DNA of 64,000 nucleotides, from assembly GCF_001984155.1 (NCBI RefSeq), contig NZ_MTQO01000033.1, positions 1 through 64,000 on the forward strand, read 5' to 3'. The DNA is from Actinosynnema sp. ALI-1.44. GTDB taxonomy: Bacteria > Actinomycetota > Actinomycetes > Mycobacteriales > Pseudonocardiaceae. Every line of letters begins with the position of its first letter. Positions within the stretch are counted from its first letter, which is position 1. This document shows, piece by piece, positions 1 through 64,000 of the stretch. The notes under the pieces are model-generated. The model made no database searches and was not told the DNA's origin. It was given only the letters and a program-made list of their open reading frames with translations. A program made the position numbers and the translations under genes.

Positions 1-567
1 CAGCTTCTCGGGAGTGATCCGGTCAGCCGCCAGCGCGTCGAAGGTGAACGCGGGCACTACCGCGACGCGGTACGGATCGGGCATGGGCAACCGTTCCAAC
101 TGTGCCCGACGCTCGTCGTAGGGTGCGCCCAGCAGGCTTTCGTCGCCCAGTCGCAGCAGGTCGAACGCGAGGAAGCGGACGTCGACGTCCTCGAACGGCG
201 TGCCGCCGCGGGTGAGCTTGGCGTGTCTGCGGTAGCGGCCACGTCGCTCCTGCAACGCGCCGAAATCGATCTGCCCCGCGTCGTTGTAGACCACGATCTC
301 GCCGTCCAGTACGGCGGAGCGGCCATCCAGGGCTGGGGCAAGCACGCCGGACAGCGAGGGGAACTCGTTGGTGAAGATGATGCCGTTGCGGCTGGTGAGC
401 ACAGTGGTCCCATCTGGCGCGACCTGCATACACGCCCGATAGCCGTCCAGCTTGTACTCATAAGTCCACTCCGGACCGGAACGCAACCTGCCCCCGTCCG
501 GTTTGGCCAGCATCGGCGAGATCCACTCCGGCACGAGCGATCGGGCATCCGTACGGTCGACGGCCAT
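1..567 (-). CDS. ATP-dependent DNA ligase (LigD/LigC type), N-terminal part
   Basis: The frame is open from an ATG at 567 to the window edge, giving the first 189 residues of a longer protein. It is an ATP-dependent DNA ligase that seals breaks through a ligase-AMP intermediate; in actinomycetes this class works with Ku in end joining. The adenylation motif KLDG is visible with its lysine at residue 39 (YEYKLDGYR), followed by LDGEIVVYN near residue 90 and FLAFDLLRL near residue 135. A strong ribosome binding site, GGGGAGGTGATC, precedes the ATG. The C-terminal OB-fold lies outside the window. A second ligase/polymerase gene at 6932..8145 is broken, so this may be the working copy. Confidence 0.9.
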   Translation of the reverse strand, partial: MAVDRTDARSLVPEWISPMLAKPDGGRLRSGPEWTYEYKLDGYRACMQVAPDGTTVLTSRNGIIFTNEFPSLSGVLAPALDGRSAVLDGEIVVYNDAGQIDFGALQERRGRYRRHAKLTRGGTPFEDVDVRFLAFDLLRLGDESLLGAPYDERRAQLERLPMPDPYRVAVVPAFTFDALAADRITPEKL

Positions 568-1129
568 CCCGATCACCTCCCCACCATGGCTCACCACGTG
601 CCCCTGACCGTAACCCGTTCGGCCCAACGATGCAGAGTCTGCGCAGGTAGATGCATCAAAAGACAGTGGTGACGACAGTGCCCTTCGGAGGCGGCCAACC
701 TATCTGTCCAAGGCGTCGATGACCGTGACCTGAATGACACACCCCGATGGCGAGGCGAATGGGGTCGGCGGCCGGAAGTGTCGATGCTGGCTGTTCAACA
801 CCACGAATCACGGATGTTCAGCGTGACCGACGTTCTGTCATGTCGTACACCGGCCGACCCGCCCCGTTGGCGACCCCGCGGCGGCTGCCGGGAACGACCG
901 CGACCGGTCGGCAGGCCGCGTGATGCGCCTGGGCGTGCCAGTGACCGCACGGCCCGCCCACGTCAGGGTGACGTTGTTCCACGACCGGGCGGACTGGTTG
1001 GCGTGCCGGTGCAGGGAGCCCAGCTGCGGGCACTCCAGACTCGCCGTCCGGACGCCAGCGTGGACGCCGTGCCGGCGTCCGAACGTCTGAATGAAGTGGT
1101 CGACGACAGGTAAGGAACGAGGACCGAAC
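568..1129. other. Intergenic region, no gene recognised
   Basis: About 560 bases between the divergent ligase and caspase-like genes. I see no protein with family-like sequence on either strand; the open frames here are arginine/proline-rich shadows. It must hold the promoters of both flanking genes, but I could not pick clear -35/-10 boxes. Confidence 0.4.
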
Positions 1130-2065
1130 ATGAGCAACGAGAACGTGGAGATCAACGTCTTCGACTCGGGCGCCGGTTACGCGGCGGAAAGCCAGGACGA
1201 GCAACGAGTGGCCGAGGTTATCCGGTCGCGTGTACTCCCTGACTCCGATGATGAGTACTACCAGGCGAACGTCAGGATCCGGCGGAGCACCGGCGGGTCT
1301 CCTGACCATCTGGTCGTGCATCTGTTGCGCAAGGACATCTATCTGACCGAGACGGTCAGGGTGGACGTGGGAGACGGCTACGAGGTCAACCAGATCACGT
1401 GGAGTTACGACGAAAGCCAGGAGGACGAAGACGAGGACCAGGACGGCGATGGGGGAGGCATCCCGTACCAGGGCGGGAACGAGAAGTACGACTTCGTCGT
1501 GGCCACACCTGTCCCTCAAATCAAAACCGCGAAGAAACTGGTCGACGACCTACACAAGCTGTTCACCGGGAAAAACTACACGTGCAAGCAACTTGTCGGA
1601 CCGGAGGCGACGGTCGCCAACTACAAATATTACCTGACCAGCGGCCTCAAGGGATTCGTCAACGTCGGGCACGGTAACCCGTATGGCATCTTTCTTCACG
1701 GCGACGCTCCCTTGAGTCACAAATGGTTCAACGGCCTGCCGTCCGGGGCGCTCAAGAAGGTAGTGTTCTTCAACTCGTGCCAAGTGTGCAAGCAGCCGAT
1801 GCTCGACGCGGTCGCGAAGGCAGGGGCCCGCCCGTACGTCGGGGGGTACGGGAATCTGGCTATCGGCCCGTCCGAGAAAGTCACCTACTGCTTTTGGGAA
1901 AAGGTGATGCAGCCGCCCGGGATGGACACCAACGGGATGGGCCGTGCGCTCCTCAGTTGCTGTAAGCAGTACGAGAACGAGGATCCAGGCTCCTTCGTCC
2001 TATACGACTTGTTCAACGGAGGTGAGAGGCGTGCGCCACTGCCTCAGGCCATGACGCTCACGTAG
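1130..2065 (+). CDS. Caspase-like (clan CD cysteine peptidase fold) protein
   Basis: A 311-residue cytoplasmic protein without signal peptide. The middle carries a pattern typical of caspase/clostripain/gingipain-like folds: a strand ending in NVGHGNPYG (His181), then, 36 residues later, a second strand ending in VVFFNSCQVC (Cys217), which would form the His-Cys dyad. Residues near 100-114 form a very acidic, Asp/Glu/Gly-rich stretch that could bind calcium. The N-terminal 95 residues match nothing I recognise. The ATG at 1130 is chosen over one at 1091 because GAGGA precedes it and because family-like sequence starts there. It is monocistronic; the YcaO gene downstream is on the other strand. 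Peptidase activity is inferred from the dyad only. Confidence 0.6.
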   Translation: MSNENVEINVFDSGAGYAAESQDEQRVAEVIRSRVLPDSDDEYYQANVRIRRSTGGSPDHLVVHLLRKDIYLTETVRVDVGDGYEVNQITWSYDESQEDEDEDQDGDGGGIPYQGGNEKYDFVVATPVPQIKTAKKLVDDLHKLFTGKNYTCKQLVGPEATVANYKYYLTSGLKGFVNVGHGNPYGIFLHGDAPLSHKWFNGLPSGALKKVVFFNSCQVCKQPMLDAVAKAGARPYVGGYGNLAIGPSEKVTYCFWEKVMQPPGMDTNGMGRALLSCCKQYENEDPGSFVLYDLFNGGERRAPLPQAMTLT

Positions 2066-2188
2066 ACGTTGTCGCCTTCGGTGCGCAGCTCTGGAGCCTA
2101 GTCGCCGTTGACCAGGGCGTCGCGTTGGCGGCTTCGCGGGGGGCGGGGCCCGCCGGCGGTGGCTCAGCAGTGCCGAATCACCCCATAG

Positions 2189-2533
2189 GGTCCGGCGCCG
2201 GCCGTAAAGGACAGCTGGACCCCCTCCACCGCGCACCTGGGCAAGTCGTCACCGGATCAGCAACCGCCGCGAACCCACCGGCTGCACCTCAGGCGTCGAG
2301 AAGGCGACGGCGTCGGAGCCCTCGAGTTCGCCCCGCCGACGCTGTCAGGTGGCCACTCCGTACGCGGCGACGTCGTGACACTGCTGCACCAGGCCGCCGC
2401 CGCGCTGGAAGCCGAGAACCTGCAGCTGGCGGAAAAGCTGCTGTCCGACGCGATCATGCACGGCTACGGGCCAGGCCTTGAGGAGACGCTCGGGATCATC
2501 GACTACCAGGACGGCATCGAGTTCGACTTTTAG
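2189..2533 (+). pseudogene. Small coding remnant of unknown family
   Basis: An open frame without ATG or a convincing GTG start ends at TAG 2531..2533. Its last 70 codons read like real protein: an alanine-rich helix (TLLHQAAAALEAENLQLAEK) followed by an acidic end (IIDYQDGIEFDF). The first part is proline/arginine-rich and looks non-coding, so I read this as the 3' end of a gene whose 5' half is lost. The family is not recognised. It lies between the caspase-like gene and the convergent YcaO gene. Confidence 0.3.
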
Positions 2534-2600
2534 CAGAGCTCGAACCGCTTCCCCAGGAAGCGCGACACGGTTCGTGCCAGGACCTCCACGGCCCGCGGTT

Positions 2601-3929
2601 TCAGGTAAGAGGTCGGCGGCGGGGGCCGGGGAGGACGAGGTGGCCTTCGGTGATGAGCATGAAGCGTTGGGTGCCGGGGATGGTGATGTTGAGTACTGCG
2701 AGGTGGTCGGTGGTGTGGCGGTGCCAGACCCATGCGGTCAGTCCGGCCTGGTTCAGCTGGTCCAGCAGTATGTCGAGGTGTTCGGTGGGGGTGGTGGGTG
2801 CGGGAGTCTCGGTGAAGGTTGTTGGGGTGGTGGGTCCGCTGGTGATGTCGGCGAGGTAGCAGCGGTGTAGGGCGGGGTGGGTGGTCTCTACTTCGCGGTT
2901 GCGCAGTAGGTCCTGGTCGCTGTGTTCGGTGAGCAAGCTGTGGCATTGGATGAGTTCGGTCAGGGCGCGTTCGGCGGCGTAGTGGGCCGATACCGATGCT
3001 CCGTAGCCGCGCATGCGGGCCGGTTGGCCGGGTGGGGCGGGGGTGTGGGCCCAGAATGCGGGCACGCCGAGGTCGCTGGTCATGTCGATGAGGTGCACGG
3101 GTGCGTGTAGTAGGTCCTGCGCTCGGTGGTGTAGCCCGGCGAGTGTGTCGGGCAGGGTGGCTGGTCGGACCACACGGGTGGGTGCGGGGGCGGGGGTGAG
3201 GAAGCGGTCGATGAGTAGCAGCGATATCGCGTCGCGCTCGATGATCTCGTTGATCGCGTGCACTGCCGCTTCGACCGGTGTAGTGCCTGCGGCCCATCCG
3301 TTGTTGAACGAGTACCGGCGCACTACCCGGTAGTCGTAGCGATCCCCGAGTTCGGCGCGCGTTTGGGTGAGGTGGTCTTTGAGGTAGTGGGGTGTGCAGG
3401 CGAAGATCGGAAGGTCACGTTCCACTCCGCTGATGAGGTTGCGGTAGGGCAGGCATCCCAATGGCTGGTTGGGGCCGCGTTCCAGCAAACTCAGTACGGT
3501 GTCGGGCGGCAGGCCATGGCCAAGTCCGTGGGCTGGCCGCACTTGGACCGCGGTTGGGGGCGGAAGATGGCTGAGGTGATGTTCGAGTGCCTCGAACATT
3601 GCCCCGACCTTGGCTGTGGCTGGGTTGCCTTTGCCGCATCCCAGGCCTTGCTCGACTGGGCGGCCATCCCGCAGCAGCTCGCAAGTGTAGGCGCCGGGCT
3701 CGTCGGCGGGGACCGGCCGCACCTGCGCGGTCAACTCCAGCTCTGCGACCGCGGCGCGCGCGTGTCGCTGGGCTTGTTCGATGTCTGCCTCTCGCTCACC
3801 GCACTGTGTCCCGCCCATTGACGCCTGCGGTCTTGTGGCTGACGCAGTGAGGGAGCGCGGCGGGGCGAGGGAAGCCGTTTCCGGCGCGGATACAGCCACC
3901 ACAGGATGCTTCTGCACAACGATCACCAA
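2601..3929 (-). CDS. YcaO-family ATP-dependent cyclodehydratase-like enzyme
   Basis: A 442-residue stand-alone YcaO protein. YcaO enzymes use ATP to activate peptide backbone amides, forming azolines, thioamides or amidines in ribosomal peptides. The ATP-site hallmarks are present: GCGKGNPATAKVGAMFEA (residues 98-115, with the EA of the Mg-binding Glu motif) and NNGWAAGTTPVEAA leading to EIIERDA (209-234). The C-terminus is LPGPRRRPLT rather than the PxPxP tail of azoline-forming members, and no fused E1-like or docking domain is visible. The GTG at 3929 gives the longest form; an ATG at 3818 is possible, and neither has a strong ribosome binding site. A 37-codon acidic peptide gene lies just upstream on the same strand and is a candidate substrate. 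Confidence 0.88.
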   Translation of the reverse strand: MVIVVQKHPVVAVSAPETASLAPPRSLTASATRPQASMGGTQCGEREADIEQAQRHARAAVAELELTAQVRPVPADEPGAYTCELLRDGRPVEQGLGCGKGNPATAKVGAMFEALEHHLSHLPPPTAVQVRPAHGLGHGLPPDTVLSLLERGPNQPLGCLPYRNLISGVERDLPIFACTPHYLKDHLTQTRAELGDRYDYRVVRRYSFNNGWAAGTTPVEAAVHAINEIIERDAISLLLIDRFLTPAPAPTRVVRPATLPDTLAGLHHRAQDLLHAPVHLIDMTSDLGVPAFWAHTPAPPGQPARMRGYGASVSAHYAAERALTELIQCHSLLTEHSDQDLLRNREVETTHPALHRCYLADITSGPTTPTTFTETPAPTTPTEHLDILLDQLNQAGLTAWVWHRHTTDHLAVLNITIPGTQRFMLITEGHLVLPGPRRRPLT

Positions 3930-4022
3930 CCAGCTCTCTCAACGGAAGCGGCGGTCGGAGAGCCCCGCTGCAGCCTTGGACGGGCTGTCCGGGGGCCTCC
4001 GACCGCCTCCGACCGCTCAGGA

Positions 4023-4136
4023 CTACTGAACGGAAACGAGCTCCTGCTCATCGAGCTCCTTCAACTGCTGCTGTTCCTCCTCGCTCAACATGACCTGCGA
4101 GTACTCGTCTTCGTCGAGGACCATGGGAAAACCCAT
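4023..4136 (-). CDS. 37-residue acidic peptide, possible RiPP precursor or leader
   Basis: The ATG at 4136 is preceded by AAAGGA at good spacing, so translation is likely. The peptide starts MGFPMVLDEDEYSQVM, continues with a Glu/Gln-rich helix (LSEEEQQQLKELDEQ) and ends LVSVQ. It contains no Cys or Thr and only three Ser (13, 18, 35), unlike azole precursors with a Cys/Ser/Thr-rich core. It is on the same strand as the YcaO gene, with 93 bases between its stop and the longest YcaO start. The helix resembles leader peptides recognised by modification enzymes. It could be a precursor with a tiny C-terminal core, a free-standing leader, or an unrelated small protein; the function is inferred from context only. 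Confidence 0.55.
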   Translation of the reverse strand: MGFPMVLDEDEYSQVMLSEEEQQQLKELDEQELVSVQ

Positions 4137-4475
4137 AACGACAGTCCTTTCTCTTCGCGATCCGGCCCACGGATTCTGTGGGCGCCGGCGCCCCGGGGGT
4201 CGGGAAGCCTCACACCGGTCTACCCACCGCCCTGTCCACCACGCCGACACCGCCACACCTCACCCCATTGAGCGACAAGTCCCCCAACCCTCACGGAGAG
4301 CGCGGACCCCGGCGGTTTGGGGGCAGCGTCGAGGGTCCCGGTGGAGATCCTTTTGGAAGACTCAGCCCGGCTGGTCGGGGGCTTTCACTGATTGCTCCGG
4401 TTGTTGGTGAATGGTGGTTGTTTGTCGTGGTGTTGTTGGCGGTGTGGGTTGTGTGGGTGGGTTTGATCGTGGTTT
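4137..4475. other. Intergenic region upstream of the YcaO/peptide pair
   Basis: About 340 bases that hold the promoter of the peptide-YcaO unit (read to the left) and possibly that of the small genes to the right. It contains a G/T-rich stretch from about 4400 with TTG/GTG triplets. I see no gene here. Confidence 0.35.
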
Positions 4476-4727
4476 GTGGTGGAGGCGTTGTTGGGCGCGG
4501 CCGGTGCGCGTCACCACGCGGTCGCGGCGTACGCGGTGGCCGAGGGCGAGTCAGATCCGATCGCGTCGGTGCTGCGTGTGTTGCCGGGCCCGGATGCTGC
4601 GGAGCTCGCGTTGTTGGCTCATGCTCGTCACGCCCATGCCCATGGTGGTCGGATTTTCGTGGTTGGCAGCGCGGATGGCCGTTTCGCGGAACTCGTCGCG
4701 TTGGGCCGGCTCGAGTTGCTGGTCTAG
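4476..4727 (+). CDS. Small hypothetical protein (83 aa)
   Basis: GTG-started frame with an alanine-rich but protein-like sequence (VLRVLPGPDAAELALLAHAR, then GGRIFVVGSADGRFAELVAL). No family is recognised and there is no signal peptide or membrane helix. A second small gene starts 12 bases after the stop with a purine-rich site, which favours a two-gene unit. The codon bias is typical of the neighbourhood. An upstream start cannot be excluded because no clear ribosome binding site is seen at 4476. Confidence 0.4.
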   Translation: MVEALLGAAGARHHAVAAYAVAEGESDPIASVLRVLPGPDAAELALLAHARHAHAHGGRIFVVGSADGRFAELVALGRLELLV

Positions 4728-4739
4728 GAGGGGCAGCCG

Positions 4740-4988
4740 GTGTCGGCCAAGCTTGTCGACGTGGTGCACGCGGTGCACCGTGTGCTGCGGCCCGCCGGTG
4801 CATCGGTCGACGATTCCACCGGGCTGGATCCGCGTGAGCCGGTGTCCACGATTACCGCAGTCACGTGCCGGACGGAGAAGGTGGAACACCGGCTGGCGGA
4901 GTGGGTGGTGACCGGGCTGGCGGCTGGGTTTGCGGCGGCTGCCAGTCAGCGGCTGCTGGACGTACTAGTGCCCCACAGGCGGCGGTGA
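4740..4988 (+). CDS. Small hypothetical protein (82 aa)
   Basis: Starts at GTG 4740 behind GAGGGGCAGCCG, 12 bases after the preceding small gene. The sequence (KLVDVVHAVHRVLRPAG, later VEHRLAEWVVTGLAAGFAAA) suggests one amphipathic or weak membrane-associated helix near residues 55-70. The family is not recognised. It is probably co-transcribed with 4476..4727. Confidence 0.4.
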   Translation: MSAKLVDVVHAVHRVLRPAGASVDDSTGLDPREPVSTITAVTCRTEKVEHRLAEWVVTGLAAGFAAAASQRLLDVLVPHRRR

Positions 4989-5785
4989 CCGGCTACGTCT
5001 GGTGGGGGTTCAGCTCGCGGAGGTGCAGGTCGACGCCAACCGTGGCCACCGGGCTCAGTGCAGCGCAAGGTGCTTGCTCACAGCGTCGGGTTTGCGGACG
5101 CGGTTCGGATTTGTTCGATCAGCTGGTCCAGGTCGGGAATCGTGGCCACGTCGACGCCGCGATACACCATCTTGTCCAGATTGGACAAGGCGCGCTGACA
5201 GCCCGTTCTAGCGCACCGTGACGGGCTGGCCGTGAGGCGTTGTCACATGCCAGCCACGTCAAATGGACGCGAGCGGAATCTCAAGCACAGCACTCGTCTG
5301 AGTGTCCATTCCCGCTCGGCACCGGTACCTACCAGGACGCATTGACGGGGTTTGTGCTGGTTACGCGTGTGAGGGGTGTTCGAGGACGGGATGGTCGTTT
5401 CTGCGGGAGCGGTTCACCGCCATCGGCAAAGCTGAGCGCGGTGCCGTCCGGCCTGCTCGGCGCCGGCATCACCGGTCAACTCGGCCTCAGCACGGCTCGG
5501 CTGATCAACGAGGGTGGGTAGGTTTTGTCCTTTGGTGCCGGATTCGCAATATGTCCCTAGTGGACTGATTGACTGGGGTGCGAACAGCGAAAGGGTTCTG
5601 CAGTCTTGTGGCTCCGCAGCTCGGAGCTGGATCGTGCTGGTTGGTTCACGGTGCGTGTGGAACTGGCACTGTCGGGTGGTGTTTCGTGACCGGACGGTGG
5701 GTGTCCGAATACGACGGGGTGGTGGCGTGGGGGGGCGGGTACTCGCGGGTTACGACGGTTTTCCTACACCCGGGAGTTGAGTGTC
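4989..5785. other. Gap with one faint coding remnant on the minus strand
   Basis: No intact gene. On the minus strand a frame ending at a stop at 5078 reads NLDKMVYRGVDVATIPDL and on to IEQIRTASANPTL (about 5078..5190), which looks like the C-terminus of a real protein whose front is lost; the family is not recognised. The rest is G/T-rich and appears non-coding. The right end holds the promoter of the secreted protein at 5786. Confidence 0.3.
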
Positions 5786-6361
5786 ATGCGCTGCCGTCAC
5801 GTTGTGACCATTCTGGCCTGCGCGACCGCGCTGGCCGCCACCACGGGCGGTACTGCCGCCGGCGAAACCACCACCGCCCCGGCCGAGGACGTGCCGTGGG
5901 CGCTGGTGTCCACCGCCACCGCCAGGTGCTTGGGGATTCCCATCGCGCTGCCGCCGCTGCCGGGCGACCTGGCTGCCATCAAGATCCCCCGCGACCTGGA
6001 CCGGCTCACCACCAAGAACAGCGGAACCTGCTTGGCCGAGGCCGCGCAGGCCCCTGGCAACCCGATCAAAGCGCTGGTCGATGGACTGAACGCGCTACCA
6101 CCCGTCACTCCCGCGCGCACCGCCGCCCAGGGCCCATCCCCGGAAATGGTGTCGCTGGCGGGCCGGAGCAACAAGCCCTGCATAGGGCTGCCGGAGAAGG
6201 TCAACGTGCAGTCAATCCTCGCGTTGGTCAACGTCGGTGTCCAGGACATCCCCGTCCTGGCCAGCCCCCAGCACCAGCAGTGCGTCAAGGACGCGGTCGA
6301 CCACCAGCGACAGGTGGGAGGAGACCCCTTGCTGGACGCCATCCACAGGGTGTATCCGTGA
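5786..6361 (+). CDS. Secreted hypothetical protein with Sec signal peptide
   Basis: 191 residues starting at ATG 5786, with GGGAG nine bases upstream. The first 27 residues form a signal peptide (MRCRHVVTILACATALAATT, then GGTAAGE with an A-x-A-like cleavage site). The mature part has four or five cysteines spread along it (ARCLGIP, GTCLAEAA, NKPCIGLP, HQQCVKDA), which suggests disulfides outside the cell. No enzyme motif is visible and the family is not recognised. It stands alone. Confidence 0.7.
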   Translation: MRCRHVVTILACATALAATTGGTAAGETTTAPAEDVPWALVSTATARCLGIPIALPPLPGDLAAIKIPRDLDRLTTKNSGTCLAEAAQAPGNPIKALVDGLNALPPVTPARTAAQGPSPEMVSLAGRSNKPCIGLPEKVNVQSILALVNVGVQDIPVLASPQHQQCVKDAVDHQRQVGGDPLLDAIHRVYP

Positions 6362-6798
6362 CCCACGCAGGACCTATCCTTGACCTAGACGGTCCTCAAC
6401 GGACCACCTGCCGAAGGCACCAGACGAACTGGTTAGCCGCGTTGGCGTCCGGGACCGGCAGCGAGCGGCTTGGTCAACCTCGGCGTTGCGGTTGTCGACG
6501 AGGACATTCAGCGGCGGCGGGGTTCTGTCGGTCGGAGAAGGGCGTTTGCCTGGTGCACGATCGCAGACGTGAGTCTCGTGGGCCAAAGCGATGGCAAACA
6601 GGCGACACAAGACCCTCGTGGTCTGCGCCCCTTGTCACGACCAGGTCCACACGGGACAACCAGCCGCACCACTCACGCAGTAGTCACTGGAGAGCCGGAT
6701 GATCGGGAAACCATCAAGTCCGGTTCGGCGGGAGGCCGCGCGGAAAAGGACCAGCCCACAGGCTGGCACCTCGCTGCGCGGCCGACCCATCCGCCTGA
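6362..6798. other. Gap without recognised gene
   Basis: About 440 bases following the secreted-protein gene. Frames on both strands are short and of biased composition. It probably holds decayed DNA in front of the IS5 remnant; I see nothing specific. Confidence 0.35.
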
Positions 6799-6918
6799 CT
6801 GTTCGGCTACCACCGACTCAACATCCGCTACGACCGCTACGCCAACCACTTCTGCGCCTTCCTCACCCTCGCCGCCACACCCACCTGCTACAAGAAACTC
6901 CGAAAAGCAGCCACATGA
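6799..6918 (+). pseudogene. IS5-family-like transposase, C-terminal remnant
   Basis: A 39-codon frame flanked by an in-frame TGA (6796) and TGA (6916..6918) reads GYHRLNIRYDRYANHFCAFL followed by a hydrophobic stretch. This matches the conserved C-terminal end of IS5-group DDE transposases (R-x-L-x-I-R-Y-E/D-R-x-A-x-x-x-x-A-F-L). Nothing upstream in any frame continues the protein, so the element is reduced to its last 120 bases. It ends 13 bases before the truncated ligase/polymerase gene and marks the breakpoint. Confidence 0.5.
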
Positions 6919-6931
6919 GACAAGCTCTTAG

Positions 6932-8145
6932 TCCGGTAAAGGAACCGGGTTCTCCCGCGCCGAACGTGCGGCGCTGCAGGAGCGGCTGCAACAGCTGGAG
7001 CGGGTGACGCATCCGTTCGCCACCACTCCGCCCCGTGAGGACGTCGCCCGCGCACGGTGGGTCGAGCCGGTCCTGGTCGGGGAAGTCGAGTACCGCCAAT
7101 TCACCCGTGGCGACGGGCGATTGCGGCACGCCAGCTGGCGCGGGCTGCGCGACGACCGCGATGTCACGGAGGTCGTCACACCCCGAGCCATACCTGCGTC
7201 TGCGGCGCCACGTCCGACCGCCCAGCCGGTACGGCCACCGAAACGGGTCACCGTGCAGGTCGGCGACCGGCGTCTTGCCGTGTCGAACCTGGAGAAAGTG
7301 CTGTACCCGGCCGTCGGGTTCACCAAGGCGCACGTGATCAGCTACTACACGCAGGTCGCGCCGGTCCTGCTTCCGCACGTGGCGGGCCGTCCTATCACGA
7401 CGATCAGATTTCCCGACGGTGTTGAGGGTGAGCGGTTCTTCGAGAAGAACGTCCCCCGTGGGGCACCATCCTGGTTGCCCACCGCGCGGCTCCCGAGCAG
7501 TGGGTCCCGCGGTAGCGGCGACACGGTCACGTACCCGTTGTTCGACGAGCTGGCCGCGCTGGTGTGGGCGGCCAACCTCGCCGCGCTGGAACTGCATGTG
7601 CCCCAATGGACGGTGGGCGCTCGTGGGCAGCGAGAGTTGCCGGATCGGCTGGTGTTCGACCTCGATCCGGGCCCGGGAACCACGGTGGTCGAGTGCGCCA
7701 GGGTCGCCGAGCGGCTCTACGACGTCCTCGTTGACGACGGGCTCACGCCTGTGGCGAAACGAGTGGTTCCAAGGGGATGCAGATCTATGCCGCTGTCCGG
7801 ACCCGCACCGCCGAACGAACATCGGCCTACGCGAAGGCGGTCGCGCTCCGGTTCGCCGCCGAGACACCAGGACTGATCACCGCGAAGATGACCAAGTCCC
7901 TGCGGCCGGGAAAGGTGTTCATCGACTGGAGCCAGAACAACCCGTCGAAGACAACCGTGGCACCGTACTCGCTGCGTGGCCGCGACCACCCCACCGTGTC
8001 CACCCCAGTCACCTGGGACGAGGTCCGGGCCTGCACCCAACCGGCCGACCTGACCTTCACCTCCGACCACGTCATCGACCGTGTCACCGAATTCGGTGAC
8101 CTGTTCGCCACGCTCACCACGACCCGCACACCCCTGCTTACCTGA
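6932..8145 (+). pseudogene. LigD-like DNA ligase/polymerase, 5'-truncated and frameshifted
   Basis: The frame starts without a start codon just after TAG 6929..6931 with SGKGTGFSRAERAAL, the OB-fold end of an ATP-dependent ligase, including RHASWRGLRDD. It then continues into a LigD polymerase domain (KVLYPAVGFTKAHVISYYTQ, RFFEKNVPRGAP, and the catalytic LVFDLDPGPG). Near 7757 the frame breaks: the expected AKTSGSKGMQIYAAV is obtained only if one A is added to the run in GCGAAACG. After that, a second frame carries the domain to TGA 8145. The adenylation half is missing. Normally this enzyme fills and joins ends with Ku; this copy cannot unless the frameshift is a sequencing error. A GTG at 7004 is not a credible start. 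Confidence 0.85.
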
Positions 8146-8247
8146 CGTTCCGCCACCTACGGCCGAATACCGAGCAAGGCCGCACCGGGTGCCGACGAGC
8201 AGGTACGGCGCGCTGGCGGTGATCGCCTGACTCTCGCGACAACCTGC

Positions 8248-8892
8248 TCACCTGGGATCGTGCGCTCGGCGAGCGAGCTCCGCTGCGTAGGCGTTGCCGC
8301 TGGGATCGGCCAGTGCGGTCCACCGGACCGCACTGGTGATCGACAGACCGAGCAGGTCGGCCAGCACCTTGGCGGGCAACACGGCGGCGTTGTCGAGCAA
8401 CGCGGTGTTGCGGCCGACCCGGCCAGGCAGGCCCACGGCGCTGAGCCGCTTGCCCAAGGCGAGAGGATGTAGTGCCTGGCCGGGCAGACCGCCGGGAAAC
8501 AGCCACCGATGGTTGACGGTATGGCCGAGCGAGGCCCTGCCACGCCGAGTACGGACCAACTCGAGCAGCAACGTATCGAGAGGACTGGGCACGGTCAACG
8601 GTGCACGGCCAAGCATCAACCGCACCTGACCATCGACCTGGCTGACCTGATCGGTGGTAAGACGCACGATCCGCGAGATCGGCTGGCCGTACAGCACGAC
8701 CAGCAGCCCGGCGACCCGGTCGGCGGTCGCGAGGGTGTCATCGTGCAGCAGCCGGCGGGCCAAGCCCCAGCGCGTGCCGTCGTCGGTGAACACCGCCCGC
8801 CGCGACGACCCGGGCGGGGTAGGGATCACCAGCCGAGTGGTGAACCCGCGGGCAGAGCACCAAGCAACGAACTGGCGAGCACGAAAGGGCAT
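8248..8892 (-). pseudogene. Tn554-like recombinase (integrase) C-terminal part
   Basis: A 214-residue frame resembling the C-terminal half of the long actinobacterial recombinases that occur in trios with a DUF6262 protein (Tn554 TnpB-like). Recognisable parts are LLVVLYGQPISRIVRLTTDQV, the middle HRWLFPGGLPGQALHPLALG and the end AKVLADLLGLSITSAVRWTA. I do not see an intact set of the catalytic Arg/His/Tyr residues, and the N-terminal half is absent. The right boundary (8892) runs straight into an unrelated dehydrogenase fragment. It is probably inactive debris of the same type as 16796..17720. Confidence 0.55.
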
Positions 8893-8900
8893 GCGGACTC

Positions 8901-9275
8901 GTCAAAGGCTGCACCAGCAACGACCTCACCACCCTGTGCATGGGCCAGGACCATGCCGGCCAAGCGGCGTTTCTTACCGTGCTGGTCGCGGTCATCGCTC
9001 GCCAGACCAGCCACCACCACACCGCCCGTTCCTACCGCGTCTGCCTGCTCAACGCCGGCCATCTCGGCCAGACCTTCACCCTCGCCGCCACCGCCCTGGG
9101 CCTGGGCCCCTTCCAGCTCGCCGCCTACCACGACACGGACCTCACCGACCGCCTCGGCCTCGACGGCATCACCCACGCTCCACTACACCTGCTCGGCGCA
9201 GGAACACCCACCGACAACCCCAACCCTTACGCACAGGCAGCAGGCCTCGACGCCTTCCGCCGGACCACAATCTGA
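8901..9275 (+). pseudogene. SagB/nitroreductase-type dehydrogenase, C-terminal fragment
   Basis: The readable frame begins around 8901 without a start codon (KGCTSNDLTTLCMGQDHAGQ) and ends at TGA 9273..9275. The part RVCLLNAGHLGQTFTLAATA, then LGLGPFQLAAYHD, LGLDG and APLHLLGAG is the C-terminal signature of nitroreductase-fold SagB-like dehydrogenases, which oxidise azolines to azoles with FMN in thiazole/oxazole peptide pathways. The N-terminal FMN-binding half is lost at the junction with the recombinase fragment. In the same region as a YcaO gene, it suggests the remains of a peptide-modification cluster, but the two genes are 5 kb apart. Confidence 0.55.
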
Positions 9276-9804
9276 CCAAGCCAACCCCAGACGACAACAC
9301 GCCCACGACCGTCGCGGTTTCAGGGCCAAGTCCGCCTTGGCAGGCACGGGAACCTCCCGCGTCGGCTGCGCCCGGAGCACCAGCGCAGGCGGCCACAGAG
9401 TACTCAGATCTCGGCCTAGAGGCGCAGAAAGGGCATGAACGCCGGGATAGTGGAAGCTAAGACACGCTCGTGTAGGTCCAGCTAACCATGCTGATCACGA
9501 TGCGGCGCGCAGAAAATTGGCGAGGTTGTATTGGGAAACCTTGGGACGACAACCAGATCCGCTTGCGGGCACACGAACAGCCAAACAGCTGATGATGCAG
9601 ACCTAGATGAGCAGCAGTCCACGCCCTGGTCGGTCAATCGGTTAGTCCTGAACCCTGGCTACAACCGGAGCTCCTGTCCACCCTGTGCCCCAGCGATAGT
9701 CGTCTGCGAGGTGAGCGGGCCCGGATGCGACGAGGATCGGGGGCGACCCCGGGCCCGGGGCACTCCTCGTCCCGCCGCATCCACCTCTGCAAGTGCCGGG
9801 TGTT
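9276..9804. other. Gap without recognised gene
   Basis: About 530 bases between the dehydrogenase fragment and the convergent end of the flavin oxidase gene. Frames are short and unconvincing. Nothing specific is seen. Confidence 0.35.
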
Positions 9805-11367
9805 TCACCCGGTCGCAGGGCGCGTTGGGGGTCGGCTGCCAGTGGTCTTGGGCATGCTTGTGGGGATGGATTGGGCGTGCTGGAAGACGTTGCCGCTGTG
9901 GAAGGTGGCTTTGACCTTCACCAGCTTGGCGAAGTTCGTGTCGCCGTAGTAGAGCTGCCACCAAGCGGGCACTGTGCCGAGGGGGGCGGGCAGGTCGGCG
10001 TCGAGGTAGTTGACGAAGCAGCCGTCGGTGTCCACGGTGCCCGGTTTGTCGTTGCAGGCGGCCGGAATGCCGCCGGTGCCAGCGTAGACCTGACTGTATG
10101 CCTTGCGCAGCCACTGGATGTGGGCTTCGTCCTCGGCCGGGTCGGCCCAGAGGGTGAAGTACTGCGCTTTGATCACCGAATCGCGGTGCGGCGTGGCGGT
10201 GGCGCCCTTGGCGGTGGCGTTGACCTTGCCGCCGTAGGTGTCCAGGGAGACGCGGGCTCCGTCGGCGCCCTTGCCCGCTGCGGCGAAAACGGTGACCAGC
10301 GCGCTGATCTGGTCACTGTTGAGTCGGCGGTGGTAGGCGGACTTGTAGTCGGCCCGCCGGTCCCAGGTGCCCTGGCCCAACTGGTGGGTGGCGTTGAGCC
10401 ACGGCAGGGGTGACATGGCGTCGATCGTCTGGGGCGTGGGGGCGCCGACGGTGAGGACGGAGGCGAGGAACTCCTTGAGCACATCCCGGGCCGCTCGTAG
10501 CCGTTCGGGGGTGTGGTCGTCGATGGCGACCTGGGTGGTCAGGTGGATGGCCCTGGCGTGGGTGTCGAGCCGGGGAAAGACGCGGAACAGGGCGAACAGG
10601 TCGTTGCGTGTCCCGGCGTCGTGGGCGGAGTTGTGCTCGCACCATTCGCTGAAGCGTCGCAGCATCGTGCGCAGTTGCGCCCCGTCGGTGCCCAGCTTGT
10701 CCCACGTGAGGACGATGTCGTGCAACAGCACCTGCCGCGGGGCCCGGGGGAGCAAGGTTCCAGCCGGCGCCGCGGGCGTGCGCAGCAGGTAGCGGGTCAC
10801 GACCCCGAAGTTCCCGCCGCCACCCCCGGTGTGGGCCCACCATAGGTCGCGGTCAGCCCCGGTGTTGTCCCGGGTGACCACCCGGATCTCGCCGTCCGCG
10901 GTCACTACCTCGACACCGTGCAGGTGGTCGACCGTCAGCCCGTTGCGTCGCGAGAGCAGCCCGTAGCCGCCTCCGACGATGTGGCCGCCCGCTCCCACCG
11001 TCGCGCAGGACCCGCCCGGGATGGTGACGCCCCAACCGCGGTGCAGCTTGAGGTAGACATCCCACAGGCTCTGCCCCGAGTCCACCGCGATGCACCCGGT
11101 GGTCGGGTCGTGGGCGACCTGGCGCAGCAGGCCCAGGTCGATGACCGCTCGGACACCGCGGTTGAAGACGTGGTCCTCGTAGCAGTGGCCTCCGCTGCGG
11201 ACCGTGAACCGCGTCTTGGCGCCGACGAGCCGCTTGACGCAGTCGGCGACCTCGGTGGCGTTCCTGGGCAGGTACACCGCGTCCGGGGTGCCGACGAACC
11301 GCAGGTTGTTGCCCTGCACCAGGTCTGGGTAGCGCACATCGTTGCTCGTGATCGATTCGACCGCCAT
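9805..11367 (-). CDS. FAD-dependent oxidase, berberine-bridge-enzyme-like
   Basis: 520 residues counted from ATG 11367. The FAD-binding (PCMH-type) half carries RSGGHCYEDH, whose His61 would bind FAD covalently, and GGSCATVGAGGH with Cys121 at the place of the second covalent (6-S-cysteinyl) link, followed by GGGYGLLSRRNGLTVDHL. The C-terminal BBE domain ends with WWQLYYGDTNFAKLVKVK and NVFQHAQSI. Such enzymes oxidise alcohols, sugars or natural-product intermediates and release hydrogen peroxide. No signal peptide is visible. A TTG 18 codons upstream (11421) gives a longer form but lacks a ribosome binding site. The gene stands alone and the substrate cannot be told. Confidence 0.9.
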   Translation of the reverse strand: MAVESITSNDVRYPDLVQGNNLRFVGTPDAVYLPRNATEVADCVKRLVGAKTRFTVRSGGHCYEDHVFNRGVRAVIDLGLLRQVAHDPTTGCIAVDSGQSLWDVYLKLHRGWGVTIPGGSCATVGAGGHIVGGGYGLLSRRNGLTVDHLHGVEVVTADGEIRVVTRDNTGADRDLWWAHTGGGGGNFGVVTRYLLRTPAAPAGTLLPRAPRQVLLHDIVLTWDKLGTDGAQLRTMLRRFSEWCEHNSAHDAGTRNDLFALFRVFPRLDTHARAIHLTTQVAIDDHTPERLRAARDVLKEFLASVLTVGAPTPQTIDAMSPLPWLNATHQLGQGTWDRRADYKSAYHRRLNSDQISALVTVFAAAGKGADGARVSLDTYGGKVNATAKGATATPHRDSVIKAQYFTLWADPAEDEAHIQWLRKAYSQVYAGTGGIPAACNDKPGTVDTDGCFVNYLDADLPAPLGTVPAWWQLYYGDTNFAKLVKVKATFHSGNVFQHAQSIPTSMPKTTGSRPPTRPATG

Positions 11368-11595
11368 GGTTCCATCCAACTGGGCGCAGACCCGCACCCG
11401 AGGGTGAACCCATGTCGACAACGGGGGAATCCTGTCCTCGTCCGTGTGCCGATCCGTTCCACGCTGCGTTCGACCCGCACAGCGGAAAACATGGCGAGAG
11501 CCAAACGATCTTCTTGGCCCTCCCGCCGTATGCTGCTACGGCACCTCACCACGCAGACGCCAGCACCGCCGCGTCGATCGTGATGGAGATTCGCC

Positions 11596-11705
11596 ATGGC
11601 CCAGAAATGTCTTAGTGCAGCTCGTTGATGACCTGGACGGCACCGCGTCCGAGGACATCACGACCGTCACCTTCGGACTCGACGGCGCGACCTACGAGGA
11701 TCCCC
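11596..11705 (+). pseudogene. lsr2: lsr2 remnant, frameshifted and truncated
   Basis: ATGGCCCAGAAA at 11596 (GGAG upstream) starts like Lsr2, MAQK. One extra T near 11609 then throws the frame. In the shifted frame VQLVDDLDGTASEDITTV and TFGLDGATYE follow, which is the classic N-terminal dimerisation domain of Lsr2. After TYE (about 11697) the match ends, so the AT-hook DNA-binding half is gone. Lsr2 is a nucleoid protein that silences AT-rich foreign DNA. Many actinomycete islands carry extra copies; this one is dead. Confidence 0.7.
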
Positions 11706-12537
11706 AGCAATGTCATCGACGCGTTCGAAGCGGCACATGCCAGCAACGGCAGGCGGAGGAAGCAGTGACCGCGCGGCCATGCCACCGTCCTGCGTGTCAG
11801 CGCCGATCAAGAACCTAGGCCGCTGCGGCTCGCCTGCGAGTCCAGCCCGCACTTGGGGCCTTGGCCTGCAGAGTGATCGCGCCTGCGCCGAGTGCTTCAC
11901 TTTCTGAGTCCACCTAGGACTTCGCACCGCCAGCTCTGGTGAGCTGTCACATGCCTCGTCCGCGTCGCCCAAATTCATGGAGGCTGCATCCGAGGCCAGG
12001 GCCCGGCTGACTGGTGTTTCCACACTGGCGCCTCGTGGTCATAGGCCGTTTCCGGTTGCCTGCGCGGTGATGTTGCGAGTGCACGGGCGGGCTTGGGTCA
12101 GTCGCTGCTGCCGCGCACAGCAGTACATCCCGTCCGGAGTTGACGCCAGGTGACTGACGGCCACGGACTCGGCTTGCCCCAGGACGTCGTAGCGACATGA
12201 CATGTTTTGCCGAGACCGGCTTGAAAGTGGACAAATATTTCCACTTCAACGTTCGCTATCCCATGATCAAAGCCCTGGTGTGACAGCGGGAAGCGGGATT
12301 TCGGTTCATATCACGTCTGGATGAATGATCGAGTATGACGCGGTAAAGCCGATCATGGACGGACCGCTGGTCGAACCGAAAGTGTCACCGTGAAGTGGCA
12401 GCGTGAGATGCATTCTCTTTCGAGTGCTCAACGGTCCGGCGGGTTTTCGCGGGATTCGACGGGCAACCCCTTCCTGACGTGACCGGCGCAGAGCGGGTGC
12501 GCGCCGGGATGCCCACGAATGGGAAGGATAATTGATC
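11706..12537. other. Gap upstream of the 1277-aa protein gene
   Basis: About 830 bases without a recognisable gene. GC content falls towards the right, in line with the AT-richer gene that follows. The last 20 bases carry GGGAAGGA as ribosome binding site for 12538. The promoter of that gene must lie here, but no clear boxes stand out. Confidence 0.35.
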
Positions 12538-15500
12538 ATGTCGACCGTCGCTGTTGCTGAAATTGAGACTGGTGCGCCACGTACGACTCCGGTGGACGTG
12601 CTGGATATCGGGGAAGTTGAAGCCACGGTGTCCTGTGAGCTCATGGATAACATCATGCCGGTTTTCCCGGTGAAATCCAGTGAGCGGGTCATGGTGATTC
12701 AGGATTCCAGCGGTGAGCCGGTGGTGTTCTCCTTGGATCCTGAGAAGCGCCTGCGGATACGTCGGTTCATTCCCGGTTCTCCCGGATGGCAAGTTTCGGA
12801 AATACTGCAAGACGTCATCGACTTTGACATTGAACAATCTCAGGATGGGCGGGTCTCGGCGGTCTTTTTGACGGGGACCTCTGAGGTTGGTCTTATGTCG
12901 GGGGGCCGCACGATTCAGGTGGCGGACTGGTTCGACCCGAGCTCCGTAGATTTTGGCAAACTGAAAAACGAGATGTGGCAAAAGTCGTTCGTAGACGGCT
13001 GGTTGGGGCAGCGGGTGAAAATGAACATTCTCGGTGCTGCTGCGGGAAGAGGAGAAAGAGGAGCTCCGCTGGAAGGGCCGGACCTGCCTTTCATCGTCGC
13101 CCTCGGGAAGTCCGCCAATAAATGGGGGGCGTATGCCACCATCGGGCGTTCTCTCGGGACTAACCATTACGTGAATTTGCCGGAGGAGCTCGCTGAATCC
13201 GACCTCATGCCGACATTCGATGTCGGCTATGTGGGTAGGGACAGGCGTACCGTCTGGATGGCGGCGCCAGGACACGGGAAAATATACTACGGCCAGATGG
13301 ACCGCCCCGATGACCAGGTCGAGATGAGGGAAGTCCAGGTGGAGTGGGATGAAAACTCTCCTGGTCGGGCGACAAAGTTCCACCAGTTGGCGGTCGGGGC
13401 GGTTCCCGCACCTGTACTCGCTGGCCCGGGGGATCGGCCGCCTGCGCCGGGCAGAGTCGATCTCGGACCCAACATCTACGTCGTGACCGACAGGGGCATC
13501 GCCATGTTCCCGAGTGGACGTGGGCTCATGATCAGGCTGAACATGGTGGCGGAAGGGCACAGGTTCGCCGAAACGCACAGTTCGACCGCGGCAGACGGCA
13601 CGATGCCGGAAGTGCGCGAACTCGCGGTTCTCGAACGACACGGAGACGAGGCCGCCCATGTTTCCCTGTGGGCTCTGTGCGCGGGAAATCGATTGTTCTG
13701 CATCCGAGGTGAATCAGACCCGAATCAGTATCAGAGCCCGGAATGGGGGCAGCCACTCCTTTTCTCCAGCCGAGTAGAGCATGTGCAGTCGTGCCACAAT
13801 ACGCGGTGGTCCTCGGACGAAGTGTTCGTAGTGGAGAAGACCAGCGAGACCGACCCCGGCACCACTGTCCACTACTGGCAGGATCCGATTTCCGGACACT
13901 GGAGCCGCCGCGGCGGACAGGCCATCTCGACTCCTCCGGAAAATGACCCGGAAAACCGGTGGACGAGCGGTGAACAGAGGGACCGGCGCAGGGAATACGT
14001 TCATACCTACACCTCGCACATCCAGCTCCATAGGAAGGATGGTGCCCCGCTGGCCAATGCCCGGTTGGCAATCCGCTCCTCCGAGTGGGTCTATGGCGTC
14101 GCCAACGGTGAAGCACACTCCTTCGGCCCAGACAATTCCGTTGAGATCCGTACCGACGACATGGGGACGCTCACCGTCATGGCCGAGGCCGTCGGGATCA
14201 ACAGTCCTGAGCTGTGGCTATGCTCTGGTGATTTCCCGGGGGAAACACTACGGGTACGGCCCGACGGCAACGCACACCGCAAGCTCTACCAGCCAGGAGC
14301 GCTGCGCGACGCCGAGATCGACCAAACGCCGCAAACCAAGGACATCGGCGATCGGATCCTGCCGACGCTGTTGACGGCCGCGAAGAAGAAGATTCCGGAC
14401 AACGACGGTGGGTACGTTTTCGCGTCGGTCGAGTCACGGGAACTCTGTGCCTCCGGGGACAACCCCGCGTACGCTGCCTTGCACTTGGAGGGCTTCCCCT
14501 CCGATCGCTGCGGATTCGAAGTTGGGGTCGGTGAGAATGGCACGGCGTACCTGATTCCACAGGCTCGACCTGGCCATGATGATTTCTACGGTTTCGGTAT
14601 CAGTTGGGATTTTCTGTCTCCCGTCGGAGACGGGCTACAAGCGGTGGGCGCCGAGATAGCCGATCTTTACCACAAAGCAGAGCAGGCCGTCGGATTCGTC
14701 TTCGAGAAAGTCGGAGAGGCGATCAACTTCGCTGTCTCCATCGCGGGCAAGGTGATCACCTTCGCTCTGGAAACCGCTCTCGATGTGTTGAAAGCCGTCA
14801 ACTCGGTGCTCAGCGCCATCGGGCTCGACATCAGGAAGCTCACCCGGTGGCTGGGACACGCGCTCGGCTGGAAAGACATCCGCAAGGTCCAGAAGTTCAT
14901 GGCAAAACTGCTGGACGAAGGCTTGTCTCAATCCTATGACTTCTCTGAGAAGCTCATCGAAAAGGCCAAAAAGGAGACTGGCAAATTTCTCCGCACCTTG
15001 CGCGGCCAATTGAAGGACCGTAAACCGCAAGCTCACCGGGGCATGCCATCGATGGATCCCCGTCATTCCCTCGCATTGTCGACCCCCGCTTTCGGAATGG
15101 TGAAATATCACATCGGTCATGGTGATCTCGCGGAGGGAGCGAACGAAGAAGTCGATAACGAGAAAAAGTCGCCGCCACCTTACAAGGAGGAGCTTCTGGA
15201 TGCTCTGATTGACACCGGCAAGGATCTGGCGGATGCAATGCAAAAACTAGTCGGTGTGACGATCGAGAGTATCAACTCGGATCCGGCGGAAACGTCGAAA
15301 AAACTACAGGGCCTCCTTCTCGATAGTGCGGACACACTGATCAAAGACGACGAGAAGTTGATCAACGCGCTGCTCGATGGTGTCCTCAGTTTCGTGAAGG
15401 ACCTGTGTGACATGCGGAACGAATCCGCGGATGCGCTCATTCCAGGGCTGGCCGAGATCTACCGGCTGAGCACGTACCTGTTCAACGAGAAGGAAGACGA

Positions 15501-16371
15501 CCAGGATAGCCCCACAATCCTGAATTGCCTCAGCCTGCTACTCGCCATTCCCTATGTGGAACTCAACCGGGCCCTCGGCAACGATTGCTTCCCCCTCAGT
15601 GACGACGAGGCCAGGGAGATCGAGAAGAACGTCTTCCGGGACGCGTTCAACTTCCTGGCCGATGACGAACGGGGCACAACCACGATCGCCCGGCCCGGTT
15701 CGCCGGAGGGTGACACCGCAGGGGCTCAGTGGACGGCAGCGGAGCTGCTTGGGAAGTCGATATGGCCGATGGCCAGCGGCGTCCTGGGGATCATAGGAGG
15801 GATGTTTTCGACGTATATCAGTGCGAATAGCCCGAACGTAGTCAAGGGGTCTAAGGGAGTCGGCAAGGGAGTTAAACGGATTCCGTACTTCATCGCCGGG
15901 TCGAGGCTGATCGTATCAGTCCCACCGCTGATCTTCGAATGGAAGAACAGGGACACGGCCAGCAACGTGCTGTCTGCGGGGATGCTCGGCTTGCGAGCTG
16001 TGATGTACGCCATCAGGTCCTATTTCTCCCTGGGGCAGGAAAATAAGTCTCCTCTGAAGAAGGCTCGTTTGCGCGTAGTCACGGAAGGTGTTCCGGCACT
16101 CGTCCAGCTTATTGTCAATTCAGTCGATATGATCGAAGACTGGGATGAGATAAAAAGTCCGAAGATGCAAGGGAAGTACATTGCCACGTGGGCGGTGTGG
16201 GTGAGGGGGACCGGGGGAACCGTGTTCCATGTCATAGGAGAAAATCCAGAGACCGCGATGGTGAAGCCGATCGGTATCGCGCTGAAGATGCAGGCGGATC
16301 TGACGGTGCTCATCGGCGCCATAATGGGAGTATTGGAGGACGCGCTCAACACGCCGGGGGCTGAGGACTGA
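12538..16371 (+). CDS. Large multidomain protein of unknown function (1277 aa)
   Basis: Starts at ATG 12538 with GGGAAGGA nine bases upstream. There is no signal peptide. Residues 1-470 are strand-rich with repeated W/G motifs (RRTVWMAAPGHGKIYYGQMD, VHYWQDPISGHWSRRGG), which suggests a beta-propeller-like lectin or binding domain. Residues about 490-565 look like a carboxypeptidase-regulatory/Ig-like module (IQLHRKDGAPLANARLAI). From about 700 the protein is mostly helical and charged, and near 1070-1165 and 1250-1270 there are hydrophobic segments (GVLGIIGGMFSTYI, LTVLIGAIMGVLEDAL). Codon use is less GC-rich than in the neighbours. A toxin- or virion-like structural protein is possible; no known family is recognised. 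A hairpin follows the stop. Confidence 0.75.
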   Translation: MSTVAVAEIETGAPRTTPVDVLDIGEVEATVSCELMDNIMPVFPVKSSERVMVIQDSSGEPVVFSLDPEKRLRIRRFIPGSPGWQVSEILQDVIDFDIEQSQDGRVSAVFLTGTSEVGLMSGGRTIQVADWFDPSSVDFGKLKNEMWQKSFVDGWLGQRVKMNILGAAAGRGERGAPLEGPDLPFIVALGKSANKWGAYATIGRSLGTNHYVNLPEELAESDLMPTFDVGYVGRDRRTVWMAAPGHGKIYYGQMDRPDDQVEMREVQVEWDENSPGRATKFHQLAVGAVPAPVLAGPGDRPPAPGRVDLGPNIYVVTDRGIAMFPSGRGLMIRLNMVAEGHRFAETHSSTAADGTMPEVRELAVLERHGDEAAHVSLWALCAGNRLFCIRGESDPNQYQSPEWGQPLLFSSRVEHVQSCHNTRWSSDEVFVVEKTSETDPGTTVHYWQDPISGHWSRRGGQAISTPPENDPENRWTSGEQRDRRREYVHTYTSHIQLHRKDGAPLANARLAIRSSEWVYGVANGEAHSFGPDNSVEIRTDDMGTLTVMAEAVGINSPELWLCSGDFPGETLRVRPDGNAHRKLYQPGALRDAEIDQTPQTKDIGDRILPTLLTAAKKKIPDNDGGYVFASVESRELCASGDNPAYAALHLEGFPSDRCGFEVGVGENGTAYLIPQARPGHDDFYGFGISWDFLSPVGDGLQAVGAEIADLYHKAEQAVGFVFEKVGEAINFAVSIAGKVITFALETALDVLKAVNSVLSAIGLDIRKLTRWLGHALGWKDIRKVQKFMAKLLDEGLSQSYDFSEKLIEKAKKETGKFLRTLRGQLKDRKPQAHRGMPSMDPRHSLALSTPAFGMVKYHIGHGDLAEGANEEVDNEKKSPPPYKEELLDALIDTGKDLADAMQKLVGVTIESINSDPAETSKKLQGLLLDSADTLIKDDEKLINALLDGVLSFVKDLCDMRNESADALIPGLAEIYRLSTYLFNEKEDDQDSPTILNCLSLLLAIPYVELNRALGNDCFPLSDDEAREIEKNVFRDAFNFLADDERGTTTIARPGSPEGDTAGAQWTAAELLGKSIWPMASGVLGIIGGMFSTYISANSPNVVKGSKGVGKGVKRIPYFIAGSRLIVSVPPLIFEWKNRDTASNVLSAGMLGLRAVMYAIRSYFSLGQENKSPLKKARLRVVTEGVPALVQLIVNSVDMIEDWDEIKSPKMQGKYIATWAVWVRGTGGTVFHVIGENPETAMVKPIGIALKMQADLTVLIGAIMGVLEDALNTPGAED

Positions 16372-16388
16372 TCCCGAAGTGCGACCTC

Positions 16389-16441
16389 GCTCCGGCTCGG
16401 GCTCGATCTCCTGGCGTCAGGACCCGAGCACGAGCCGGAGC
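16389..16441 (+). terminator. Hairpin after the 1277-aa gene
   Basis: Perfect 11-bp arms GCTCCGGCTCG (16389..16399) and CGAGCCGGAGC (16431..16441), with additional inner pairing, start 18 bases after the stop codon. There is no U-run, as usual in actinomycetes. Likely a transcription terminator. Confidence 0.6.
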
Positions 16442-16795
16442 CCTGAACATGTCGAGCCCTTCATCAGTGCCTGTTCCCTATTCCAGATGGACCGGGCCAG
16501 CGACGTCGAGATCGTCGCCTGTTCGCGGCCTGCCGTTCGGCTCGGAACCGGCTGATCGTGCTGCTGTCCCGTGTCGGGTTGCGCCGCGCGGGGAGACGGT
16601 GGGTGTTCGACGCAGCGATCTGCACTTGCTGCCGACAACAGCGCCCTGGGCTGTGATATCGAGGGCGCCCACGTTCGGCACGTTGTCTCCGCTTAGTTCT
16701 CGTGTTGTGATTGGCACGGAAGGGGCTGGCGGCCTGGGAGTTTGGGCCTTGCGCTGCGTCGTGTGGTGTTTCTATCGTGACCGCTCGTGATCTTG

Positions 16796-17296
16796 AGTTT
16801 CTTCTCGTCGCAAGGCTGGCGGACCTGGGACGTCGAGTACCGGCCGGTGATCCCGGAGGGAATGCCGTTCCTGGTCGATGATGATCTGTTGTTCGAGGAC
16901 AGTCCGTCCGCGCCGCGGCCGTCGTCGGTGGTGAACCGGCGGTTGAGGGAGCTTCCCGCGAGCGGGGCACCCGCGCCGAGTTCGTGGGAGAACTACGGTC
17001 AAGTACCTGGAGCCGGACTTCGTCGACCTGTTTCGCAACGGGTTGCGGGGCCTGGCGCCGGACGGCACCGCGGATACCGGGTTCTCGGGGCGGGAGATGA
17101 CCCGCAACGCCGCGATCGGCGACCTCGCGCTGGCGACAGGGTTGCGGCTAGGCGAGTTCACGCGAGACCTTCCTCGGCCAACTCGGCAAAACCCGCGCCA
17201 CCGAACGCGCCCGCCTACAAGCCGACCACGACCGCGCAGTCCGGGGCATCACCAGCATCGACACCGCCACCGGATCCACCGCAACCGAGGACAGTC
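16796..17296 (+). pseudogene. Tn554-like recombinase (TnpA type), internally deleted
   Basis: The pieces run in order but in different frames. The N-terminal piece is WRTWDVEYRPVIPEGMPFLV, DDDLLFED and VNRRLRELPASG. A middle piece from about 16997 reads VKYLEPDFVDLFRNGLRGL and then NAAIGDLALATGLRLGEF, the hallmark region around the first catalytic Arg of these tyrosine recombinases. The last piece, about 17165..17295, is ETFLGQLGKTRATERARLQA and DHDRAVRGITSIDTATG, the usual C-terminal tail. The catalytic His and Tyr boxes are deleted. The tail ends next to the DUF6262 gene, as in intact trios. The element was once a site-specific transposon; this gene is dead. Confidence 0.65.
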
Positions 17297-17720
17297 ATGA
17301 GAATCACCGCCGCTCAACGCATCCACAACGAGAACCGCGTCCGCGCCGCCATGGATCGGCTCCTGCGCGGCGACATCCCGCCCGGCGGCCGCTGCGACAT
17401 CAAGACCCTCGCCGCCGAAGCCGACGTCGACCGCACCGCCTTCTACGGCACCCGCCCCTACGCCCACCTTCGCGTCGAGTTCGAACGACGCCTGCAAACC
17501 CTCTAACACGCCCGGCGACCGCCCAGACCCGCGCGACGCCCAGATCGACCGCCTCAAGAACGAGGCCACCGCGCTCAAGCAGCGTCTCGCCCAGTCAGTC
17601 AGCACGATCGACGAACTTACCGACTTCCGAACCCACGCACTCGCCCAACTCGCCGCCCAACACGACGAGATCACCCGCCTCCGCCGACATGTCGATGACA
17701 CGGCCCACGTCCACCGGCTG
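17297..17720 (+). pseudogene. DUF6262 (TnpC-like) transposition helper, frameshifted
   Basis: ATG 17297 opens MRITAAQRIHNENRVRAAMD, then RLLRGDIPPGG and LAAEADVDRTAFYGTRPYAH, a helix-turn-helix-like N-terminus typical of DUF6262 proteins that accompany Tn554-like recombinases. A stop (TAA near 17503) ends the frame after 69 codons, but the neighbouring frame continues exactly as the family should: PDPRDAQIDRLKNEATALKQ, RLAQSVSTIDELTDFRTHAL, QLAAQHDEITRLRRHVDD. One indel near 17503 therefore separates two intact halves. The second half is a coiled coil. Its neighbour upstream is the recombinase remnant of the same cassette. Confidence 0.65.
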
Positions 17721-17801
17721 GTGACCGGTTCCGGTGGCACGGGGCTATCAGCCACAAGGGAACACCGATGGTCAGTCACGAGCGACACGCGCCACCCCGG
17801 T

Positions 17802-18356
17802 TTACGCGCACGAGGAGAGATAGTGCCTGAACGCCTCCTGCCCGTCCGGGACGAAGTGCCACTTTTGCACGGCGTCCCGCAACTCAGGTTCGGTCAGCCA
17901 CCCGTGCCAGGCGATCTCCTGAGGATCAGGCGCAATCTCGCCGCTAACGACAGCCTCGTGCACACCAAGCCAATACGGGCTGATCACACCACGGCACAGG
18001 AACTTGCACACCAGCCGCACCGGCGCATCAACACCCAGCTCCTCACGCAGTTCCCGCGCCGCAGCCACCCCATAGGACTCCTCGACGCCGACAGCCCCAC
18101 CGAACATCACGTCGTACTTGCCGGGGAATCGAGACAACCCCTCAACCCGCCGATACACCAAGACCCGCCGATGCTGATCACGGCAGACCGTCGTCGCGAT
18201 GCGGTGCAGCCAACCATGGCGGATAGCCTCATCTCGCTCCACCACCCCCAGAACACGATCCTGCTCGTCGACCCGTTCCACCAGTTCGCCCACGCCGCAT
18301 ACGATCCCAGAGCCGAGCACGAAGGGGTGACGTCCTCGCCAGATTGGCCATCTCAC
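17802..18356 (-). CDS. NUDIX hydrolase
   Basis: 184 residues with a complete Nudix box, GGAVGVEESYGVAAARELRE followed by ELGV, which binds the divalent metal for cleaving nucleoside-diphosphate-linked substrates. The flanks (ELVERVDEQDRVLGVVERDE, RVLVYRRVEGLSRFPGKYD) resemble the IPP-isomerase-like/YfcD subgroup. Homologues usually start near VGELVERVDE, so a GTG at 18293 may be the true start; the ATG at 18356 gives 21 extra residues of low similarity. It stands alone between recombinase debris and cannot be assigned a substrate. Confidence 0.85.
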   Translation of the reverse strand: MRWPIWRGRHPFVLGSGIVCGVGELVERVDEQDRVLGVVERDEAIRHGWLHRIATTVCRDQHRRVLVYRRVEGLSRFPGKYDVMFGGAVGVEESYGVAAARELREELGVDAPVRLVCKFLCRGVISPYWLGVHEAVVSGEIAPDPQEIAWHGWLTEPELRDAVQKWHFVPDGQEAFRHYLSSCA

Positions 18357-18503
18357 CCATGGCCGGCGACAAGCATCGCAACCACGAAGCCCAGTGAGCT
18401 ACATCACCTTTAAGCACGTGGAATACAACACTCCGCGCTGGCCACGGCACGAACGCCGCACATACATACGGTCCGCTCAATAACCACACGGACTCATCCG
18501 CAC

Positions 18504-18610
18504 ATGTCCTCTGCGGACACAAGCCACTCGTTCGCGAGCAATCTCGCCGACGCCGGGGCCGCGCTGGATGAGATTCAGCGGCTGATGGGTCACGCCAGTT
18601 GCCAGCTGGA
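18504..18610 (+). pseudogene. Tyrosine recombinase C-terminal fragment
   Basis: The frame reads DTSHSFASNLADAGAALDEI and QRLMGHAS, the well-known HxLRHTFA...LGHAS region of tyrosine integrases, here with the catalytic Arg replaced by Ser (SHSF instead of RHTF). Everything before and the final Tyr motif are missing. The same frame stays open into the DUF1048 gene downstream, so a chimeric 194-codon frame exists, but the two parts are unrelated. Confidence 0.6.
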
Positions 18611-18758
18611 GAAGAAGCCGCTCGTGCCGCGCCTGTCGCAGTCCACTGTTTTCCCCGTCGAGGGGCCCTCTCTGCACCCTAGGCCGCTGCGGGATCCGAC
18701 CGGTCACGCTGCTCACTCGCGCCGCTCACTCGAGGTCAACAGCCACTGGCAGGCTGAC

Positions 18759-19088
18759 ATGGGCATTCAGGGCATCATCGCGGGCACGAGGCAGTGGCGG
18801 GCGCACATGGCGCGAGTGAAGGCGCTCCCGCCGGACGACCAGATCGTCTACCAGGAGATGCAGAAGTACCTGTTCAAGGTCGGACCGGTCGACCTCCTTG
18901 ACGGGCAGTTGCTCCCCGGGCTCGTCGACTTCTTCGAGGAAAGGGGTCGCGGCCCGGCAAGGGGAGTCCTGGAACTCCTCGATGACGACGTCGCTGCCTT
19001 CTGCGATGACCTGATCAAGGACTCGCGCGCCCACGTGGACGTCTGCCAGGAGTCGATCAGCGGGCGACCGGGTGCGGCCGGGAAGTAG
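18759..19088 (+). CDS. DUF1048-family small protein
   Basis: 109 residues from ATG 18759. MGIQGIIAGTRQWRAHMARV, then LPPDDQIVYQEMQKYLFKVG and AAFCDDLIKDSRAH, match the DUF1048 family, a small all-helical cytoplasmic protein usually encoded beside a PadR-type regulator. No PadR gene is present here. Only a weak GGCAGG precedes the ATG, and the upstream DNA is recombinase debris, so the native promoter and partner were probably lost. The function of the family is unknown to me. Confidence 0.75.
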   Translation: MGIQGIIAGTRQWRAHMARVKALPPDDQIVYQEMQKYLFKVGPVDLLDGQLLPGLVDFFEERGRGPARGVLELLDDDVAAFCDDLIKDSRAHVDVCQESISGRPGAAGK

Positions 19089-19196
19089 GTGGCCTGCCCT
19101 TTTGTGCACGAACAGTCTACGTGGAGGCACATTCCCCGCTGTCGTCGATAGCCTGGCCCGTAGTGCTGGGGGTCGATCCGAGCAGGGAGGCGGAAA

Positions 19197-22100
19197 ATGC
19201 GCCGTGGATTACGGACGCTGTGCCTGGCAACGGTTGTGGCTACGACACTGTCCGGTGTACATGGAACGGGCGCCGACGCGGCTCCCACGGGCCCACTGTC
19301 CGCAGGGGAACAGTTGGGCGTCAACCACTTCACGCTGGGCTTCGGTTTTCCCGGTAACGGAACGGACGCGCTGGCAGGCAGCGGGATGGTCCCGCACGGA
19401 GCGTTCGCGTCTCCGCCAGGCCGCAGCCTCCGCTTCTTCGACGGCGCGAATTCCCAGCGGGCAGGCGCGTATGACATCGCAGTGAAGAACCAGGACGCCC
19501 AGCGCCCGGAACAGATCACCCACGTTGTCGCCAGCAAGGCGCCCGCGATGGGTGACTCGTTCGACGGCAGCGCGTTATGGTTGGGGCACAGCAGGTTTCG
19601 CAACGGTGGAGCACCACCGGTCGGCTCGGACAGCCCACCCGTGACCGGGACGCCGGCCAGCGGCACGGCCGGGCCCGCGGAGACCGGCACCGATGTGCGG
19701 GCTGAGGATTCGCGGCTGCTGGCCATCCCGGTGCAGACCAACCAGGTGACGACCAGGAACCTGCTTGTCTCCGCACAGGTCTACACCCCCTCGCACGCCG
19801 GGACGTCCCTGTACGGGATCAGACCGCAGCCTTATCTGGCCCGCGAGGGTGGCGGTAGCCAGTGGGGCCTCACGGACGTCGGCGGCCTGGGCGCGCACCA
19901 AGTCAACCTGTCCGGCGTGCTCGACCAGTGGGCGTTGCTGCAGGTGCGCGCCGACATCACCACGAACGGTGGGACGCTGCCCGACCCGTCTGACGACACC
20001 GGGCGGGCGAGGTTCAGGTACTTCCTGAACGGCGACCAGGTCGGCTCCGCGGTCGACGTGGACTTCCGGCCAGGCACCATGCGCGATCCGCGCAACACCG
20101 GTCCGGTGTTGTTCAGCCCTGGTTTCGGGCTGATGCGGGGCTGGCAGGGGGACGCGCCGGAGGTGTTCCTCGACGACATCGCGGTGGACTCGATCGTGCA
20201 GCCCGGTGGTGCGTTCCGGATCACGTCGCCCGCACCCGGCGCGACCATCGGTGGGCCCACCGTGTTGCGGGTGTCCGGCGCGACGGGCACTGTCGAGTAT
20301 CTGCTCAACGGCAAGCCGATGTACGCCGACGGTGAGCTGATCCCGCCCCGGCCCGGCCCGGTGCACGATCTGCGCTGGCAAACCGCCAACTGGTACAACG
20401 GAACCGTCACCGTCGAGGCGGTCATGCGGGACTCGTCCGGCCAGGTCACCGGCCGTACCGCGGCTGTCCCGTTCAAGATCGCGAACGAGACACCGGGGAT
20501 CGGCATGTCCGACGTCACGCTGGTGTCGCCGGATCCGGCCACGACACTGAGCGGGGACAAGGTCCCGTGGACGGTGCGCACCGATCACACCATCGGGCAA
20601 GGGCAGAACCACATCTGGCACTTCTATGTGGACGGCAAGTACCTGACGCAGGTGTTCGCGGGCGGGAACGAGTTCACCTACCTGCTCGACACAACCAAGC
20701 TGCGCAACGGCAAGCACGAGTTGTTCTTCGTGCTGGAACTCGAAGACTCCGAACTCAAACCTTTCCGAGCGCTCGGCGCCGCCCAAGTCACGGTCAACGT
20801 CGACAACGGCCACACCCTGATGGATCTGCGGTCGCAGTACAAGGACGTTTTCCTCATCCCGCAGGAAACACAGCAGCTGCAAGCGTCCCAGGTCTACACC
20901 GACGGCGCGTCCACCGACGTCAGCGCGTCGTTCAGCAGTTCCGACCCGGCAGTCGCCTCGGTGTCACCGTCTGGTCTCATCACCGCGCACAAGCCAGGTT
21001 TCGCTGACGTCACCGCGACCCACAACGGCCTCAGCACGGTCACCCAGGTGACCGTGCGCGATCGCCACGATGCCCCACATTTCACCAAGAACGGGAAGAT
21101 CGTCACCGAGTATCAGCCGGGCTCGACGTTCATGCGGACCATGTTCCGACTCGACGCCGCGGAGATCACCAGTCCGCGCAACCCTGGCCTCGGCAAGCTG
21201 GCGCAGCAGGCCGGTGTCAACACGATGACCACCGGCTTCTACCAAAACCCGCTCCACAACGGCGGGGTGCGGGATTTCGACCTGTGGGCGCAGAGCATGC
21301 GAAAGTTCCACGACAAAATCAGCGAAGTAGCGTCCGACAACAACATGAGCCTGTATCTGACCGGGGACGATATCGCGCAGACCAAGGCGGCGATGGCCGA
21401 CAGCGTGTGCTCGGGCCCGAAGTGCGCGCAACCGACCTCCCAGGCGAAGATCCAATACGCCGTGAACTGGGCTGCGACGACCGGGCGGACGATCGGCATC
21501 GACATGGTCGACGAGGTCACCGGCTGGTGGGGCGATACACCAACACCGACTGACAAACGATGGGAGACGTCCAAGCCCCCGGTTGCGGACGGCGCGTTCG
21601 CGGACCTGATGAAGATCATGGGACCCGCCAAGACCCGCCCGCGGATCACGTGGTCAGTAACGGGAATCGCCAAGGTGGACGCCGTGCGGAACTGGACCGG
21701 CAACCCGGCCTTCTCCGACTACAACGGGATCTATCACGACATACCGACAACGCGTACGACCTACCCGTCGGGCATATCGACCTATGAGTACATCCAAGGT
21801 ATCGACGTCGGGACCATCGGCCGACGCGACGCCTTCCTGCGCAACACCCCCAGCATCCTGCTTGTCGGCACAGGCGGCGCGTTCTACACCAAACGCGGCC
21901 CGGGCAACCACTACACCGCCGGTCAGGACTTGTTGCAGCGCTCAGGCGTGCGCCCGGCGTCAGTGGCTGCGGGAATCGCGTACGCCGCGATCCGCGGCAT
22001 GTCTGGCGTACGAGCCTATGAATTCGACTCCACATTTTGGAAAGACCACCGCGCCACCGCGGCCGTCGGCACACCCGACCTGGAAACCGGTGCCGCGCCG

Positions 22101-22448
22101 AACGGAGTCGGAGCGGCGCGCTGGCGAGCGATGTCCGACGCGTTCAACGTGGTCGCCGGACTGGAGCCGTATCTGTTGCAACCGCAGGCCAACGCGATCG
22201 ACCTGGGCGACTCCGTCCGCACAGGCGCCAAACGCGGCCCCACCGGCAACGCGCTGATCGCGGTGAACATCTCCGAAGTCCCCCAACAGGTCAACCCCAG
22301 CCTGACCCAGTACCAGACCGGCAAACCCATCACCCGGACCCGATTGGTCGGCGACTCCAAGGTCATCAGCGAGACGATCCCCGCCAACGCGGCGGAATCA
22401 CTGACCCTGGAGCCCGGCGAAGCGGTTTTCTGGACCTTCCCCCGCTGA
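19197..22448 (+). CDS. Large secreted protein: Ig-like (Big_2) plus barrel-like catalytic region
   Basis: 1083 residues from ATG 19197 with GGGAGG seven bases upstream. The first 29 residues are a signal peptide (MRRGLRTLCLATVVATTLSG, cut near ADAAP). Residues 40-330 look like a concanavalin-like sheet domain (FRYFLNGDQVGSAVDVDFRP). Two Ig-like modules follow (FRITSPAPGATIGGPTVLRV; VTLVSPDPATTLSGDKVPW), then a Big_2-type domain around 555-625 (SSDPAVASVSPSGLITAHKP, GFADVTATHNG). From 640 the sequence resembles a glycoside-hydrolase-like TIM barrel (NTMTTGFYQNPL, TIGIDMVDEVTGWWGD, WSVTGI, a C-terminal sheet ending LEPGEAVFWTFPR). It is probably an extracellular carbohydrate-active enzyme; the substrate is unknown and the catalytic acids are not proven. 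Confidence 0.8.
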   Translation: MRRGLRTLCLATVVATTLSGVHGTGADAAPTGPLSAGEQLGVNHFTLGFGFPGNGTDALAGSGMVPHGAFASPPGRSLRFFDGANSQRAGAYDIAVKNQDAQRPEQITHVVASKAPAMGDSFDGSALWLGHSRFRNGGAPPVGSDSPPVTGTPASGTAGPAETGTDVRAEDSRLLAIPVQTNQVTTRNLLVSAQVYTPSHAGTSLYGIRPQPYLAREGGGSQWGLTDVGGLGAHQVNLSGVLDQWALLQVRADITTNGGTLPDPSDDTGRARFRYFLNGDQVGSAVDVDFRPGTMRDPRNTGPVLFSPGFGLMRGWQGDAPEVFLDDIAVDSIVQPGGAFRITSPAPGATIGGPTVLRVSGATGTVEYLLNGKPMYADGELIPPRPGPVHDLRWQTANWYNGTVTVEAVMRDSSGQVTGRTAAVPFKIANETPGIGMSDVTLVSPDPATTLSGDKVPWTVRTDHTIGQGQNHIWHFYVDGKYLTQVFAGGNEFTYLLDTTKLRNGKHELFFVLELEDSELKPFRALGAAQVTVNVDNGHTLMDLRSQYKDVFLIPQETQQLQASQVYTDGASTDVSASFSSSDPAVASVSPSGLITAHKPGFADVTATHNGLSTVTQVTVRDRHDAPHFTKNGKIVTEYQPGSTFMRTMFRLDAAEITSPRNPGLGKLAQQAGVNTMTTGFYQNPLHNGGVRDFDLWAQSMRKFHDKISEVASDNNMSLYLTGDDIAQTKAAMADSVCSGPKCAQPTSQAKIQYAVNWAATTGRTIGIDMVDEVTGWWGDTPTPTDKRWETSKPPVADGAFADLMKIMGPAKTRPRITWSVTGIAKVDAVRNWTGNPAFSDYNGIYHDIPTTRTTYPSGISTYEYIQGIDVGTIGRRDAFLRNTPSILLVGTGGAFYTKRGPGNHYTAGQDLLQRSGVRPASVAAGIAYAAIRGMSGVRAYEFDSTFWKDHRATAAVGTPDLETGAAPNGVGAARWRAMSDAFNVVAGLEPYLLQPQANAIDLGDSVRTGAKRGPTGNALIAVNISEVPQQVNPSLTQYQTGKPITRTRLVGDSKVISETIPANAAESLTLEPGEAVFWTFPR

Positions 22449-22919
22449 ACGCCGGAACCGGGAACGTCGAACTACCAGGTTGCGCCAATGCCCGCGCACG
22501 TCCAGCGCACCCAGTAGGTGCGGTCGGTGTGCTGCTCGCGCTGCGGGGGTGTTGACGCGGTCGCGGAAGGGGGACGACGCGCACAGCCCGCTGGCGTTCG
22601 CGCTGGCGGGCTGTTCGGCGTTCTGGCCGCCTCGCTGTGATCTGCTCGTCCGCACCGAGCTGGACCTCCACTACGTCAGCGACCTGGAACGCGGTGCCCG
22701 GCCCGACCGGGTACCGGCCCTGCGAGTGCGTGACACCCTGTTCTGACCGCGTGGGCGCGGGGCAGCGGCACGTACAGCACACCGGCCGACCAGTTCAACG
22801 CCGATCCCGACCAGCCGGACACGGTGTTCGACAGACGCCCCTGCGCGGAATGTCAACCACCCACACCGCTGTGCGGACAGCTTCGGCTATGCGGAGTGGG
22901 GTGGGTCGCGCCTGCCGCG
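22449..22919. other. Gap without recognised gene
   Basis: About 470 bases between the secreted-protein gene and the 3' end of a decayed oxidoreductase on the other strand. A short plus-strand frame near 22620..22746 (DLLVRTELDLHYVSDLERGA) looks faintly protein-like but has no start and no recognised family. Confidence 0.3.
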
Positions 22920-23953
22920 AGTTCGGCGGGGTGCCCGTGCCCTTAGGCCGCGGATCACGATCGGGGGACCGTCCCGCCACACGCCTGAGGGAAATCGCAG
23001 TTCAGCGGTGTGCCCGCGGGCTGCGGTGGCATCCCATGGGTGGAGCGAGGTCGGAGCGCGCGGTGTCATCCATCCGGGGAGCTCGAACCGCTCGGCCAGC
23101 GCCGTCGGCGCCCCGCCGGGGAGATAATCAACCGCCGGCACGGCGGAATCCTCTCGGGCGGCGCGAGCGCCGCCTTGCTGGCCCCGACAAGTACCTCCAG
23201 GTCGTTGGTGGAGAGCCTGCTGATCTCCTGGCTGGCCGAGGCGACCGGGCGGTACCGCGCCGCGGTCCTGCAGCGCCTGGCGCTGGCGGTCGAGCAGCTG
23301 CTGCCCGCCGGAGTAGCCGATCCAGGGTCAGGGTCGCTAGCGGCCAGTGCCCCGGCACAGCCATCGACGAGGGTGACCCGGAGTCGGCGGGGGGCTCCAG
23401 CGTCTCGACCTGGGCTCGGGCGTCGAGTGTGCCCTCGCGGCACAGTTGCACCGCGTGGAAGGGGCGTGCGCCGAGTTCGGGCGCCAAGCCCTCCACGTCG
23501 AAGGGGTCGAGTACATCGTGCGGCTCGCCGTGCTCGACCAACGCGGCCCGCATCGCCTCGAAGTTCTGCGCCGCGACCCGGCCCGATCGGCCACTGAGCA
23601 CCACCGTCGTGCCCGCAGTGGCGCGGAGGACCTCGCCGGGTGAGCCAGTGATGTCGGCGAGTACCTCCAGCCACGGGGGCCACCGGTCCAGGGCGTCACG
23701 CGCGATCGAGAACTTGGCTCGCGCCGCCGGATGCCGCGCCGTGCCGGCGGTGACCTCACCGAAGCAGTTGAGCATCGCACCGGCCGCGGTGCAGGCCGCG
23801 GCGGGCCGAGTGCGAGGACCCACCACGGCGATCCGCCCCTTGAGGGGCACGGCGGGTCACCTCCACCGCGATCGACAGACCCAGCGCACCGTTGCCCACC
23901 ACGACATCCACCCGCGGCGACGACGCTGCCCCGGACGTCGACAGGGTCGTCAC
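22920..23953 (-). pseudogene. FAD-dependent oxidoreductase (DAO type), multiply frameshifted
   Basis: GTG 23953 overlaps the upstream stop as GTGA. The frame opens with VDVVVGNGALGLSIAVEVTR, a Rossmann FAD-binding motif. A shift near 23860 is needed to reach GRIAVVGP and AACTAAGAMLNCFGEVTAGT, followed by a long conserved stretch ending FDVEGLAPELGARPFHAVQL and GTLDARAQVETL. Further shifts near 23390 and 23130 lead through VTLVDGCAGALAA and SRLSTNDLEVLVGASKAALA to LRFPSGVWRDGPPIVIRGL, which resembles the C-terminal FAD loop of D-amino-acid-oxidase-like enzymes. At least three indels are needed, so it is dead unless the sequence has errors. The substrate (an amino acid or a natural-product intermediate) is unknown. 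Confidence 0.65.
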
Positions 23954-24924
23954 GGGGCGGAGATGTTGACCGTGGTGACGGGCAGGAAGTTGTCGATCTG
24001 CCAGGTCTCCACGCCGGCGAACCGGCCGTCGGCCGCCGGGGCGACCAGCGCGAGGCCGCCGACCTGACCGTGCGGTGCGTCCTGCACCAGGGTCAGCGGG
24101 ATGGACAACGACCGGGTCGCTCCAGGTGGTAGCGGGGGCAGGGAGCACGTCACGATCTCCGGCACGAGCGGGTCGCTGTCGGTCAGCCGCATCCCGCAGC
24201 CCGGCGGGAGGATCCCGTGATGGTTGACGTAGAACGGCGTGACGAACGTGAAACGCACCCCGCCCGCGGCGCGGCCGGGCGCTTTGCGGCTGTAGTGGAA
24301 GTCGGCCGTCGTGGGCTTGTTCTTCGCCAGGGCAGGCACGTCGTGGGTCAGATACAGGTCCATCGGGGAGCCGCTGGGTGTTGGTGGTGTGGGCGGCAGC
24401 AGCCGCAACTGGCCGTATTCCCAGTTGTCGCTGAGGTTGGCGTCCACGACGCCGGAATCAGCCGGCGGCGCGGCCATCGCCAGGCCGAGCGTCCGGCCGG
24501 CGAAACGGGCGTCGGAGGTGACGGTCAACGGCATGTCCAGCGTCACCTCCTGCTCCGGCTCCAGCCGCACCTGACGGCGGCAGGTCACCACTTCCGGCAC
24601 CGTGGGGTCCGTGTCAGCCAGGCGCATGCCGCAGCCGTCCGGCAGCGGCTGAGCGCGATCGATGTTGACGTACATCGCCGTCACGTAGGTCACCGCCAGC
24701 CGACCGTCATAGGCGGTGTCACCGTTGCGGACGTGCAACCGCTGCACCACCGAGTCCTGACTGGACGCGGTCGCCGAATCGATGCGAAACGACAGATCCA
24801 CCTCCGCCGCAGCAACCGCCGAGCCCGGTGGAACGGCAAACCCGATCCGCACCACCGCGGACGGGGGAATCGCCACAGCAGCCACCGCCAGCACGGCCAT
24901 GACCACGACACCGGCCTTGTTCAC
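23950..24924 (-). CDS. Secreted protein with an internal domain duplication
   Basis: 325 residues from GTG 24924, which has GAAGGGG ten bases upstream and is followed directly by a signal sequence (NKAGVVVMAVLAVAAVAIPP). Two copies of a roughly 120-residue beta-rich domain follow, each with the same core: TAMYVNIDRAQPLPDGCGMR with DPTVPEVVTC, and TPFYVNHHGILPPGCGMRLT with DPLVPEIVTC. Each copy has two cysteines that probably form a disulfide. The stop overlaps the start of the FAD oxidoreductase gene (GTGA), so the two were translated together. The family is not recognised; a cell-wall or extracellular binding role is only a guess. Confidence 0.75.
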   Translation of the reverse strand: MNKAGVVVMAVLAVAAVAIPPSAVVRIGFAVPPGSAVAAAEVDLSFRIDSATASSQDSVVQRLHVRNGDTAYDGRLAVTYVTAMYVNIDRAQPLPDGCGMRLADTDPTVPEVVTCRRQVRLEPEQEVTLDMPLTVTSDARFAGRTLGLAMAAPPADSGVVDANLSDNWEYGQLRLLPPTPPTPSGSPMDLYLTHDVPALAKNKPTTADFHYSRKAPGRAAGGVRFTFVTPFYVNHHGILPPGCGMRLTDSDPLVPEIVTCSLPPLPPGATRSLSIPLTLVQDAPHGQVGGLALVAPAADGRFAGVETWQIDNFLPVTTVNISAP

Positions 24925-25306
24925 GTCGACCCCTTCACCCCGCGCGGGTACACCCCATCCAGCATGGGCCGACCGCACCACCACCGCCGCGGAAACGACG
25001 CCGCATCACCCGACCCAGCGAACAGAACCCCACACCGCAGAGATGCTCCCACCGCCGGGGCAGCCGGTGCTTGCTCGGCGTGCCGGTGCGGCACCGACTC
25101 CACACCAAGTGCACAAGCAGGCATCGTGGTGGACGCTGCGCGGTGCGAGCACCACGGGCAGGTCCCCGATGTCCAGCACTTCACTCGGTCAGGTCCACGT
25201 CGCGCTCGATCGGTGGTAAGTCCCGGGGCGGCTGTTCCGGAGGTCGGGGCGCGCTGTCATGGTCGGACGGGCATGTCGAAACCGCGAGGACCCAACGGGA
25301 GCGATC
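24925..25306. other. Divergent intergenic region
   Basis: About 380 bases between the divergent secreted-protein and ferritin-like genes. It should contain both promoters. I see no clear boxes and no gene. Confidence 0.35.
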
Positions 25307-25504
25307 ATGACAACGGTGGCTGCGAACGAGGACACCGCGATCATCGGGTTGATGGCCACACCGGACAGCAAGCTCGACGTCGAGTGGTTGCGCCAAGCCC
25401 TCCAGCACGCCCTGGTTCTGGAGCTGGCCACCATCCCGCCCTACTCCTGCGGCCTCTGGTCGATCATCGACCCGAAGCGCGACCAGAACACCTACCACAC
25501 CTGA
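25307..25504 (+). pseudogene. Ferritin-like (VioB/PF12902-type) protein, truncated after 65 residues
   Basis: ATG 25307 follows GGGAG at good spacing. The protein opens normally for a ferritin-like domain: VEWLRQALQHALVLELATIP then PYSCGLWSIIDP, the first helix with its metal-binding Glu (LELATIPPY). It ends at TGA 25502..25504, whereas family members have 250 residues or more. The rest of the gene is replaced by DNA that codes a different protein on the other strand. Homologous domains occur in iminophenylpyruvate dimer synthase and in many actinomycete gene clusters beside FAD oxidoreductases, as here. Confidence 0.6.
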
Positions 25505-26060
25505 CGGAGCCGGAAACATGCTCCGTTCTGGCTGTGCGCCCGCGCCGGCCGATCCTTCGGAAGAGGCCGGCGAGCCATGTCCACCAGCGAGTCCGCCGCG
25601 GCTCCGGTTCGGCGGAAAGCTCGGGAATCTGGGCCGCGAGTTTGGCCGCGCGGGCAGCGATCCTGGTTGCGTCCGCGCGACGGATCGTCATAGGGCGTTG
25701 CTCGGCGCGAGGTACATGAAGATCACTAGGAGGTGGATGCTCAGTGCTCGGCGCATCGGGATGTTCCGGATGGACGAGCCTCAGCATGGCCTTGAGCGTT
25801 AGGTCGACATTTCCCTGATAGAACCAAACAATCGTTTCAGGAGAGAAGATATCGACCTCGCCACGCCTGGGCACACGAGCCGCGGTAACACGATTATCGC
25901 CACGAATGTTGACGATGTCGATGTAGTCGTCCCACTCGTATGCTCCGACGATCATGGTCGGCTGGCTGCGACCTCCGCAGAAGTACAGACTGAAGCCGTC
26001 CCTGGCGAACTCCCAGAGCAGTTCCTCCGTGTCCGCGGATTCCAGCAGTTTCTTGCCCAT
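25464..26060 (-). CDS. Hypothetical protein (198 aa)
   Basis: The N-terminal 110 residues look like a compact real protein (MGKKLLESADTEELLWEFAR, FSLYFCGGRSQPTMIVGAYE, WDDYIDIVNIRGDNRV, PETIVWFYQGNVDLTLKAML). The rest is basic and low in complexity (WWTWLAGLFRRIGRRG may be an amphipathic or membrane-contacting helix), and the last 13 codons overlap the ferritin-like fragment on the other strand. The gene may have acquired its tail when the two were joined. No family is recognised. The GC content of the N-terminal part is lower than in its surroundings. Confidence 0.55.
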   Translation of the reverse strand: MGKKLLESADTEELLWEFARDGFSLYFCGGRSQPTMIVGAYEWDDYIDIVNIRGDNRVTAARVPRRGEVDIFSPETIVWFYQGNVDLTLKAMLRLVHPEHPDAPSTEHPPPSDLHVPRAEQRPMTIRRADATRIAARAAKLAAQIPELSAEPEPRRTRWWTWLAGLFRRIGRRGRTARTEHVSGSVRCGRCSGRASGR

Positions 26061-26390
26061 GCGCCTAGCCAGCCCAGTCCGGGATAGATGACCGGCGGAG
26101 GCGGGAAGCCGGGGGGCTAACTTCCCGTCTCCGCCAGCCTCCGACTACGTCCGGCGGTGCTGTCGGGGTTGACGCCGTCGTGTGCCGGAGGATCTCAATG
26201 CCGAACGTGGGCGGAGTCGACGTGGCGGTTGGCGCAGGGAGGAGGGGCATGAGGCTTTCCGGGCTGTAGTTGTCGTGGTACGTGCAGCCTGCGCCACAAG
26301 TGCAAGATCAGCTATCCCAGGAGCCTGCCGTGTTGCTGGACAAGTCGACCATGAGCTGGACAAAATCTGGACACCGGTCGCCTGATCAGG
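26061..26390. other. Gap without recognised gene
   Basis: About 330 bases between two minus-strand genes. No gene is seen; the right part follows the stop of the methyltransferase gene and the left part must hold the promoter of the 198-residue protein. Confidence 0.35.
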
Positions 26391-27197
26391 CTAGATCGTC
26401 TTGATGCCGACGCCTCCGTAACACAGCGAGCGGCGAGGATCGGCGCCTTCCCCGAAGTCAGGGCGCCACAGTGGAAGGAGGACGACGCCAGGCGGCATGA
26501 GGTCGAAGCCGGCGAAGAACTCGATGATCTGCTCTCGTGCGCGAGCTGTGACCGGGTCCTTCGTGTCCTTGTACAGCTCAGCCGCCCGCGCGAGATCCTC
26601 CGGATAGTCGTCGTCCGTCGCGTGAGACATGACCAAGGCGCTGTCCGGACAGAGTGCATCGCGGTAGGCGGCGACGATGTCCGCAGGGCCTTCCTCATCT
26701 CGCACGAAGTGCAGGGCGGCGCACATGAGGACCGCGGTCGGTTCGCGGAAGTCGATCAGTCGCAAGGTCTCGTCGTGCCCGAGCATCGTCCTTGGCTGAC
26801 ATAGGTCGGCCATGATGGTCGCCGCGTTCCCGTTCTGTTGAAGCATCAGTTCGCCGTGAGCCACGGCCACCGGGTCGTTGTCGACGTACACGACGGTGCA
26901 GTCAGGGTTCTCGTGCTGAGCGACCTCGTGCACGTTGCCCACTGTGGGGATTCCCGAGCCGAGGTCGAGGAACTGCCGGATGCCGGCCTCGTTGACGAGG
27001 GAGCGCACGGCCCGGCGGAGAAATGATCGATTGATCCGGGCGATGTCCTTGGCGGGGATGACTTCCAGCACTTTGTCGGCCAGCTGTCGATCTGCCGCGA
27101 AGTTGTGTCCACCACCGAGGAAGTAGTCATACATCCGGGCCGCGCTCGGCTGCTCGGTGTCCACTCCAGCCGGAATCCAGGTTCCATCATCGCTCAT
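26391..27197 (-). CDS. SAM-dependent methyltransferase, DUF574/Methyltransf_19 family
   Basis: 268 residues from ATG 27197 (GGAGCGGG upstream). The family signature PSAARMYDYFLGGGHNFAAD is followed by the SAM-binding QFLDLGSGIPTVGNVHEVAQ, VVYVDNDPVAVAH and the conserved end MPPGVVLLPLWRPD. These proteins are very common in actinomycetes, often next to DUF397 and XRE-type regulators, and their substrates are mostly unknown. A start nine codons upstream (27224) lacks a ribosome binding site. A DUF397 gene lies 200 bases upstream on the same strand. Confidence 0.92.
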   Translation of the reverse strand: MSDDGTWIPAGVDTEQPSAARMYDYFLGGGHNFAADRQLADKVLEVIPAKDIARINRSFLRRAVRSLVNEAGIRQFLDLGSGIPTVGNVHEVAQHENPDCTVVYVDNDPVAVAHGELMLQQNGNAATIMADLCQPRTMLGHDETLRLIDFREPTAVLMCAALHFVRDEEGPADIVAAYRDALCPDSALVMSHATDDDYPEDLARAAELYKDTKDPVTARAREQIIEFFAGFDLMPPGVVLLPLWRPDFGEGADPRRSLCYGGVGIKTI

Positions 27198-27399
27198 GGC
27201 GCCCGCTCCGCGCTGCTCCATCATTTGGACGACCTGAAGCCGTCGAACCGCTCATCGAGGATTGCTCCACGGGTCGAGCATGCTGTGACGTAGCAAGATC
27301 AGCTAGCCCATCCGCAGGCCGAGTTTGTGGACATGGCCTGGACACGTTCGCAGACATAAACAGGCACTGGTGGCCTTCTGGCGTTTACGCAGGCCGTCT

Positions 27400-27693
27400 T
27401 CAGTCGGCGCTCGGATCGGGGGCTGAGCGCTTCTCCTGGTCGAACTCACCGGCGAGGATTCCACGAGTGAACGCGTCCCATTCGGCCGGCGTGAAGACCA
27501 GCACTGGACCCGCTGTATCCGCCGAGCTGCGCATCACGGTGTACACGACGCCGTCGGTGTGCTCTACGAACGCAACCTCGACGTGCCGATCGCGCCGACG
27601 GCCGGCGCCGTATCGCTGCCATTCGGCGGACGTCAGGTCAAGTTCTGTCCGGACCTCGGACTTGTCGTCGTAGATCGGCGCGCTGTCTCCCAC
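27400..27693 (-). CDS. DUF397 domain protein
   Basis: 97 residues. The C-terminal part GPVLVFTPAEWDAFTRGILA with GEFD is the DUF397 signature, and the N-terminal half (DLTSAEWQRYGAG) fits. Such proteins act as partners or antagonists of XRE-family regulators (WhiJ/BldB-type systems in Streptomyces). The usual helix-turn-helix partner is missing here, which is common for orphan copies. It is divergent to the hydrolase operon at 27873. Confidence 0.85.
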   Translation of the reverse strand: MGDSAPIYDDKSEVRTELDLTSAEWQRYGAGRRRDRHVEVAFVEHTDGVVYTVMRSSADTAGPVLVFTPAEWDAFTRGILAGEFDQEKRSAPDPSAD

Positions 27694-27872
27694 GAGTCCA
27701 TCGTGCTCCTCCGATCGGGCTACCTGAACGAGCCCATGACCGCACCAAATTGATCACAGAACGTAGCAGTCGATGGCGAAGAGTAATCACCTGGTCTGTT
27801 CGGGCCGCTCGATCACCTCGGGCACACTGGTCAAGCGCAGACAGTCACGTCTGGGGGCAAGGAGCAGCTGGA

Positions 27873-28658
27873 ATGCAACAGGTGGAGTTGACGTCTATCG
27901 ACGGTATGCGGCTCGACGCCGTGTGGCATCCTGCCCGTGCGCATGGGCACCGAGGTGTGGTTGTCCAGGCCCACGGGATCAACGCCAACATGACCGAAGG
28001 CGGGATGTTCGTTCGTCTCGCTGACCAGTTGGCCGAAGCCGACTTCAACGTGTTGCGGTTCTCGTTCCGGGGACACGGCGACAGCCACGGAACACAACGG
28101 GGTATGACGATCGCGGGCGAGATGCTCGACCTGCAGGCCGCCGTCGAGTACATGGTTGACCGGTTCCCAGGTCCGTTGGCGATCGTGGCATCGAGCTTCG
28201 GCGCGGTATCCACCTCGCTGTCCCTTCCGTGGCTCGGCGACCGCCTCGATCGGCTCGCTCTCTGGAACCCCGCGCTGGACCTACAGCGCACCTTCGTCAA
28301 CCCAGAACTGCCGTGGGGTAAGGAAAACTTCAACGTGGAACAGCAGAAGCTGCTGGCCACGCAGGGATTCCTGATGCTGGATGGCGAGTTTGAGGTTGGC
28401 AGAGTCCTGTTCGAGGAGTTCCATCACTACGAGCCGCTGAAGTACCTGACAGCGAGCACGGTCCCCGCACTTGTCGTGCACGGTGACCAGGACACCGCGA
28501 TCTCGTACGAGATCGCACAGCACGCGGCTGCTGGCAAGCCGAATACCGAGTTCCACACGATCCGCGGTTCAGACCACGGATTCGACACGCGGGAACGAGA
28601 GGACGAGGCCGTCGCGGTCACGGTGGGGTGGCTGATCAACGACCGGAGGTCGGCGTGA
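27873..28658 (+). CDS. Alpha/beta hydrolase
   Basis: 261 residues from ATG 27873, with AAGGAG eight bases upstream; a start at 27750 would add a basic leader without homology. The fold is clear: VVVQAHGINANMTEGGMFVR (oxyanion-hole loop), FSFRGHGDSHG, nucleophile elbow VASSFGAVS, the acid in VVHGDQDTAIS and the base in GSDHGFD. It belongs with serine aminopeptidase/lysophospholipase-like hydrolases (Hydrolase_4). It is the first gene of a three-gene unit, and its stop overlaps the next start as GTGA. Confidence 0.9.
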   Translation: MQQVELTSIDGMRLDAVWHPARAHGHRGVVVQAHGINANMTEGGMFVRLADQLAEADFNVLRFSFRGHGDSHGTQRGMTIAGEMLDLQAAVEYMVDRFPGPLAIVASSFGAVSTSLSLPWLGDRLDRLALWNPALDLQRTFVNPELPWGKENFNVEQQKLLATQGFLMLDGEFEVGRVLFEEFHHYEPLKYLTASTVPALVVHGDQDTAISYEIAQHAAAGKPNTEFHTIRGSDHGFDTREREDEAVAVTVGWLINDRRSA

Positions 28659-29329
28659 ACATAACCTCCCTCTACGCATCCGTGAACCTCGACAGCAGCA
28701 GCATTGTGGGTGAGCACTGCGTCTTGGGCTATCCCAAGGAGGCGCGCCTTCGAGCCGAGCAGCAGAACCCTGGTTCCTCCCTGATAGGTGATCAGGTCAC
28801 GGTCGGACCGAAGTGCTTGCTGGCCAACCACGTCGTGATCTACGAAGGGGCTCAGATCGGCGCGGATTGCGTGATTGAGGACCGCGTGCGAATCGGGTAC
28901 AACAGCGTGATCGGCGATCGAACCCGCATCGTCTATGGAGCATACGTATGTGATCGAGTCACGATCGGCGTTGACGCGACTGTGGCGGGATTCATTTGTG
29001 ACGGCACGACTATTGGCGATCGATCCACTGTGATGGGCGAGCTGGTGCACGAGTACACCCGCCCTCACGAAGGGTGGTGGGACGTTGATGAGGAACCACC
29101 GGTGATCGAGGCCGACTCGGTGGTCGGCTATGGAGCACGGGTTGTGGGCGGAGTCCACATCGGTCCGCGCAGCTATGTCGCAGCGGGCGCAGTAGTAACC
29201 AAGGACGTGCCACCTGAATGCGTAGTGACCGGCGTCAACGTCCAGACCCCGGCTGAGCAATGGAAGGGACGCCGACTGCAGAACCTGATTGGGCACTGGC
29301 AGTCGTTGTCGAAGGCCCGCCTGCCGTGA
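28655..29329 (+). CDS. Hexapeptide-repeat acyltransferase-like protein (left-handed beta helix)
   Basis: 224 residues from GTG 28655, which lies inside the previous gene's stop (GTGA) and has GGAGG before it. Imperfect hexapeptide repeats run almost from end to end (SSIVGEHCVLGYPKE, VGPKCLLANHVVI, IGADCVIEDRVRIGYNSVIG, VVGYGARVVGGVHIGPRSYV), ending AAGAVVTKDVPPECVVTGVN as in WbbJ/DapD-like acetyltransferases. A substrate loop with EYTRPHEGWWDVDEEPP interrupts the helix. Partners in the operon are a hydrolase and a phosphatase, so a shared small-molecule modification is plausible but unproven. Confidence 0.88.
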   Translation: MNITSLYASVNLDSSSIVGEHCVLGYPKEARLRAEQQNPGSSLIGDQVTVGPKCLLANHVVIYEGAQIGADCVIEDRVRIGYNSVIGDRTRIVYGAYVCDRVTIGVDATVAGFICDGTTIGDRSTVMGELVHEYTRPHEGWWDVDEEPPVIEADSVVGYGARVVGGVHIGPRSYVAAGAVVTKDVPPECVVTGVNVQTPAEQWKGRRLQNLIGHWQSLSKARLP

Positions 29330-30120
29330 CGAACGGCATTACCAACCTCACGCAGGACACTAAATCCGAGGCAGTAGCCGAGCTGCGTGATCTAGACTGG
29401 CCGGCCTGTATGAACGCTCGCGATCTGGGCGGTTTGCCTACCGCGGAGACTGGCCGCGTCCGCGGGCGAGCACTGATCCGTTCCGACCGGCTCTCGCGTC
29501 TCACCGACGACGGCGTCGAAGCTGTTCGGCGGCTGCGTCCCAGCCGGATCATCGACTTGCGTACCAGCACCCAATGCGAACGTGAGCCAAGCCCATTCGC
29601 TGCCGCCGACATGTACTGCCACGTGCCGCTGTCGTTCCCGAGTGACCCTCCCAATCGACAGGCCCGCTTGGTCGACCGCTACAGGTCCAAGTTGGACCTG
29701 TACCCCAACCGGTTCGCGCAAGCTGTGGCAGCTGCGGCAGATGCACCGCCGGGCTCGGTGGTAGTGCACTGCCAGGCCGGCAAGGACCGCACCGGACTTG
29801 TGATTGCGTTGATCCTTAAAGCCGTTGGCGTTCCCGACGATGCCATAGCGGTCGACTACGCCGTTAGTGCCGCACGACTCGGCGCCTACTACACAGCAAA
29901 GCGAGCCGATATCGAGGATGCGGAGCTGCTGGAGCTCGTTCGTGAACTCCACAGTGCCCGTGCAGACACGATGGCTTCAACACTGACCTACCTGCGCGAC
30001 GAGTGCGGCGGCGTCGAGCCTTATCTGCGCCGTGGGGGCCTCGTCGAACGACAGCTGGAAGCCCTTCGAGAGCGGCTTGTCGTGTGGTCACAGAATTCGA
30101 GCGTGCAGGCTCACGTCTAG
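29326..30120 (+). CDS. Tyrosine phosphatase (DSP-like, Y_phosphatase3)
   Basis: 264 residues from GTG 29326, again overlapping the upstream stop as GTGA. The P-loop VVHCQAGKDRTGLVIALIL contains the Cys-x5-Arg catalytic motif; ARDLGGLPTAETGRVRGRAL and LIRSDRLSRLTDDG are typical of the PtpB/IphP group. It would remove phosphate from tyrosine or from small phosphorylated compounds. It closes the three-gene unit. Immediately after its stop the sequence becomes transposon DNA (TniB remnant), so native downstream genes have been replaced. Confidence 0.9.
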   Translation: MTNGITNLTQDTKSEAVAELRDLDWPACMNARDLGGLPTAETGRVRGRALIRSDRLSRLTDDGVEAVRRLRPSRIIDLRTSTQCEREPSPFAAADMYCHVPLSFPSDPPNRQARLVDRYRSKLDLYPNRFAQAVAAAADAPPGSVVVHCQAGKDRTGLVIALILKAVGVPDDAIAVDYAVSAARLGAYYTAKRADIEDAELLELVRELHSARADTMASTLTYLRDECGGVEPYLRRGGLVERQLEALRERLVVWSQNSSVQAHV

Positions 30121-30148
30121 CTACGGCTCGACGAAGTCGGAGTCCTCC

Positions 30149-30739
30149 GTGTCACTGCTGTCCTGCGCGGTCAGGATTCTGATCGTGGACGACCTGCACT
30201 TTCTCCGGTGGCGGGCCAAGTCCGGAGTGGAGATCAGCAACCACTTCAAGTACATCGCGAACGAGTTCCCGGTGACCTTGGTGTTCGTCGGGGTCGGTCT
30301 GTCCGAGCGCGGCCTGTTCCGTGAGGGCGACACCTACACCAACGCGGTCCTGGCCCAGACCGGGCGCCGCACCACCCGCCTGGACATGCGCCCGTTCACC
30401 GTCGACACCGGCACTGGGCGGCGCGAGTGGCGGCAGATGCTGCTGGCGATCGAGCAGCGCCTGGTGCTGGCCGGGAAATATCCCGGCATGCTCGCCGACG
30501 ACTTGTCGGACTATCTGTTCGCCCGCAGCACCGGCCACATCGGCTCGCTGATGACACTGATCAACCGCGGCTGCCAGCGAGCCGTCCGGACCGGAACCGA
30601 GCACCTCAACCAGGACCTGCTCGACGGGGTGAAGAACGACGCCGCCGCGGAGACCGCCCGCAGCGAGCTGGAGAACGCCTTCGGCGCCCGCCGGATCACC
30701 ACCCGCACCGCGCCGAAGACCCGGCGCCGCAGCGGATGA
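30149..30739 (+). pseudogene. tniB: TniB/TnsC-like AAA+ transposition ATPase, 5'-truncated
   Basis: The frame joins family-like sequence at about 30170: VRILIVDDLHFLRWRAKSG contains the Walker B segment, and EISNHFKYIANEFPVTLVFV, then GLFREGDTYTNAVLAQTGRR follow as in TniB/TnsC regulators. The N-terminal half with the Walker A loop is absent, cut at the junction with the phosphatase gene. TniB links the target-site protein TniQ to the transposase TniA. The stop overlaps tniQ's start (ATGA). No tniA is present in the window, so the element cannot move alone. Confidence 0.75.
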
Positions 30740-33294
30740 ACCGGCCGGACACCTTGCCGATCCGCCTCCACCCGATCCCGGGCGAGGCCCTGGACTCCTG
30801 GTTCGCCGCCCTCGTTTACCGGCTGCATACCCCGCTGGGATCGCTCCTGCCCGACCTTGGCCTGCGCCACCGGGACAACGACGACGCACCGGCTGACTGG
30901 ACGGTCCTGCTCCGGCCGGCGGAAATCGCCACGATCTCCACCGCGACCGGCGTCGATCAGCTGCTCATCGAGACGATGACGCTGACCAGGTTCGACGGCG
31001 CCGCTCTGCTGATCGACCCGGCCGCCCGGCGGGTCCGGCGAACCCAGCTCTGGGGGCGCAACTCCGGGTCGCGCTACTGCCCCGACTGCCTGGCCGACAC
31101 CGGCGGCCGCTGGCTGCTGAGGTGGCGACTGGGCTGGTCGTTCGCCTGCACGACCCATCAGCGACTGCTCGCGGACGTCTGTCCCGCATGCGGGCGTCTT
31201 CCCCGGCGCCTCACCGAGGTTCTGACACCGGGCCGATGCGTCCACCCCGTCGGTGACGACAAGCACGGCCGGTCCCCGGACCGCTGCGGACACGACCTGA
31301 CCACCATGCGCCCGCTCCGGTTCCAACGCGACGATCCTGTGCTCACCGCTCAACGTCTTGTCGACGAGGCCATCGAGACGGGGACAGCGAGGTTCGGCGT
31401 CTATGCCGACGAACCCACACCGGCGATCACCGCGCTCGCCGACCTGCGTGCTCTCGCGAGCCGTTTTCTCCGGTATGCCCATCTGGACGACGTGACCACC
31501 ATGCCGGACGATCTGCTGGCCGCCTGCACCCGCGCCCTGGCGCAGCCCAGCAGCGGTCATCCTTCCTCGCGAGTCGGCACACGGCACGGATTCATGGCTC
31601 CGCGCCACGCCGTTGTCGCCGCGGTCGGTGCCACGGCCGCGATCTCGATCCTCAACACGGGCACCATCCGCGACGCGGGACACGGCATGCGCCGGGCGAT
31701 CGGAACAGCGCGGCGACGCGGTCACAGCGTCCGGGTCTCGAACGTGGACAAATGGGGCCAAGGAACCAGCGTCACGCTGAAAGCCATCCAAGTCTCCGCG
31801 CTCGGTCCGTTCCTCAGCCCCAGCGACCAGCTTCGCTATCGATCCGGCGCCACGAAACCCCATCACCAGGTCCCCGCGAACACCGCGTCCGCGCGACGGC
31901 GTCACGTCCCGACCATGCTCTGGACCTCATGGGCGCTGCGGTTACGTCCGGAGAAGCGCTTCTATCTCCACACTTTGCGGCTCGCCTTGTCCGCGGCGCT
32001 TCTGCTGCCAGGCACGCGGCACAACCTGCCCGACACGGCCACGATCCTGCGCATCGCCGATACTCACGATCCCTCCCGTGTTTTCGGCGCCCTGCATACG
32101 GATCCGCACTGGTCCGACGTCCTCGCGGCACTGACACGGCTCGCCGACTACCTCGACGATCACACCATCCCCATCGATTACGACCGGCGCCGCAACCTCG
32201 ACTACGCCGCCCTGCTTCCCGAGGGCCAGTGGCACCACATCTGCCTCCAGAGCCGCTTTCCGCCGGGACAACGCCGCCGCCTGGACCTCGCACGATGCCT
32301 GCTCTTCGAGAAGATCAGCATGATGCCCGCCGACCTGGCGCCCGCCTCGTTTGCCATTGACACGCCCTACAAACGCGACTGCCTGCTCGAATTCGCCTCG
32401 CCGATCACGCCCAACCTCGCCCTGCGCCTGAACGACGCGGCCCAGAAATTCCTGGCACAGCAGGGCATCCACGACGAACCAGTCGAATGGCAGCCGCCCC
32501 TCGGGCTGCTCGACGGTCTCCGCCTTCCCGGAGACGATCCCGAACACGTCGACATCCCCACGCTGCACCGACTCATCCGCGAGGATGACAGCGCGCTCAC
32601 CACCGCAGCGCACCAGCTCGGCACCTCCCTCGACATTGTTCGTCACCTGCTCGAACAACATCCCGCACCGCCGCGACCGGTCACGAAGTCCCAAGCACGA
32701 GCCAAGGGCCTGATCCGCGTCGACCTTCGCGAGAAGCTCCCCCCGCAACGCCTCAACGACCTCTACCACGATCAGCAGCTGACACTGCGAGAGATCGGCA
32801 GCCGATTCGGCGTCACCAAAAATACCATCGGACGCCTGCTCGACGACTACGACATCAAACGCCGTGAAGTCCCACTGCCAGGTTCAGGAGCCGTCATCGA
32901 TCGCGACTGGCTCTACGACCAATACGTCACCCAGCGCCGCACCCTCGCCGACCTCGCCCGGGAAAAAGGAATGAGCCCAGCGAACATGCGGCGCTGGGCA
33001 GGAAAACACGACATTCCGCTCCGCCCACGCGGCGGAGGAAGCCACAACGAAGTCCGCCGCACGCTCGACCAGGCGGCCACAGCACCGAAAGCTCTTCGAC
33101 CAGCACTCACCGGGACAGGAGCCTGGACCCGGCTAAACAAGTTCGCTGCCACGGTCGGCCATCCGACGCTCACCATCGCGGCCGCCGCACATGGCTTCGA
33201 CTGTCCACATTGCTCCGACAGATCAACCGCCTCGAACACGACCTCGGCGGACAACTCCTCGCACGCGCCGAACGAAACCAGCCCATGCGGCTGA
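30736..33294 (+). CDS. tniQ: TniQ-family transposition protein
   Basis: 852 residues from ATG 30736, overlapping the tniB stop. The TniQ domain fills the first 160 residues: LHPIPGEALDSWFAALVYRL, then a zinc site YCPDCLADTGGRW ... CTTHQRLLADVCPACG. The long C-terminal part is helical with DNA-binding-like segments (LTLREIGSRFGVTKNTIGRL near residue 685; RTLADLAREKGMSPANMRRW). TniQ proteins choose the target site. The annotated frame ends at 33294, but near 33190 an indel separates it from a better tail, RLSTLLRQINRLEHDLGGQL with MRLTPLGREI, a winged helix like that of LysR proteins, ending at TGA 33362. The last 35 residues of the annotated frame are therefore doubtful. Confidence 0.8.
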   Translation: MNRPDTLPIRLHPIPGEALDSWFAALVYRLHTPLGSLLPDLGLRHRDNDDAPADWTVLLRPAEIATISTATGVDQLLIETMTLTRFDGAALLIDPAARRVRRTQLWGRNSGSRYCPDCLADTGGRWLLRWRLGWSFACTTHQRLLADVCPACGRLPRRLTEVLTPGRCVHPVGDDKHGRSPDRCGHDLTTMRPLRFQRDDPVLTAQRLVDEAIETGTARFGVYADEPTPAITALADLRALASRFLRYAHLDDVTTMPDDLLAACTRALAQPSSGHPSSRVGTRHGFMAPRHAVVAAVGATAAISILNTGTIRDAGHGMRRAIGTARRRGHSVRVSNVDKWGQGTSVTLKAIQVSALGPFLSPSDQLRYRSGATKPHHQVPANTASARRRHVPTMLWTSWALRLRPEKRFYLHTLRLALSAALLLPGTRHNLPDTATILRIADTHDPSRVFGALHTDPHWSDVLAALTRLADYLDDHTIPIDYDRRRNLDYAALLPEGQWHHICLQSRFPPGQRRRLDLARCLLFEKISMMPADLAPASFAIDTPYKRDCLLEFASPITPNLALRLNDAAQKFLAQQGIHDEPVEWQPPLGLLDGLRLPGDDPEHVDIPTLHRLIREDDSALTTAAHQLGTSLDIVRHLLEQHPAPPRPVTKSQARAKGLIRVDLREKLPPQRLNDLYHDQQLTLREIGSRFGVTKNTIGRLLDDYDIKRREVPLPGSGAVIDRDWLYDQYVTQRRTLADLAREKGMSPANMRRWAGKHDIPLRPRGGGSHNEVRRTLDQAATAPKALRPALTGTGAWTRLNKFAATVGHPTLTIAAAAHGFDCPHCSDRSTASNTTSADNSSHAPNETSPCG

Positions 33295-33359
33295 CGCCCC
33301 TCGGACGAGAGATCATCACAGCGCTGCGGGAATGTGACCACGAGGAAATGCCGTCTCGG

Positions 33360-33446
33360 TGAGACTGGATCCGGTGACGGCGTTGAGACAACGACGAACA
33401 CCCTGGTCATCCAAGATCAACATGTCGCGAGCGATGAGACCCTACA
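33360..33446. repeat. Right end of the TniB/TniQ transposon (TGAGAC boxes)
   Basis: Three TGAGAC boxes at 33360, 33384 and 33435, the last in the terminal sequence TGAGACCCTACA (33435..33446). The layout and intervening sequence (AAGATC, ACATGTC) recur at 36005..36094. Tn7/Tn5053-type elements end in TGT...ACA and carry such arrays as transposase binding sites. It directly follows the tniQ tail. Confidence 0.7.
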
Positions 33447-33451
33447 AGAAG

Positions 33452-33665
33452 TGTAGGGTCTCAAATTTGATGGCGGATTCTCAGCAGCGGTGGCGGGCCA
33501 CTGGCGGATCCGCCATATGAATGAGATGTGGTGGTTCCCGCTGGCCGTTCTCAGCGGAAGTTGCAGAGTCTCACCGGTGTGACATGTCGTCTCACCACAG
33601 CGGCGGATTCTCAACCGCCCGGCGAGCACCGCCGATACGCGCCGTACGAAGGCATGCCTGTCTCA
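33452..33665. repeat. Left-end array of TCTCA boxes in the cargo element
   Basis: GTCTCA or TTCTCA occurs at 33458, 33478, 33548, 33568, 33589, 33608 and 33660; most neighbours are 19-21 bases apart, the spacing of tandem TnsB/TniA sites. GGCGGATTCTCA is repeated exactly at 33472 and 33602. The longer left end compared with the right one fits the asymmetry of Tn7-like ends. Confidence 0.65.
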
Positions 33666-33851
33666 ACACACTTTGTCGTCTCCCTGGTCAGGGGCGGCGC
33701 ACCGCGCACTGATCATCGAGACTATTGCGGGCTCCTCATCCGCGCATGATCATTGTCGGCTCGGACACCCATCCGTTGTGTCTTTACGGAATGTCATCCC
33801 GCACGTCAGGCGTGGCCGCCCCCGACTCGATCGATGAGATAGGACATCGGC

Positions 33852-34130
33852 GTGCCGGTGACACTGCGACGCGACAATGTCCGGGTGAGAGACGAGCGAA
33901 ACGACCTGAACATGTACCGGTCGGCCTTGGCGAAGGCGGCTGAGGGCCGCACCGACCGGCTTGCCAGTGTCGATGAGCGCGTGCACTGGACGACGGTGCA
34001 CCGTTTGCTGACCAAGCACAGCCCTACTGAGGGGGAACCCAACGTATGCGCCGATTGTGGCGGGGCGTGGCCGTGTGGCGTGGTGAACGGGGCCGTGACA
34101 GACCTGCGGCCGGGACCCGCAGGCAATTGA
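33852..34130 (+). CDS. Small protein with a CxxC...WPC motif (92 aa)
   Basis: GTG 33852 starts a frame whose second half, VHWTTVHRLLTKHSPTEGEP with VCADCGGAWPCGVV, matches small actinomycete proteins with a HxP-C-x-x-C-x-G-x-W-P-C signature, probably a metal-binding ribbon. The function is unknown. No good ribosome binding site is seen at 33852, and an internal ATG (about 33912) is possible. It lies inside the cargo element between its left end and the MerR gene. Confidence 0.5.
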   Translation: MPVTLRRDNVRVRDERNDLNMYRSALAKAAEGRTDRLASVDERVHWTTVHRLLTKHSPTEGEPNVCADCGGAWPCGVVNGAVTDLRPGPAGN

Positions 34131-34297
34131 AGGCAGCGCGGTGCAACCGGGCTCGTGGAGCCGCTGATGATGCACCGAAGTCCGACCTCGGCCACCGGTG
34201 CCGTCCTCGACGACTGACTCGCCGACCACCTCAGTCTTCCTGAGGACCGAAGTTCTCCTCCACGAACAGCTCCGAGGCTCAGCAGACCCGACATCGG

Positions 34298-34669
34298 TTA
34301 GGAGGCTCGGATATTGCGGCGTACGGCGTCGAGGTAGTCGGTGATGGCTTGGTGGTTCTTGGTGAGGCATTCGATTTTTTCGGCCATACGATCGCGTTCG
34401 CGTTCGAGCGTTGCGACCATGTCTGGCGTGACGTAGGGCATGTGGATCGTGCGGGGGGTGTTCAGGCAGGGCAGGATCTGCTTGATGATCCGTGTGGGCA
34501 GCCCTACGTCGAGCAGGCCTCGTACCTGGAGAACCCGGTCAACGACGTACTCCTCATAGTCCCGGTATCCGTTGGGCAGTCGATTTGACTCGATCAGTTC
34601 CTGCTCCTCGTAGTAGCGCAGCAACCTCATCGGAGTCTGCGTGCGCGTCGACAGCTCACCGATCCGCAT
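34298..34669 (-). CDS. MerR-family transcriptional regulator
   Basis: 123 residues. The winged HTH is typical (MRIGELSTRTQTPMRLLRYY, EEQELIESNRLPNGYRDYEE), followed by the dimerisation coiled coil (LERERDRMAEKIECLTKNHQ) and a short tail without conserved metal cysteines, so the inducer is probably an organic compound. It is divergent from an MFS exporter with 92 bases between the starts and a MerR-type spacer promoter in that gap, which suggests it controls both genes. Confidence 0.92.
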   Translation of the reverse strand: MRIGELSTRTQTPMRLLRYYEEQELIESNRLPNGYRDYEEYVVDRVLQVRGLLDVGLPTRIIKQILPCLNTPRTIHMPYVTPDMVATLERERDRMAEKIECLTKNHQAITDYLDAVRRNIRAS

Positions 34670-34719
34670 ATCCCTATCCTCGCCCTCTGTGGCTGGCGTT
34701 CTGTGACTCGGCGGACACC

Positions 34720-34761
34720 GAATTGACCTTCACACTAATGTCACCCATCGATGATAAGGCT
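34720..34761 (+). promoter_or_regulatory. MerR-type operator/promoter of the MFS gene
   Basis: TTGACC at 34723..34728 is the -35 box and lies at the left edge of GACCTTCACACTAATGTCA (34725..34743). This resembles the left half of MerR operators of the type GACCTTGACAC-n-GTGTC; the right half is weaker. A -10-like GATGAT (34750) lies at an unusually long spacing, as expected for MerR-activated promoters. Transcription could begin at or just before ATG 34762, giving a leaderless mRNA. Confidence 0.5.
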
Positions 34762-35967
34762 ATGACACGACCAGATACTCTGCCACCTCGCTCGACAACG
34801 AACGCCCGGCTCCCGCTGGCAGGTCTTCTGGCCTTGGCCACCACTGGATTCATTACGCTCCTGACCGAGACGATGCCCGCCGGGGTGCTTCCCGAGATGA
34901 GCCGGGACCTGAGTGTGAGCGAGAGTGCTGCCGGGCAGAGCGTCACCGTCTTCGCGATCGGGGCGATTCTCGCCGCGATCCCGCTCACCAAGGCGACGAT
35001 CGGCTGGCCGCGCCGACACCTGCTGCTGGTGGCGATCGCAGGATTCGCGATCGCCAACACCGTCACCGCGCTCTCCGAGAGCTTCGCACTGACGCTAGCC
35101 GCCCGGTTCCTCGGCGGCATCGTCGGGGGGTTGCTCTGGGCGCTGTTGGCCGGGTACGCGGTACGGATGGTTTCCCCACGTCAGCGTGGCAAGGCACTGG
35201 CGATCGCGATGGCGGGCGCAATCGTTGCCCTGTCCGTCGGAGTTCCTGCTGCGGCGCTTCTGGCCAAGCTCGTCGAGTGGCGATACGCGTTCGGGATCCT
35301 GATCGTCCTCACGCTGGCGTTGATCGTGTGGGTCATCGCGGCGGTGCCGAACTTCCCCGGACAGCCCAAGGGCTCACGGCTCCCGCTCACCCTTACCTTC
35401 CGCATTCCCGGCGTAGCGCCCGTGCTCCTCGTGACCCTCACGTTCGTGCTCGCCCACAGCATCCTCTACACCTACATCGCCCCGTTCCTCATGCCGCTGG
35501 GCATGGCAGGTCAAGTCGACGCCGTGCTGCTCACCTTCGGCCTGGTGTCGCTGGTGAGCATCTGGATCGCCGGAGCGCTCGTCCATCGACACCTGCGCCT
35601 CCTCATGATCCTCGCGTGTGTGCTCTTCGCGACGTGCACGCTGTTGCTCGGCATCTTCTCCGGCGTGCCTACGCTCGTCTACGCCAGCGCAGCGCTCTGG
35701 GGGCTCGCGTTCGGCGGCACCTCCACCCTGCTGCAGACCGCAGTCGCCGAAGCAGCAGGCGACGCCGGCGATGTCGCCCAAGCACTCCTCACCACCGGAT
35801 GGAACGTCGGAATCGCCGGTGGTGGCGTCATCGGAGGCCTTGTCCTCAGCGGATTGGACGCATCCTGGCTGAGTTGGGTCGCGCTCGCGCTGCTCGTCCC
35901 TGCACTCGCCACTGTGCTCACGGCACGCAAACACGGGTTCACCAAGGGAGAACTCGGCAGCCGCTAA
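34762..35967 (+). CDS. MFS transporter, drug:H+ antiporter type (DHA1)
   Basis: 401 residues with twelve predicted membrane helices. The first helix region is LPLAGLLALATTGFITLLTE, and MPAGVLPEMSRDLSVSESAA is typical of the AraJ/PbuE/Cmx group of exporters. The helix 2-3 loop motif is degenerate, while VEWRYAFGILIVLTLALI and LLTTGWNVGIAGGGVIGGLV fit the fold. It would expel a toxic compound or sugar by proton exchange. ATG 34762 is preferred over 34738 because of the promoter position. It is divergent from and probably induced through MerR, and forms the cargo of the element 33452..36094. Confidence 0.9.
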   Translation: MTRPDTLPPRSTTNARLPLAGLLALATTGFITLLTETMPAGVLPEMSRDLSVSESAAGQSVTVFAIGAILAAIPLTKATIGWPRRHLLLVAIAGFAIANTVTALSESFALTLAARFLGGIVGGLLWALLAGYAVRMVSPRQRGKALAIAMAGAIVALSVGVPAAALLAKLVEWRYAFGILIVLTLALIVWVIAAVPNFPGQPKGSRLPLTLTFRIPGVAPVLLVTLTFVLAHSILYTYIAPFLMPLGMAGQVDAVLLTFGLVSLVSIWIAGALVHRHLRLLMILACVLFATCTLLLGIFSGVPTLVYASAALWGLAFGGTSTLLQTAVAEAAGDAGDVAQALLTTGWNVGIAGGGVIGGLVLSGLDASWLSWVALALLVPALATVLTARKHGFTKGELGSR

Positions 35968-36004
35968 ACCACCGCTGCCCGCGATCCAAGAAATGCCACG
36001 ACTT

Positions 36005-36094
36005 TGAGACTGTCCTTCAGGACCCTGCGGTGAGACAACGAGCAAAGCCGCAGGTCACTAAAGATCCACATGTCATCGACGCTGAGACCCTACA
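36005..36094. repeat. Right end of the cargo element
   Basis: TGAGAC boxes at 36005, 36031 and 36083 (spacings 26 and 52, against 24 and 51 in the neighbouring element's right end at 33360..33446). The shared blocks TGAGACTG, GAGACAACGA, AAGATC, ACATGTC and the terminal TGAGACCCTACA show common origin. Confidence 0.7.
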
Positions 36095-36155
36095 CGCGCG
36101 TTGACCATCGACAACGACTGACCAACCCGAAGACCGTTGAACACGAAGGAAAGCG

Positions 36156-36310
36156 ATGCAGACCACCACGTCGCCTGGCAGATTGCATGCAGAGATGGTC
36201 GAGAGGATCCGGAAGGCCGGGCACGCGCGACGAGGCGAGGTCGAACGGGTTCTGCGCGCCACGCCGCGTCACGAGTTCGTGCCGGAGGCCGACTTGGCGA
36301 TCGCCTACGA
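36156..36310 (+). pseudogene. Methyltransferase (PCMT/FxLD-system-like), N-terminal fragment
   Basis: ATG 36156 is preceded by GAAGGAAAGCG. The first 50 codons, including LHAEMVERIRKAGHARRGEV, VLRATPRHEFVPEADL and AYDPWQAV, match the N-terminus of isoaspartate-methyltransferase-like enzymes found with FxLD-type lanthipeptides. The similarity stops at about 36310. The frame stays open to 36653, but that part has no protein character. The SAM-binding domain is therefore missing. Confidence 0.55.
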
Positions 36311-36718
36311 CCCGTGGCAGGCGGTACTCACTCTCTGCGCCGAGGCTGGACCGGATGCGGCAGATGATCGGGAGGCTGTGCTGAAGCTTTGTGAAGAACT
36401 CGGTGTAGCAACGGAAACGAATGTCCTTGGTTCACTTCTGTTGGAGGCTGTTGCCGGGTGCGTGGCTGTGCAGCGTTTGGAGCAGCCCCGCCTGCGCGGG
36501 GACGACCCCAAGACCTCACAGTCCTCACCGACGAGGAACGTGATCAACCTACCGGAAGATGATCACTTTCGACTCAATATCGGCACGCACAGGCGCCGAG
36601 GTGCCGATCGTGGCGCGGGAAGGTGCCGACGGGCTGCCCGGTTCTGCGGCTAGAGCTGGCCGACACGGCCAGTTCGGCGACACGCGTCGATAGTGCCTTG
36701 TCGGGTGGATGAGAATGG
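36311..36718. other. Gap with one CRISPR-repeat-like hairpin
   Basis: No gene is recognised in these 410 bases. The only distinct signal is the GC-rich hairpin at 36479..36507 listed separately. Confidence 0.35.
36479..36507. repeat. Solitary type I-E CRISPR-repeat-like sequence
   Basis: GGAGCAGCCCCGCCTGCGCG followed by GGGACGACC has the length, the GC hairpin (CCCCGC/GCGGGG) and the GGGACGAC end of actinobacterial type I-E repeats. No second copy follows after about 32 bases, and no cas genes are in the window. It may be a lone relic or chance. Confidence 0.3.
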
Positions 36719-37300
36719 CTAGAGCAGTTCGTCGTCCTCCAGCTTCGACAACCGCATCAGCAGATCCGGCCGGTGCGCGAGCAGCTCCTCGCGTGCCGGC
36801 CAGCGGAGGCGGTGGGCCTCGTCGAGGAGCGTCTCCGGATACTCCGAACTCGCAACCCCTTTGTTCGTCAACGCGCACCAGATCTCGGCCACCTGTTCGG
36901 CGCTCAGCACCTCGCGGGCGAGCAACCTCTCCGCGAGGCCCAGGAACCACCTGGGTTCTTCCGTCTTTACCAAGAGCCGCAAGAAGAGCGCGAGGTTCTC
37001 CGGCCCGCGCGGATCCTTCGCGACCATCAGGCCGGTCACCTTGTCGACGGCATACTCCGCCGTTATCAGCTCATCGTTGACCAATAACTGGAGGAGGTAC
37101 ACCTCAAGCTCAGCGGCCACCACGTGATTGAGGTCGAGGTACGGGCTCTTGGCGAAGTCGACGAGCCGGTCGTACACGACCATCCGCCTTTCCACCCCAG
37201 TCTGGTTGACGTGGAACAACGATGCGTGGAGCAGGTCAGCGGCGACAGATCGGAACTGATCGTCACGATGCATGTAGTGCGGAATCAGCGCGGTGAACAA
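36719..37300 (-). pseudogene. Helical hypothetical protein, N-terminus cut by the IS element
   Basis: 193 codons of good protein character, mainly helices (VAADLLHASLFHVNQTGVER, VVAAELEVYLLQLLVNDELI, NLALFLRLLVKTEEPRWFLG, RLLAREVLSAEQVAEIWCAL). No family is recognised; the helix pairs resemble HEAT/TPR-like scaffolds. The coding frame continues to the right up to the IS end at 37302 without a good start (TTG 37300 has no ribosome binding site). The 5' part therefore appears to have been removed by the insertion. Confidence 0.6.
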
Positions 37301-37301
37301 G

Positions 37302-38515
37302 GTTGTGCGTGCCGAAAACGACGTCCGTGCAGGTCATGCGACATGTCGGTACTCACGAATGATCCCGCTGAGACGGTCCCGTCGATGTATCGCGAGGTGC
37401 TCGATCTGGTCCGGTTCAAGAGCTTGAGGCACGGCTCCCAGGGGTGAAGCGGCGGCAAGCGATCGGTGGGTCCGGTGCAGGTTGTAGTGCCGTTCGTACT
37501 CGCGCAGTGCGTGCCGGAGATGAGCCTCGTTCCAGATCAGCATGCGGTCCAGCAGTTCAGTGCGTAGCGTCTTCACCCAGCGTTCGGCGATCGCGTTCAT
37601 GCGGGGCATCCGGACACCGGTCAGCACCGTGGTGACCCCAGCGCCGCTGAGGATCTCGTCGATCAGGCCGGGATACTTGGCGTCGCGGTCGCGGATGAGG
37701 AACCTGACTTGTGCGAGGTGCCCGGCGTCTTCGAGATCCATCAGCAGGTTGCGGGCGGCCTGCGTCACCCAGGCGTGGGTGGGGTGCGCGGTTGTGCCGA
37801 GTAGGTGCACGCGTCGGCTGGCGTGATGGATGGCGGCGAGGATGTACTGGCGCGCGCCGGTCAGGGTGACGGTTTCGATAAAGTCCATTGCCAGGACCGC
37901 TTTGGCCTGGGAACGCAGGAAGTCGGCCCACGTGACGGTCACCAGGTGCGGGGCTGGGTCGACGCCGGCCGTCTTGAGGCTCTCCCATACGGTGGAGGGA
38001 GCGATCGAGATGCCGAGAAGGGCGAGTTCGCCGTGGATGCGCCGGTAGCCCCACGAGGGGTTCTCGCTTGCCAGGCGTAGGACGAGGCGGCGGATCGAAG
38101 CGGTAGTTCGTGGGCGCCCTGGCCTGCGGTTCATGCTCGTGCGGGCGTGGCGGTGTTTTACCAGGTCGCGATGCCACCGCAGCACCGTGTCCGGGCTGAC
38201 CAGTAGCCGAAACCGGCGCAACGCTGTGCGAGCCAATGGCACGAGCAGCGTCGCGAGAAACGCCCTGTCCTCGGGTCGCAGTTGAACGCGTCGGTCGCCG
38301 AGTTGTCGTTGCAGGACGGCGAGTTGGTGGCGTAGCGCAAGGATCTCGACGTCCTTCTCGCCGTCGGTCATGCGTAACAGCCGTAGCGCGGCGAAGGCGT
38401 GGGCGACGGCGAGGTAGGCGAAGCGGACCAGCACGAGTCGCGATCATGCCTGACCCCGACCGGTCACACGCCGATACTTGTTGACCTGCACGGACGTATT
38501 CTCGGCACGTACAAC
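37302..38515. mobile_element. IS481-like insertion sequence (about 1.2 kb)
   Basis: One transposase gene (minus strand) between imperfect 34-35 bp inverted repeats. The inner 16 bases are identical: ACGTCCGTGCAGGTCA at 37321..37336 and its complement at 38482..38497. Outward the similarity continues as GTTGTGCGTGCCGAAAA against GTTGTACGTGCCGAGAA. A third copy of this end lies at 62136..62171 next to a transposase remnant, which confirms it as the IS terminus. No clear target duplication is seen. Both neighbouring genes lack their 5' ends. Confidence 0.75.
37334..38434 (-). CDS. IS481-like transposase (DDE integrase core)
   Basis: 366 residues, apparently intact. It has an N-terminal helical HTH part (KDVEILALRHQLAVLQRQLG; LVSPDTVLRWHRDLVKHRH; ENPSWGYRRIHGELALLGIS) and an rve integrase core with VLAMDFIETV (first Asp), FLIRDRDAKYP (second Asp) and NAIAERWVKTLRTELLDRML (catalytic Glu). 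The end is HRTHRSLAAASPLGAVPQAL and GIIREYRHVA; the stop codon falls inside the terminal repeat. It catalyses cut-and-paste or copy-out movement of its own element. Confidence 0.9.
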   Translation of the reverse strand: MLVRFAYLAVAHAFAALRLLRMTDGEKDVEILALRHQLAVLQRQLGDRRVQLRPEDRAFLATLLVPLARTALRRFRLLVSPDTVLRWHRDLVKHRHARTSMNRRPGRPRTTASIRRLVLRLASENPSWGYRRIHGELALLGISIAPSTVWESLKTAGVDPAPHLVTVTWADFLRSQAKAVLAMDFIETVTLTGARQYILAAIHHASRRVHLLGTTAHPTHAWVTQAARNLLMDLEDAGHLAQVRFLIRDRDAKYPGLIDEILSGAGVTTVLTGVRMPRMNAIAERWVKTLRTELLDRMLIWNEAHLRHALREYERHYNLHRTHRSLAAASPLGAVPQALEPDQIEHLAIHRRDRLSGIIREYRHVA

Positions 38516-41500
38516 GTCGTGAAGTACGTGACCGAAGACGCACGCACCGGTGGGCCTTCGCAGATCAAGACGGAGTACCAGTACCTGGAAGGTGCTGCCT
38601 GGCACTACGACGACAACGACCTAGCGGAGCCGCAGTACCGGACGTGGTCGGAGTGGCGTGGCTACGGCAGGGTGCGCACCATCAAAGGTGACCCCGGCCA
38701 GCCGCAGTCGGTTTCCGAGAAGCTGTACCTGCGAGGCATGGACGGCGACACGATGCCCGCGGGCACACCGCCGAGGGACGTGTGGGTCACTGATGGCGAC
38801 GGCGGCAGAGTCGAGGATGTCGATCAGCTTGCCGGATTCATCCGGGAGAACTTGCTGTACAGCGGTGGCCAGGTGGTGTCGGCGTCGATCAACGACCCGC
38901 ACCTGATCGAGACCGCGAACGATGGCAAGGACCGCGCGTCCATCGTGCTGGCCAAGGCGAACGCCACACGCAGTCGCCAGCCGGACGGTACCTGGCGCAG
39001 GACCCGGACGACCACCGCGTTCAACGAGACCGGCCTGCCACTGAAGGTCGAGTCCGAGGGCGATACCGCAGTCGCTGGGGACGAGGTGTGCACGCAGACC
39101 ACGTACGCCCGCAACGAGACGAAGTGGATGCTCACCTACGCGGCGTCGGTCCGCACGATCGCCAAGCCGTGTGCCGCATGGCCAGGGACCGAGAACGACA
39201 TGGTCACCGACGTGCAGGCCATCTACGACAGCAACAGCAACAGCGGTGACGCGCCGAGTCGAGGCGTCGTCACCAAAACGCTCCGGTGGATCGGTGCTGC
39301 CCAGTACCAGGCCGTGGCGGCGACCGAAGTCGACCTCTACGGCCGGACCACGAAATCCACCGACGTGGACGGCGGCACGACCACGATCAAATACACCCCC
39401 GACACCGGCAATCCGCACACAGTGACCACGACCAACCGGAAAGGCTGGGTTACCAGGAGCGTGCTGGACACCGCCCGGGGTGCCGCGCTCACCGAGTTCG
39501 GGATCCACGGTGAACGGGCGGACCTGGAGTACGACGCACTCGGCAGGCTTCTGAAGGTCTGGGTGCCTGGCCGATCAAAGGAAGGCAGGCAGACGGCGAC
39601 CACCGAGTACTCCTACGAGTACCGGCGAGACGCGCCATCCATTGTCACTACGAAGTCGTTGAAGGAAAACGAAACCTACACGACGTCCTACAGCTTGCTG
39701 GATGGCATGCTCAGGCCGCGTCAGTCACAGACACCGACCCGAGACGGCGGGCGAATTCTGACGGACGCGTTCTACGACAGCCGCGGCAACGCACACGTGA
39801 CGAACTCCGCGTACTACAACACGGAGGCACCGTCCACCACGCTGTTCGGGGCATTCGACAACGCGGTACCCAACCAGACCGTGATCGAGTTCGACGACCT
39901 GGGCAGGCCGCTGGAGTCGATCTTCCGCAAGATGAACGTCGAACAGTGGCGGACCAAGACCCGCTACAGCGGCGACATCACGTTCACCACGCCGCCGCAG
40001 GGTGACACCGCGACCGCGGTGATCAAAAACGCCCTCGGAGTGATCGTCGAGCGCCGTGACTACAAGGAACGCAGTGCCGACGGCACCTATGGCGCGAACG
40101 CCGCGTTCGACGCCACGAAATACGCGTACGACGTCAAGGGCAAGCTGAGCACAGTCACCGACGTGCAGGGCAACAAGTGGGAATACAAGTACGACAAGTT
40201 GGGCAGACCGTCGTGGAAGTCCGACCCGGACACCGGCGCGACCACCTTCGAGTACGACGATCTGGACCAACTGGTGTCCACGACGGACGCACGCGGTCGC
40301 AACATCGTCCACGAATACGACGACCTCGGCCGCAAGAAGGCGATGTCCGAGGAAATCCAGGGTGGCGCCCGGACCAAGCTCGCCGAGTGGGTCTTCGACA
40401 CGAAGCGCGCGGAACTGCCCACCTCGGCGACGCGGTACGTCAACGGCAACGCCTTCACCCAGCAGGTCGACGAGTACGACGAGCTGAACCGGCCGACGTT
40501 CACCTCGACGGTGATCCCGCCTAGCGAAGGCAAGCTGGCGGGCACGTACACGTATCGAGCGCAGTACTCGGCCGTCGCCGGCCTGGTGCTCGCTGAGGAC
40601 ATGCCCGCGGCAGGCGGCCTGCCCACCGAGACCATCCGCCACAACTACAACGAGTTCGACCAGCCCGACGAGACGTTCGGTCTCGACCGCTACGCCTCGG
40701 AACACCAATATTCGCCCTACGGCGAGACGCCGATCGAGCAGGTCACGCTCGGTGATATCGTGCTGGCGACCGATCCACAGACCGGCCGCACCGAAGCCCG
40801 CGCCGTGACGGCGACATGGGTGCATGACAACGAGTTCACCCGTACCGAACTGACCATCGACACGGACGGCTCCGCAGGATCGGCCACGGCGACGATCGAA
40901 GCCACCGACTGGCATCCGTTCTGGGTGGCTGATCTTGACGCATGGGTGGTGGCGGCTGAGGTCAAGGCTGGTTCGTGGCTGCGGACCTCGTCGGGTACGT
41001 GGGTTCAGGTCACCGCGGTCCGCAAGTACACCAACCACACTCTCGCCCATGACCTCACCGTCGATGGCATCCACTCGTATCATGTTCTTGCCGCAGCCAC
41101 GCCTCTCCTCGTCCACAACTGCGGCCAGACTGGCAAGGAGGTGGCAGAAGACTTCCGGGAGAACGCGAATAATGGGCAAGGTGTTGCGTCAAGGAGGAAC
41201 ATTGCGGTGGCTCAGCACGATATCGACGGTCAGACCGGTCAACTTATCGGGGTTAGTGGGACATATTCACACCCGGGGTCGGTTTCGATGCCCGCAACTC
41301 CTCGTCAGTTCAATACGTCAGCCCGCCCTCACGACTCGGAAGTAAAAATCTTTGAGACCTACGCCGCAACTCTCTCGCCTAATTCAAAAGGAACTATCAA
41401 CCTTTACTCTGAGCGTGAGGTGTGTGATAGTTGTTCAAAACTTATTGATCAGTTCAAGCAAACTTTTCCTAACGTGACGGTGAATGTGACATGGGGATAG
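38516..41500 (+). pseudogene. RHS-repeat polymorphic toxin, 5' end lost; deaminase-type C-terminal tip
   Basis: 994 codons in frame, beginning at the IS end. Residues 1-735 carry RHS/YD repeats (YEYDALGRLLKVWVPG, EYKYDKLGRPSWKSDPDTGA, HEYDDLGRKK). At about residue 738 the sequence jumps from SPYGET straight into PIEQVTLGDIVLATDP, the middle of a pretoxin Hint domain that ends LLVHNC (about 867); the catalytic Cys-bearing start of Hint is missing. The tip (880-994) has DSEVKIFE (Glu942) and CDSCSKLI (Cys970, Cys973), the zinc and catalytic motifs of bacterial toxin deaminases. The tip is AT-richer. Without a signal sequence it cannot be exported by itself. An immunity gene overlaps the end. 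Confidence 0.8.
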
Positions 41501-41943
41501 GGAACGGCCAAGTTGGTGCGCTGGCGAGTGTTTTGCGGTCCCAGTTTGGTACCGAGACCGTCGTTGGCCTCCTGGAGTCCGAAATTCGGGATGTCGAACG
41601 AGATCAAGAAACCCCTCTTCCTGCTGAATATGTGGATTTCCTTACCTACATGGGTAGGAGGGCTGGGAAGTTCTTCGTCGGGACGGATATCTTTTATCCT
41701 GGCATATTGGGTGCCAAGCGAGATGCTTTTGAACTTTTTGATGAGTTCAGGGTCGAGCGGTTGATTAACGATAGCTCGCTTGTCTTTGCGATTCACCAAG
41801 GTTATCAGATATACTGGATGGCTGACACGCTGAAAATAGACCCTCCGGTTTTTATGTATGAAGAAGGAGGAGGGCGGGTGGTCAAGAAATGGGATTCTTT
41901 TTCGAGGTTCTTATGGGAAGAATATACCCGTATTATGAACTGA
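41491..41943 (+). CDS. SMI1/KNR4 (SUKH) family immunity protein
   Basis: 150 residues from ATG 41491, overlapping the last ten bases of the toxin gene. LPAEYVDFLTYMGRRAGKFF, followed by VGTDIFYPGILG and a C-terminal WDSFSRFLWEEYTRIMN, fits the SUKH fold, the commonest immunity family beside RHS/CDI toxins. It should bind and block the deaminase tip in the cytoplasm. GC content is clearly below the window average, like that of the toxin tip, so the pair was probably acquired together. It is intact although the toxin's front is lost. Confidence 0.85.
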   Translation: MGIGNGQVGALASVLRSQFGTETVVGLLESEIRDVERDQETPLPAEYVDFLTYMGRRAGKFFVGTDIFYPGILGAKRDAFELFDEFRVERLINDSSLVFAIHQGYQIYWMADTLKIDPPVFMYEEGGGRVVKKWDSFSRFLWEEYTRIMN

Positions 41944-42059
41944 TCGACGGTAAGCGTTATTCTGGCGACCTGATCATCTCAAAATAGGGCAACGACCCCA
42001 GTTGAGTAGGATTGTCTTCCTGTCACAGAAGACAAATTGCAGGCGTGGTCGCTACGTTA

Positions 42060-42730
42060 TCAGTCTACTACAGGGCTTGCTGCTGACCAGATCGAGGAGT
42101 TCGTCGCACGGATCTGACAGATCGTTCAGTATCCTGAGAAACAAGCGTGGCCTCCGACCGTGGGTCTGTATCGCGCTGTCGTGATCACTTTGGTGTACGT
42201 CCGACGGAACCTAAACCAGGCGGCCGTGGGGACCTGTTTGGAATCAGTCAGTCGACTGTATCGCGGGCCTATCGAGGTATTCTTCCATTGATCGGATAGG
42301 CCCCTGTGCGTGCGCTTCCGGACCTCAAGGAAGCTATCCGTGGCCAACTCGTCCTGGTCGACGGAACCGATATCCCGGCTGGAACCGTGCTGGTCACGAG
42401 GTCAACTTCTCGGGCAAGCGGCACCGCTCCGGCCTGACCATCCAGGTCGCCGCCGATACCGAGGGAGGCCTGCTGGGGATATCCACTCCAGTGCATGGCT
42501 CGATGGATGACGGGAAAGCGTTCGTCGAGTGCGGCTGGGGAAGATCTGCTGGTCGAGGCCTCGGTCATCGGTGCCCGCCTATCATGGAAATCATGCGACT
42601 ACGCCTCGCAAGAAGCCAAAGGTGGCGAGCTTTCGGTTGGCGGCAAGGCAACAACAAATTCATCTCCTTACCTGTACCGCTCGAAAAGTCATCGCTGCAG
42701 GTCAAGCGGTGTATCGGTATTCGTTGATGA
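42060..42730 (+). pseudogene. IS5-family transposase, nonsense and frameshift mutations
   Basis: A nearly complete transposase can be followed across frames. QSTTGLAADQIEEFVARI is interrupted by TGA where relatives have Trp, then QIVQYPEKQAWPPTVGLYRA with VVITLVYVRRNLNQAAVG follows. After about 42300 another frame gives LVLVDGTDIPAG, then GHEVNFSGKRHRSGLTIQVA and ADTEGGLLGISTPVHGSMDD, and the last part is TTPRKKPKVASF. DDE signature residues are recognisable (LVDGTDIP). At least one stop and three indels make it inactive. Confidence 0.75.
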
Positions 42731-43095
42731 GTCCACTGAGGACGCGGGTGCGTATCAGCGTGCGGGCGTTGGTTTCGTCCGCACGGTTGGGCTGGTGGTG
42801 ACGTTCGGGTGGTCGCTGTTCTCGGGCTTGGTGGGGCCCGGTGCTGGTTGTAGTGCCGCTGGTACTCGGCGAGAACCTCTCGAGCGTGTGCCTCGTTGAG
42901 GATCAGAACGTGGTCACACACTTCACTGCGGAGGGTTCTGATGACCCGTTCGCAGTGCGCGTTCATCCGTGGCGCCTGGGGTGCGCTGGTCAGGATGTCC
43001 ATGTCTTCGGCTTGGAAGACGGCATCGAAGCTGGCCGAGTACTTCGTGTCGCGGTCGCGGAGCACAAACCGGAGTTTGCCTAGCCTTCCATCGAT
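42712..43095 (-). pseudogene. IS3/IS481-type transposase, C-terminal half
   Basis: GRLGKLRFVLRDRDTKYSAS, FDAVFQAEDMDILTSAPQAP and MNAHCERVIRTLRSEVCDHV are the second Asp and the catalytic Glu regions of an rve-type transposase. After HYNQHR a frameshift is needed to reach the normal end, RVLSGLINEYRYTA, with the stop at 42712. The matching N-terminal half lies at 43222..43500 but on the opposite strand. Confidence 0.7.
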
Positions 43096-43221
43096 ATCGG
43101 TGGTGAGGTTGCGGGGGAAGCGCCAGCCTTCGATCGAGACCGGGCTCGGCCCGGTGACCAACCACTCGAACGCCGTGCGCGCGGAATCCAGCGGCAGAGA
43201 ATCACGCTCGAATGGCGTGCG

Positions 43222-43500
43222 GTGGCCGGACTCGGACATCGGATCGCCGCATCGACTGTGTGGGAGATCTTGAACTCGGCCGGCATCGATCCCGCTCCAC
43301 GCCGAACTGGCCCCACCTGGAAACAGTTCCTGGCCAACCAGGCTCACGGCATCATCGCCGCGGACTTCTTCCACATCGACACCGCACTCGGCACACGCCT
43401 CTACGCCTTGGTCTTCCTCGAACACAGCACACGACGACTACATATCGCCGGCGTCACCGCCCACCCCACCCAGGAGTGGACCACACAACAAGCCCACTTC
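43222..43500 (+). pseudogene. IS3/IS481-type transposase, N-terminal/central half, inverted
   Basis: GLGHRIAASTVWEILNSAGI, then DPAPRRTGPTWKQFLANQAH, GIIAADFFHIDTALGTRLYA (first catalytic Asp) and HIAGVTAHPTQEWTTQQA. This is the part that should precede the fragment at 42712..43095, but here it is on the other strand. From about 43495 the frame continues into FVLARAVADGAITGDEAELI, unrelated sequence that resembles a sigma-like helix-turn-helix. Confidence 0.7.
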
Positions 43501-43696
43501 GTCCTCGCCCGCGCTGTCGCCGACGGCGCGATCACCGGCGACGAGGCCGAACTGATCGGCTCCACCCGCCTCGAGGACTACACGCTCACGCCTGACAATT
43601 CGGTGGGTTGCGTCGTCGGACTACTGAAACCACAGGGACCATCGCCGGCCGAACTGGTCGCAGTCAGGGTTCTTGAACGGCGAAAGGGAGAACGCG

Positions 43697-44125
43697 ATGA
43701 CGTCGATCGATACCGGCATCAGGGAATTCTTGGAGAGCCGAGTCGAAGCCGCGAAGGCGAAGGACATCGATCGGCTCATGTCCCACTATTCGCCCGGCAT
43801 CGTCTATTACGATGTCGTCCCACCTCTCCGGTTCGCGGGAACCGATGAGGTCCGTGGCAACTTCGTGCGGTGGTTCGACGGCTATGACGGACCCATCAGC
43901 CTGCAGACGCACGACCTTGACGTTGCGGTGAGTGGCGACGTCGCGTTCGCGCACATGCTTCACCTGGATTCCGGGAAGCGCACGAACGGGTTGGAAACCT
44001 CGATCTGGGTGCGCTCGACCGTTGGTTGCCGGCGGTCGAACGGCGCGTGGCTGATCACGCACGAACACATCTCGCTTCCGATCGACATGGAAACCCTGCG
44101 GGCCTGGTTCCCGCCGGAGGTGTGA
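43697..44125 (+). CDS. SnoaL/NTF2-like fold protein
   Basis: 142 residues from ATG 43697 with AAAGGGAG upstream. IREFLESRVEAAKAKDIDRL, MSHYSPGIVYYDVVPPLRFA, HDLDVAVSGDVAFAHMLHL and NGAWLITHEHISLPIDM match the NTF2-like (YybH/ketosteroid-isomerase-like) family. Such proteins bind or isomerise small hydrophobic molecules; no catalytic assignment is possible here. It is convergent with the endonuclease/phosphatase gene across a perfect hairpin. Confidence 0.88.
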   Translation: MTSIDTGIREFLESRVEAAKAKDIDRLMSHYSPGIVYYDVVPPLRFAGTDEVRGNFVRWFDGYDGPISLQTHDLDVAVSGDVAFAHMLHLDSGKRTNGLETSIWVRSTVGCRRSNGAWLITHEHISLPIDMETLRAWFPPEV

Positions 44126-44149
44126 GCCGACCAGCCCTTCAGCAGCACC

Positions 44150-44183
44150 GGGTCAGGGCCGCTGACGAAGGCGGCCCTGACCC
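44150..44183. terminator. Bidirectional terminator hairpin
   Basis: Perfect 13-bp arms GGGTCAGGGCCGC (44150..44162) and GCGGCCCTGACCC (44171..44183) with an 8-base loop lie between two convergent genes, right for ending transcription from both sides. Confidence 0.75.
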
Positions 44184-44245
44184 GTCTCGGCCGGGCAACG
44201 CGGTCGCGCGGGCGGGCCGCCAGTCCGGCGCAGGACCGCCCCAGC

Positions 44246-45082
44246 TCACGTGTCCCGGTCGATCTCGACGTCGACGACGACGCCGTAGTGGTCACTCGGC
44301 CAGATCCCATCGGTGGGCTGGTCGAAGGCGAGGGCGGCAGTACGGATCTCGCAGCGTGCCTTCGGATGGGCGTGCCAGGAACCGGTGAACACGTAGTCGA
44401 GTCGGCGGCGGTGCCCTGGCTGGCGCACGACCTGGTCGAGCAGGGCGGCGGCGTGGCCGTTGTCGGCGCTCCAGGTATGGCCCGGCCCATCGCCCGCGAC
44501 CTCCCAGGCGTCATGGTAGTGAACACTGCGCCCGCAGATCGACTGGCGGCCCGTGAGAAAGCGGATGCTGGACGCGTCCGGGCCGGCGTTGAAGTCGCCC
44601 GCGATGATCGTCGGCAGGTCGGTGCGGTGCCTGGCGTCGAGATCGGCAAGCGCGAGGGCCTGCTGCTCGCGAACGGCTTCGGCGTCCAGCCGCCAGGACG
44701 CGGTGGCGGAGATGAACAACATCTCGCCCACGTCCGGAAGCGCGACCTTGACTGCCAGCGTGCACCAAGGAACATCGTCGGCTGCCGCCAGGCGCAGATC
44801 GAGGACCTCCATGACCTGATGGGGCCAGCGGGTGGCCACCGCGTTGCCGCCATAGCGATCGGCGAACGGCGGCGCGTAGGCCAGCTCGCCGGCCTGATGG
44901 GTGCCGTGCAGCCCGGTGCCCTCCAGCAGCTCGTCGAGCTGCCGTCGCCCGTCGCCCTCGACGACCTCCTGTAAGGCGACCAGGTCAGGAGCCAGCCGGC
45001 GCAACTCCTGGTTGAGCAGGCCGACGCGCCGGGGGTCGCCCTCGCTGTTCTGAACGTTGATCGTGACGATTCGTACCCGCAT
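44246..45082 (-). CDS. Endonuclease/exonuclease/phosphatase family protein
   Basis: 278 residues from ATG 45082 (GGAGGGAACGT upstream). Family motifs are in order: RIVTINVQNSEGD, LVALQEVVEGD (metal-binding Glu), TIIAGDFNAGPD, RRLDYVFTG and PSDHYGVVVDVEI (catalytic His). The fold cleaves phosphoester bonds in nucleic acids, lipids or small molecules; the substrate is not evident. No signal peptide. It follows the yceI gene by 18 bases and is probably in one mRNA under the ECF-type promoter at 45680..45715. Confidence 0.9.
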   Translation of the reverse strand: MRVRIVTINVQNSEGDPRRVGLLNQELRRLAPDLVALQEVVEGDGRRQLDELLEGTGLHGTHQAGELAYAPPFADRYGGNAVATRWPHQVMEVLDLRLAAADDVPWCTLAVKVALPDVGEMLFISATASWRLDAEAVREQQALALADLDARHRTDLPTIIAGDFNAGPDASSIRFLTGRQSICGRSVHYHDAWEVAGDGPGHTWSADNGHAAALLDQVVRQPGHRRRLDYVFTGSWHAHPKARCEIRTAALAFDQPTDGIWPSDHYGVVVDVEIDRDT

Positions 45083-45100
45083 ACGTTCCCTCCAGCCTGG

Positions 45101-45646
45101 TCAGGCCTGCCGGATCACGGCGATGTCGAGCTCCAGCCGCACCTTGCCGCCGACCGCGGCGCTGGTCGCGACGTTCCAGTTCACGCCCCAGTCGCTACGG
45201 CTGATCGTGACGCCGCCCTGGAAGGTGACGCGGAGGTCGCCCTGCGGGTCGTTCTCGGCGCCGGTCAGCTCGAAGTTCACGGTCACCGGCTTGGTCACGC
45301 CGCGAATGGTCAGGTCACCGGTGACCTTGAAGGTGGTCTCGCCGACCTGGTCCACCGCGATCGAGGTGAACGTGATGGCCGGGTGGTCGCCGGCGCTCAG
45401 GAACTTGCTGCTCAGTTGCTCGTCGCGCTGCTCGTTGCGGGTCTGGATGCTCTTCGCCTGGATCGTGAGCCGTGCGCCGGACTTCGACGGGTCGCCGCCG
45501 TCCAGGTGCGCACGGCCTTCGAACACGTCGAACCGGCCGCGCACCCTGGTGCCCATCGTGTGCCGGGCGACGAACCCGATCCGCGTACGGGCGGTGTCGA
45601 GAACATAGTCGCCGGTCAGCTCGCTCAGCGTGGTCATGATGGTCAT
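45101..45646 (-). CDS. YceI-family protein
   Basis: 181 residues from ATG 45646 (AGGAG nine bases upstream). GDYVLDTARTRIGFVARHTM, SKFLSAGDHPAITFTS, GDLTIRGVTKPVTVNFEL and SDWGVNWNVA are the lipocalin-like YceI hallmarks; the family binds polyprenoid-type lipids. There is no signal peptide, as in most actinomycete members. It is divergent from the ECF sigma gene and shares with it a long inverted promoter repeat, so it is a likely target of that sigma factor. Confidence 0.92.
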   Translation of the reverse strand: MTIMTTLSELTGDYVLDTARTRIGFVARHTMGTRVRGRFDVFEGRAHLDGGDPSKSGARLTIQAKSIQTRNEQRDEQLSSKFLSAGDHPAITFTSIAVDQVGETTFKVTGDLTIRGVTKPVTVNFELTGAENDPQGDLRVTFQGGVTISRSDWGVNWNVATSAAVGGKVRLELDIAVIRQA

Positions 45647-45679
45647 GCTTGGTCGCTCCTAGCCGGGACGGTGTTTGGT

Positions 45680-45764
45680 TCAGTGGTACGACGAGACACC
45701 CTCGCCAAACGTGAGGCCGGCACGTCGCCTGACATTTCGGCGGGGCGTCTCGTCGTACCACTGA
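45680..45764. promoter_or_regulatory. Two near-identical divergent ECF41-type promoters
   Basis: 36-base units face outward at 45715..45680 (towards yceI) and 45729..45764 (towards the sigma gene). The 18 outermost bases are perfect inverted copies: TCAGTGGTACGACGAGAC and its complement. Each unit reads CTxACxTTTxGGCGxGGxGT, then CTCGTCGTACC. A TGACAT/CTCACG-like -35 followed by CGTC as -10 fits the TGTCACA-n16-CGTC pattern known for ECF41 sigma factors, so autoregulation plus control of yceI is likely. Confidence 0.7.
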
Positions 45765-45795
45765 GAGCAGACGCACCAGAGGAAAGCGGGACACC

Positions 45796-46722
45796 ATGAT
45801 CACCCCAGCTGAGCCGGCCGACGGCCGGCTCGATCCGAGCCTGAGCACGATCATGGGTGAGCGACGGCAGCTGATCAACCTTGCCTATCGCCTGCTCGGC
45901 TCACTGGCCGACGCCGAGGATGTAGTGCAAGAGACCTACGCTCGCTGGTACGCCCTGTCCCGGCATGAGCAGGAGGCCATCGAGTCCCCCGGCGGCTGGC
46001 TGACGACGGTCGCCAGCCGAATCTGCCTCGACCTGCTCGGGTCGGCACGGGCCCGGCGGGAGCGCTACGTGGGCGAATGGATCCCGGAGCCGGTGCCCGA
46101 CCGTGCGGAGTGGGCCTCCGCGCGACCGGACGGCGACCCGGCCGACCGGGTCACCCTCGACGAGTCGATCAACATGGCCTTCCTCGTCGTACTCGATACG
46201 ATGACCCCGGCCGAGCGCGTCGCGTTCATCCTGCACGATGTCTTTCGCTACTCCTTCGCCGAAGTATCCGAGATCGTCGGCCGTACGCCCGCCGCGTGCC
46301 GCCAGCTCGCCTCCTCGGCCCGGCGCCGCATCCGCGCGTCGCAGGCTCACACGGCTCCGGCAGCGCAGCTCGGCGGCATCGTCCGGGATTTCAGGCTGGC
46401 CTGGGAAGCCAAGAACATCGACGTCCTCATCGGCCTCCTCGACCCCGATGCCCTCGCGGTCGGCGACGGCGGCGGCCTCATCAGCGCCGCGCTCCATCCA
46501 GTCGAAGGCGGCGAACGGATCGCGCGTTACCTGATCGATCTCGTCAGCAGCACACCCGCACTGGCGATCCTGGAGCGCACGGTCAACAGCCAGCCCGGCC
46601 TGGTGCTCCAGGTGGACGGCGTCACCACGGCGGTACTGGCGTTCGAGGTCACAGCCGGCCGGATCAAGCACATCTGGGGAGTACGCAACCCGGACAAACT
46701 CCGGCTTTGGACCGCGGGCTGA
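45796..46722 (+). CDS. ECF41-family RNA polymerase sigma factor with SnoaL-like C-terminal domain
   Basis: 308 residues from ATG 45796 (GAGGAAAGCGGG upstream). Sigma-2: QLINLAYRLLGSLADAEDVV with ETYARWYAL; sigma-4: VLDTMTPAERVAFILHDVFR, FAEVSEIVGRTPAACRQLAS. The C-terminal 110 residues form an NTF2-like domain carrying the ECF41 marks GDGGGLISA (DGGGK motif) and VRNPDKL (NPDKL motif), which tune activity without an anti-sigma factor. ECF41 genes usually sit beside a COE gene (decarboxylase, oxidoreductase or epimerase); here the start of an NmrA-like gene follows but is cut short. Confidence 0.93.
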   Translation: MITPAEPADGRLDPSLSTIMGERRQLINLAYRLLGSLADAEDVVQETYARWYALSRHEQEAIESPGGWLTTVASRICLDLLGSARARRERYVGEWIPEPVPDRAEWASARPDGDPADRVTLDESINMAFLVVLDTMTPAERVAFILHDVFRYSFAEVSEIVGRTPAACRQLASSARRRIRASQAHTAPAAQLGGIVRDFRLAWEAKNIDVLIGLLDPDALAVGDGGGLISAALHPVEGGERIARYLIDLVSSTPALAILERTVNSQPGLVLQVDGVTTAVLAFEVTAGRIKHIWGVRNPDKLRLWTAG

Positions 46723-46769
46723 CGCGCGCAGATCGCCCTGGAGACCAAGGACAAAAAGGAAACAAACCC

Positions 46770-46856
46770 ATGATTCTGGTAACCGGTGGCACCGGAAACG
46801 TCGGCGCCAACGTGGTCAGCCAACTGCTCGACGCGGGGGAGAAGGTCAGCTGGGCT
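46770..46856 (+). pseudogene. NmrA-like NAD(P)-binding oxidoreductase, truncated after 29 residues
   Basis: ATG 46770 (AAGGAA upstream) opens MILVTGGTGNVGANVVSQLL with DAGEKV, the Rossmann start of NmrA/NAD(P)H-binding proteins. After GEKV the similarity stops. This would be the normal ECF41 partner (the oxidoreductase/epimerase of COE pairs). The frame runs on into unrelated DNA that leads to a tRNA fragment. Confidence 0.65.
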
Positions 46857-47062
46857 ATCTATGTGGCGGACTGGTTATGCCACCCAACCGGCATCCCCTC
46901 AGGAAGGTGGACCACTGGCAGCACGTCATCGATCGGCCTGCGTGCGGTTCGGTGGATGATGCGCTCAGACCAGACGTTCCAGGCGATGCAACCGAAACAT
47001 TGGGACTGAAGACGAGACTATTGATGCTGGTAGAGGTCACATAGACGCTGGAATCTGGGATT

Positions 47063-47103
47063 CCTAAACCGTGTGTCGCAGGTTCGATTCCTGCCGGGGC
47101 ACA
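47063..47103 (+). other. 3' fragment of a tRNA-Arg (CCT) gene, probable attachment site
   Basis: CCTAAACCGTGTGTCGCAGG, then TTCGATTCCTGCCGGGGCAC. It contains the T-arm CGCAGG-TTCGATT-CCTG(C), the 3' acceptor strand and the sequence just after a CCT anticodon, as in actinomycete tRNA-Arg(CCT). The 5' half (acceptor, D-arm, anticodon stem) is absent. Integrases of mobile elements recombine between anticodon loop and 3' end, leaving exactly such fragments at the far end of the element. Confidence 0.6.
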
Positions 47104-47309
47104 CAGAACATGGGCGACATCTATAACCGGTCGCCTGGTGCTCGAAGACACCTATCAGGTGTGAGCACCAGCTGTTGTGGTCAGGGGCGGGTCCGCCCTG
47201 CCAGCCGGTCCCACTCCAACAGAACCCTCGCCGCACAGGACGGCGGCTCTGGCGCACTTTCGGTGGTGATGCGTGGGTTCCTGTCCGGGGGTGGATGGCG
47301 ATCTTGCCA

Positions 47310-47604
47310 TGATCGTTTGTGGCTGAGGTGGCGAAGCTGGTTGGGTGTGGTGTTCTCGGGGCTTTCCGCGTTGTCGATTGACGGCGTCGAGGACGCTGGC
47401 GATGTGATCGTGGTGAGGGCGTCAACCAGGGGCGATGTGGTGGAGTGTCCTTCCTGTGGGACGCCAACCGGCCGGGTTCACGCCTTCCACGAGCGGGTTC
47501 CCGCAGATGTGCCGGTCGACGGACGCCGGGTGCTGGTGCGGTTGCGGATACGTCGGATGCGATGCCCTGTCGCCCAGTGCTCGCGTCAGACCTTCCGGGA
47601 GCAG
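47310..47604 (+). pseudogene. ISL3-family transposase, N-terminal fragment
   Basis: VVFSGLSALSIDGVEDAGDV, then VECPSCGTPTGRVHAFHERV and VLVRLRIRRMRCPVAQCSRQ are the N-terminal zinc-ribbon (CPSC...C...C) and linker of ISL3 transposases. The frame passes without a stop into the C-terminal part of an arsenite pump at about 47605, so the transposase's catalytic domain is missing. Confidence 0.7.
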
Positions 47605-48003
47605 TTCTTGCCGAAGGTCGGCCCGGTCGCGCTGTACGGTCTGCTGTTCACCATCGTGATCCTGTTCGCACTGCAAGGGGAAACCATCACGTCTCGGCCG
47701 CTGGACGTCGTCCGGATCGCGTTGCCGCTGCTGGTGTATTTCGCGGTCATGTGGGGCGGAAGTTACCTCCTCGGTAAAGCGTCCGGTCTGTCTTATGAGC
47801 GGACCACCACGCTCGCTTTCACTGCGGCGGGCAACAACTTCGAGCTCGCCATCGCAGTGGCCATCGGCGTGTTCGGCGTCGCTTCAGGACAAGCTTTGGC
47901 CGGAGTGGTCGGCCCACTCATCGAGGTTCCCGTCCTCGTCGGCCTCGTCTACGTCAGCCTCTGGCTACGCCGCCGATGGGTCACATGGCCCAGGTCATCG
48001 TGA
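47605..48003 (+). pseudogene. ACR3-type arsenite efflux pump, C-terminal part
   Basis: Four to five membrane helices: [40 protein letters not shown] and [20 protein letters not shown]. The last is the highly conserved [11 protein letters not shown] helix of ACR3, and the sequence ends normally ([17 protein letters not shown]). The N-terminal half is replaced by the ISL3 fragment in the same frame, so a chimeric frame exists but no working pump. The stop overlaps the next gene's start. Confidence 0.75.
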
Positions 48004-48681
48004 TCGGTGCCGGACAAGCGGGCCTGGCTGCCGGGTTCTATCTGCGTCGTGGCGTCCGTTCATCCCGGCCATCCGTGGCCGCACGGACTTCGCGGGCCGG
48101 CAACTGCACACAGTGCACTACCGTGATCCCCGCGAGTTTCATGGACAACGCGTACTCGTTGTCGGGGAGGAAACTCCGGCGCCCAGATCGCCGCCGACCT
48201 CACCACCGTCGCCGACCTGACCTGGGTCACCCGCCGACCGCCGCGCTACCTGCCCGATCACATCGACGGACGCGCCCTGTTCGACATCGCCACTCGCCGC
48301 CGCAACGAAGGCGGCGTCGCCAGCCTCGGCGACATCGTCGCCGTCCCACCCGTACGCGCCGCCCGTGACGCCGGACTCCTCACAGCACTACCCATGTTCG
48401 ACCATCTCGACCACAACGGTCCTGTATGGACCGATGGTGACCAGTCGGTCGACGTCATCATCTGGTGCACCGGTTTCCGGCCTGCGCTGAGTCACCTCGC
48501 GCCTCTGCGTCTCCGCGCCCCAGACGGAATCATCCACACCGTGGGAACCCGCGCTATACCCGGCATGCACCTGCTCGGATACGGCGACTGGACCGGCCCC
48601 GCGTCCGCCACCCTCATCGGCGTCGGCCCGACCGCCCGCGCTGCGGTCACTGACCTCGCGACCCACCTCATCCCGTCGTGA
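47985..48681 (+). pseudogene. ArsO-like flavin-dependent monooxygenase, deleted and frameshifted
   Basis: [20 protein letters not shown] (FAD-binding) opens at ATG 47985. After about 20 codons a deletion follows, then in another frame [20 protein letters not shown] and [14 protein letters not shown] (NADPH-binding). After a further shift near 48165 comes [20 protein letters not shown] and an intact C-terminal half with IIWCTGFRPALSHLAPL and LLGYGDWTGPASATLIG. Flavoproteins of this type accompany arsenic resistance genes and may oxidise organoarsenicals. This copy is dead. Confidence 0.75.
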
Positions 48682-49021
48682 CGCCGATCGACGTGGTCAG
48701 CACCGCCGCCAACTCACGCAACGCCTCAGGCAGCGGCCAGTAGTACACCCAGGTGCCGCGCCGCTCGCAGTCCACGAGTCCAGCCTCGCGCAGCACCTTC
48801 AGGTGATGCGAGATGGTTGGCTGGGCCAGGTCGAACGCGGAGGTCAGATCGCAGACACAGGTCTCCCGTCCCGCCGAGGTGATCAACGACAGCAGCCGCA
48901 GCCGAATCGGGTCACCCAACGCCTTGAACCGCTTCGCCAGGTCGCCTGCCTGTGCCTGGTCCAGCGGCGCGTCCGACAGCGGCGCGCAGCAGCTTGCGCC
49001 GCCCTGTCCTTGATTCGACAT
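48668..49021 (-). CDS. arsR: ArsR-family metalloregulator
   Basis: 117 residues with an ArsR winged helix (LAKRFKALGDPIRLRLLSLI, FDLAQPTISHHLKVLREAGL, GTWVYYWPLPEAL) and the metal site ETCVCDLT typical of arsenite sensors; further cysteines (SCCAPL) are near the N-terminus. It represses until As(III) binds. It is divergent from the small Cys-rich gene and arsM, with a dyad operator between. The ATG 49021 lies directly at the dyad, so the mRNA may be leaderless. Confidence 0.93.
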   Translation of the reverse strand: MSNQGQGGASCCAPLSDAPLDQAQAGDLAKRFKALGDPIRLRLLSLITSAGRETCVCDLTSAFDLAQPTISHHLKVLREAGLVDCERRGTWVYYWPLPEALRELAAVLTTSIGVTTG

Positions 49022-49077
49022 GTGTCTATATTGACAACCATCTAACCCGGGGGCAAGCTAACCCACTGTATAGACAC
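49022..49077. promoter_or_regulatory. ArsR operator/promoter region
   Basis: Perfect 9-bp inverted arms GTGTCTATA (49022..49030) and TATAGACAC (49069..49077) flank the divergent promoter. TTGACA at 49031 serves as -35 for the rightward genes. Binding of ArsR to the arms would block both directions. Confidence 0.6.
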
Positions 49078-49097
49078 TCGTCGAAACAAGGACTTCG

Positions 49098-49280
49098 ATG
49101 CTGAAACTCTTCCGCCGTCGACGGGCCAGGCCCGTATCCGTCGAGTTCTGCGACTCCTGCGGCGTGGTCTGCACCTCCGGCTGCCGAACCAACGCCCGGA
49201 TCGCCAAGACCCGCCTGCTCGCTGATCCCATTGCCGCACGAGTCATGCCCGCGGCATGGCGCCACGAAGCCACACGCTGA
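49098..49280 (+). CDS. Small Cys-rich protein of ars operons (60 aa)
   Basis: ATG 49098 with AAGGA upstream. A basic N-terminus (MLKLFRRRRAR) is followed by VEFCDSCGVVCTSGCRTNAR, with four cysteines that could bind metal or arsenite, and an amphipathic tail. It is 17 bases upstream of arsM, in the same transcript. Similar short proteins are seen with arsM in actinomycetes; an arsenite-delivery role is an inference. Confidence 0.65.
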   Translation: MLKLFRRRRARPVSVEFCDSCGVVCTSGCRTNARIAKTRLLADPIAARVMPAAWRHEATR

Positions 49281-49297
49281 CGTGAAGGAGCACTTCC

Positions 49298-50062
49298 ATG
49301 ACCACCGACGACCAGACCGCACTACGAGACCAAGTCCAAGACCGCTACGCCAAGGCTGCTCTGACCGTCCTGAAGGACCAGCCCGCGTCCTGTCGTGGCG
49401 GATCATCGTGTTGCGGACCCAACACTGACCAGCGCGTCAGCGCCCTCGGCTACACCGACACCGAACGCGGCGAACTGCCCGCGGACGCCCTCGCCGCCAG
49501 CCTCGGCTGCGGCAACCCCACCGCCGTCGCCGAACTCCGCACCGGCGAAACCGTCCTCGACCTCGGCTCCGGCGGCGGAATCGACGTCCTGCTCTCCGCC
49601 CGCCGCGTCGGCCCCACCGGCAAGGCCTACGGCCTGGACATGACCCCAGAGATGCTCGAGCTCGCCCGCCGCAACGCCACCGAATCAGGCGCCACCAACG
49701 TCGAGTTCCTGCACGGGCACATCGAGAACATCCCGCTGCCGGACAACACCGTCGACGTGGTCATCTCCAACTGCGTGATCAACCTCTCCGTCGACAAACC
49801 CGCCGTGTTCGCGTCCATCCACCGCGTCCTCAAACCCGGCGGACGTATCGGCCTCTCCGACGTTGTCGCCGACGACCACCTCACCACTGCCGAACGCGCC
49901 GAACGCGGCGAATGGGTCGGCTGCATCGCAGGCGCCCTGTCCACATCGGAGTACCGGGAACAGCTGAGCGCCGCCGGATTCACCAACATCGACATCACCC
50001 ACATCAACGAGGCCGCCCAGGACATGCACTCCGCCGTCATCCGCGCGGTCAAACCAGCTTGA
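49298..50062 (+). CDS. arsM: Arsenite S-adenosylmethyltransferase
   Basis: 254 residues from ATG 49298 (AAGGAG upstream). It transfers methyl groups from SAM to As(III), giving volatile or less toxic products. Seen are the N-terminal Cys pair region [10 protein letters not shown], the SAM motif [36 protein letters not shown], and [20 protein letters not shown] with the arsenic-binding Cys of ArsM; a further Cys lies in [10 protein letters not shown]. It is the best-preserved gene of the arsenic island and ends at a strong hairpin. Confidence 0.95.
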
Positions 50063-50073
50063 TGTTCATCACG

Positions 50074-50107
50074 GATCGGCCTGCCGGTGGGGGTTGGCAG
50101 GCCGATC
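50074..50107 (+). terminator. Terminator after arsM
   Basis: Perfect 12-bp arms GATCGGCCTGCC (50074..50085) and GGCAGGCCGATC (50096..50107) with a 10-base loop, 11 bases after the arsM stop. Confidence 0.75.
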
Positions 50108-50156
50108 ACTACGGAAATGCCGCGCTTTCGACAGGGGTGGGACATACAGTTGTCTG

Positions 50157-50972
50157 GTGGGGGTGGACAGTCGCGAGCAAGACCACGAGCAGGCGGATCT
50201 ACGCACGCTGCGCGAGGTATTGGCGATGGTCGACCCGTGGTTGCGTCGTTCCGGTCCCGATGACTGCAAGGTCAACGGCGGAAGTCCACTCGCGGGTGAC
50301 GATGCGAAAACCGATCCGTTTCAGGTGTCGCACGCCGTCATCTCGTCGATCAGTGTGGCTGTTGATCACGCCCATGCGTTGCGGCGATTGACGGCAGGGT
50401 GCGAAACGTGTGCGCCCGACGAGATGACGTTCCTGCTGAACAGCTACTACAGCCTGCTGCGTGGCGGCTTGGAGAACGCGGCGCGGGCGATCTGGTTGCT
50501 GGAGTCGAACACTCGGCCGGAACGGGTCACTCGCCGGTTGCAGTTGCAAGCTGACAACATCGCGAACTCTGACACCGCCAGTAGGTTGTTCGGCACTTCC
50601 ATGCCACGACCGAAAACCGTGCGCGAGCAACGCCTGAAGGAGATCGCACTTCGAGCCGGAGTCGATCCTGCTGCAGCTCTCAAACGCCCCACCAACAAGG
50701 CCGTCGTGGAGGCGGCCGGCCGGTTCGTCGGCGGCCCAGCGGGCGTCGATCACGTTCACGGACTCTGGCGAATCTGCAGCGGTGCAGCCCACGGCGATAC
50801 ATGGGCGGGCCTCAGCCTGAATGAACGCGAGATCATCGAGCAGGAAGATGGCGTCGTCCTAGCGAAGCTCACCGCAGGTATCCACGTCTTGGCGGTGTTG
50901 ACAAAGGAGACCTTCACGCTGATCGATGCGGCGCATCGTCTGTTCGATCTTCGAAACCGTCCGCCGCACTGA
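50157..50972 (+). CDS. Hypothetical protein (271 aa)
   Basis: Start taken at GTG 50157; GTG 50163 is equally possible and neither has a clear ribosome binding site. The protein is soluble and helical (LRTLREVLAMVDPWLRRSGP; LLNSYYSLLRGGLENAARAI; GLWRICSGAAHGDTWAGLSL). The pattern of long helices with R/H/E resembles HEPN- or RiPP-independent regulatory proteins, but I cannot name a family. It is transcribed away from the ars operon. Confidence 0.6.
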   Translation: MGVDSREQDHEQADLRTLREVLAMVDPWLRRSGPDDCKVNGGSPLAGDDAKTDPFQVSHAVISSISVAVDHAHALRRLTAGCETCAPDEMTFLLNSYYSLLRGGLENAARAIWLLESNTRPERVTRRLQLQADNIANSDTASRLFGTSMPRPKTVREQRLKEIALRAGVDPAAALKRPTNKAVVEAAGRFVGGPAGVDHVHGLWRICSGAAHGDTWAGLSLNEREIIEQEDGVVLAKLTAGIHVLAVLTKETFTLIDAAHRLFDLRNRPPH

Positions 50973-51144
50973 ACCAGACTGTTGCGTACGCGTTCGAGTG
51001 GTGTGTCGCCAGCAGGCGATTGCGGACCTTTCGATGGCCCCGTCTGTTTCACTGGAACGCTCCAGCTGACGCATTGATCTGGTTACGTCAACCTTTCGGT
51101 GACGGTGGTGTGGCCAAGTGTCGTGCTGGGACTAGCGTTTGTCG

Positions 51145-51575
51145 AGTGTCAGCATTGGACTCGCCGTCGTGGGCCACGTTGCGTTCGTGGGTCGGCGCTG
51201 GCCCGAAGCATCCGCTGCGAGAGCTCGTGGACGAAGCTGAACACGGAGTTGACAGCGCGATTGCCGCCTGTGACCTGTGGGACGAGCTGCTTCGTCGCAT
51301 TCAGGAAGTGCGGCCAACAAAGGTGGGTAGGAAAACGGCGGGAGTTCCGCGGCCAAACCTCGTTTAACGAGACGTTTGCCGAGCGAAGCGAACTGCTGCT
51401 CGCGAAGACGCTTGCCGACGCCGACGTCGCCTTCGAGTTCGGCAAGCCCGGTCAGCCCCAGCCCGATCTGGTTCTGCGCGAATGGAACTTGGGCATCGAA
51501 GTGGGATCCCGCGTTGTGGACGGTGTTAAGCAATTTCTGAAGGGGGTGGATGTCGACTACGAGGTAGTGATGACC
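51145..51575 (+). pseudogene. Unknown protein with nuclease-like motif, frameshifted
   Basis: The first half, SWATLRSWVGAGPKHPLREL and DSAIAACDLWDELLRRIQEV, and the second half, ETFAERSELLLAKTLADADV with QPQPDLVLREWNLGIEVGSR, are both protein-like but in different frames, with the shift near 51340..51370. PDLVL...GIEVGSR resembles the PD-(D/E)xK nuclease core. Ends at about 51575 against a metallopeptidase fragment on the other strand. The assignment is tentative. Confidence 0.4.
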
Positions 51576-51780
51576 TCGGGTTCCAGTCGCCAAGCCAGGC
51601 GTGGCGGCCGACCTCGGCGAGTTCGCTCCGGCCGTTGCCAGTCCGGCATCCAGAGGTACATCTGCCGCTTCCAGGCGCGGCCATGAGCTGCTCCGCTGGG
51701 CTGGGTGGCGTGGGCCTGTTCGTGGACGAGCACATACTCGATCAACCGGAGCGGCAAGCCGAACACGCCCAGTGCAGCGT
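51557..51780 (-). pseudogene. YgjP-like zinc metallopeptidase, C-terminal fragment
   Basis: GLPLRLIEYVLVHEQAHATQ contains the HExxH zinc motif (HEQAH), followed by HGRAWKRQMYLWMPDWQRPE with the third ligand region of the YgjP/WLM-type family. The N-terminal barrel is missing; upstream sequence is of a different character. Confidence 0.55.
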
Positions 51781-52050
51781 CGTCGTGTGCTTCGGCGGTC
51801 CCTCGTAGATGCCCCAGCGGCGCCGTGAACGTGAAACCCGGCACCAGCAATACGATCAGCACCCCGATTCCGCCGCTCGACCCGGTGGCATGGCCCCGAT
51901 CGACGGCGGTCGACCGTGCCTACCGGCAACGTGCCGCATAGCCAGTGATGGCGGGCAGTGCCCTCCTGGTGCGCTGAGGGCGGTGAAGTCCTGGCTGGGG
52001 AATGCCTTGCCAGTGAGGCACAGCGCCAGCATCAGGGCAGCGGTCGACAC

Positions 52051-52866
52051 CTACCGAGGATCGAGGTGTATCGCTTTTCTGGAAGGTCTTCTCGGGGGAG
52101 TGGCAGCCAGGTAGGTGACTCGGAGAATGTCCGTGGTGGGTTCGCGGTCGACGAGAACGTTGACGCCGTAGACCGACTCGATCAGGTCTGGGGTCAGCAC
52201 GGCCTCCGGAATGCCCGCGGCGACCACCATTCCGTGATCCAGTATGACGACATGGTCGCAGTAGCGGACAGCGAGGTTGAGGTCGTGCAGGGCGATGACA
52301 CAGGTGATGTCCAGTGACCTCAACAGGTCGAGGAGTTCGAGCTGGTGGCGGATGTCGAGGTGGTTGGTGGGTTCGTCGAGCAGGATCTCGCGCGGCTCCT
52401 GCGCCAGTGCGCGGGCGAGCTGGGCCCGCTGCTTTTCCCCACCGGACAGGGTGTTCCAGCTCTGGTCTTGCTTGTCGGCGATGTCGACGCGTTCCAGCGC
52501 CGCGTCGACCACCCGCCGGTCGTGCCCGGTCAGCGCGTCGAAGCGACCTCGGAAAGGTGTGCGGCCGAGTTCCACGACCTGACGGACGTTGACGTGGTTG
52601 TGGGCTGACACGTCCTGTTCGACGACGGCGAGCCGTCGGGCCAGCATCCGGCGGCTGAGATCGCGCAGGCTGGTGTCGTCGTATCGGACGGTTCCGGCGT
52701 CGGGTCGGCGCAGTCCGGCGAGCAGGCGCAGCAGGGTGGACTTACCCGAGCCGTTGGGGCCCAGCAGCCCGACGGTTTTCCCGGCCTGTGCGACCATGTC
52801 GATGCTGTCCAGCAACCGGTGGCCTTTGACCGACCAGGAGACGCCGCCGGCGATGATGTGTCCCAT
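52051..52866 (-). CDS. Iron-siderophore ABC transporter ATP-binding protein (FecE type)
   Basis: 271 residues from ATG 52866, which overlaps the permease stop by one base (TAATG). Walker A LLGPNGSGKSTLLRLLAGL, signature TLSGGEKQRAQLARALAQEP, Walker B REILLDEPTNHLDIRHQLEL and switch His IALHDLNLAVRY are all intact. It energises import of ferric siderophores through the adjacent FecCD permease. Last gene of the five-gene operon. Confidence 0.94.
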   Translation of the reverse strand: MGHIIAGGVSWSVKGHRLLDSIDMVAQAGKTVGLLGPNGSGKSTLLRLLAGLRRPDAGTVRYDDTSLRDLSRRMLARRLAVVEQDVSAHNHVNVRQVVELGRTPFRGRFDALTGHDRRVVDAALERVDIADKQDQSWNTLSGGEKQRAQLARALAQEPREILLDEPTNHLDIRHQLELLDLLRSLDITCVIALHDLNLAVRYCDHVVILDHGMVVAAGIPEAVLTPDLIESVYGVNVLVDREPTTDILRVTYLAATPPRRPSRKAIHLDPR

Positions 52867-53963
52867 TAGGACTCCAAACGCTTCAGAACCAGCGCGAAGG
52901 CGGGCGCTCCGAGCAGCGCGGTGATGACGCCCGCGGGTATCTCGTGGGGCGTGAACGCTACGCGCGCGAACGTGTCCACCCAGATGAGGAAGACCGCGCC
53001 GATGACTGCGGACAGCGGAAGCAGGGAGCGGTGCATCGGGCTGGTCAGGATGCGGACGGCGTGGGGGACGAGCAGACCGATGAAGCCGATCGCGCCGGAA
53101 CTGGCTACAGCGGCCGCTGTGATGATCGAGGTCAGCACGATCAGCCAGATGCGGGCCGCGGTGACGTTGATCCCCAACGCGGTGGCGGAGTCCCAGCCAA
53201 AGGTGAAAGCGTCGAGAGCGGGCGCGAGGAACTGGATGGCGAGCACCCCGATCAGGACGATCGCCGCGGTGACGGTCACCACCTCCCATCGGGCGCCTGA
53301 GAGGGCGCCGAGGAGCCAGTAGGTGAAGCCGCGGGTGGAGTTCGCGGTCCCGCTGATCATGAGGATGACCGAGGTCAGCGCGGCGAAGAACTGGGACACG
53401 AGCACGCCGGTGAGCACCACGCGGGAAGGACTGGCGACGCGGCCTCCGCCGAGCAGGGCCAGCAGCACGGCGAAGGAGACCAGGCCACCGGCGAAAGCTC
53501 CGGTCGAGAGGGAGATACCTCCGCCGACGCCCAGCAGGAGAACGGCCACCGCGCCGGTCGAGGCACCGGAGGACACCCCCAGCAAATAAGGGTCGGCCAG
53601 CGGATTCCTGGTGACCGCTTGCAGCACCGCGCCGCAGACCGCCAAGGCCGCGCCGACCGTGGCGGCCAGCAACACCCGCGGGAAGCGCGACTCCCAGACA
53701 AGCGCGTCCAGCAGCTTCGGCAGTGGTGGGGTGGGGGCGATCCCGCCGAGGCCGACATGCCTCAGGATCGTGGAGAGGACATCAAGGGGGCCGATGTTCG
53801 CGCTCCCGAACAGCGACGCCACAACGACCGACACCAGCAGCCCGGCCGCGGCCACCGCGAAGAGCGCCGCGGTCGATGCGTACCGCAGGCGCGCTGGAAC
53901 CGTCTCAACACCGTTGATCGGATCCTCGACGCGCCCGGCAGTCCTCTTCGGATTCATGGACAT
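52866..53963 (-). CDS. Iron-siderophore ABC transporter permease (FecCD family)
   Basis: 365 residues with about ten membrane helices. LLAATVGAALAVCGAVLQAV, NPLADPYLLGVSSGASTGAV (the G-x-x-x-G-A loop), AIGFIGLLVPHAVRIL (coupling helix) and HEIPAGVITALLGAPAFALV are FecCD hallmarks. A single permease polypeptide, so it presumably forms a homodimer. It is between the lipoprotein gene (10 bases upstream) and the ATPase gene (overlap). Confidence 0.94.
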   Translation of the reverse strand: MSMNPKRTAGRVEDPINGVETVPARLRYASTAALFAVAAAGLLVSVVVASLFGSANIGPLDVLSTILRHVGLGGIAPTPPLPKLLDALVWESRFPRVLLAATVGAALAVCGAVLQAVTRNPLADPYLLGVSSGASTGAVAVLLLGVGGGISLSTGAFAGGLVSFAVLLALLGGGRVASPSRVVLTGVLVSQFFAALTSVILMISGTANSTRGFTYWLLGALSGARWEVVTVTAAIVLIGVLAIQFLAPALDAFTFGWDSATALGINVTAARIWLIVLTSIITAAAVASSGAIGFIGLLVPHAVRILTSPMHRSLLPLSAVIGAVFLIWVDTFARVAFTPHEIPAGVITALLGAPAFALVLKRLES

Positions 53964-53972
53964 GGCGGTTCT

Positions 53973-55001
53973 TCACCGGAACCTGTTCAGGCCTTCGACA
54001 AGCGCGGGAACCGCGTGCGCGCTGCAGCAGCTGTGATCGGTGTAGCGGCCGGGGATGGTGATGAACCTGTCGCCCTTGACCGCGTCGAGCTTGCTGGTGA
54101 GGGGGTCCTTCTTGAGCAGGGCGATCTTCTCCCGCGCGGTGTCGTTGGGTTCGCCCCTGGTCAGGTCGACCAGGATGATGACGTCGGGGTTGCGGGCGGC
54201 GGCCTCGTCCCAGCTCACCTCGGCCCACCTGGTCGACGCGTCGGCGAAGATGTTCTGGACCCCGACCAGATCGGACATGTGTTGTGCCAGACCGCCGGGA
54301 CCCGCTACCCATGGGACGCCCGCGTAGGTGGAGTAGAACCACATGACCTTCAGCGGGGTGTTCCGGTTCCTGATGGTGCCCAGCGCTTTGTCCACCATGG
54401 CCCGCTGTTCGGTCACCAGTTTCTCCCCAGCGGCGGGCACATCGAAGATCTTGGCCAGTTGGCGGTACTCCGTGTACAGCATCTCGAAGTTCGCGCCCGC
54501 CACGCTGAGGTGCTCGGTGCAGTCGAACTCGGACACGTAGGTCGGCACGCCCAGCTTGTGCAGCTGCTCCCGGTCGCCGGCCTGCGCCGCGGTGAGAAAG
54601 CTCCCAAAGGTGCTGTAGACGAAGTCCGGCTGTGCTTCCAGCAGCTTCTCGGGCTTCACCGGCTGTCCGTGCGCGGATATGACAGGCATCTTCTTGTACT
54701 GCTCGGCGATGTCGTCCGGCACCTTGTCGATCTCGTATCCCGTTCCGACGACCCGGTCGCCCACTCCCAGGTGGATGAGGATCTCGGCGGCGGTCTGGCT
54801 CAGCGTGACGACCCGCTTCGGCGCCGCCCCGTAGGTCACGTCGGTGCCGCAGTTGTTGATGGTGAACGGATAGGCCGTTGTGCCCGTGCCCGTTGTCGTC
54901 CCGGGTGCACCGGGCTCGGGTGACCCGCTCGCGCAACCCGCGAGGACGGCCACCGCCATGGCCGCGGCAATGCCGACAGTGGTTCTCGGTCTCGTCTTCA
55001 T
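53973..55001 (-). CDS. Iron-siderophore ABC transporter substrate-binding lipoprotein
   Basis: 342 residues from ATG 55001, overlapping the upstream ABC gene (ATGA). It has a lipoprotein signal with lipobox VAVLAGCASG, a linker, then a class III binding-protein fold: VVTLSQTAAEILIHLGVGDR, PEKLLEAQPDFVYSTFGSF, PDVIILVDLTRGEP and a C-terminal HAVPALVEGLNRFR. It captures the ferric siderophore at the outer face of the membrane and hands it to the permease. Confidence 0.94.
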   Translation of the reverse strand: MKTRPRTTVGIAAAMAVAVLAGCASGSPEPGAPGTTTGTGTTAYPFTINNCGTDVTYGAAPKRVVTLSQTAAEILIHLGVGDRVVGTGYEIDKVPDDIAEQYKKMPVISAHGQPVKPEKLLEAQPDFVYSTFGSFLTAAQAGDREQLHKLGVPTYVSEFDCTEHLSVAGANFEMLYTEYRQLAKIFDVPAAGEKLVTEQRAMVDKALGTIRNRNTPLKVMWFYSTYAGVPWVAGPGGLAQHMSDLVGVQNIFADASTRWAEVSWDEAAARNPDVIILVDLTRGEPNDTAREKIALLKKDPLTSKLDAVKGDRFITIPGRYTDHSCCSAHAVPALVEGLNRFR

Positions 55002-56803
55002 GAGCGGAACCCTTCGAGTTGCGAGGCGAGTAGTTCGACGTAGGCGCCGTTGCGGGCGAGGAGTTCTTCGTGCGTTCCGGTTTCGGCGACGCGTCCGTCG
55101 GACATGACGACGATCCGGTCAGCGGTTCGAACGGTGGAGAGGCGGTGGGCGATGACCAGGGTGGTGCGACCATGCCGGGCCTCCTCCATTGCCCGCGTGA
55201 CCGCCTGCTCGCTGGCGGCGTCGAGGTTGGACACGGCTTCGTCCATGACGAGGATGGGGGCGTCCTTGAGCAGGGCTCGTGCGATCGCGATCCGTTGCCG
55301 CTGCCCGCCGGACATGCGTGCGCCGAGTTCGCCCGCGATGGTGTCGTATCCGTCCGGCAGTGTGGTGATGAACTCATGGGCCTGGGCGGCTCGTGCGGCG
55401 GCTTCGATCTCGCCGTCGGTGGCGTCGGCGCGGCCGAGGCGGATGTTGTCACGCAGGCTGGTGTTGAACAGAAAGGTGTCCTGCGGTACCAATGTCATGA
55501 GGCTGCGGAGGTCTTGCTGTGGGAAGTCCCGGACGTCGTGCCCGCCCACCGACACCGATCCGGCGGTGACGTCCCAGAATCTCAACAGCAGGTTGGCGCA
55601 GGTCGACTTGCCCGCGCCGGAGCGCCCCACCAGCGCGACGGTCTCACCAGGACGGATCTCGAAGCTGACTTCCCGCACGGCGGGTCGCGGGTTGCCGCGG
55701 TAGGCGAAGGTGACGGCGTCGAAGCGGACGTGTGCTTCGACAGGGCCGGAGGGTGCCTGGTCGACCAGGTCCGAGACGGGGGCGGGCGCGTCGAGCAGCG
55801 TGTTGAGGCGGTCGGCTGATGCCGCGACGATCGACAACTCGCGTGCGACCTCGGTCACCTTCAACACTGGCAGCATCGCCATCGAGGCGAGCACGACAGC
55901 GACCGGGAACAGGGAACGGTCGAGGTCGCCCGCGACGACGAGTCGCGCGCCCAGCACGAGCACCGCGAGTATTCCCAGGAGGGCGATGGTGTCCGTGGCG
56001 GCGTACTCGATGCCGGCTCGGCGTCCGTGCGCGGACTTCGCTTTGCCCAGCCTGACGCTCTGTGTGCGGAGCAACCTGAGCCGCTGGGCGTGGGCGCCGA
56101 AGTTCACCAGTTCGCGCAGACCCTGGAACGTGTCGGTGCTGTCGGCGCTCATCCGGCCGAGTGAGTCACGCAGTTCGTGCCCGTGCAGCTCGGCCCGACG
56201 CCGCAACCACGCCGGGACGGAGGCGAGCAGCACCAGTACCGGAACCAGAACGCAGGCCAGCGACCAGTGAAACCAGCCCAGCACGACGGTGGTGGCCACC
56301 GGGACTGTCGACGCGACGGCCAGCGGGCTGAGTGTGTGGGCGAAGAACAGCTCGATCTGCTCCACATCGGACACGGCGGCGGAGCCGAGGTCACCCGAAC
56401 GCCGTTCGAGCAGGTAACCGGGCGAGAGCCGGTCGAAGGCGGCGTACACCTTCGCCCGGGTGTCGGCCAGCGCGCGGAAGGCGGCGACGTGGGCGTAGGT
56501 GCTGTCGGCGATGCTCAGGACAACCAACGGCAGGATCAGGCAGCCGAGCACGACAAGCCAACCGGTGAGCTGGTCCAGCGAGGCTCCCGTGGCCGCCCGT
56601 GCCACCACGTACACGCCGATCCCGGACGAGGCGAGCAGCAACAGTTGGTGCAGTACACCGGCCAGGTAGGCCACCGTGATGAGCCGGCGGTGCTCGCCCA
56701 ACAGGGGCATCAGGCTCCTCAACCTGGTGACCAGCGACCGGCCCGGCATCGACGCGCCGCCCTGACCGTGTCCGTTTCCGTGTCCGTGGATGGTTGAGGT
56801 CAT
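54998..56803 (-). CDS. ABC transporter, exporter fold, fused membrane and ATPase domains (IrtB-like)
   Basis: 601 residues from ATG 56803, overlapping the stop of the partner gene (ATGA). A His/Gly-rich N-terminus (STIHGHGNGHGQGG) is followed by six helices (VLHQLLLLASSGIGVYVVAR; VLVPVLVLLASVPAWL) and an ATPase domain with VALVGRSGAGKSTCANLLLR, RMSGGQRQRIAIARALLKDA and ILVMDEAVSNLD. With the next gene it forms a heterodimer resembling mycobacterial IrtAB, an exporter-fold importer of siderophores, or a siderophore exporter. The operon context favours siderophore traffic. Confidence 0.92.
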   Translation of the reverse strand: MTSTIHGHGNGHGQGGASMPGRSLVTRLRSLMPLLGEHRRLITVAYLAGVLHQLLLLASSGIGVYVVARAATGASLDQLTGWLVVLGCLILPLVVLSIADSTYAHVAAFRALADTRAKVYAAFDRLSPGYLLERRSGDLGSAAVSDVEQIELFFAHTLSPLAVASTVPVATTVVLGWFHWSLACVLVPVLVLLASVPAWLRRRAELHGHELRDSLGRMSADSTDTFQGLRELVNFGAHAQRLRLLRTQSVRLGKAKSAHGRRAGIEYAATDTIALLGILAVLVLGARLVVAGDLDRSLFPVAVVLASMAMLPVLKVTEVARELSIVAASADRLNTLLDAPAPVSDLVDQAPSGPVEAHVRFDAVTFAYRGNPRPAVREVSFEIRPGETVALVGRSGAGKSTCANLLLRFWDVTAGSVSVGGHDVRDFPQQDLRSLMTLVPQDTFLFNTSLRDNIRLGRADATDGEIEAAARAAQAHEFITTLPDGYDTIAGELGARMSGGQRQRIAIARALLKDAPILVMDEAVSNLDAASEQAVTRAMEEARHGRTTLVIAHRLSTVRTADRIVVMSDGRVAETGTHEELLARNGAYVELLASQLEGFRS

Positions 56804-58536
56804 ACCGGCACTCCAGTCTGGGTCGCGACCAGTTCGGCGTAGAGACCGTTGTGTGCCAACAGATCTGCGTGGCTGCCGGACTCGACCACCCGGCCGGAGT
56901 CCATCACCACGATCCGGTCGGCGTCGCGCACCGTGGACAGCCGGTGCGCGATGACGACCGTTGTCCGGCCGCGAGTCAGTTCGCTGAGTGCCTGGGTGAT
57001 CTCCGCCTCGTTGGCGGCGTCGATGCTCGAAGTCGGCTCGTCGAGGACCAGTACGGGGGCGTCTTTGAGCAGGGCACGGGCGATCGCGATGCGTTGGCGC
57101 TGCCCGCCGGACAGTTTCAGACCGCGTTCGCCGACGACCGTCTCCAGGCCTTGGGGCAGGCTGGAAACGAAATCGGTTGCTTGTGCCGCGCTCATCGCAC
57201 GACAGATCTCCTCGTCGGTGGCGTCCGGCTTGGCGAGCAGCAGGTTCTCTCGAACCGTGCCGTGGAACAGGTAGGTGTCCTGTGCCACGACGCCGACCAG
57301 TGATCGCAGACCGACCAGCGGAAATTCGGCTATCTCACGGCCGTCGACACGGACGCGGCCCGCATCGGGGTTGAAGTACCGCATCAGCAGCCCGAGCACG
57401 GTGCTCTTGCCCGCTCCGGAACGGCCCACGACGGCCACCCGCTCACCCGGCGCGACCACCAGGCTGAACCCGTCCAGTGCCGGCGCACGCCGAGTCGGGT
57501 AGCAGAACCGGATATCGCGGAACTCCAGGCCAGGAGGGTCGCACCGCAATGCCGGCGTCCTGGTCGCCGTGTCCTTCACGTGTGGTCGCAGGCGCAGGAT
57601 GTCGGCGACCGCGCGTCCGGCCGGGATGGCGTGGTACGCCGCGTGGTAGGCCGCCTCCAGTTCATGCATGGGCCGGAAGGTCTCGCGGGTCAGCATCAGA
57701 ATCGTGAACAGACCGGCGACGCTCACCGAGCCGGTGACCGCGTGCCAGGCACCCAAGCCCACCGCGGCTGTCGTTCCGATCGGCACCATCAGCGCGCCGA
57801 CACTCGATGTGGCGCACCACGCCACCATCAGGCGGATGGAGTCCCGGCAGAACGCCTCACCGCCCTCGGCCATCTCCCGGCCGCGCCTGCCACTGGCGTT
57901 GAACGCCTTGAGTGTCGCCATTCCCTGCACGGCGTCCAGGTGCTCGGAGTACATGCCGCGGTAGGACACCATCCAGCGGTCAGCACGTCGCCTGATCGCC
58001 CGTTCTCCGACCAGTTTGGACAGCGGCGCCAGCAGGGCACACGCGAGTACGACCAGGCCCACCGCCGGGTCGACCGCTGTCACGTACACCGAAGCGAAGC
58101 AGGAACCCAGCCCGGACGCCACCACAGTCGGCACGAACCGACCCACCAGCGGGTCGAGCAGTTCGACGGAGTCCACCAGTGTCGACTGCAGATCGCCGGT
58201 GCGCATCCGCTGCGCCTGCCCAGGCCCGATCTCCATCAGCTTCGACGTCAGCGCTTCACGCACCGTCTCCTTCACCCGTGCCGACACCCGCGGCGCCCAC
58301 GAGTCCCGCACGACGAACAGCACGATCCGACTGACCTGCAACACACCGATCACGGCCAAGGACACCAGCAGACCACCGACATCAACCGACGAGAACGCCT
58401 TGAACAGCAGATTCGCGATCAGCAGACCCTGACCGACATACGTCGCCGTCACCAGCAACATCAGCCCGACAAGACCGGCTATCCCCGTCCAAGCCCGTGG
58501 ACACAAGCCCAGAAACAACCTGATCGCCGACCACAC
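56800..58536 (-). CDS. ABC transporter, exporter fold, fused membrane and ATPase domains (IrtA-like)
   Basis: 578 residues from GTG 58536, seven bases after GGGGAGG; a longer open frame upstream has no homology. Six membrane helices (WTGIAGLVGLMLLVTATYVG; AVIGVLQVSRIVLFVVRDSW) and an ATPase domain with VAVVGRSGAGKSTVLGLLMR, KLSGGQRQRIAIARALLKDA and VLVLDEPTSSID. It lacks the siderophore-reductase (SIP) domain found in mycobacterial IrtA. First gene of an operon with the IrtB-like gene, lipoprotein, permease and ATPase, all with overlaps or tiny gaps. No clear iron box was identified upstream. Confidence 0.92.
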   Translation of the reverse strand: MWSAIRLFLGLCPRAWTGIAGLVGLMLLVTATYVGQGLLIANLLFKAFSSVDVGGLLVSLAVIGVLQVSRIVLFVVRDSWAPRVSARVKETVREALTSKLMEIGPGQAQRMRTGDLQSTLVDSVELLDPLVGRFVPTVVASGLGSCFASVYVTAVDPAVGLVVLACALLAPLSKLVGERAIRRRADRWMVSYRGMYSEHLDAVQGMATLKAFNASGRRGREMAEGGEAFCRDSIRLMVAWCATSSVGALMVPIGTTAAVGLGAWHAVTGSVSVAGLFTILMLTRETFRPMHELEAAYHAAYHAIPAGRAVADILRLRPHVKDTATRTPALRCDPPGLEFRDIRFCYPTRRAPALDGFSLVVAPGERVAVVGRSGAGKSTVLGLLMRYFNPDAGRVRVDGREIAEFPLVGLRSLVGVVAQDTYLFHGTVRENLLLAKPDATDEEICRAMSAAQATDFVSSLPQGLETVVGERGLKLSGGQRQRIAIARALLKDAPVLVLDEPTSSIDAANEAEITQALSELTRGRTTVVIAHRLSTVRDADRIVVMDSGRVVESGSHADLLAHNGLYAELVATQTGVPV

Positions 58537-58618
58537 AACCAAACCTCCCCGATTCTGTTGATCTTTGTGACGCGGTGGGCGGGAATCCCCGGATGCCTGA
58601 CTTGCCCACCTCTGGGTG

Positions 58619-59431
58619 TCAGGAAGTGGTGTCGGATACTTGATCCAGCCACCTCGTTGCCACCGTGACGAGTTCACGCGGTCGCTCGATGTGGAGGTAG
58701 TGGCCTGATCCTTCCCATTCCACGGCATGTGAGAGCGGGTGCTGTGAATGGTTCGCTTCCCATTTGCCCTGTTCGGCCAGGCTGTGGAACGACAGTGCAG
58801 GACAAGCTCGACGGCGGAGCAACGCCGTGGTCGCCGCGCCTCTGCCGAACAAACCGTCGACATGGGCCAGGCTGCCGTATGTCGTCCAGAAAACGTCGAT
58901 GGGAGTTGCTTGCAGTCGTCGGAGATTCCAGCTCGACAGGAAGTCGGGGGTGACGATCGAATGGCCGACCTCGGCGTACATCGCCATGAGCTCGTCGTGG
59001 TTACGGGCGGCACCGGAGCTCCAACGTTCATAGAGCGCGTCATAGGCCTCAGCGAGCCATGGCGGCGCACCGTAGGCGGGATCGACGGTGATGGCTGCCG
59101 AGACCGCTGATGGATTGGCGACGGCCGCTTTCGTAGCGATAGTCCCCCCGGCGGAATGGCCGACGACCACGAATTGTTCGCAGTCGCGATGACGCATCAG
59201 TCGCACGACGTCGTCCGCCTGACGGTCGAGCGAGTAGTCGTTCGCCGTGCTCGAGTGGCCATGGCCGCGTAAATCGTAGGCGACGACTCGGTACTTCTGC
59301 CGAAGATGGGGGATCACCCAGTTCCAGTCGTGTGAATCCGCCCCTAGCCCGTGTATCAGGACGAGGCTCGGTGAGCCATCTCCTTCGTCGGTGTAGAACA
59401 GACGGACGTCGTCGAATTCCGCAAAAGGCAT
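58619..59431 (-). CDS. Alpha/beta hydrolase
   Basis: 270 residues from ATG 59431 (AAAGGG six bases upstream). SLVLIHGLGADSHDWNWVIP, RVVAYDLRGHGHS, nucleophile elbow VVGHSAGGT, acid region near SLAHVDGLFG and base SGHYLHIERP make a complete catalytic set of the Abhydrolase_1 family. It could be a siderophore esterase, given the transport operon 80 bases downstream on the same strand, or an unrelated esterase. Confidence 0.9.
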   Translation of the reverse strand: MPFAEFDDVRLFYTDEGDGSPSLVLIHGLGADSHDWNWVIPHLRQKYRVVAYDLRGHGHSSTANDYSLDRQADDVVRLMRHRDCEQFVVVGHSAGGTIATKAAVANPSAVSAAITVDPAYGAPPWLAEAYDALYERWSSGAARNHDELMAMYAEVGHSIVTPDFLSSWNLRRLQATPIDVFWTTYGSLAHVDGLFGRGAATTALLRRRACPALSFHSLAEQGKWEANHSQHPLSHAVEWEGSGHYLHIERPRELVTVATRWLDQVSDTTS

Positions 59432-59793
59432 CTGCACCCTTTCTTGTGTATGACTCCTACCGGGCGAACCGCTGCCCATGGGTATGGCGACGTGTCACGG
59501 AAGCCGTTGCGTGCTGCGACACAGCTCGGCGCACTCCGCTGCCACCGCGTGGAGTGACTGACCGTCAGTCACAGTAATGAACATGATTACCGTTGGCAAG
59601 TGACTGACGGGAACGGCCCCGATGAGCCTGATCAGCCGCCCAGCGACGGTGCGAGGAAGAAGGGCGTCAGCGGGCACAACACGAAGCACGGCCACTGCGG
59701 CCTACCTCTATGAGCAGGCCATCCACCACGAGGTGATAGGGGGCATGCGGCGAGGGTGATGTTGCCTCAGTTTCACGAGCGTCTGCGTCGGCC
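59432..59793. other. Gap without recognised gene
   Basis: About 360 bases between the hydrolase promoter side and the end of the TetR gene. It contains a TGACTGACCGTCAGTCA-type imperfect palindrome near 59553..59570, which could be an operator (for instance of the TetR protein). No gene is seen. Confidence 0.4.
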
Positions 59794-60480
59794 TCAGCTG
59801 AGCTCGCCAGGCCGGACGTAGCGGCGGCACAGGTTCAGGGTTTCCGTGATCATGTCGTCGACGTTCGCGCTGCCGGTCTTGCGGTGGTTGCCCTGTTCGA
59901 CCAGGTAGTCGGCGGTGCCGTGCATGGTGTTGTACAGCAGAACCGCTGCCGCTCGCGGGTTGGCGAGGGCGAAGGTGCCCGCCGTGGTGCCGGCGTCCAG
60001 GATTTCGGCGAGGGCGGCTGCGTGTCGGTTTGTGGTGGGGTCCGCGAGATGTCCGTGCCCAGGATGGTCAGCGGGGCTGGTGTGCAGGAACAGGGCGTCG
60101 TGCAGGTCCGTCTGGGCGAGGTAGCCGCGGATGCTGGACTCCATCCAGTGCAGCAGTCGGCCCATCCAGTCGTTGGCGGCGAGGGCGTCGAGTTCGCGGT
60201 GCTGGCGGGTGGTGAGGTCGTCGACGAACCGCTGCCGTAGCGCGCCGATGAGTTGTTCCTTGGAGCGGAAGTACAGGTAGAAGGTGCCCTTGGCGACGTC
60301 GGCGCGATTGGTCACCTCGTCGACGGTCAGTCCGGCGATGCCTTTGCCGAGCACGATCTGCTGGGCGGCGTCCAGCAGATCGCCGCGACGCCGTTCCGGT
60401 GCCTCGGTGCGTGGCCTCACTCTGGTGTCCCTCCTGCTCGCGCCGCCTGGGACGGGCGATGAACCGGTCTCATTCTCCAC
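59794..60480 (-). CDS. TetR-family transcriptional regulator
   Basis: 228 residues from GTG 60480; an upstream start at 60528 is possible. The HTH is typical: RRRGDLLDAAQQIVLGKGIA, GLTVDEVTNRADVAKGTFYL, YFRSKEQLIGALRQRF. The ligand domain is helical, ending TMHGTADYLVEQGNHRKTGS. It lies upstream of the hydrolase gene and may control it or the siderophore operon. Confidence 0.92.
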   Translation of the reverse strand: MENETGSSPVPGGASRRDTRVRPRTEAPERRRGDLLDAAQQIVLGKGIAGLTVDEVTNRADVAKGTFYLYFRSKEQLIGALRQRFVDDLTTRQHRELDALAANDWMGRLLHWMESSIRGYLAQTDLHDALFLHTSPADHPGHGHLADPTTNRHAAALAEILDAGTTAGTFALANPRAAAVLLYNTMHGTADYLVEQGNHRKTGSANVDDMITETLNLCRRYVRPGELS

Positions 60481-60689
60481 GCAGCCTCGTCCATGATCTC
60501 TCGCCGTGTAGGACCGGTGCGGGGACATCGTCCAGAGGGGTGGTGTCTCAGGCGATTCCGGCGCGTTCGAGGAGGACGGCGCGGCGTGGAGGCTGATGCC
60601 GATCGGGTCGGGTCATCCGGGGCAGATCGTCGTGCGGAACTACTGTCGGGACGCGGCAGGCATTTCTCGCCCACCGCACCGAGCGCAGC

Positions 60690-61261
60690 GCTTTGCTCGG
60701 CGCGGACAGCGGCTACCAGTGTCCGTGAACGCTCGACACCAACGCGCAGACGTTTGCGGAGGGCCTCGGCGGAGATCGGGCGACGGTGGAGTTCCCAGTG
60801 CTGTTTGTCCTCGTGGCGCGTCAAGGTCAGCAGATCGTCGTCTTCGGCCCCCGTGTGGCACGACACCTCTGTCGATCTCGGATTCACCATCGACGGCTGT
60901 TCTGGGCAACAGGCAGTATCTGTTTGTAAGCTTGGTCAGAGGTGGCGTGGATTGCCTGGAGCAGTCCGGGGCCGACTTCCGCCCAGCCGATCAGCAGGAG
61001 TGGGCCGACGGCGTCGAACAGAGCGCGTCCAATGTGGCCAGAGATGAGTGGCTCGGCGACGTTCAAGGCCAAGGTCACCAGGCTGGCGAAGACCAGCAGT
61101 CGGCGCGCAGGCCGCAACTGAACCATCGGAGCCTCGCGCAGGGCGAGGTCCAGGACGTTGCCGAAGCCGAACACAAAGGTCAGGCCGACCACGACTGCCA
61201 TGATCGCTGTGCCCCAGCGGGCAGGGTCGATCCGCACTTGAGGGTCAGACATCCTCACCAA
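60690..61261 (-). pseudogene. DUF2637 (SpdB-like) plasmid-transfer protein, internally deleted and frameshifted
   Basis: Begins ARWGTAIMAVVVGLTFVFGF GNV, the N-terminal membrane helix of DUF2637 proteins, then skips to helices VFASLVTLALNVAEPLISGH and LIGWAEVGPGLLQAIHAT. After a stop at 60884 the usual C-terminal HTH-like end appears in another frame: HEDKQHWELHRRPISAEALR, KRLRVGVERSRTLVAAVRAE. Such proteins belong to actinomycete integrative conjugative elements and plasmids (spread functions). It marks a decayed element. Confidence 0.65.
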
Positions 61262-61300
61262 TCCCTAGCGTGCTTGGCGGGCTTTTTCGCGTTCGTTGCG

Positions 61301-61329
61301 GGAACCATCCCCGCTCGTGCGGGGACGAC
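61301..61329. repeat. Orphan type I-E-like CRISPR repeat
   Basis: GGAACCATCCCCGCTCGTGC followed by GGGGACGAC is a 29-base sequence closely resembling actinobacterial type I-E repeats (CCCCGC...GCGGGGACGAC hairpin). There is no second unit 61 bases away on either side and no cas gene in the window, so it is a single relic rather than an array. Confidence 0.5.
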
Positions 61330-61996
61330 GTCCTGCTTCAGATCCTGCTGGTCGTTGTGATCATCGGAAGAGGTTGTGGAGCCTGCCTGACCGGGCATCC
61401 GGCCGAATTCAGCCGGAACTCCACGCCGCTTATCATGGATTGGTCTACGCGCAGACGCCGCGAGGCGAGGTCATCCTGGACGCTCAGAGTGGGGTCGACA
61501 AGGTCACCAATGTGTCCATCGCACCTGACGTCGTCGTTGCGGGCTACGGCCTGGTGAAAAAGGATTACCAGCTGTACGCCTACGCGGCTATCGGGTGAGA
61601 ACAGATCGCCCGTGACCGCTATGGTCCGACCGGTGGCCGCTGTACAGGTTCCGGCGCGGTTTTCGGCCGAACCTGGACTGGAGCGGCTGCCACGACGCGA
61701 TGCGATGCGATGCGGTGTCACCAGTGGCTACCCAGCGCCGTGATCGCACCGACGCTGTGTCCACAAGTGACATCACTGTCATCAAACCAGTTTTTGGTCC
61801 ACCTAACGACCTCGTGCATGGTTGGCATGTGGGCGCGTTTGCCCCAGGCTTAGCTCGGTCAGACGGTCGTTCCGGGCGGGAGGGCGGCGATGGCTCGGCG
61901 AGGCGGCCGAGTGTGTCCTTGATAGCCGGCGTCGGTCAGGATCTCGACACCGAACGTGTGCTCCAACCAGTCAGGGACGCCAGTTTGACGAGCTTC
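61330..61996. other. Gap with an unassigned coding remnant
   Basis: A plus-strand frame ending at 61598 has a protein-like end (HAAYHGLVYAQTPRGEVILD, SGVDKVTNVSIAPDVVVAGY, GLVKKDYQLYAYAAIG) but no start or family. The remainder, including a TGCGA/ATGCGATGCG run near 61700, is non-coding as far as I can see. Confidence 0.35.
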
Positions 61997-62171
61997 AGAA
62001 CCCACCGATCACTTGCCGCCGCATCACCCCCTGCGAGCCCTGCCGCAGGCCCTTGAACCCGACCGGATCGAGCACCTCGCGGTACATCGGCATGACCGTC
62101 TCAGCGGGGTCCTCAGTGAGCACCGACATGCCGCTTGACCTGCGTGGACGTGGTTTCGGCACGCACACAAC
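61997..62171 (+). pseudogene. IS481-like transposase end with terminal repeat
   Basis: RTHRSLAAASP is followed, after one extra C, by LRALPQALEPDRIEHLAVHR and HDRLSGVLSEHRHAA with the stop inside TGACCTGCGTGGACGT (62136), continuing GGTTTCGGCACGCACACAAC. This is the same C-terminus and terminal repeat as the intact IS at 37302..38515. Only the last 150-175 bases of the element remain. Confidence 0.75.
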
Positions 62172-62289
62172 GACGCGGTTCTTTCACGAGCCATGCCGAG
62201 GTGACAACAGCAGGAAATCCCCGTACGGCAAGGTGTCGAAAGTCCGCACGACGATGTGGACGGAAGGACCTTGCCAGGGGGAACGAACG

Positions 62290-62658
62290 ATGGATCACGC
62301 ACGCCACAACCTCGACCGCCTCAGAGCGGAGTTCGCGACGAGGCAGGCGGCGATGGCCAAGGCCGTGGCCGACCTCCAGGAGTGGACCCGCTCCGAGGCC
62401 GAACGACTGCGTGTGGCCGAAGAACCGGTGCCTCACCAGCAGGTGGCTGACGACGAGCAGCCGGAGTCGTGGATGGTGTCCGGTTACACAACACCCGCGC
62501 AGCACAGCACCGGAGGCGGGCTGGACAGGTTGGCGAGCGGCGAACTGTCGTGGCGGGAGGTGTTCTCGGACACCACCACCGACCGGGACGCGAGAGCCAT
62601 CCGGGCTTTGTTCGACGAACGGCTCGGCCACGTTCAGCGCATGCGGAACGGCAGGTAG
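62290..62658 (+). CDS. Small coiled-coil protein, type VII secretion-like set
   Basis: 122 residues from ATG 62290 with GGGGG upstream. MDHARHNLDRLRAEFATRQA, AMAKAVADLQEWTRSEAERL is one long amphipathic helix, followed by a disordered middle and a short helical end. It resembles the small YbaB/EspG-like or WXG-associated partners encoded before ESX substrates in Pseudonocardiaceae; the exact family is not recognised. The following gene starts 4 bases after the stop, so the two are co-translated. Confidence 0.6.
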   Translation: MDHARHNLDRLRAEFATRQAAMAKAVADLQEWTRSEAERLRVAEEPVPHQQVADDEQPESWMVSGYTTPAQHSTGGGLDRLASGELSWREVFSDTTTDRDARAIRALFDERLGHVQRMRNGR

Positions 62659-62662
62659 GAAC

Positions 62663-63730
62663 GTGTCAGGTTTTCGGGTCAACAGCGGGTATCTGCGCGG
62701 GTACGCCCGCCAGCTCGAAGCCGACCGCGATCACGGTGTCGCGCAGGTTTCGAACTACAGCAACGCGCACGGCCGCAACTTCGACCGGTTCAGCGGTCTG
62801 CTGGAACCGGCCCAGTGGTACGAGTCGATGCTCGTCGACCTCTGGACGCAGATGCTCGACAAGCAGCGGCAGCTGCTGACCGGCACAGTGGACGGTTTGC
62901 GGCAGACCGCGGACGAATACGACAGGATCGACCAGTCCACCGCGAGCAGTCTGTCGGCGTTCGGCAACCTCCTCGGTGAGGCCGAATCCGGCGGCGCACC
63001 GGCAGGCGGTGGCGCGGTGGCAGGACCGTTCACGCAGGGCGCGAACGTCGCCATGGCTCCGCCGAAGGACGAGAACCTGGTGCAGGGCGTGTACGAACGC
63101 ATCGAGGCCCTCGTCGGCGAGTTCACCGATCCGATCAAGCAGGTCACCGGGTACGACATCATCGCCGAGTGGACGCCGGTCCTGCTGGGCGACTGGGGAG
63201 CGTTGCGCAGGCACGCCGACGCATGGGACCAGGTCGGCAAGGCGATGGAGGCCATCGAGGCGGACCTCAACCTCGGTATGGGCATCCTCATGCCGGAGTG
63301 GCAGGGCGGCGAGGGCACGGGCGGCGGGGCGCCCGCGTTCGAGCAGCACATGCGCGACCGGGTCATCCTGAGTTGCGCCATGTACAAGGAGATCGCCAAC
63401 CTCAACAAGGAGGGCTTCGACTTCGCGGCGATCAGCTACGAGGCGATCATCACCAACGGCCTGTGGCTGTTGGAGTACTACGGCGTGCGGTTCAGGGCCG
63501 TCGTGAAGAAGGTCGTCAAGGCATTGCGGGAGGTCACCATCAACCCGAAGACGTGGTACGACCTGATCGACGAGCTGGTCTCGATCGTGGATGACTACAT
63601 CGACTTCGTGAAGAACTCCATCAAGGCCTTCGAGATCTGCGTCAAGCAGCTCATCGAGATGATCGAGCTCGGCATCGCCGAGGTGAAGACCATCATGACG
63701 TTGGTCGAGTGGAAGATGAAGGGCAACTGA
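62663..63730 (+). CDS. WXG/LXG-like helical protein, probable type VII secretion substrate
   Basis: 355 residues from GTG 62663 (AGGTAGGAAC upstream). The N-terminal 110 residues are helical in ESX-substrate style (YLRGYARQLEADRDHGVAQV; FSGLLEPAQWYESMLVDLWT; LTGTVDGLRQTADEYDRIDQ). A Gly/Ala-rich linker follows (GGAPAGGGAVAGP). Then comes a middle with ALVGEFTDPIKQVTGYDIIA, DWGALRRHADAWDQVGKAME and IEADLNLGMGILMPEWQGGE: helix - WxG-type turn - helix. The C-terminal half contains amphipathic helices (IDFVKNSIKAFEICVKQLIE). Probably a secreted effector or its scaffold; the toxin activity is not recognised. Confidence 0.7.
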   Translation: MSGFRVNSGYLRGYARQLEADRDHGVAQVSNYSNAHGRNFDRFSGLLEPAQWYESMLVDLWTQMLDKQRQLLTGTVDGLRQTADEYDRIDQSTASSLSAFGNLLGEAESGGAPAGGGAVAGPFTQGANVAMAPPKDENLVQGVYERIEALVGEFTDPIKQVTGYDIIAEWTPVLLGDWGALRRHADAWDQVGKAMEAIEADLNLGMGILMPEWQGGEGTGGGAPAFEQHMRDRVILSCAMYKEIANLNKEGFDFAAISYEAIITNGLWLLEYYGVRFRAVVKKVVKALREVTINPKTWYDLIDELVSIVDDYIDFVKNSIKAFEICVKQLIEMIELGIAEVKTIMTLVEWKMKGN

Positions 63731-63737
63731 GCACCGG

Positions 63738-64000
63738 GTGATCACCCAGGCGTTGATCGCGGCCGCGACCTCCGTGGTCAGCCTCGGCAGCTCTATCGCC
63801 GTGTTCATCAGCAGCGTGCTCATCGACCTCGGCATGCTGCTGGCCAAGATCGGCAAGAAGCTCGCCAAGCTGCTCAAGGGCCTGTCGAAGTTCGCCAGGA
63901 GGTTCGCGGACAAGTCGGACAACCTCAAGCGAGCAGCCTATGCGGGCGGGCCGCCTGGTGCTCGCGTCCTCCAACTGGCGCCCCCATCGCCCACCCTGGC
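63738..64000 (+). CDS. Membrane-associated protein, N-terminal part
   Basis: GTG 63738 opens eight bases after the previous stop and the frame is open to the window edge (87 codons). It reads ALIAAATSVVSLGSSIAVFI, SSVLIDLGMLLAKIGKKLAK, then a basic helix LLKGLSKFARRFADKSDNLK. One or two hydrophobic helices are followed by a Lys-rich one. It continues the operon of the WXG-like protein; the family cannot be told from this part. Confidence 0.6.
   Translation, partial: MITQALIAAATSVVSLGSSIAVFISSVLIDLGMLLAKIGKKLAKLLKGLSKFARRFADKSDNLKRAAYAGGPPGARVLQLAPPSPTL

Follow-up and report, generated by a model that had tools for sequence, protein, structure and literature searches.

Results

Two abutting units at the window locus. 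The window, the whole 64,000-nucleotide stretch of Actinosynnema sp. ALI-1.44 contig NZ_MTQO01000033.1 that was analyzed, holds a broken remnant of a chain of Tn7-like elements, a stacking array. Its features are listed below; the bit scores come from right-end and left-end HMMs that were built with the window's own copies included.

30156..30739, + strand: 3′ part of tniB, coding for roughly the final 190 residues of a TnsC-like AAA+ ATPase; element 1 is truncated here
30736..33294, + strand: tniQ, 852 aa, TnsD-like target selector (PF06527, E = 6e-19)
33355..33446, + strand: right end of element 1, ending in TGAGACCCTACA and holding three TGAGAC boxes (right-end HMM, 65 bits; family pattern)
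33447..33451, no strand: AGAAG junction gap, 5 bp, between the two units (read directly from the sequence)
33452..33541, + strand: left end of element 2, with TGTAGGGTCTCA, the word TGGCGG three times, the palindrome TGGCGGATCCGCCA, and inverted TGAGA (left-end HMM, 54 bits)
33543..33850, + strand: box-rich conserved segment within the element 2 left end, apparently noncoding (identity to locus L061)
34298..34669, − strand: MerR-family regulator, cargo (PF13411, E = 3e-12)
34762..35967, + strand: MFS exporter, cargo (PF07690, E = 2e-44)
35995..36094, + strand: right end of element 2 (right-end HMM, 75 bits)
36095..36099, no strand: right flank CGCGC, no match to AGAAG (flank comparison)

The three 12-bp ends and two box sets described in the first-pass annotation were found exactly as reported. 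TGAGACCCTACA lies at 33435 to 33446 (+), 33452 to 33463 (−), and 36083 to 36094 (+), with AGAAG separating the first two, and the TGAGAC boxes start at 33360, 33384, and 33435 (spacings of 24 and 51) and at 36005, 36031, and 36083 (26 and 52).

The same annotation had a TniA/TniB/TniQ element abutting element 2, and this was partly right: a Tni element with part of tniB, tniQ, and a right end does adjoin, but it is truncated on the left and has neither TniA nor a left end, and both TnsA and TniA are absent from the window. DNA similarity to L062, L064, L065, and L152 begins at about 30156, inside tniB. Close similarity of the tniB fragment to the L062 TniB protein is confined to about residues 197 to 384 (of 385), and its Pfam hit (PF05621, E = 2.3e-4) falls under the family cutoff. 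The nearest relatives of the window tniQ stand at 58%, 53%, and 52%; in its own genome it matched only itself, and among PDB sequences it had no match at E 0.01. No intact cognate TniA was found in the host genome, where the search returned a 34%-identical fragment, the second piece of which has two TGA, and a short piece.

Element 2 (33452 to 36094; 2,643 bp) is the nonautonomous merR plus MFS exporter unit that had been proposed, with both ends present, no transposase, and the Tni element beside it. Its merR-MFS block (34275 to 35990) is 93.5% identical to L077, from another genus. Seven TCTCA boxes lie in its left end (33459 to 33661); like the TGGCGG repeat there, they go beyond the first-pass annotation. 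The segment at 33543..33850 shows 77.5% identity to L061 10385 to 10693, recurs twice in L070 and partly in L069, and may represent a terminus from another element family (TGTCCGTTCTCA...).

Distinctiveness of the ends. The 12-mer by itself is weak evidence, whereas the full right-end pattern is strong. With up to two mismatches, the 12-mer has 4 matches in the window against 2.75 expected, and searching the 11.7-Mb genome for the 12-bp end, a check suggested earlier, returned the window's 3 exact copies but no further one, with 2 for the reversed control pattern. By comparison, the two window right ends align with a score of 91, and none of 200 shuffles exceeded 57. The companion check in relatives was positive: the full right-end pattern was present in 18 of 297 family genomes at 26 places, with 0 in every control column, and one of these places (L082 at 9523) is actually a left end beside dnaB. 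A junction pattern scanned over 84,980 species genomes gave 64 stretches, 57 of which have at least one end recognized by HMMs that were partly trained on those same stretches; the matches outside Actinomycetota (L107, L109, L128, L136, and L151) have no HMM-recognized end, and likewise L122 and L155. Over 82 left ends, the word repeat scored 4.63, and 50 rounds of shuffling reached 1.26 at most. As is typical of Tn7-like ends, there are several repeat boxes per end and the termini read TGT...ACA; the boxes are putative TniA binding sites.

Machinery in complete relatives. The ends are those of a large Tn7-like family in actinomycetes (TnsA-like, TniA/TnsB, TniB/TnsC, TniQ). Complete units in relatives encode TnsA-like, TniA, TniB, and TniQ proteins. 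TniA has rve and Mu-transpos_C domains (Pfam) and is similar to TnsB chains in PDB, for example 7svw (E = 1.8e-20), and both TniB and TniQ are full-length in L062, from Saccharothrix deserti, and in L066. The TnsA-like protein matches PF08722 at E = 3e-4, under the Pfam cutoff; homologues occur in L062, L063, L064, L108, L190, L191, and others, and the NCBI plasmid annotation says TnsA-like. Because it lies beside tnsA in complete relatives, a left end of the element 2 type is the equivalent of the Tn7 right end. No cas family was found among the window and relative proteins searched against Pfam.

Target duplications and flanks. Among the 40 delimited units, 16 have identical 5-bp flanks, the mark of a target duplication, compared to 3 of 1,560 mismatched pairs. 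Together with the recurrence of these sequences in many genomes, this bears out the earlier view that they are transposon ends. Further duplications are GGAAG (a G265 composite), GCCGA (G279), and GCTCG (L242). The remaining 24 of 40 units have none, including the dnaB-adjacent G197 (CCGAC/GCTCA) and G459 (CAGGT/CAGGC). The window's element 2 is also a copy without a target duplication, since its right flank CGCGC is unlike AGAAG, although the 5-bp gap itself fits a target duplication, as suggested. An empty-site comparison of the flanks found no relative lacking exactly 33452 to 36094. The left flank of the window locus matches two relatives up to about 29317 only, ending before the array, and the right flank (36095 to 37300) has no syntenic match in 8 genus genomes, only short and CRISPR-repeat matches. 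No common sequence was seen by eye in the 100-bp right flanks of units.

Two explanations for the mismatched window flanks were weighed. First, right-end recombination between two copies may have swapped the right flank, leaving element 2 with ends from different insertions. The 24 units without duplication are consistent with this, as is the exchange of end regions between Tn7706 copies reported in the accessible text of PMC12915292. However, the exact 12-mer, with its three occurrences, reveals no donor copy in the genome, and the similarity of the window's right ends to those of other units is mostly 73 to 81%. We regard such an exchange as quite possible, if short of an even chance. Second, 30156 to 36094 may have moved together as a single composite via the lost left end of element 1 and the right end of element 2, in which case AGAAG would be an old internal duplication and CGCGC an outer one. 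This would account for the flanks, and there is a precedent in an 8.3-kb stretch of G265 that has an internal right end and GGAAG at both outer flanks; its left and right flanks are on different contigs, the stretch occurs at three contig ends, and the right flanks differ in two. Yet none of the 9 other outer pairs in chains match, by which composite transposition was rejected as a general rule, and the left end required for the test is lost from the window. Joint movement is possible but less likely than not.

Stacking and age order. Head-to-tail stacking is frequent in related bacteria. Many units carry just one or two genes, the smallest being 232-bp empty cassettes, and the cargo in the family comprises exporters, phosphotransferases, an antiporter, and regulators, in either orientation. 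In the host family, a right end abuts another left end in 14 of 24 cases and has no facing left end in 10. The junction gap is 5 bp in 17 and 4 bp in 22 of 61 junctions. Age order could be read in two arrays, L130 (at dnaB) and L148 (elsewhere), and in both the unit nearer the array head (left) is younger; the L130 reading depends on a right end that scores weakly (21 bits). The words in the ends were also considered as immunity barcodes and rejected: adjacent pairs differ in 20 of 21 cases, but their mean distance of 3.76 is close to random (4.03; standard deviation, 0.34).

These arrangements bear on whether the window signals are transposon ends at all or arise by chance or regulation, with the facing 12-mers as a terminator-like hairpin and the boxes as operator sites. 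TGAGACCCTACA-AGAAG-TGTAGGGTCTCA could indeed fold as a 12-bp stem, and the 12-mer alone is no rarer than chance genome-wide. This idea is contradicted by identical ends bounding units with 5-bp duplications, and neither the right ends without a facing left end nor the cargo genes running in either direction agree with it; we give it practically no credence. Rfam searches of four loci returned no match.

dnaB as a proposed insertion site. The 3′ terminus of dnaB forms the left flank of 10 of 19 array-head rows, and the tnsA-side end is the one nearer to it; 8 of the 10 were also recovered by protein pattern and 2 by eye. Among rows from loci selected by junction alone, 7 of 10 are at dnaB. The other 9 array heads are away from dnaB. 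The distance from the dnaB stop to the left end is 5 to 10 bp in 7 loci not selected via dnaB, 28 bp in L164, and 8 to 14 bp in 6 loci selected by a dnaB pattern permitting a 29-bp range. In two plasmids, an NCBI-annotated dnaB immediately precedes the left end, with its stop 7 and 14 bp away. The window host's own dnaB site is empty. Empty dnaB sites are present in G000 and G854, where the next gene resembles the gene after the right end in G459 and G197. Insertion a short fixed distance past a conserved gene, with the tnsA-side end proximal, is seen at dnaB in many relatives but not in others; in the window, the left end that would show the target is lost.

Two related ideas were discarded. 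First, the combined dnaB and left-end pattern was dropped as evidence: it matched 12 of 394 genomes compared to 29 of 394 for the reversed control, and only 6 of the 12 had dnaB text by eye. Second, a single target for each TniQ clade seemed to hold at first, with window-side TniQs at dnaB in 5 of 5 cases (L063, L064, L108, L197, and L198) and clade-X TniQs elsewhere in 3 of 3, only 3 of those 5 being unbiased because L197 and L198 share one TniQ and were fetched via the dnaB pattern. The plasmid elements L239, L241, L242, and L244, which have window-side TniQs and are not at dnaB, refuted it. Pfam searches of the clade-X target gene pieces gave no match.

A different account of the stacking is self-targeting, in which the left end of a resident element is the target and new units insert beside it anywhere, as IS30 and IS21 target their own ends. 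The abutting ends (14 of 24), the 9 array heads away from dnaB, and the younger left units of L130 and L148, the latter with its head not at dnaB, would all follow. However, self-targeting does not predict the short, similar dnaB distance of array heads, seen even in the single-unit L076, and repeated insertion at one site explains the junctions and the age order at dnaB equally well. We therefore consider self-targeting improbable.

Discussion

The reading that we favor, with a probability of roughly 0.8, is that the window locus preserves a decayed piece of a Tn7-like tandem array, stacked by dnaB-directed insertion and now an immobile relic. TniQ would read the dnaB 3′ end, as TnsD does for glmS, and direct insertion a short fixed distance past it. 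As dnaB retains the site after every insertion, the following unit would enter in front of the previous one, often landing 4 to 5 bp from that unit's end. Units without a transposase would use TniA, TniB, and TniQ in trans. The window array lies away from dnaB, its left end is lost, and its right flank is unmatched; therefore, it is probably a rearranged relic. Since the host has an empty dnaB site and yielded no intact cognate TniA, it also looks displaced and is probably immobile by itself now.

More tentatively, dnaB-homing Tn7-like machinery in actinomycetes might stack one- to two-gene cassettes in trans, newest first, as a transposon-built counterpart of the integron, with private words in the tnsA-side ends marking the mobilizing transposase and letting differing neighbors escape target immunity. 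This broader proposal is possible but speculative. If the dnaB site and trans-mobilized cassettes are real, there would be a common actinomycete gene-acquisition hotspot beside an essential replication gene, undescribed in the literature searched. Tn7-like stacking at one site despite target immunity would then become testable, as would the question of how TniQ on related transposases switches target genes.

Comparison with known systems. Integron gene-cassette arrays are likewise rows of small units with one or two genes each, in which the most recent arrival occupies one fixed end. In the family described here, by contrast, complete units encode a DDE transposase, 5-bp target duplications occur, and the two ends of a unit differ from each other. 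Tn7 at glmS has its tnsA-side end proximal and makes 5-bp duplications. It shares with this family TnsA, TnsB, and TnsC with a TniQ-family selector, transposase-site arrays at the ends, and, at many loci of this family, a position just past the 3′ terminus of a conserved gene, which TnsD reads in the case of glmS according to the accessible text of PMC11406308. Unlike Tn7, whose attTn7 is at glmS, many arrays of this family sit at dnaB, and units stack in tandem, whereas Tn7 strongly inhibits a second insertion where it is already resident (PMC11406308, accessible text).

Compared by its published description, Tn7706 of Rhodococcus erythropolis NI86/21 (19.4 kb, 19 genes) likewise has tnsA, tnsB, tniB, and tniQ, inverted repeats, and many copies, some plasmid borne; dnaB and stacked short units are both absent from the accessible text (PMC12915292). 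L239, an element on a Rhodococcus plasmid that also carries these four genes, has HMM-recognized TGTAGGGTCTC...GAGACCCTACA ends. Papers naming both dnaB and a Tn7-like transposon used DnaB, in their accessible text, as a negative control or named it in an unrelated context, and no dnaB site for Tn7-like elements was described in the literature searched.

In the accessible main text of Benler et al. (2021), an Actinobacteria-dominated Tn7-like clade is described, none of it experimentally characterized, with ends located via transposase-site arrays as here and 0 occurrences of "dnaB" (PMC8649781). That search began from tnsB, so transposase-less units were outside its reach. The same text points out that multiple ends can result when one element inserts into or beside another already present. 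The dnaB site with stacked, putatively trans-mobilized cassettes would be a new variation on Tn7-like elements.

The window elements and their relatives

The first-pass annotation had placed three 12-bp ends, an AGAAG gap, and a three-box right end in each element, and all of these lie in the window at the stated positions. The two right ends align with a score far over that of shuffled sequences. As in that annotation, left and right follow window coordinates; the L-end is the tnsA-side end, and the R-end is the end with three TGAGAC boxes.

Element 1: ~30156 to 33446; starts inside tniB, full tniQ present, R-end at 33446
Element 2: 33452 to 36094; cargo merR and an MFS gene

A TniA/B/Q element had been proposed beside element 2. 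A partial tniB and a full tniQ are indeed there, but TniA is missing, and element 1 has neither TnsA nor a left end. No intact cognate TniA was found in the host genome, where the matches were one 34%-identical fragment, with two stops in its second piece, and a short piece; the window TniQ had a single match there. The 5-bp gap had also been noted to equal the usual target duplication length of this class; the window unit has no such duplication, its flanks being AGAAG and CGCGC. As for the expected recurrence of the ends, the 12-mer alone occurred at about chance level, but the full right-end pattern recurred well beyond chance, at 26 places (one of them a misread left end) in 18 of 297 host-family genomes. 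TniQ relatives were present in 22 of the 297.

HMMs for both ends were built from host-family loci and then retrained with loci containing junctions (an R-end, a gap, and the next L-end). When 84,980 species genomes were scanned, 64 such stretches were obtained, and the retrained HMMs recognized at least one end in 57 of them; no end was recognized in the other 7, which include all 5 non-Actinomycetota stretches. Complete units encode TnsA-like, TniA, TniB, and TniQ proteins. TniA relatives (E up to 1e-60) were found on 94 of 72,556 plasmid records, and the genera among the matches listed, all but one of the genus names, were actinomycetes. The L-end contains a palindrome and a short word that varies between elements and is repeated within each (repeat score of 4.63 compared to a null maximum of 1.26 for 82 left ends).

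After removal of 9 duplicate loci, 40 two-ended units were available, and their 5-bp flanks were identical in 16 and not in 24, compared to 3 of 1,560 mismatched pairs. Outside this count, duplications were seen in a G279 element (GCCGA on both sides), in a composite in genome G265 (GGAAG flanks, split over two contigs), and in locus L242 (GCTCG). Unit size ranged from 232 bp to 15 kb with a median of ~1.7 kb, in a sample biased to short units by the 8-kb length of most loci. At the following locus positions, five units measuring 232 to 238 bp were without any ORF of at least 60 aa.

L074: 9854 to 10085
L108: 681 to 912
L148: 5615 to 5846
L148: 5851 to 6085
L153: 5046 to 5283

Exact 5-bp duplications flank three of the five. 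These end-only units are MITE-like forms of the family. Elsewhere, Pfam identified as cargo MFS proteins, APH-type phosphotransferases, an NhaA antiporter, a sigma factor, TetR, HEAT and WD40 proteins, and an esterase with glyoxalase-like and Lrp-type proteins, and gave no match for several cargo proteins. At 93.5% identity, the merR-MFS block of the window has a counterpart in L077, from another genus, and there an R-end abuts it; these findings point to horizontal movement.

Two further segments were observed in the window. A box-rich segment of ~310 bp (33543 to 33850), which begins like TGTCCGTTCTCA, recurs in L061 (10385 to 10693) and L070. It follows an L-end in the window, L069, and L070 and occurs without one in L061, and it may represent a terminus of another, related family of elements. 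A lone CRISPR-type repeat, GGAGCAGCCCCGCCTGCGCGGGGACGACC, lies at 36479 to 36507, 385 bp from the R-end. It resembles the array repeats on host contigs C10 and C51 (~61-bp period), and no second copy was found in the window with up to 6 mismatches allowed.

Array heads behind dnaB

The 3′ end of dnaB, the replicative helicase gene, was the left flank in 10 of 19 array-head rows, that is, first units of head-to-tail chains (8 also by protein pattern, 2 by eye); 4 of the 19, including L164 at dnaB, have an end-like CTACA in front and may not be true heads. Among rows from loci picked by junction only, 7 of 10 have the dnaB flank. The distance from the dnaB stop to the L-end was 5 to 14 bp in 13 of 14 distinct loci and 28 bp in L164, with 6 of the 13 chosen via the dnaB pattern, whose 29-bp window restricts their weight. 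Of 394 genomes in the class, 12 matched the dnaB plus L-end pattern, with dnaB recognized by eye in 6, compared to 29 for the reversed control, and therefore the pattern alone is no proof. Among 30 Streptomyces loci, the best matches from 199 genomes, 23 were readable and 5 of these, query included, had an L-end of at least 32 bits. An NCBI-annotated dnaB stood directly before the element in two of six plasmid regions examined. Empty sites were found at the host's own dnaB and in G854; over the queried 400-bp dnaB tail, G854 and the occupied G459 are 98% identical. The gene beyond the site appears similar by eye in G854, the host, G459, and G197, and in G459 and G197 the units on the dnaB side showed no exact duplication.

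In the Streptomyces locus L208, a variant L-end, TGTGGGATCCCA..., lies downstream of dnaB with TCCCA boxes replacing TCTCA, which means that exact patterns undercount occupied sites.

TniQ, TniA, and the choice of target

Elements at dnaB (L063, L064) and elsewhere (L066, L190, L191) have TniAs that are 72 to 84% alike, whereas their TniQs are only 29 to 34% alike. However, a simple TniQ-target rule is contradicted by L239, L241, L242, and L244, which are away from dnaB with TniQs 40 to 43% identical to that of the window, the same range as the dnaB element L243 (41%). Some elements with close TniAs share a word (CTGCACT in L064 and L190; CTTCATT in L062, L063, and L191), whereas L066 has a different word despite a similar TniA. 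The window's word, TGGCGGA, also occurs in L243 and L244, and thus other species have transposases for ends of this kind.

L190 and L191, from different genomes and another TniQ clade, have in common a 127-bp segment ending ~40 bp left of the L-end. This clade may therefore home to a gene other than dnaB, with the segment as a candidate second homing site. Read in the reverse direction, it may be the 3′ portion of a gene for a small membrane protein; Pfam gave no match for the target gene pieces. In the Rhodococcus plasmid loci L239, L241, and L244 (TniQs 77 to 87% alike), similar text like ATCGGAAGGCCAG was seen by eye some tens of bp to the left of the L-end, perhaps a plasmid-specific target.

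Stacking and the origin of the window array

Of the 26 right-end places in host-family genomes, one at a contig end and the misread left end were set aside; another L-end abuts 14 of the remaining 24. Junction gaps (n = 61) were 4 bp in 22 cases, 5 bp in 17, and 0 to 10 bp in the rest. Judging from the neighbors' duplications, the younger unit is the left one in L130, at dnaB, a reading that depends on a 21-bit right end, and in L148, away from dnaB; those in L074 are compatible with either order.

The window TniQ groups on the tree side with dnaB elements, and the window array lies away from dnaB, its left end lost and its right flank unmatched. This state could have arisen by recombination between element copies, as reported for Tn7706 (PMC12915292), or by composite movement, for which the G265 composite is a precedent.

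Comparison with known systems

Adjacent insertion of Tn7-like elements is already known (PMC8649781). No description of a dnaB attachment site for such elements was found in the literature searched, which largely excluded subscription journals, and the site is conceivably novel. In Tn7 usage, the tnsA-side end is the right end. A TnsA-like gene adjoins the L-end in complete relatives of the window elements, and so the L-end corresponds to the right end of Tn7.
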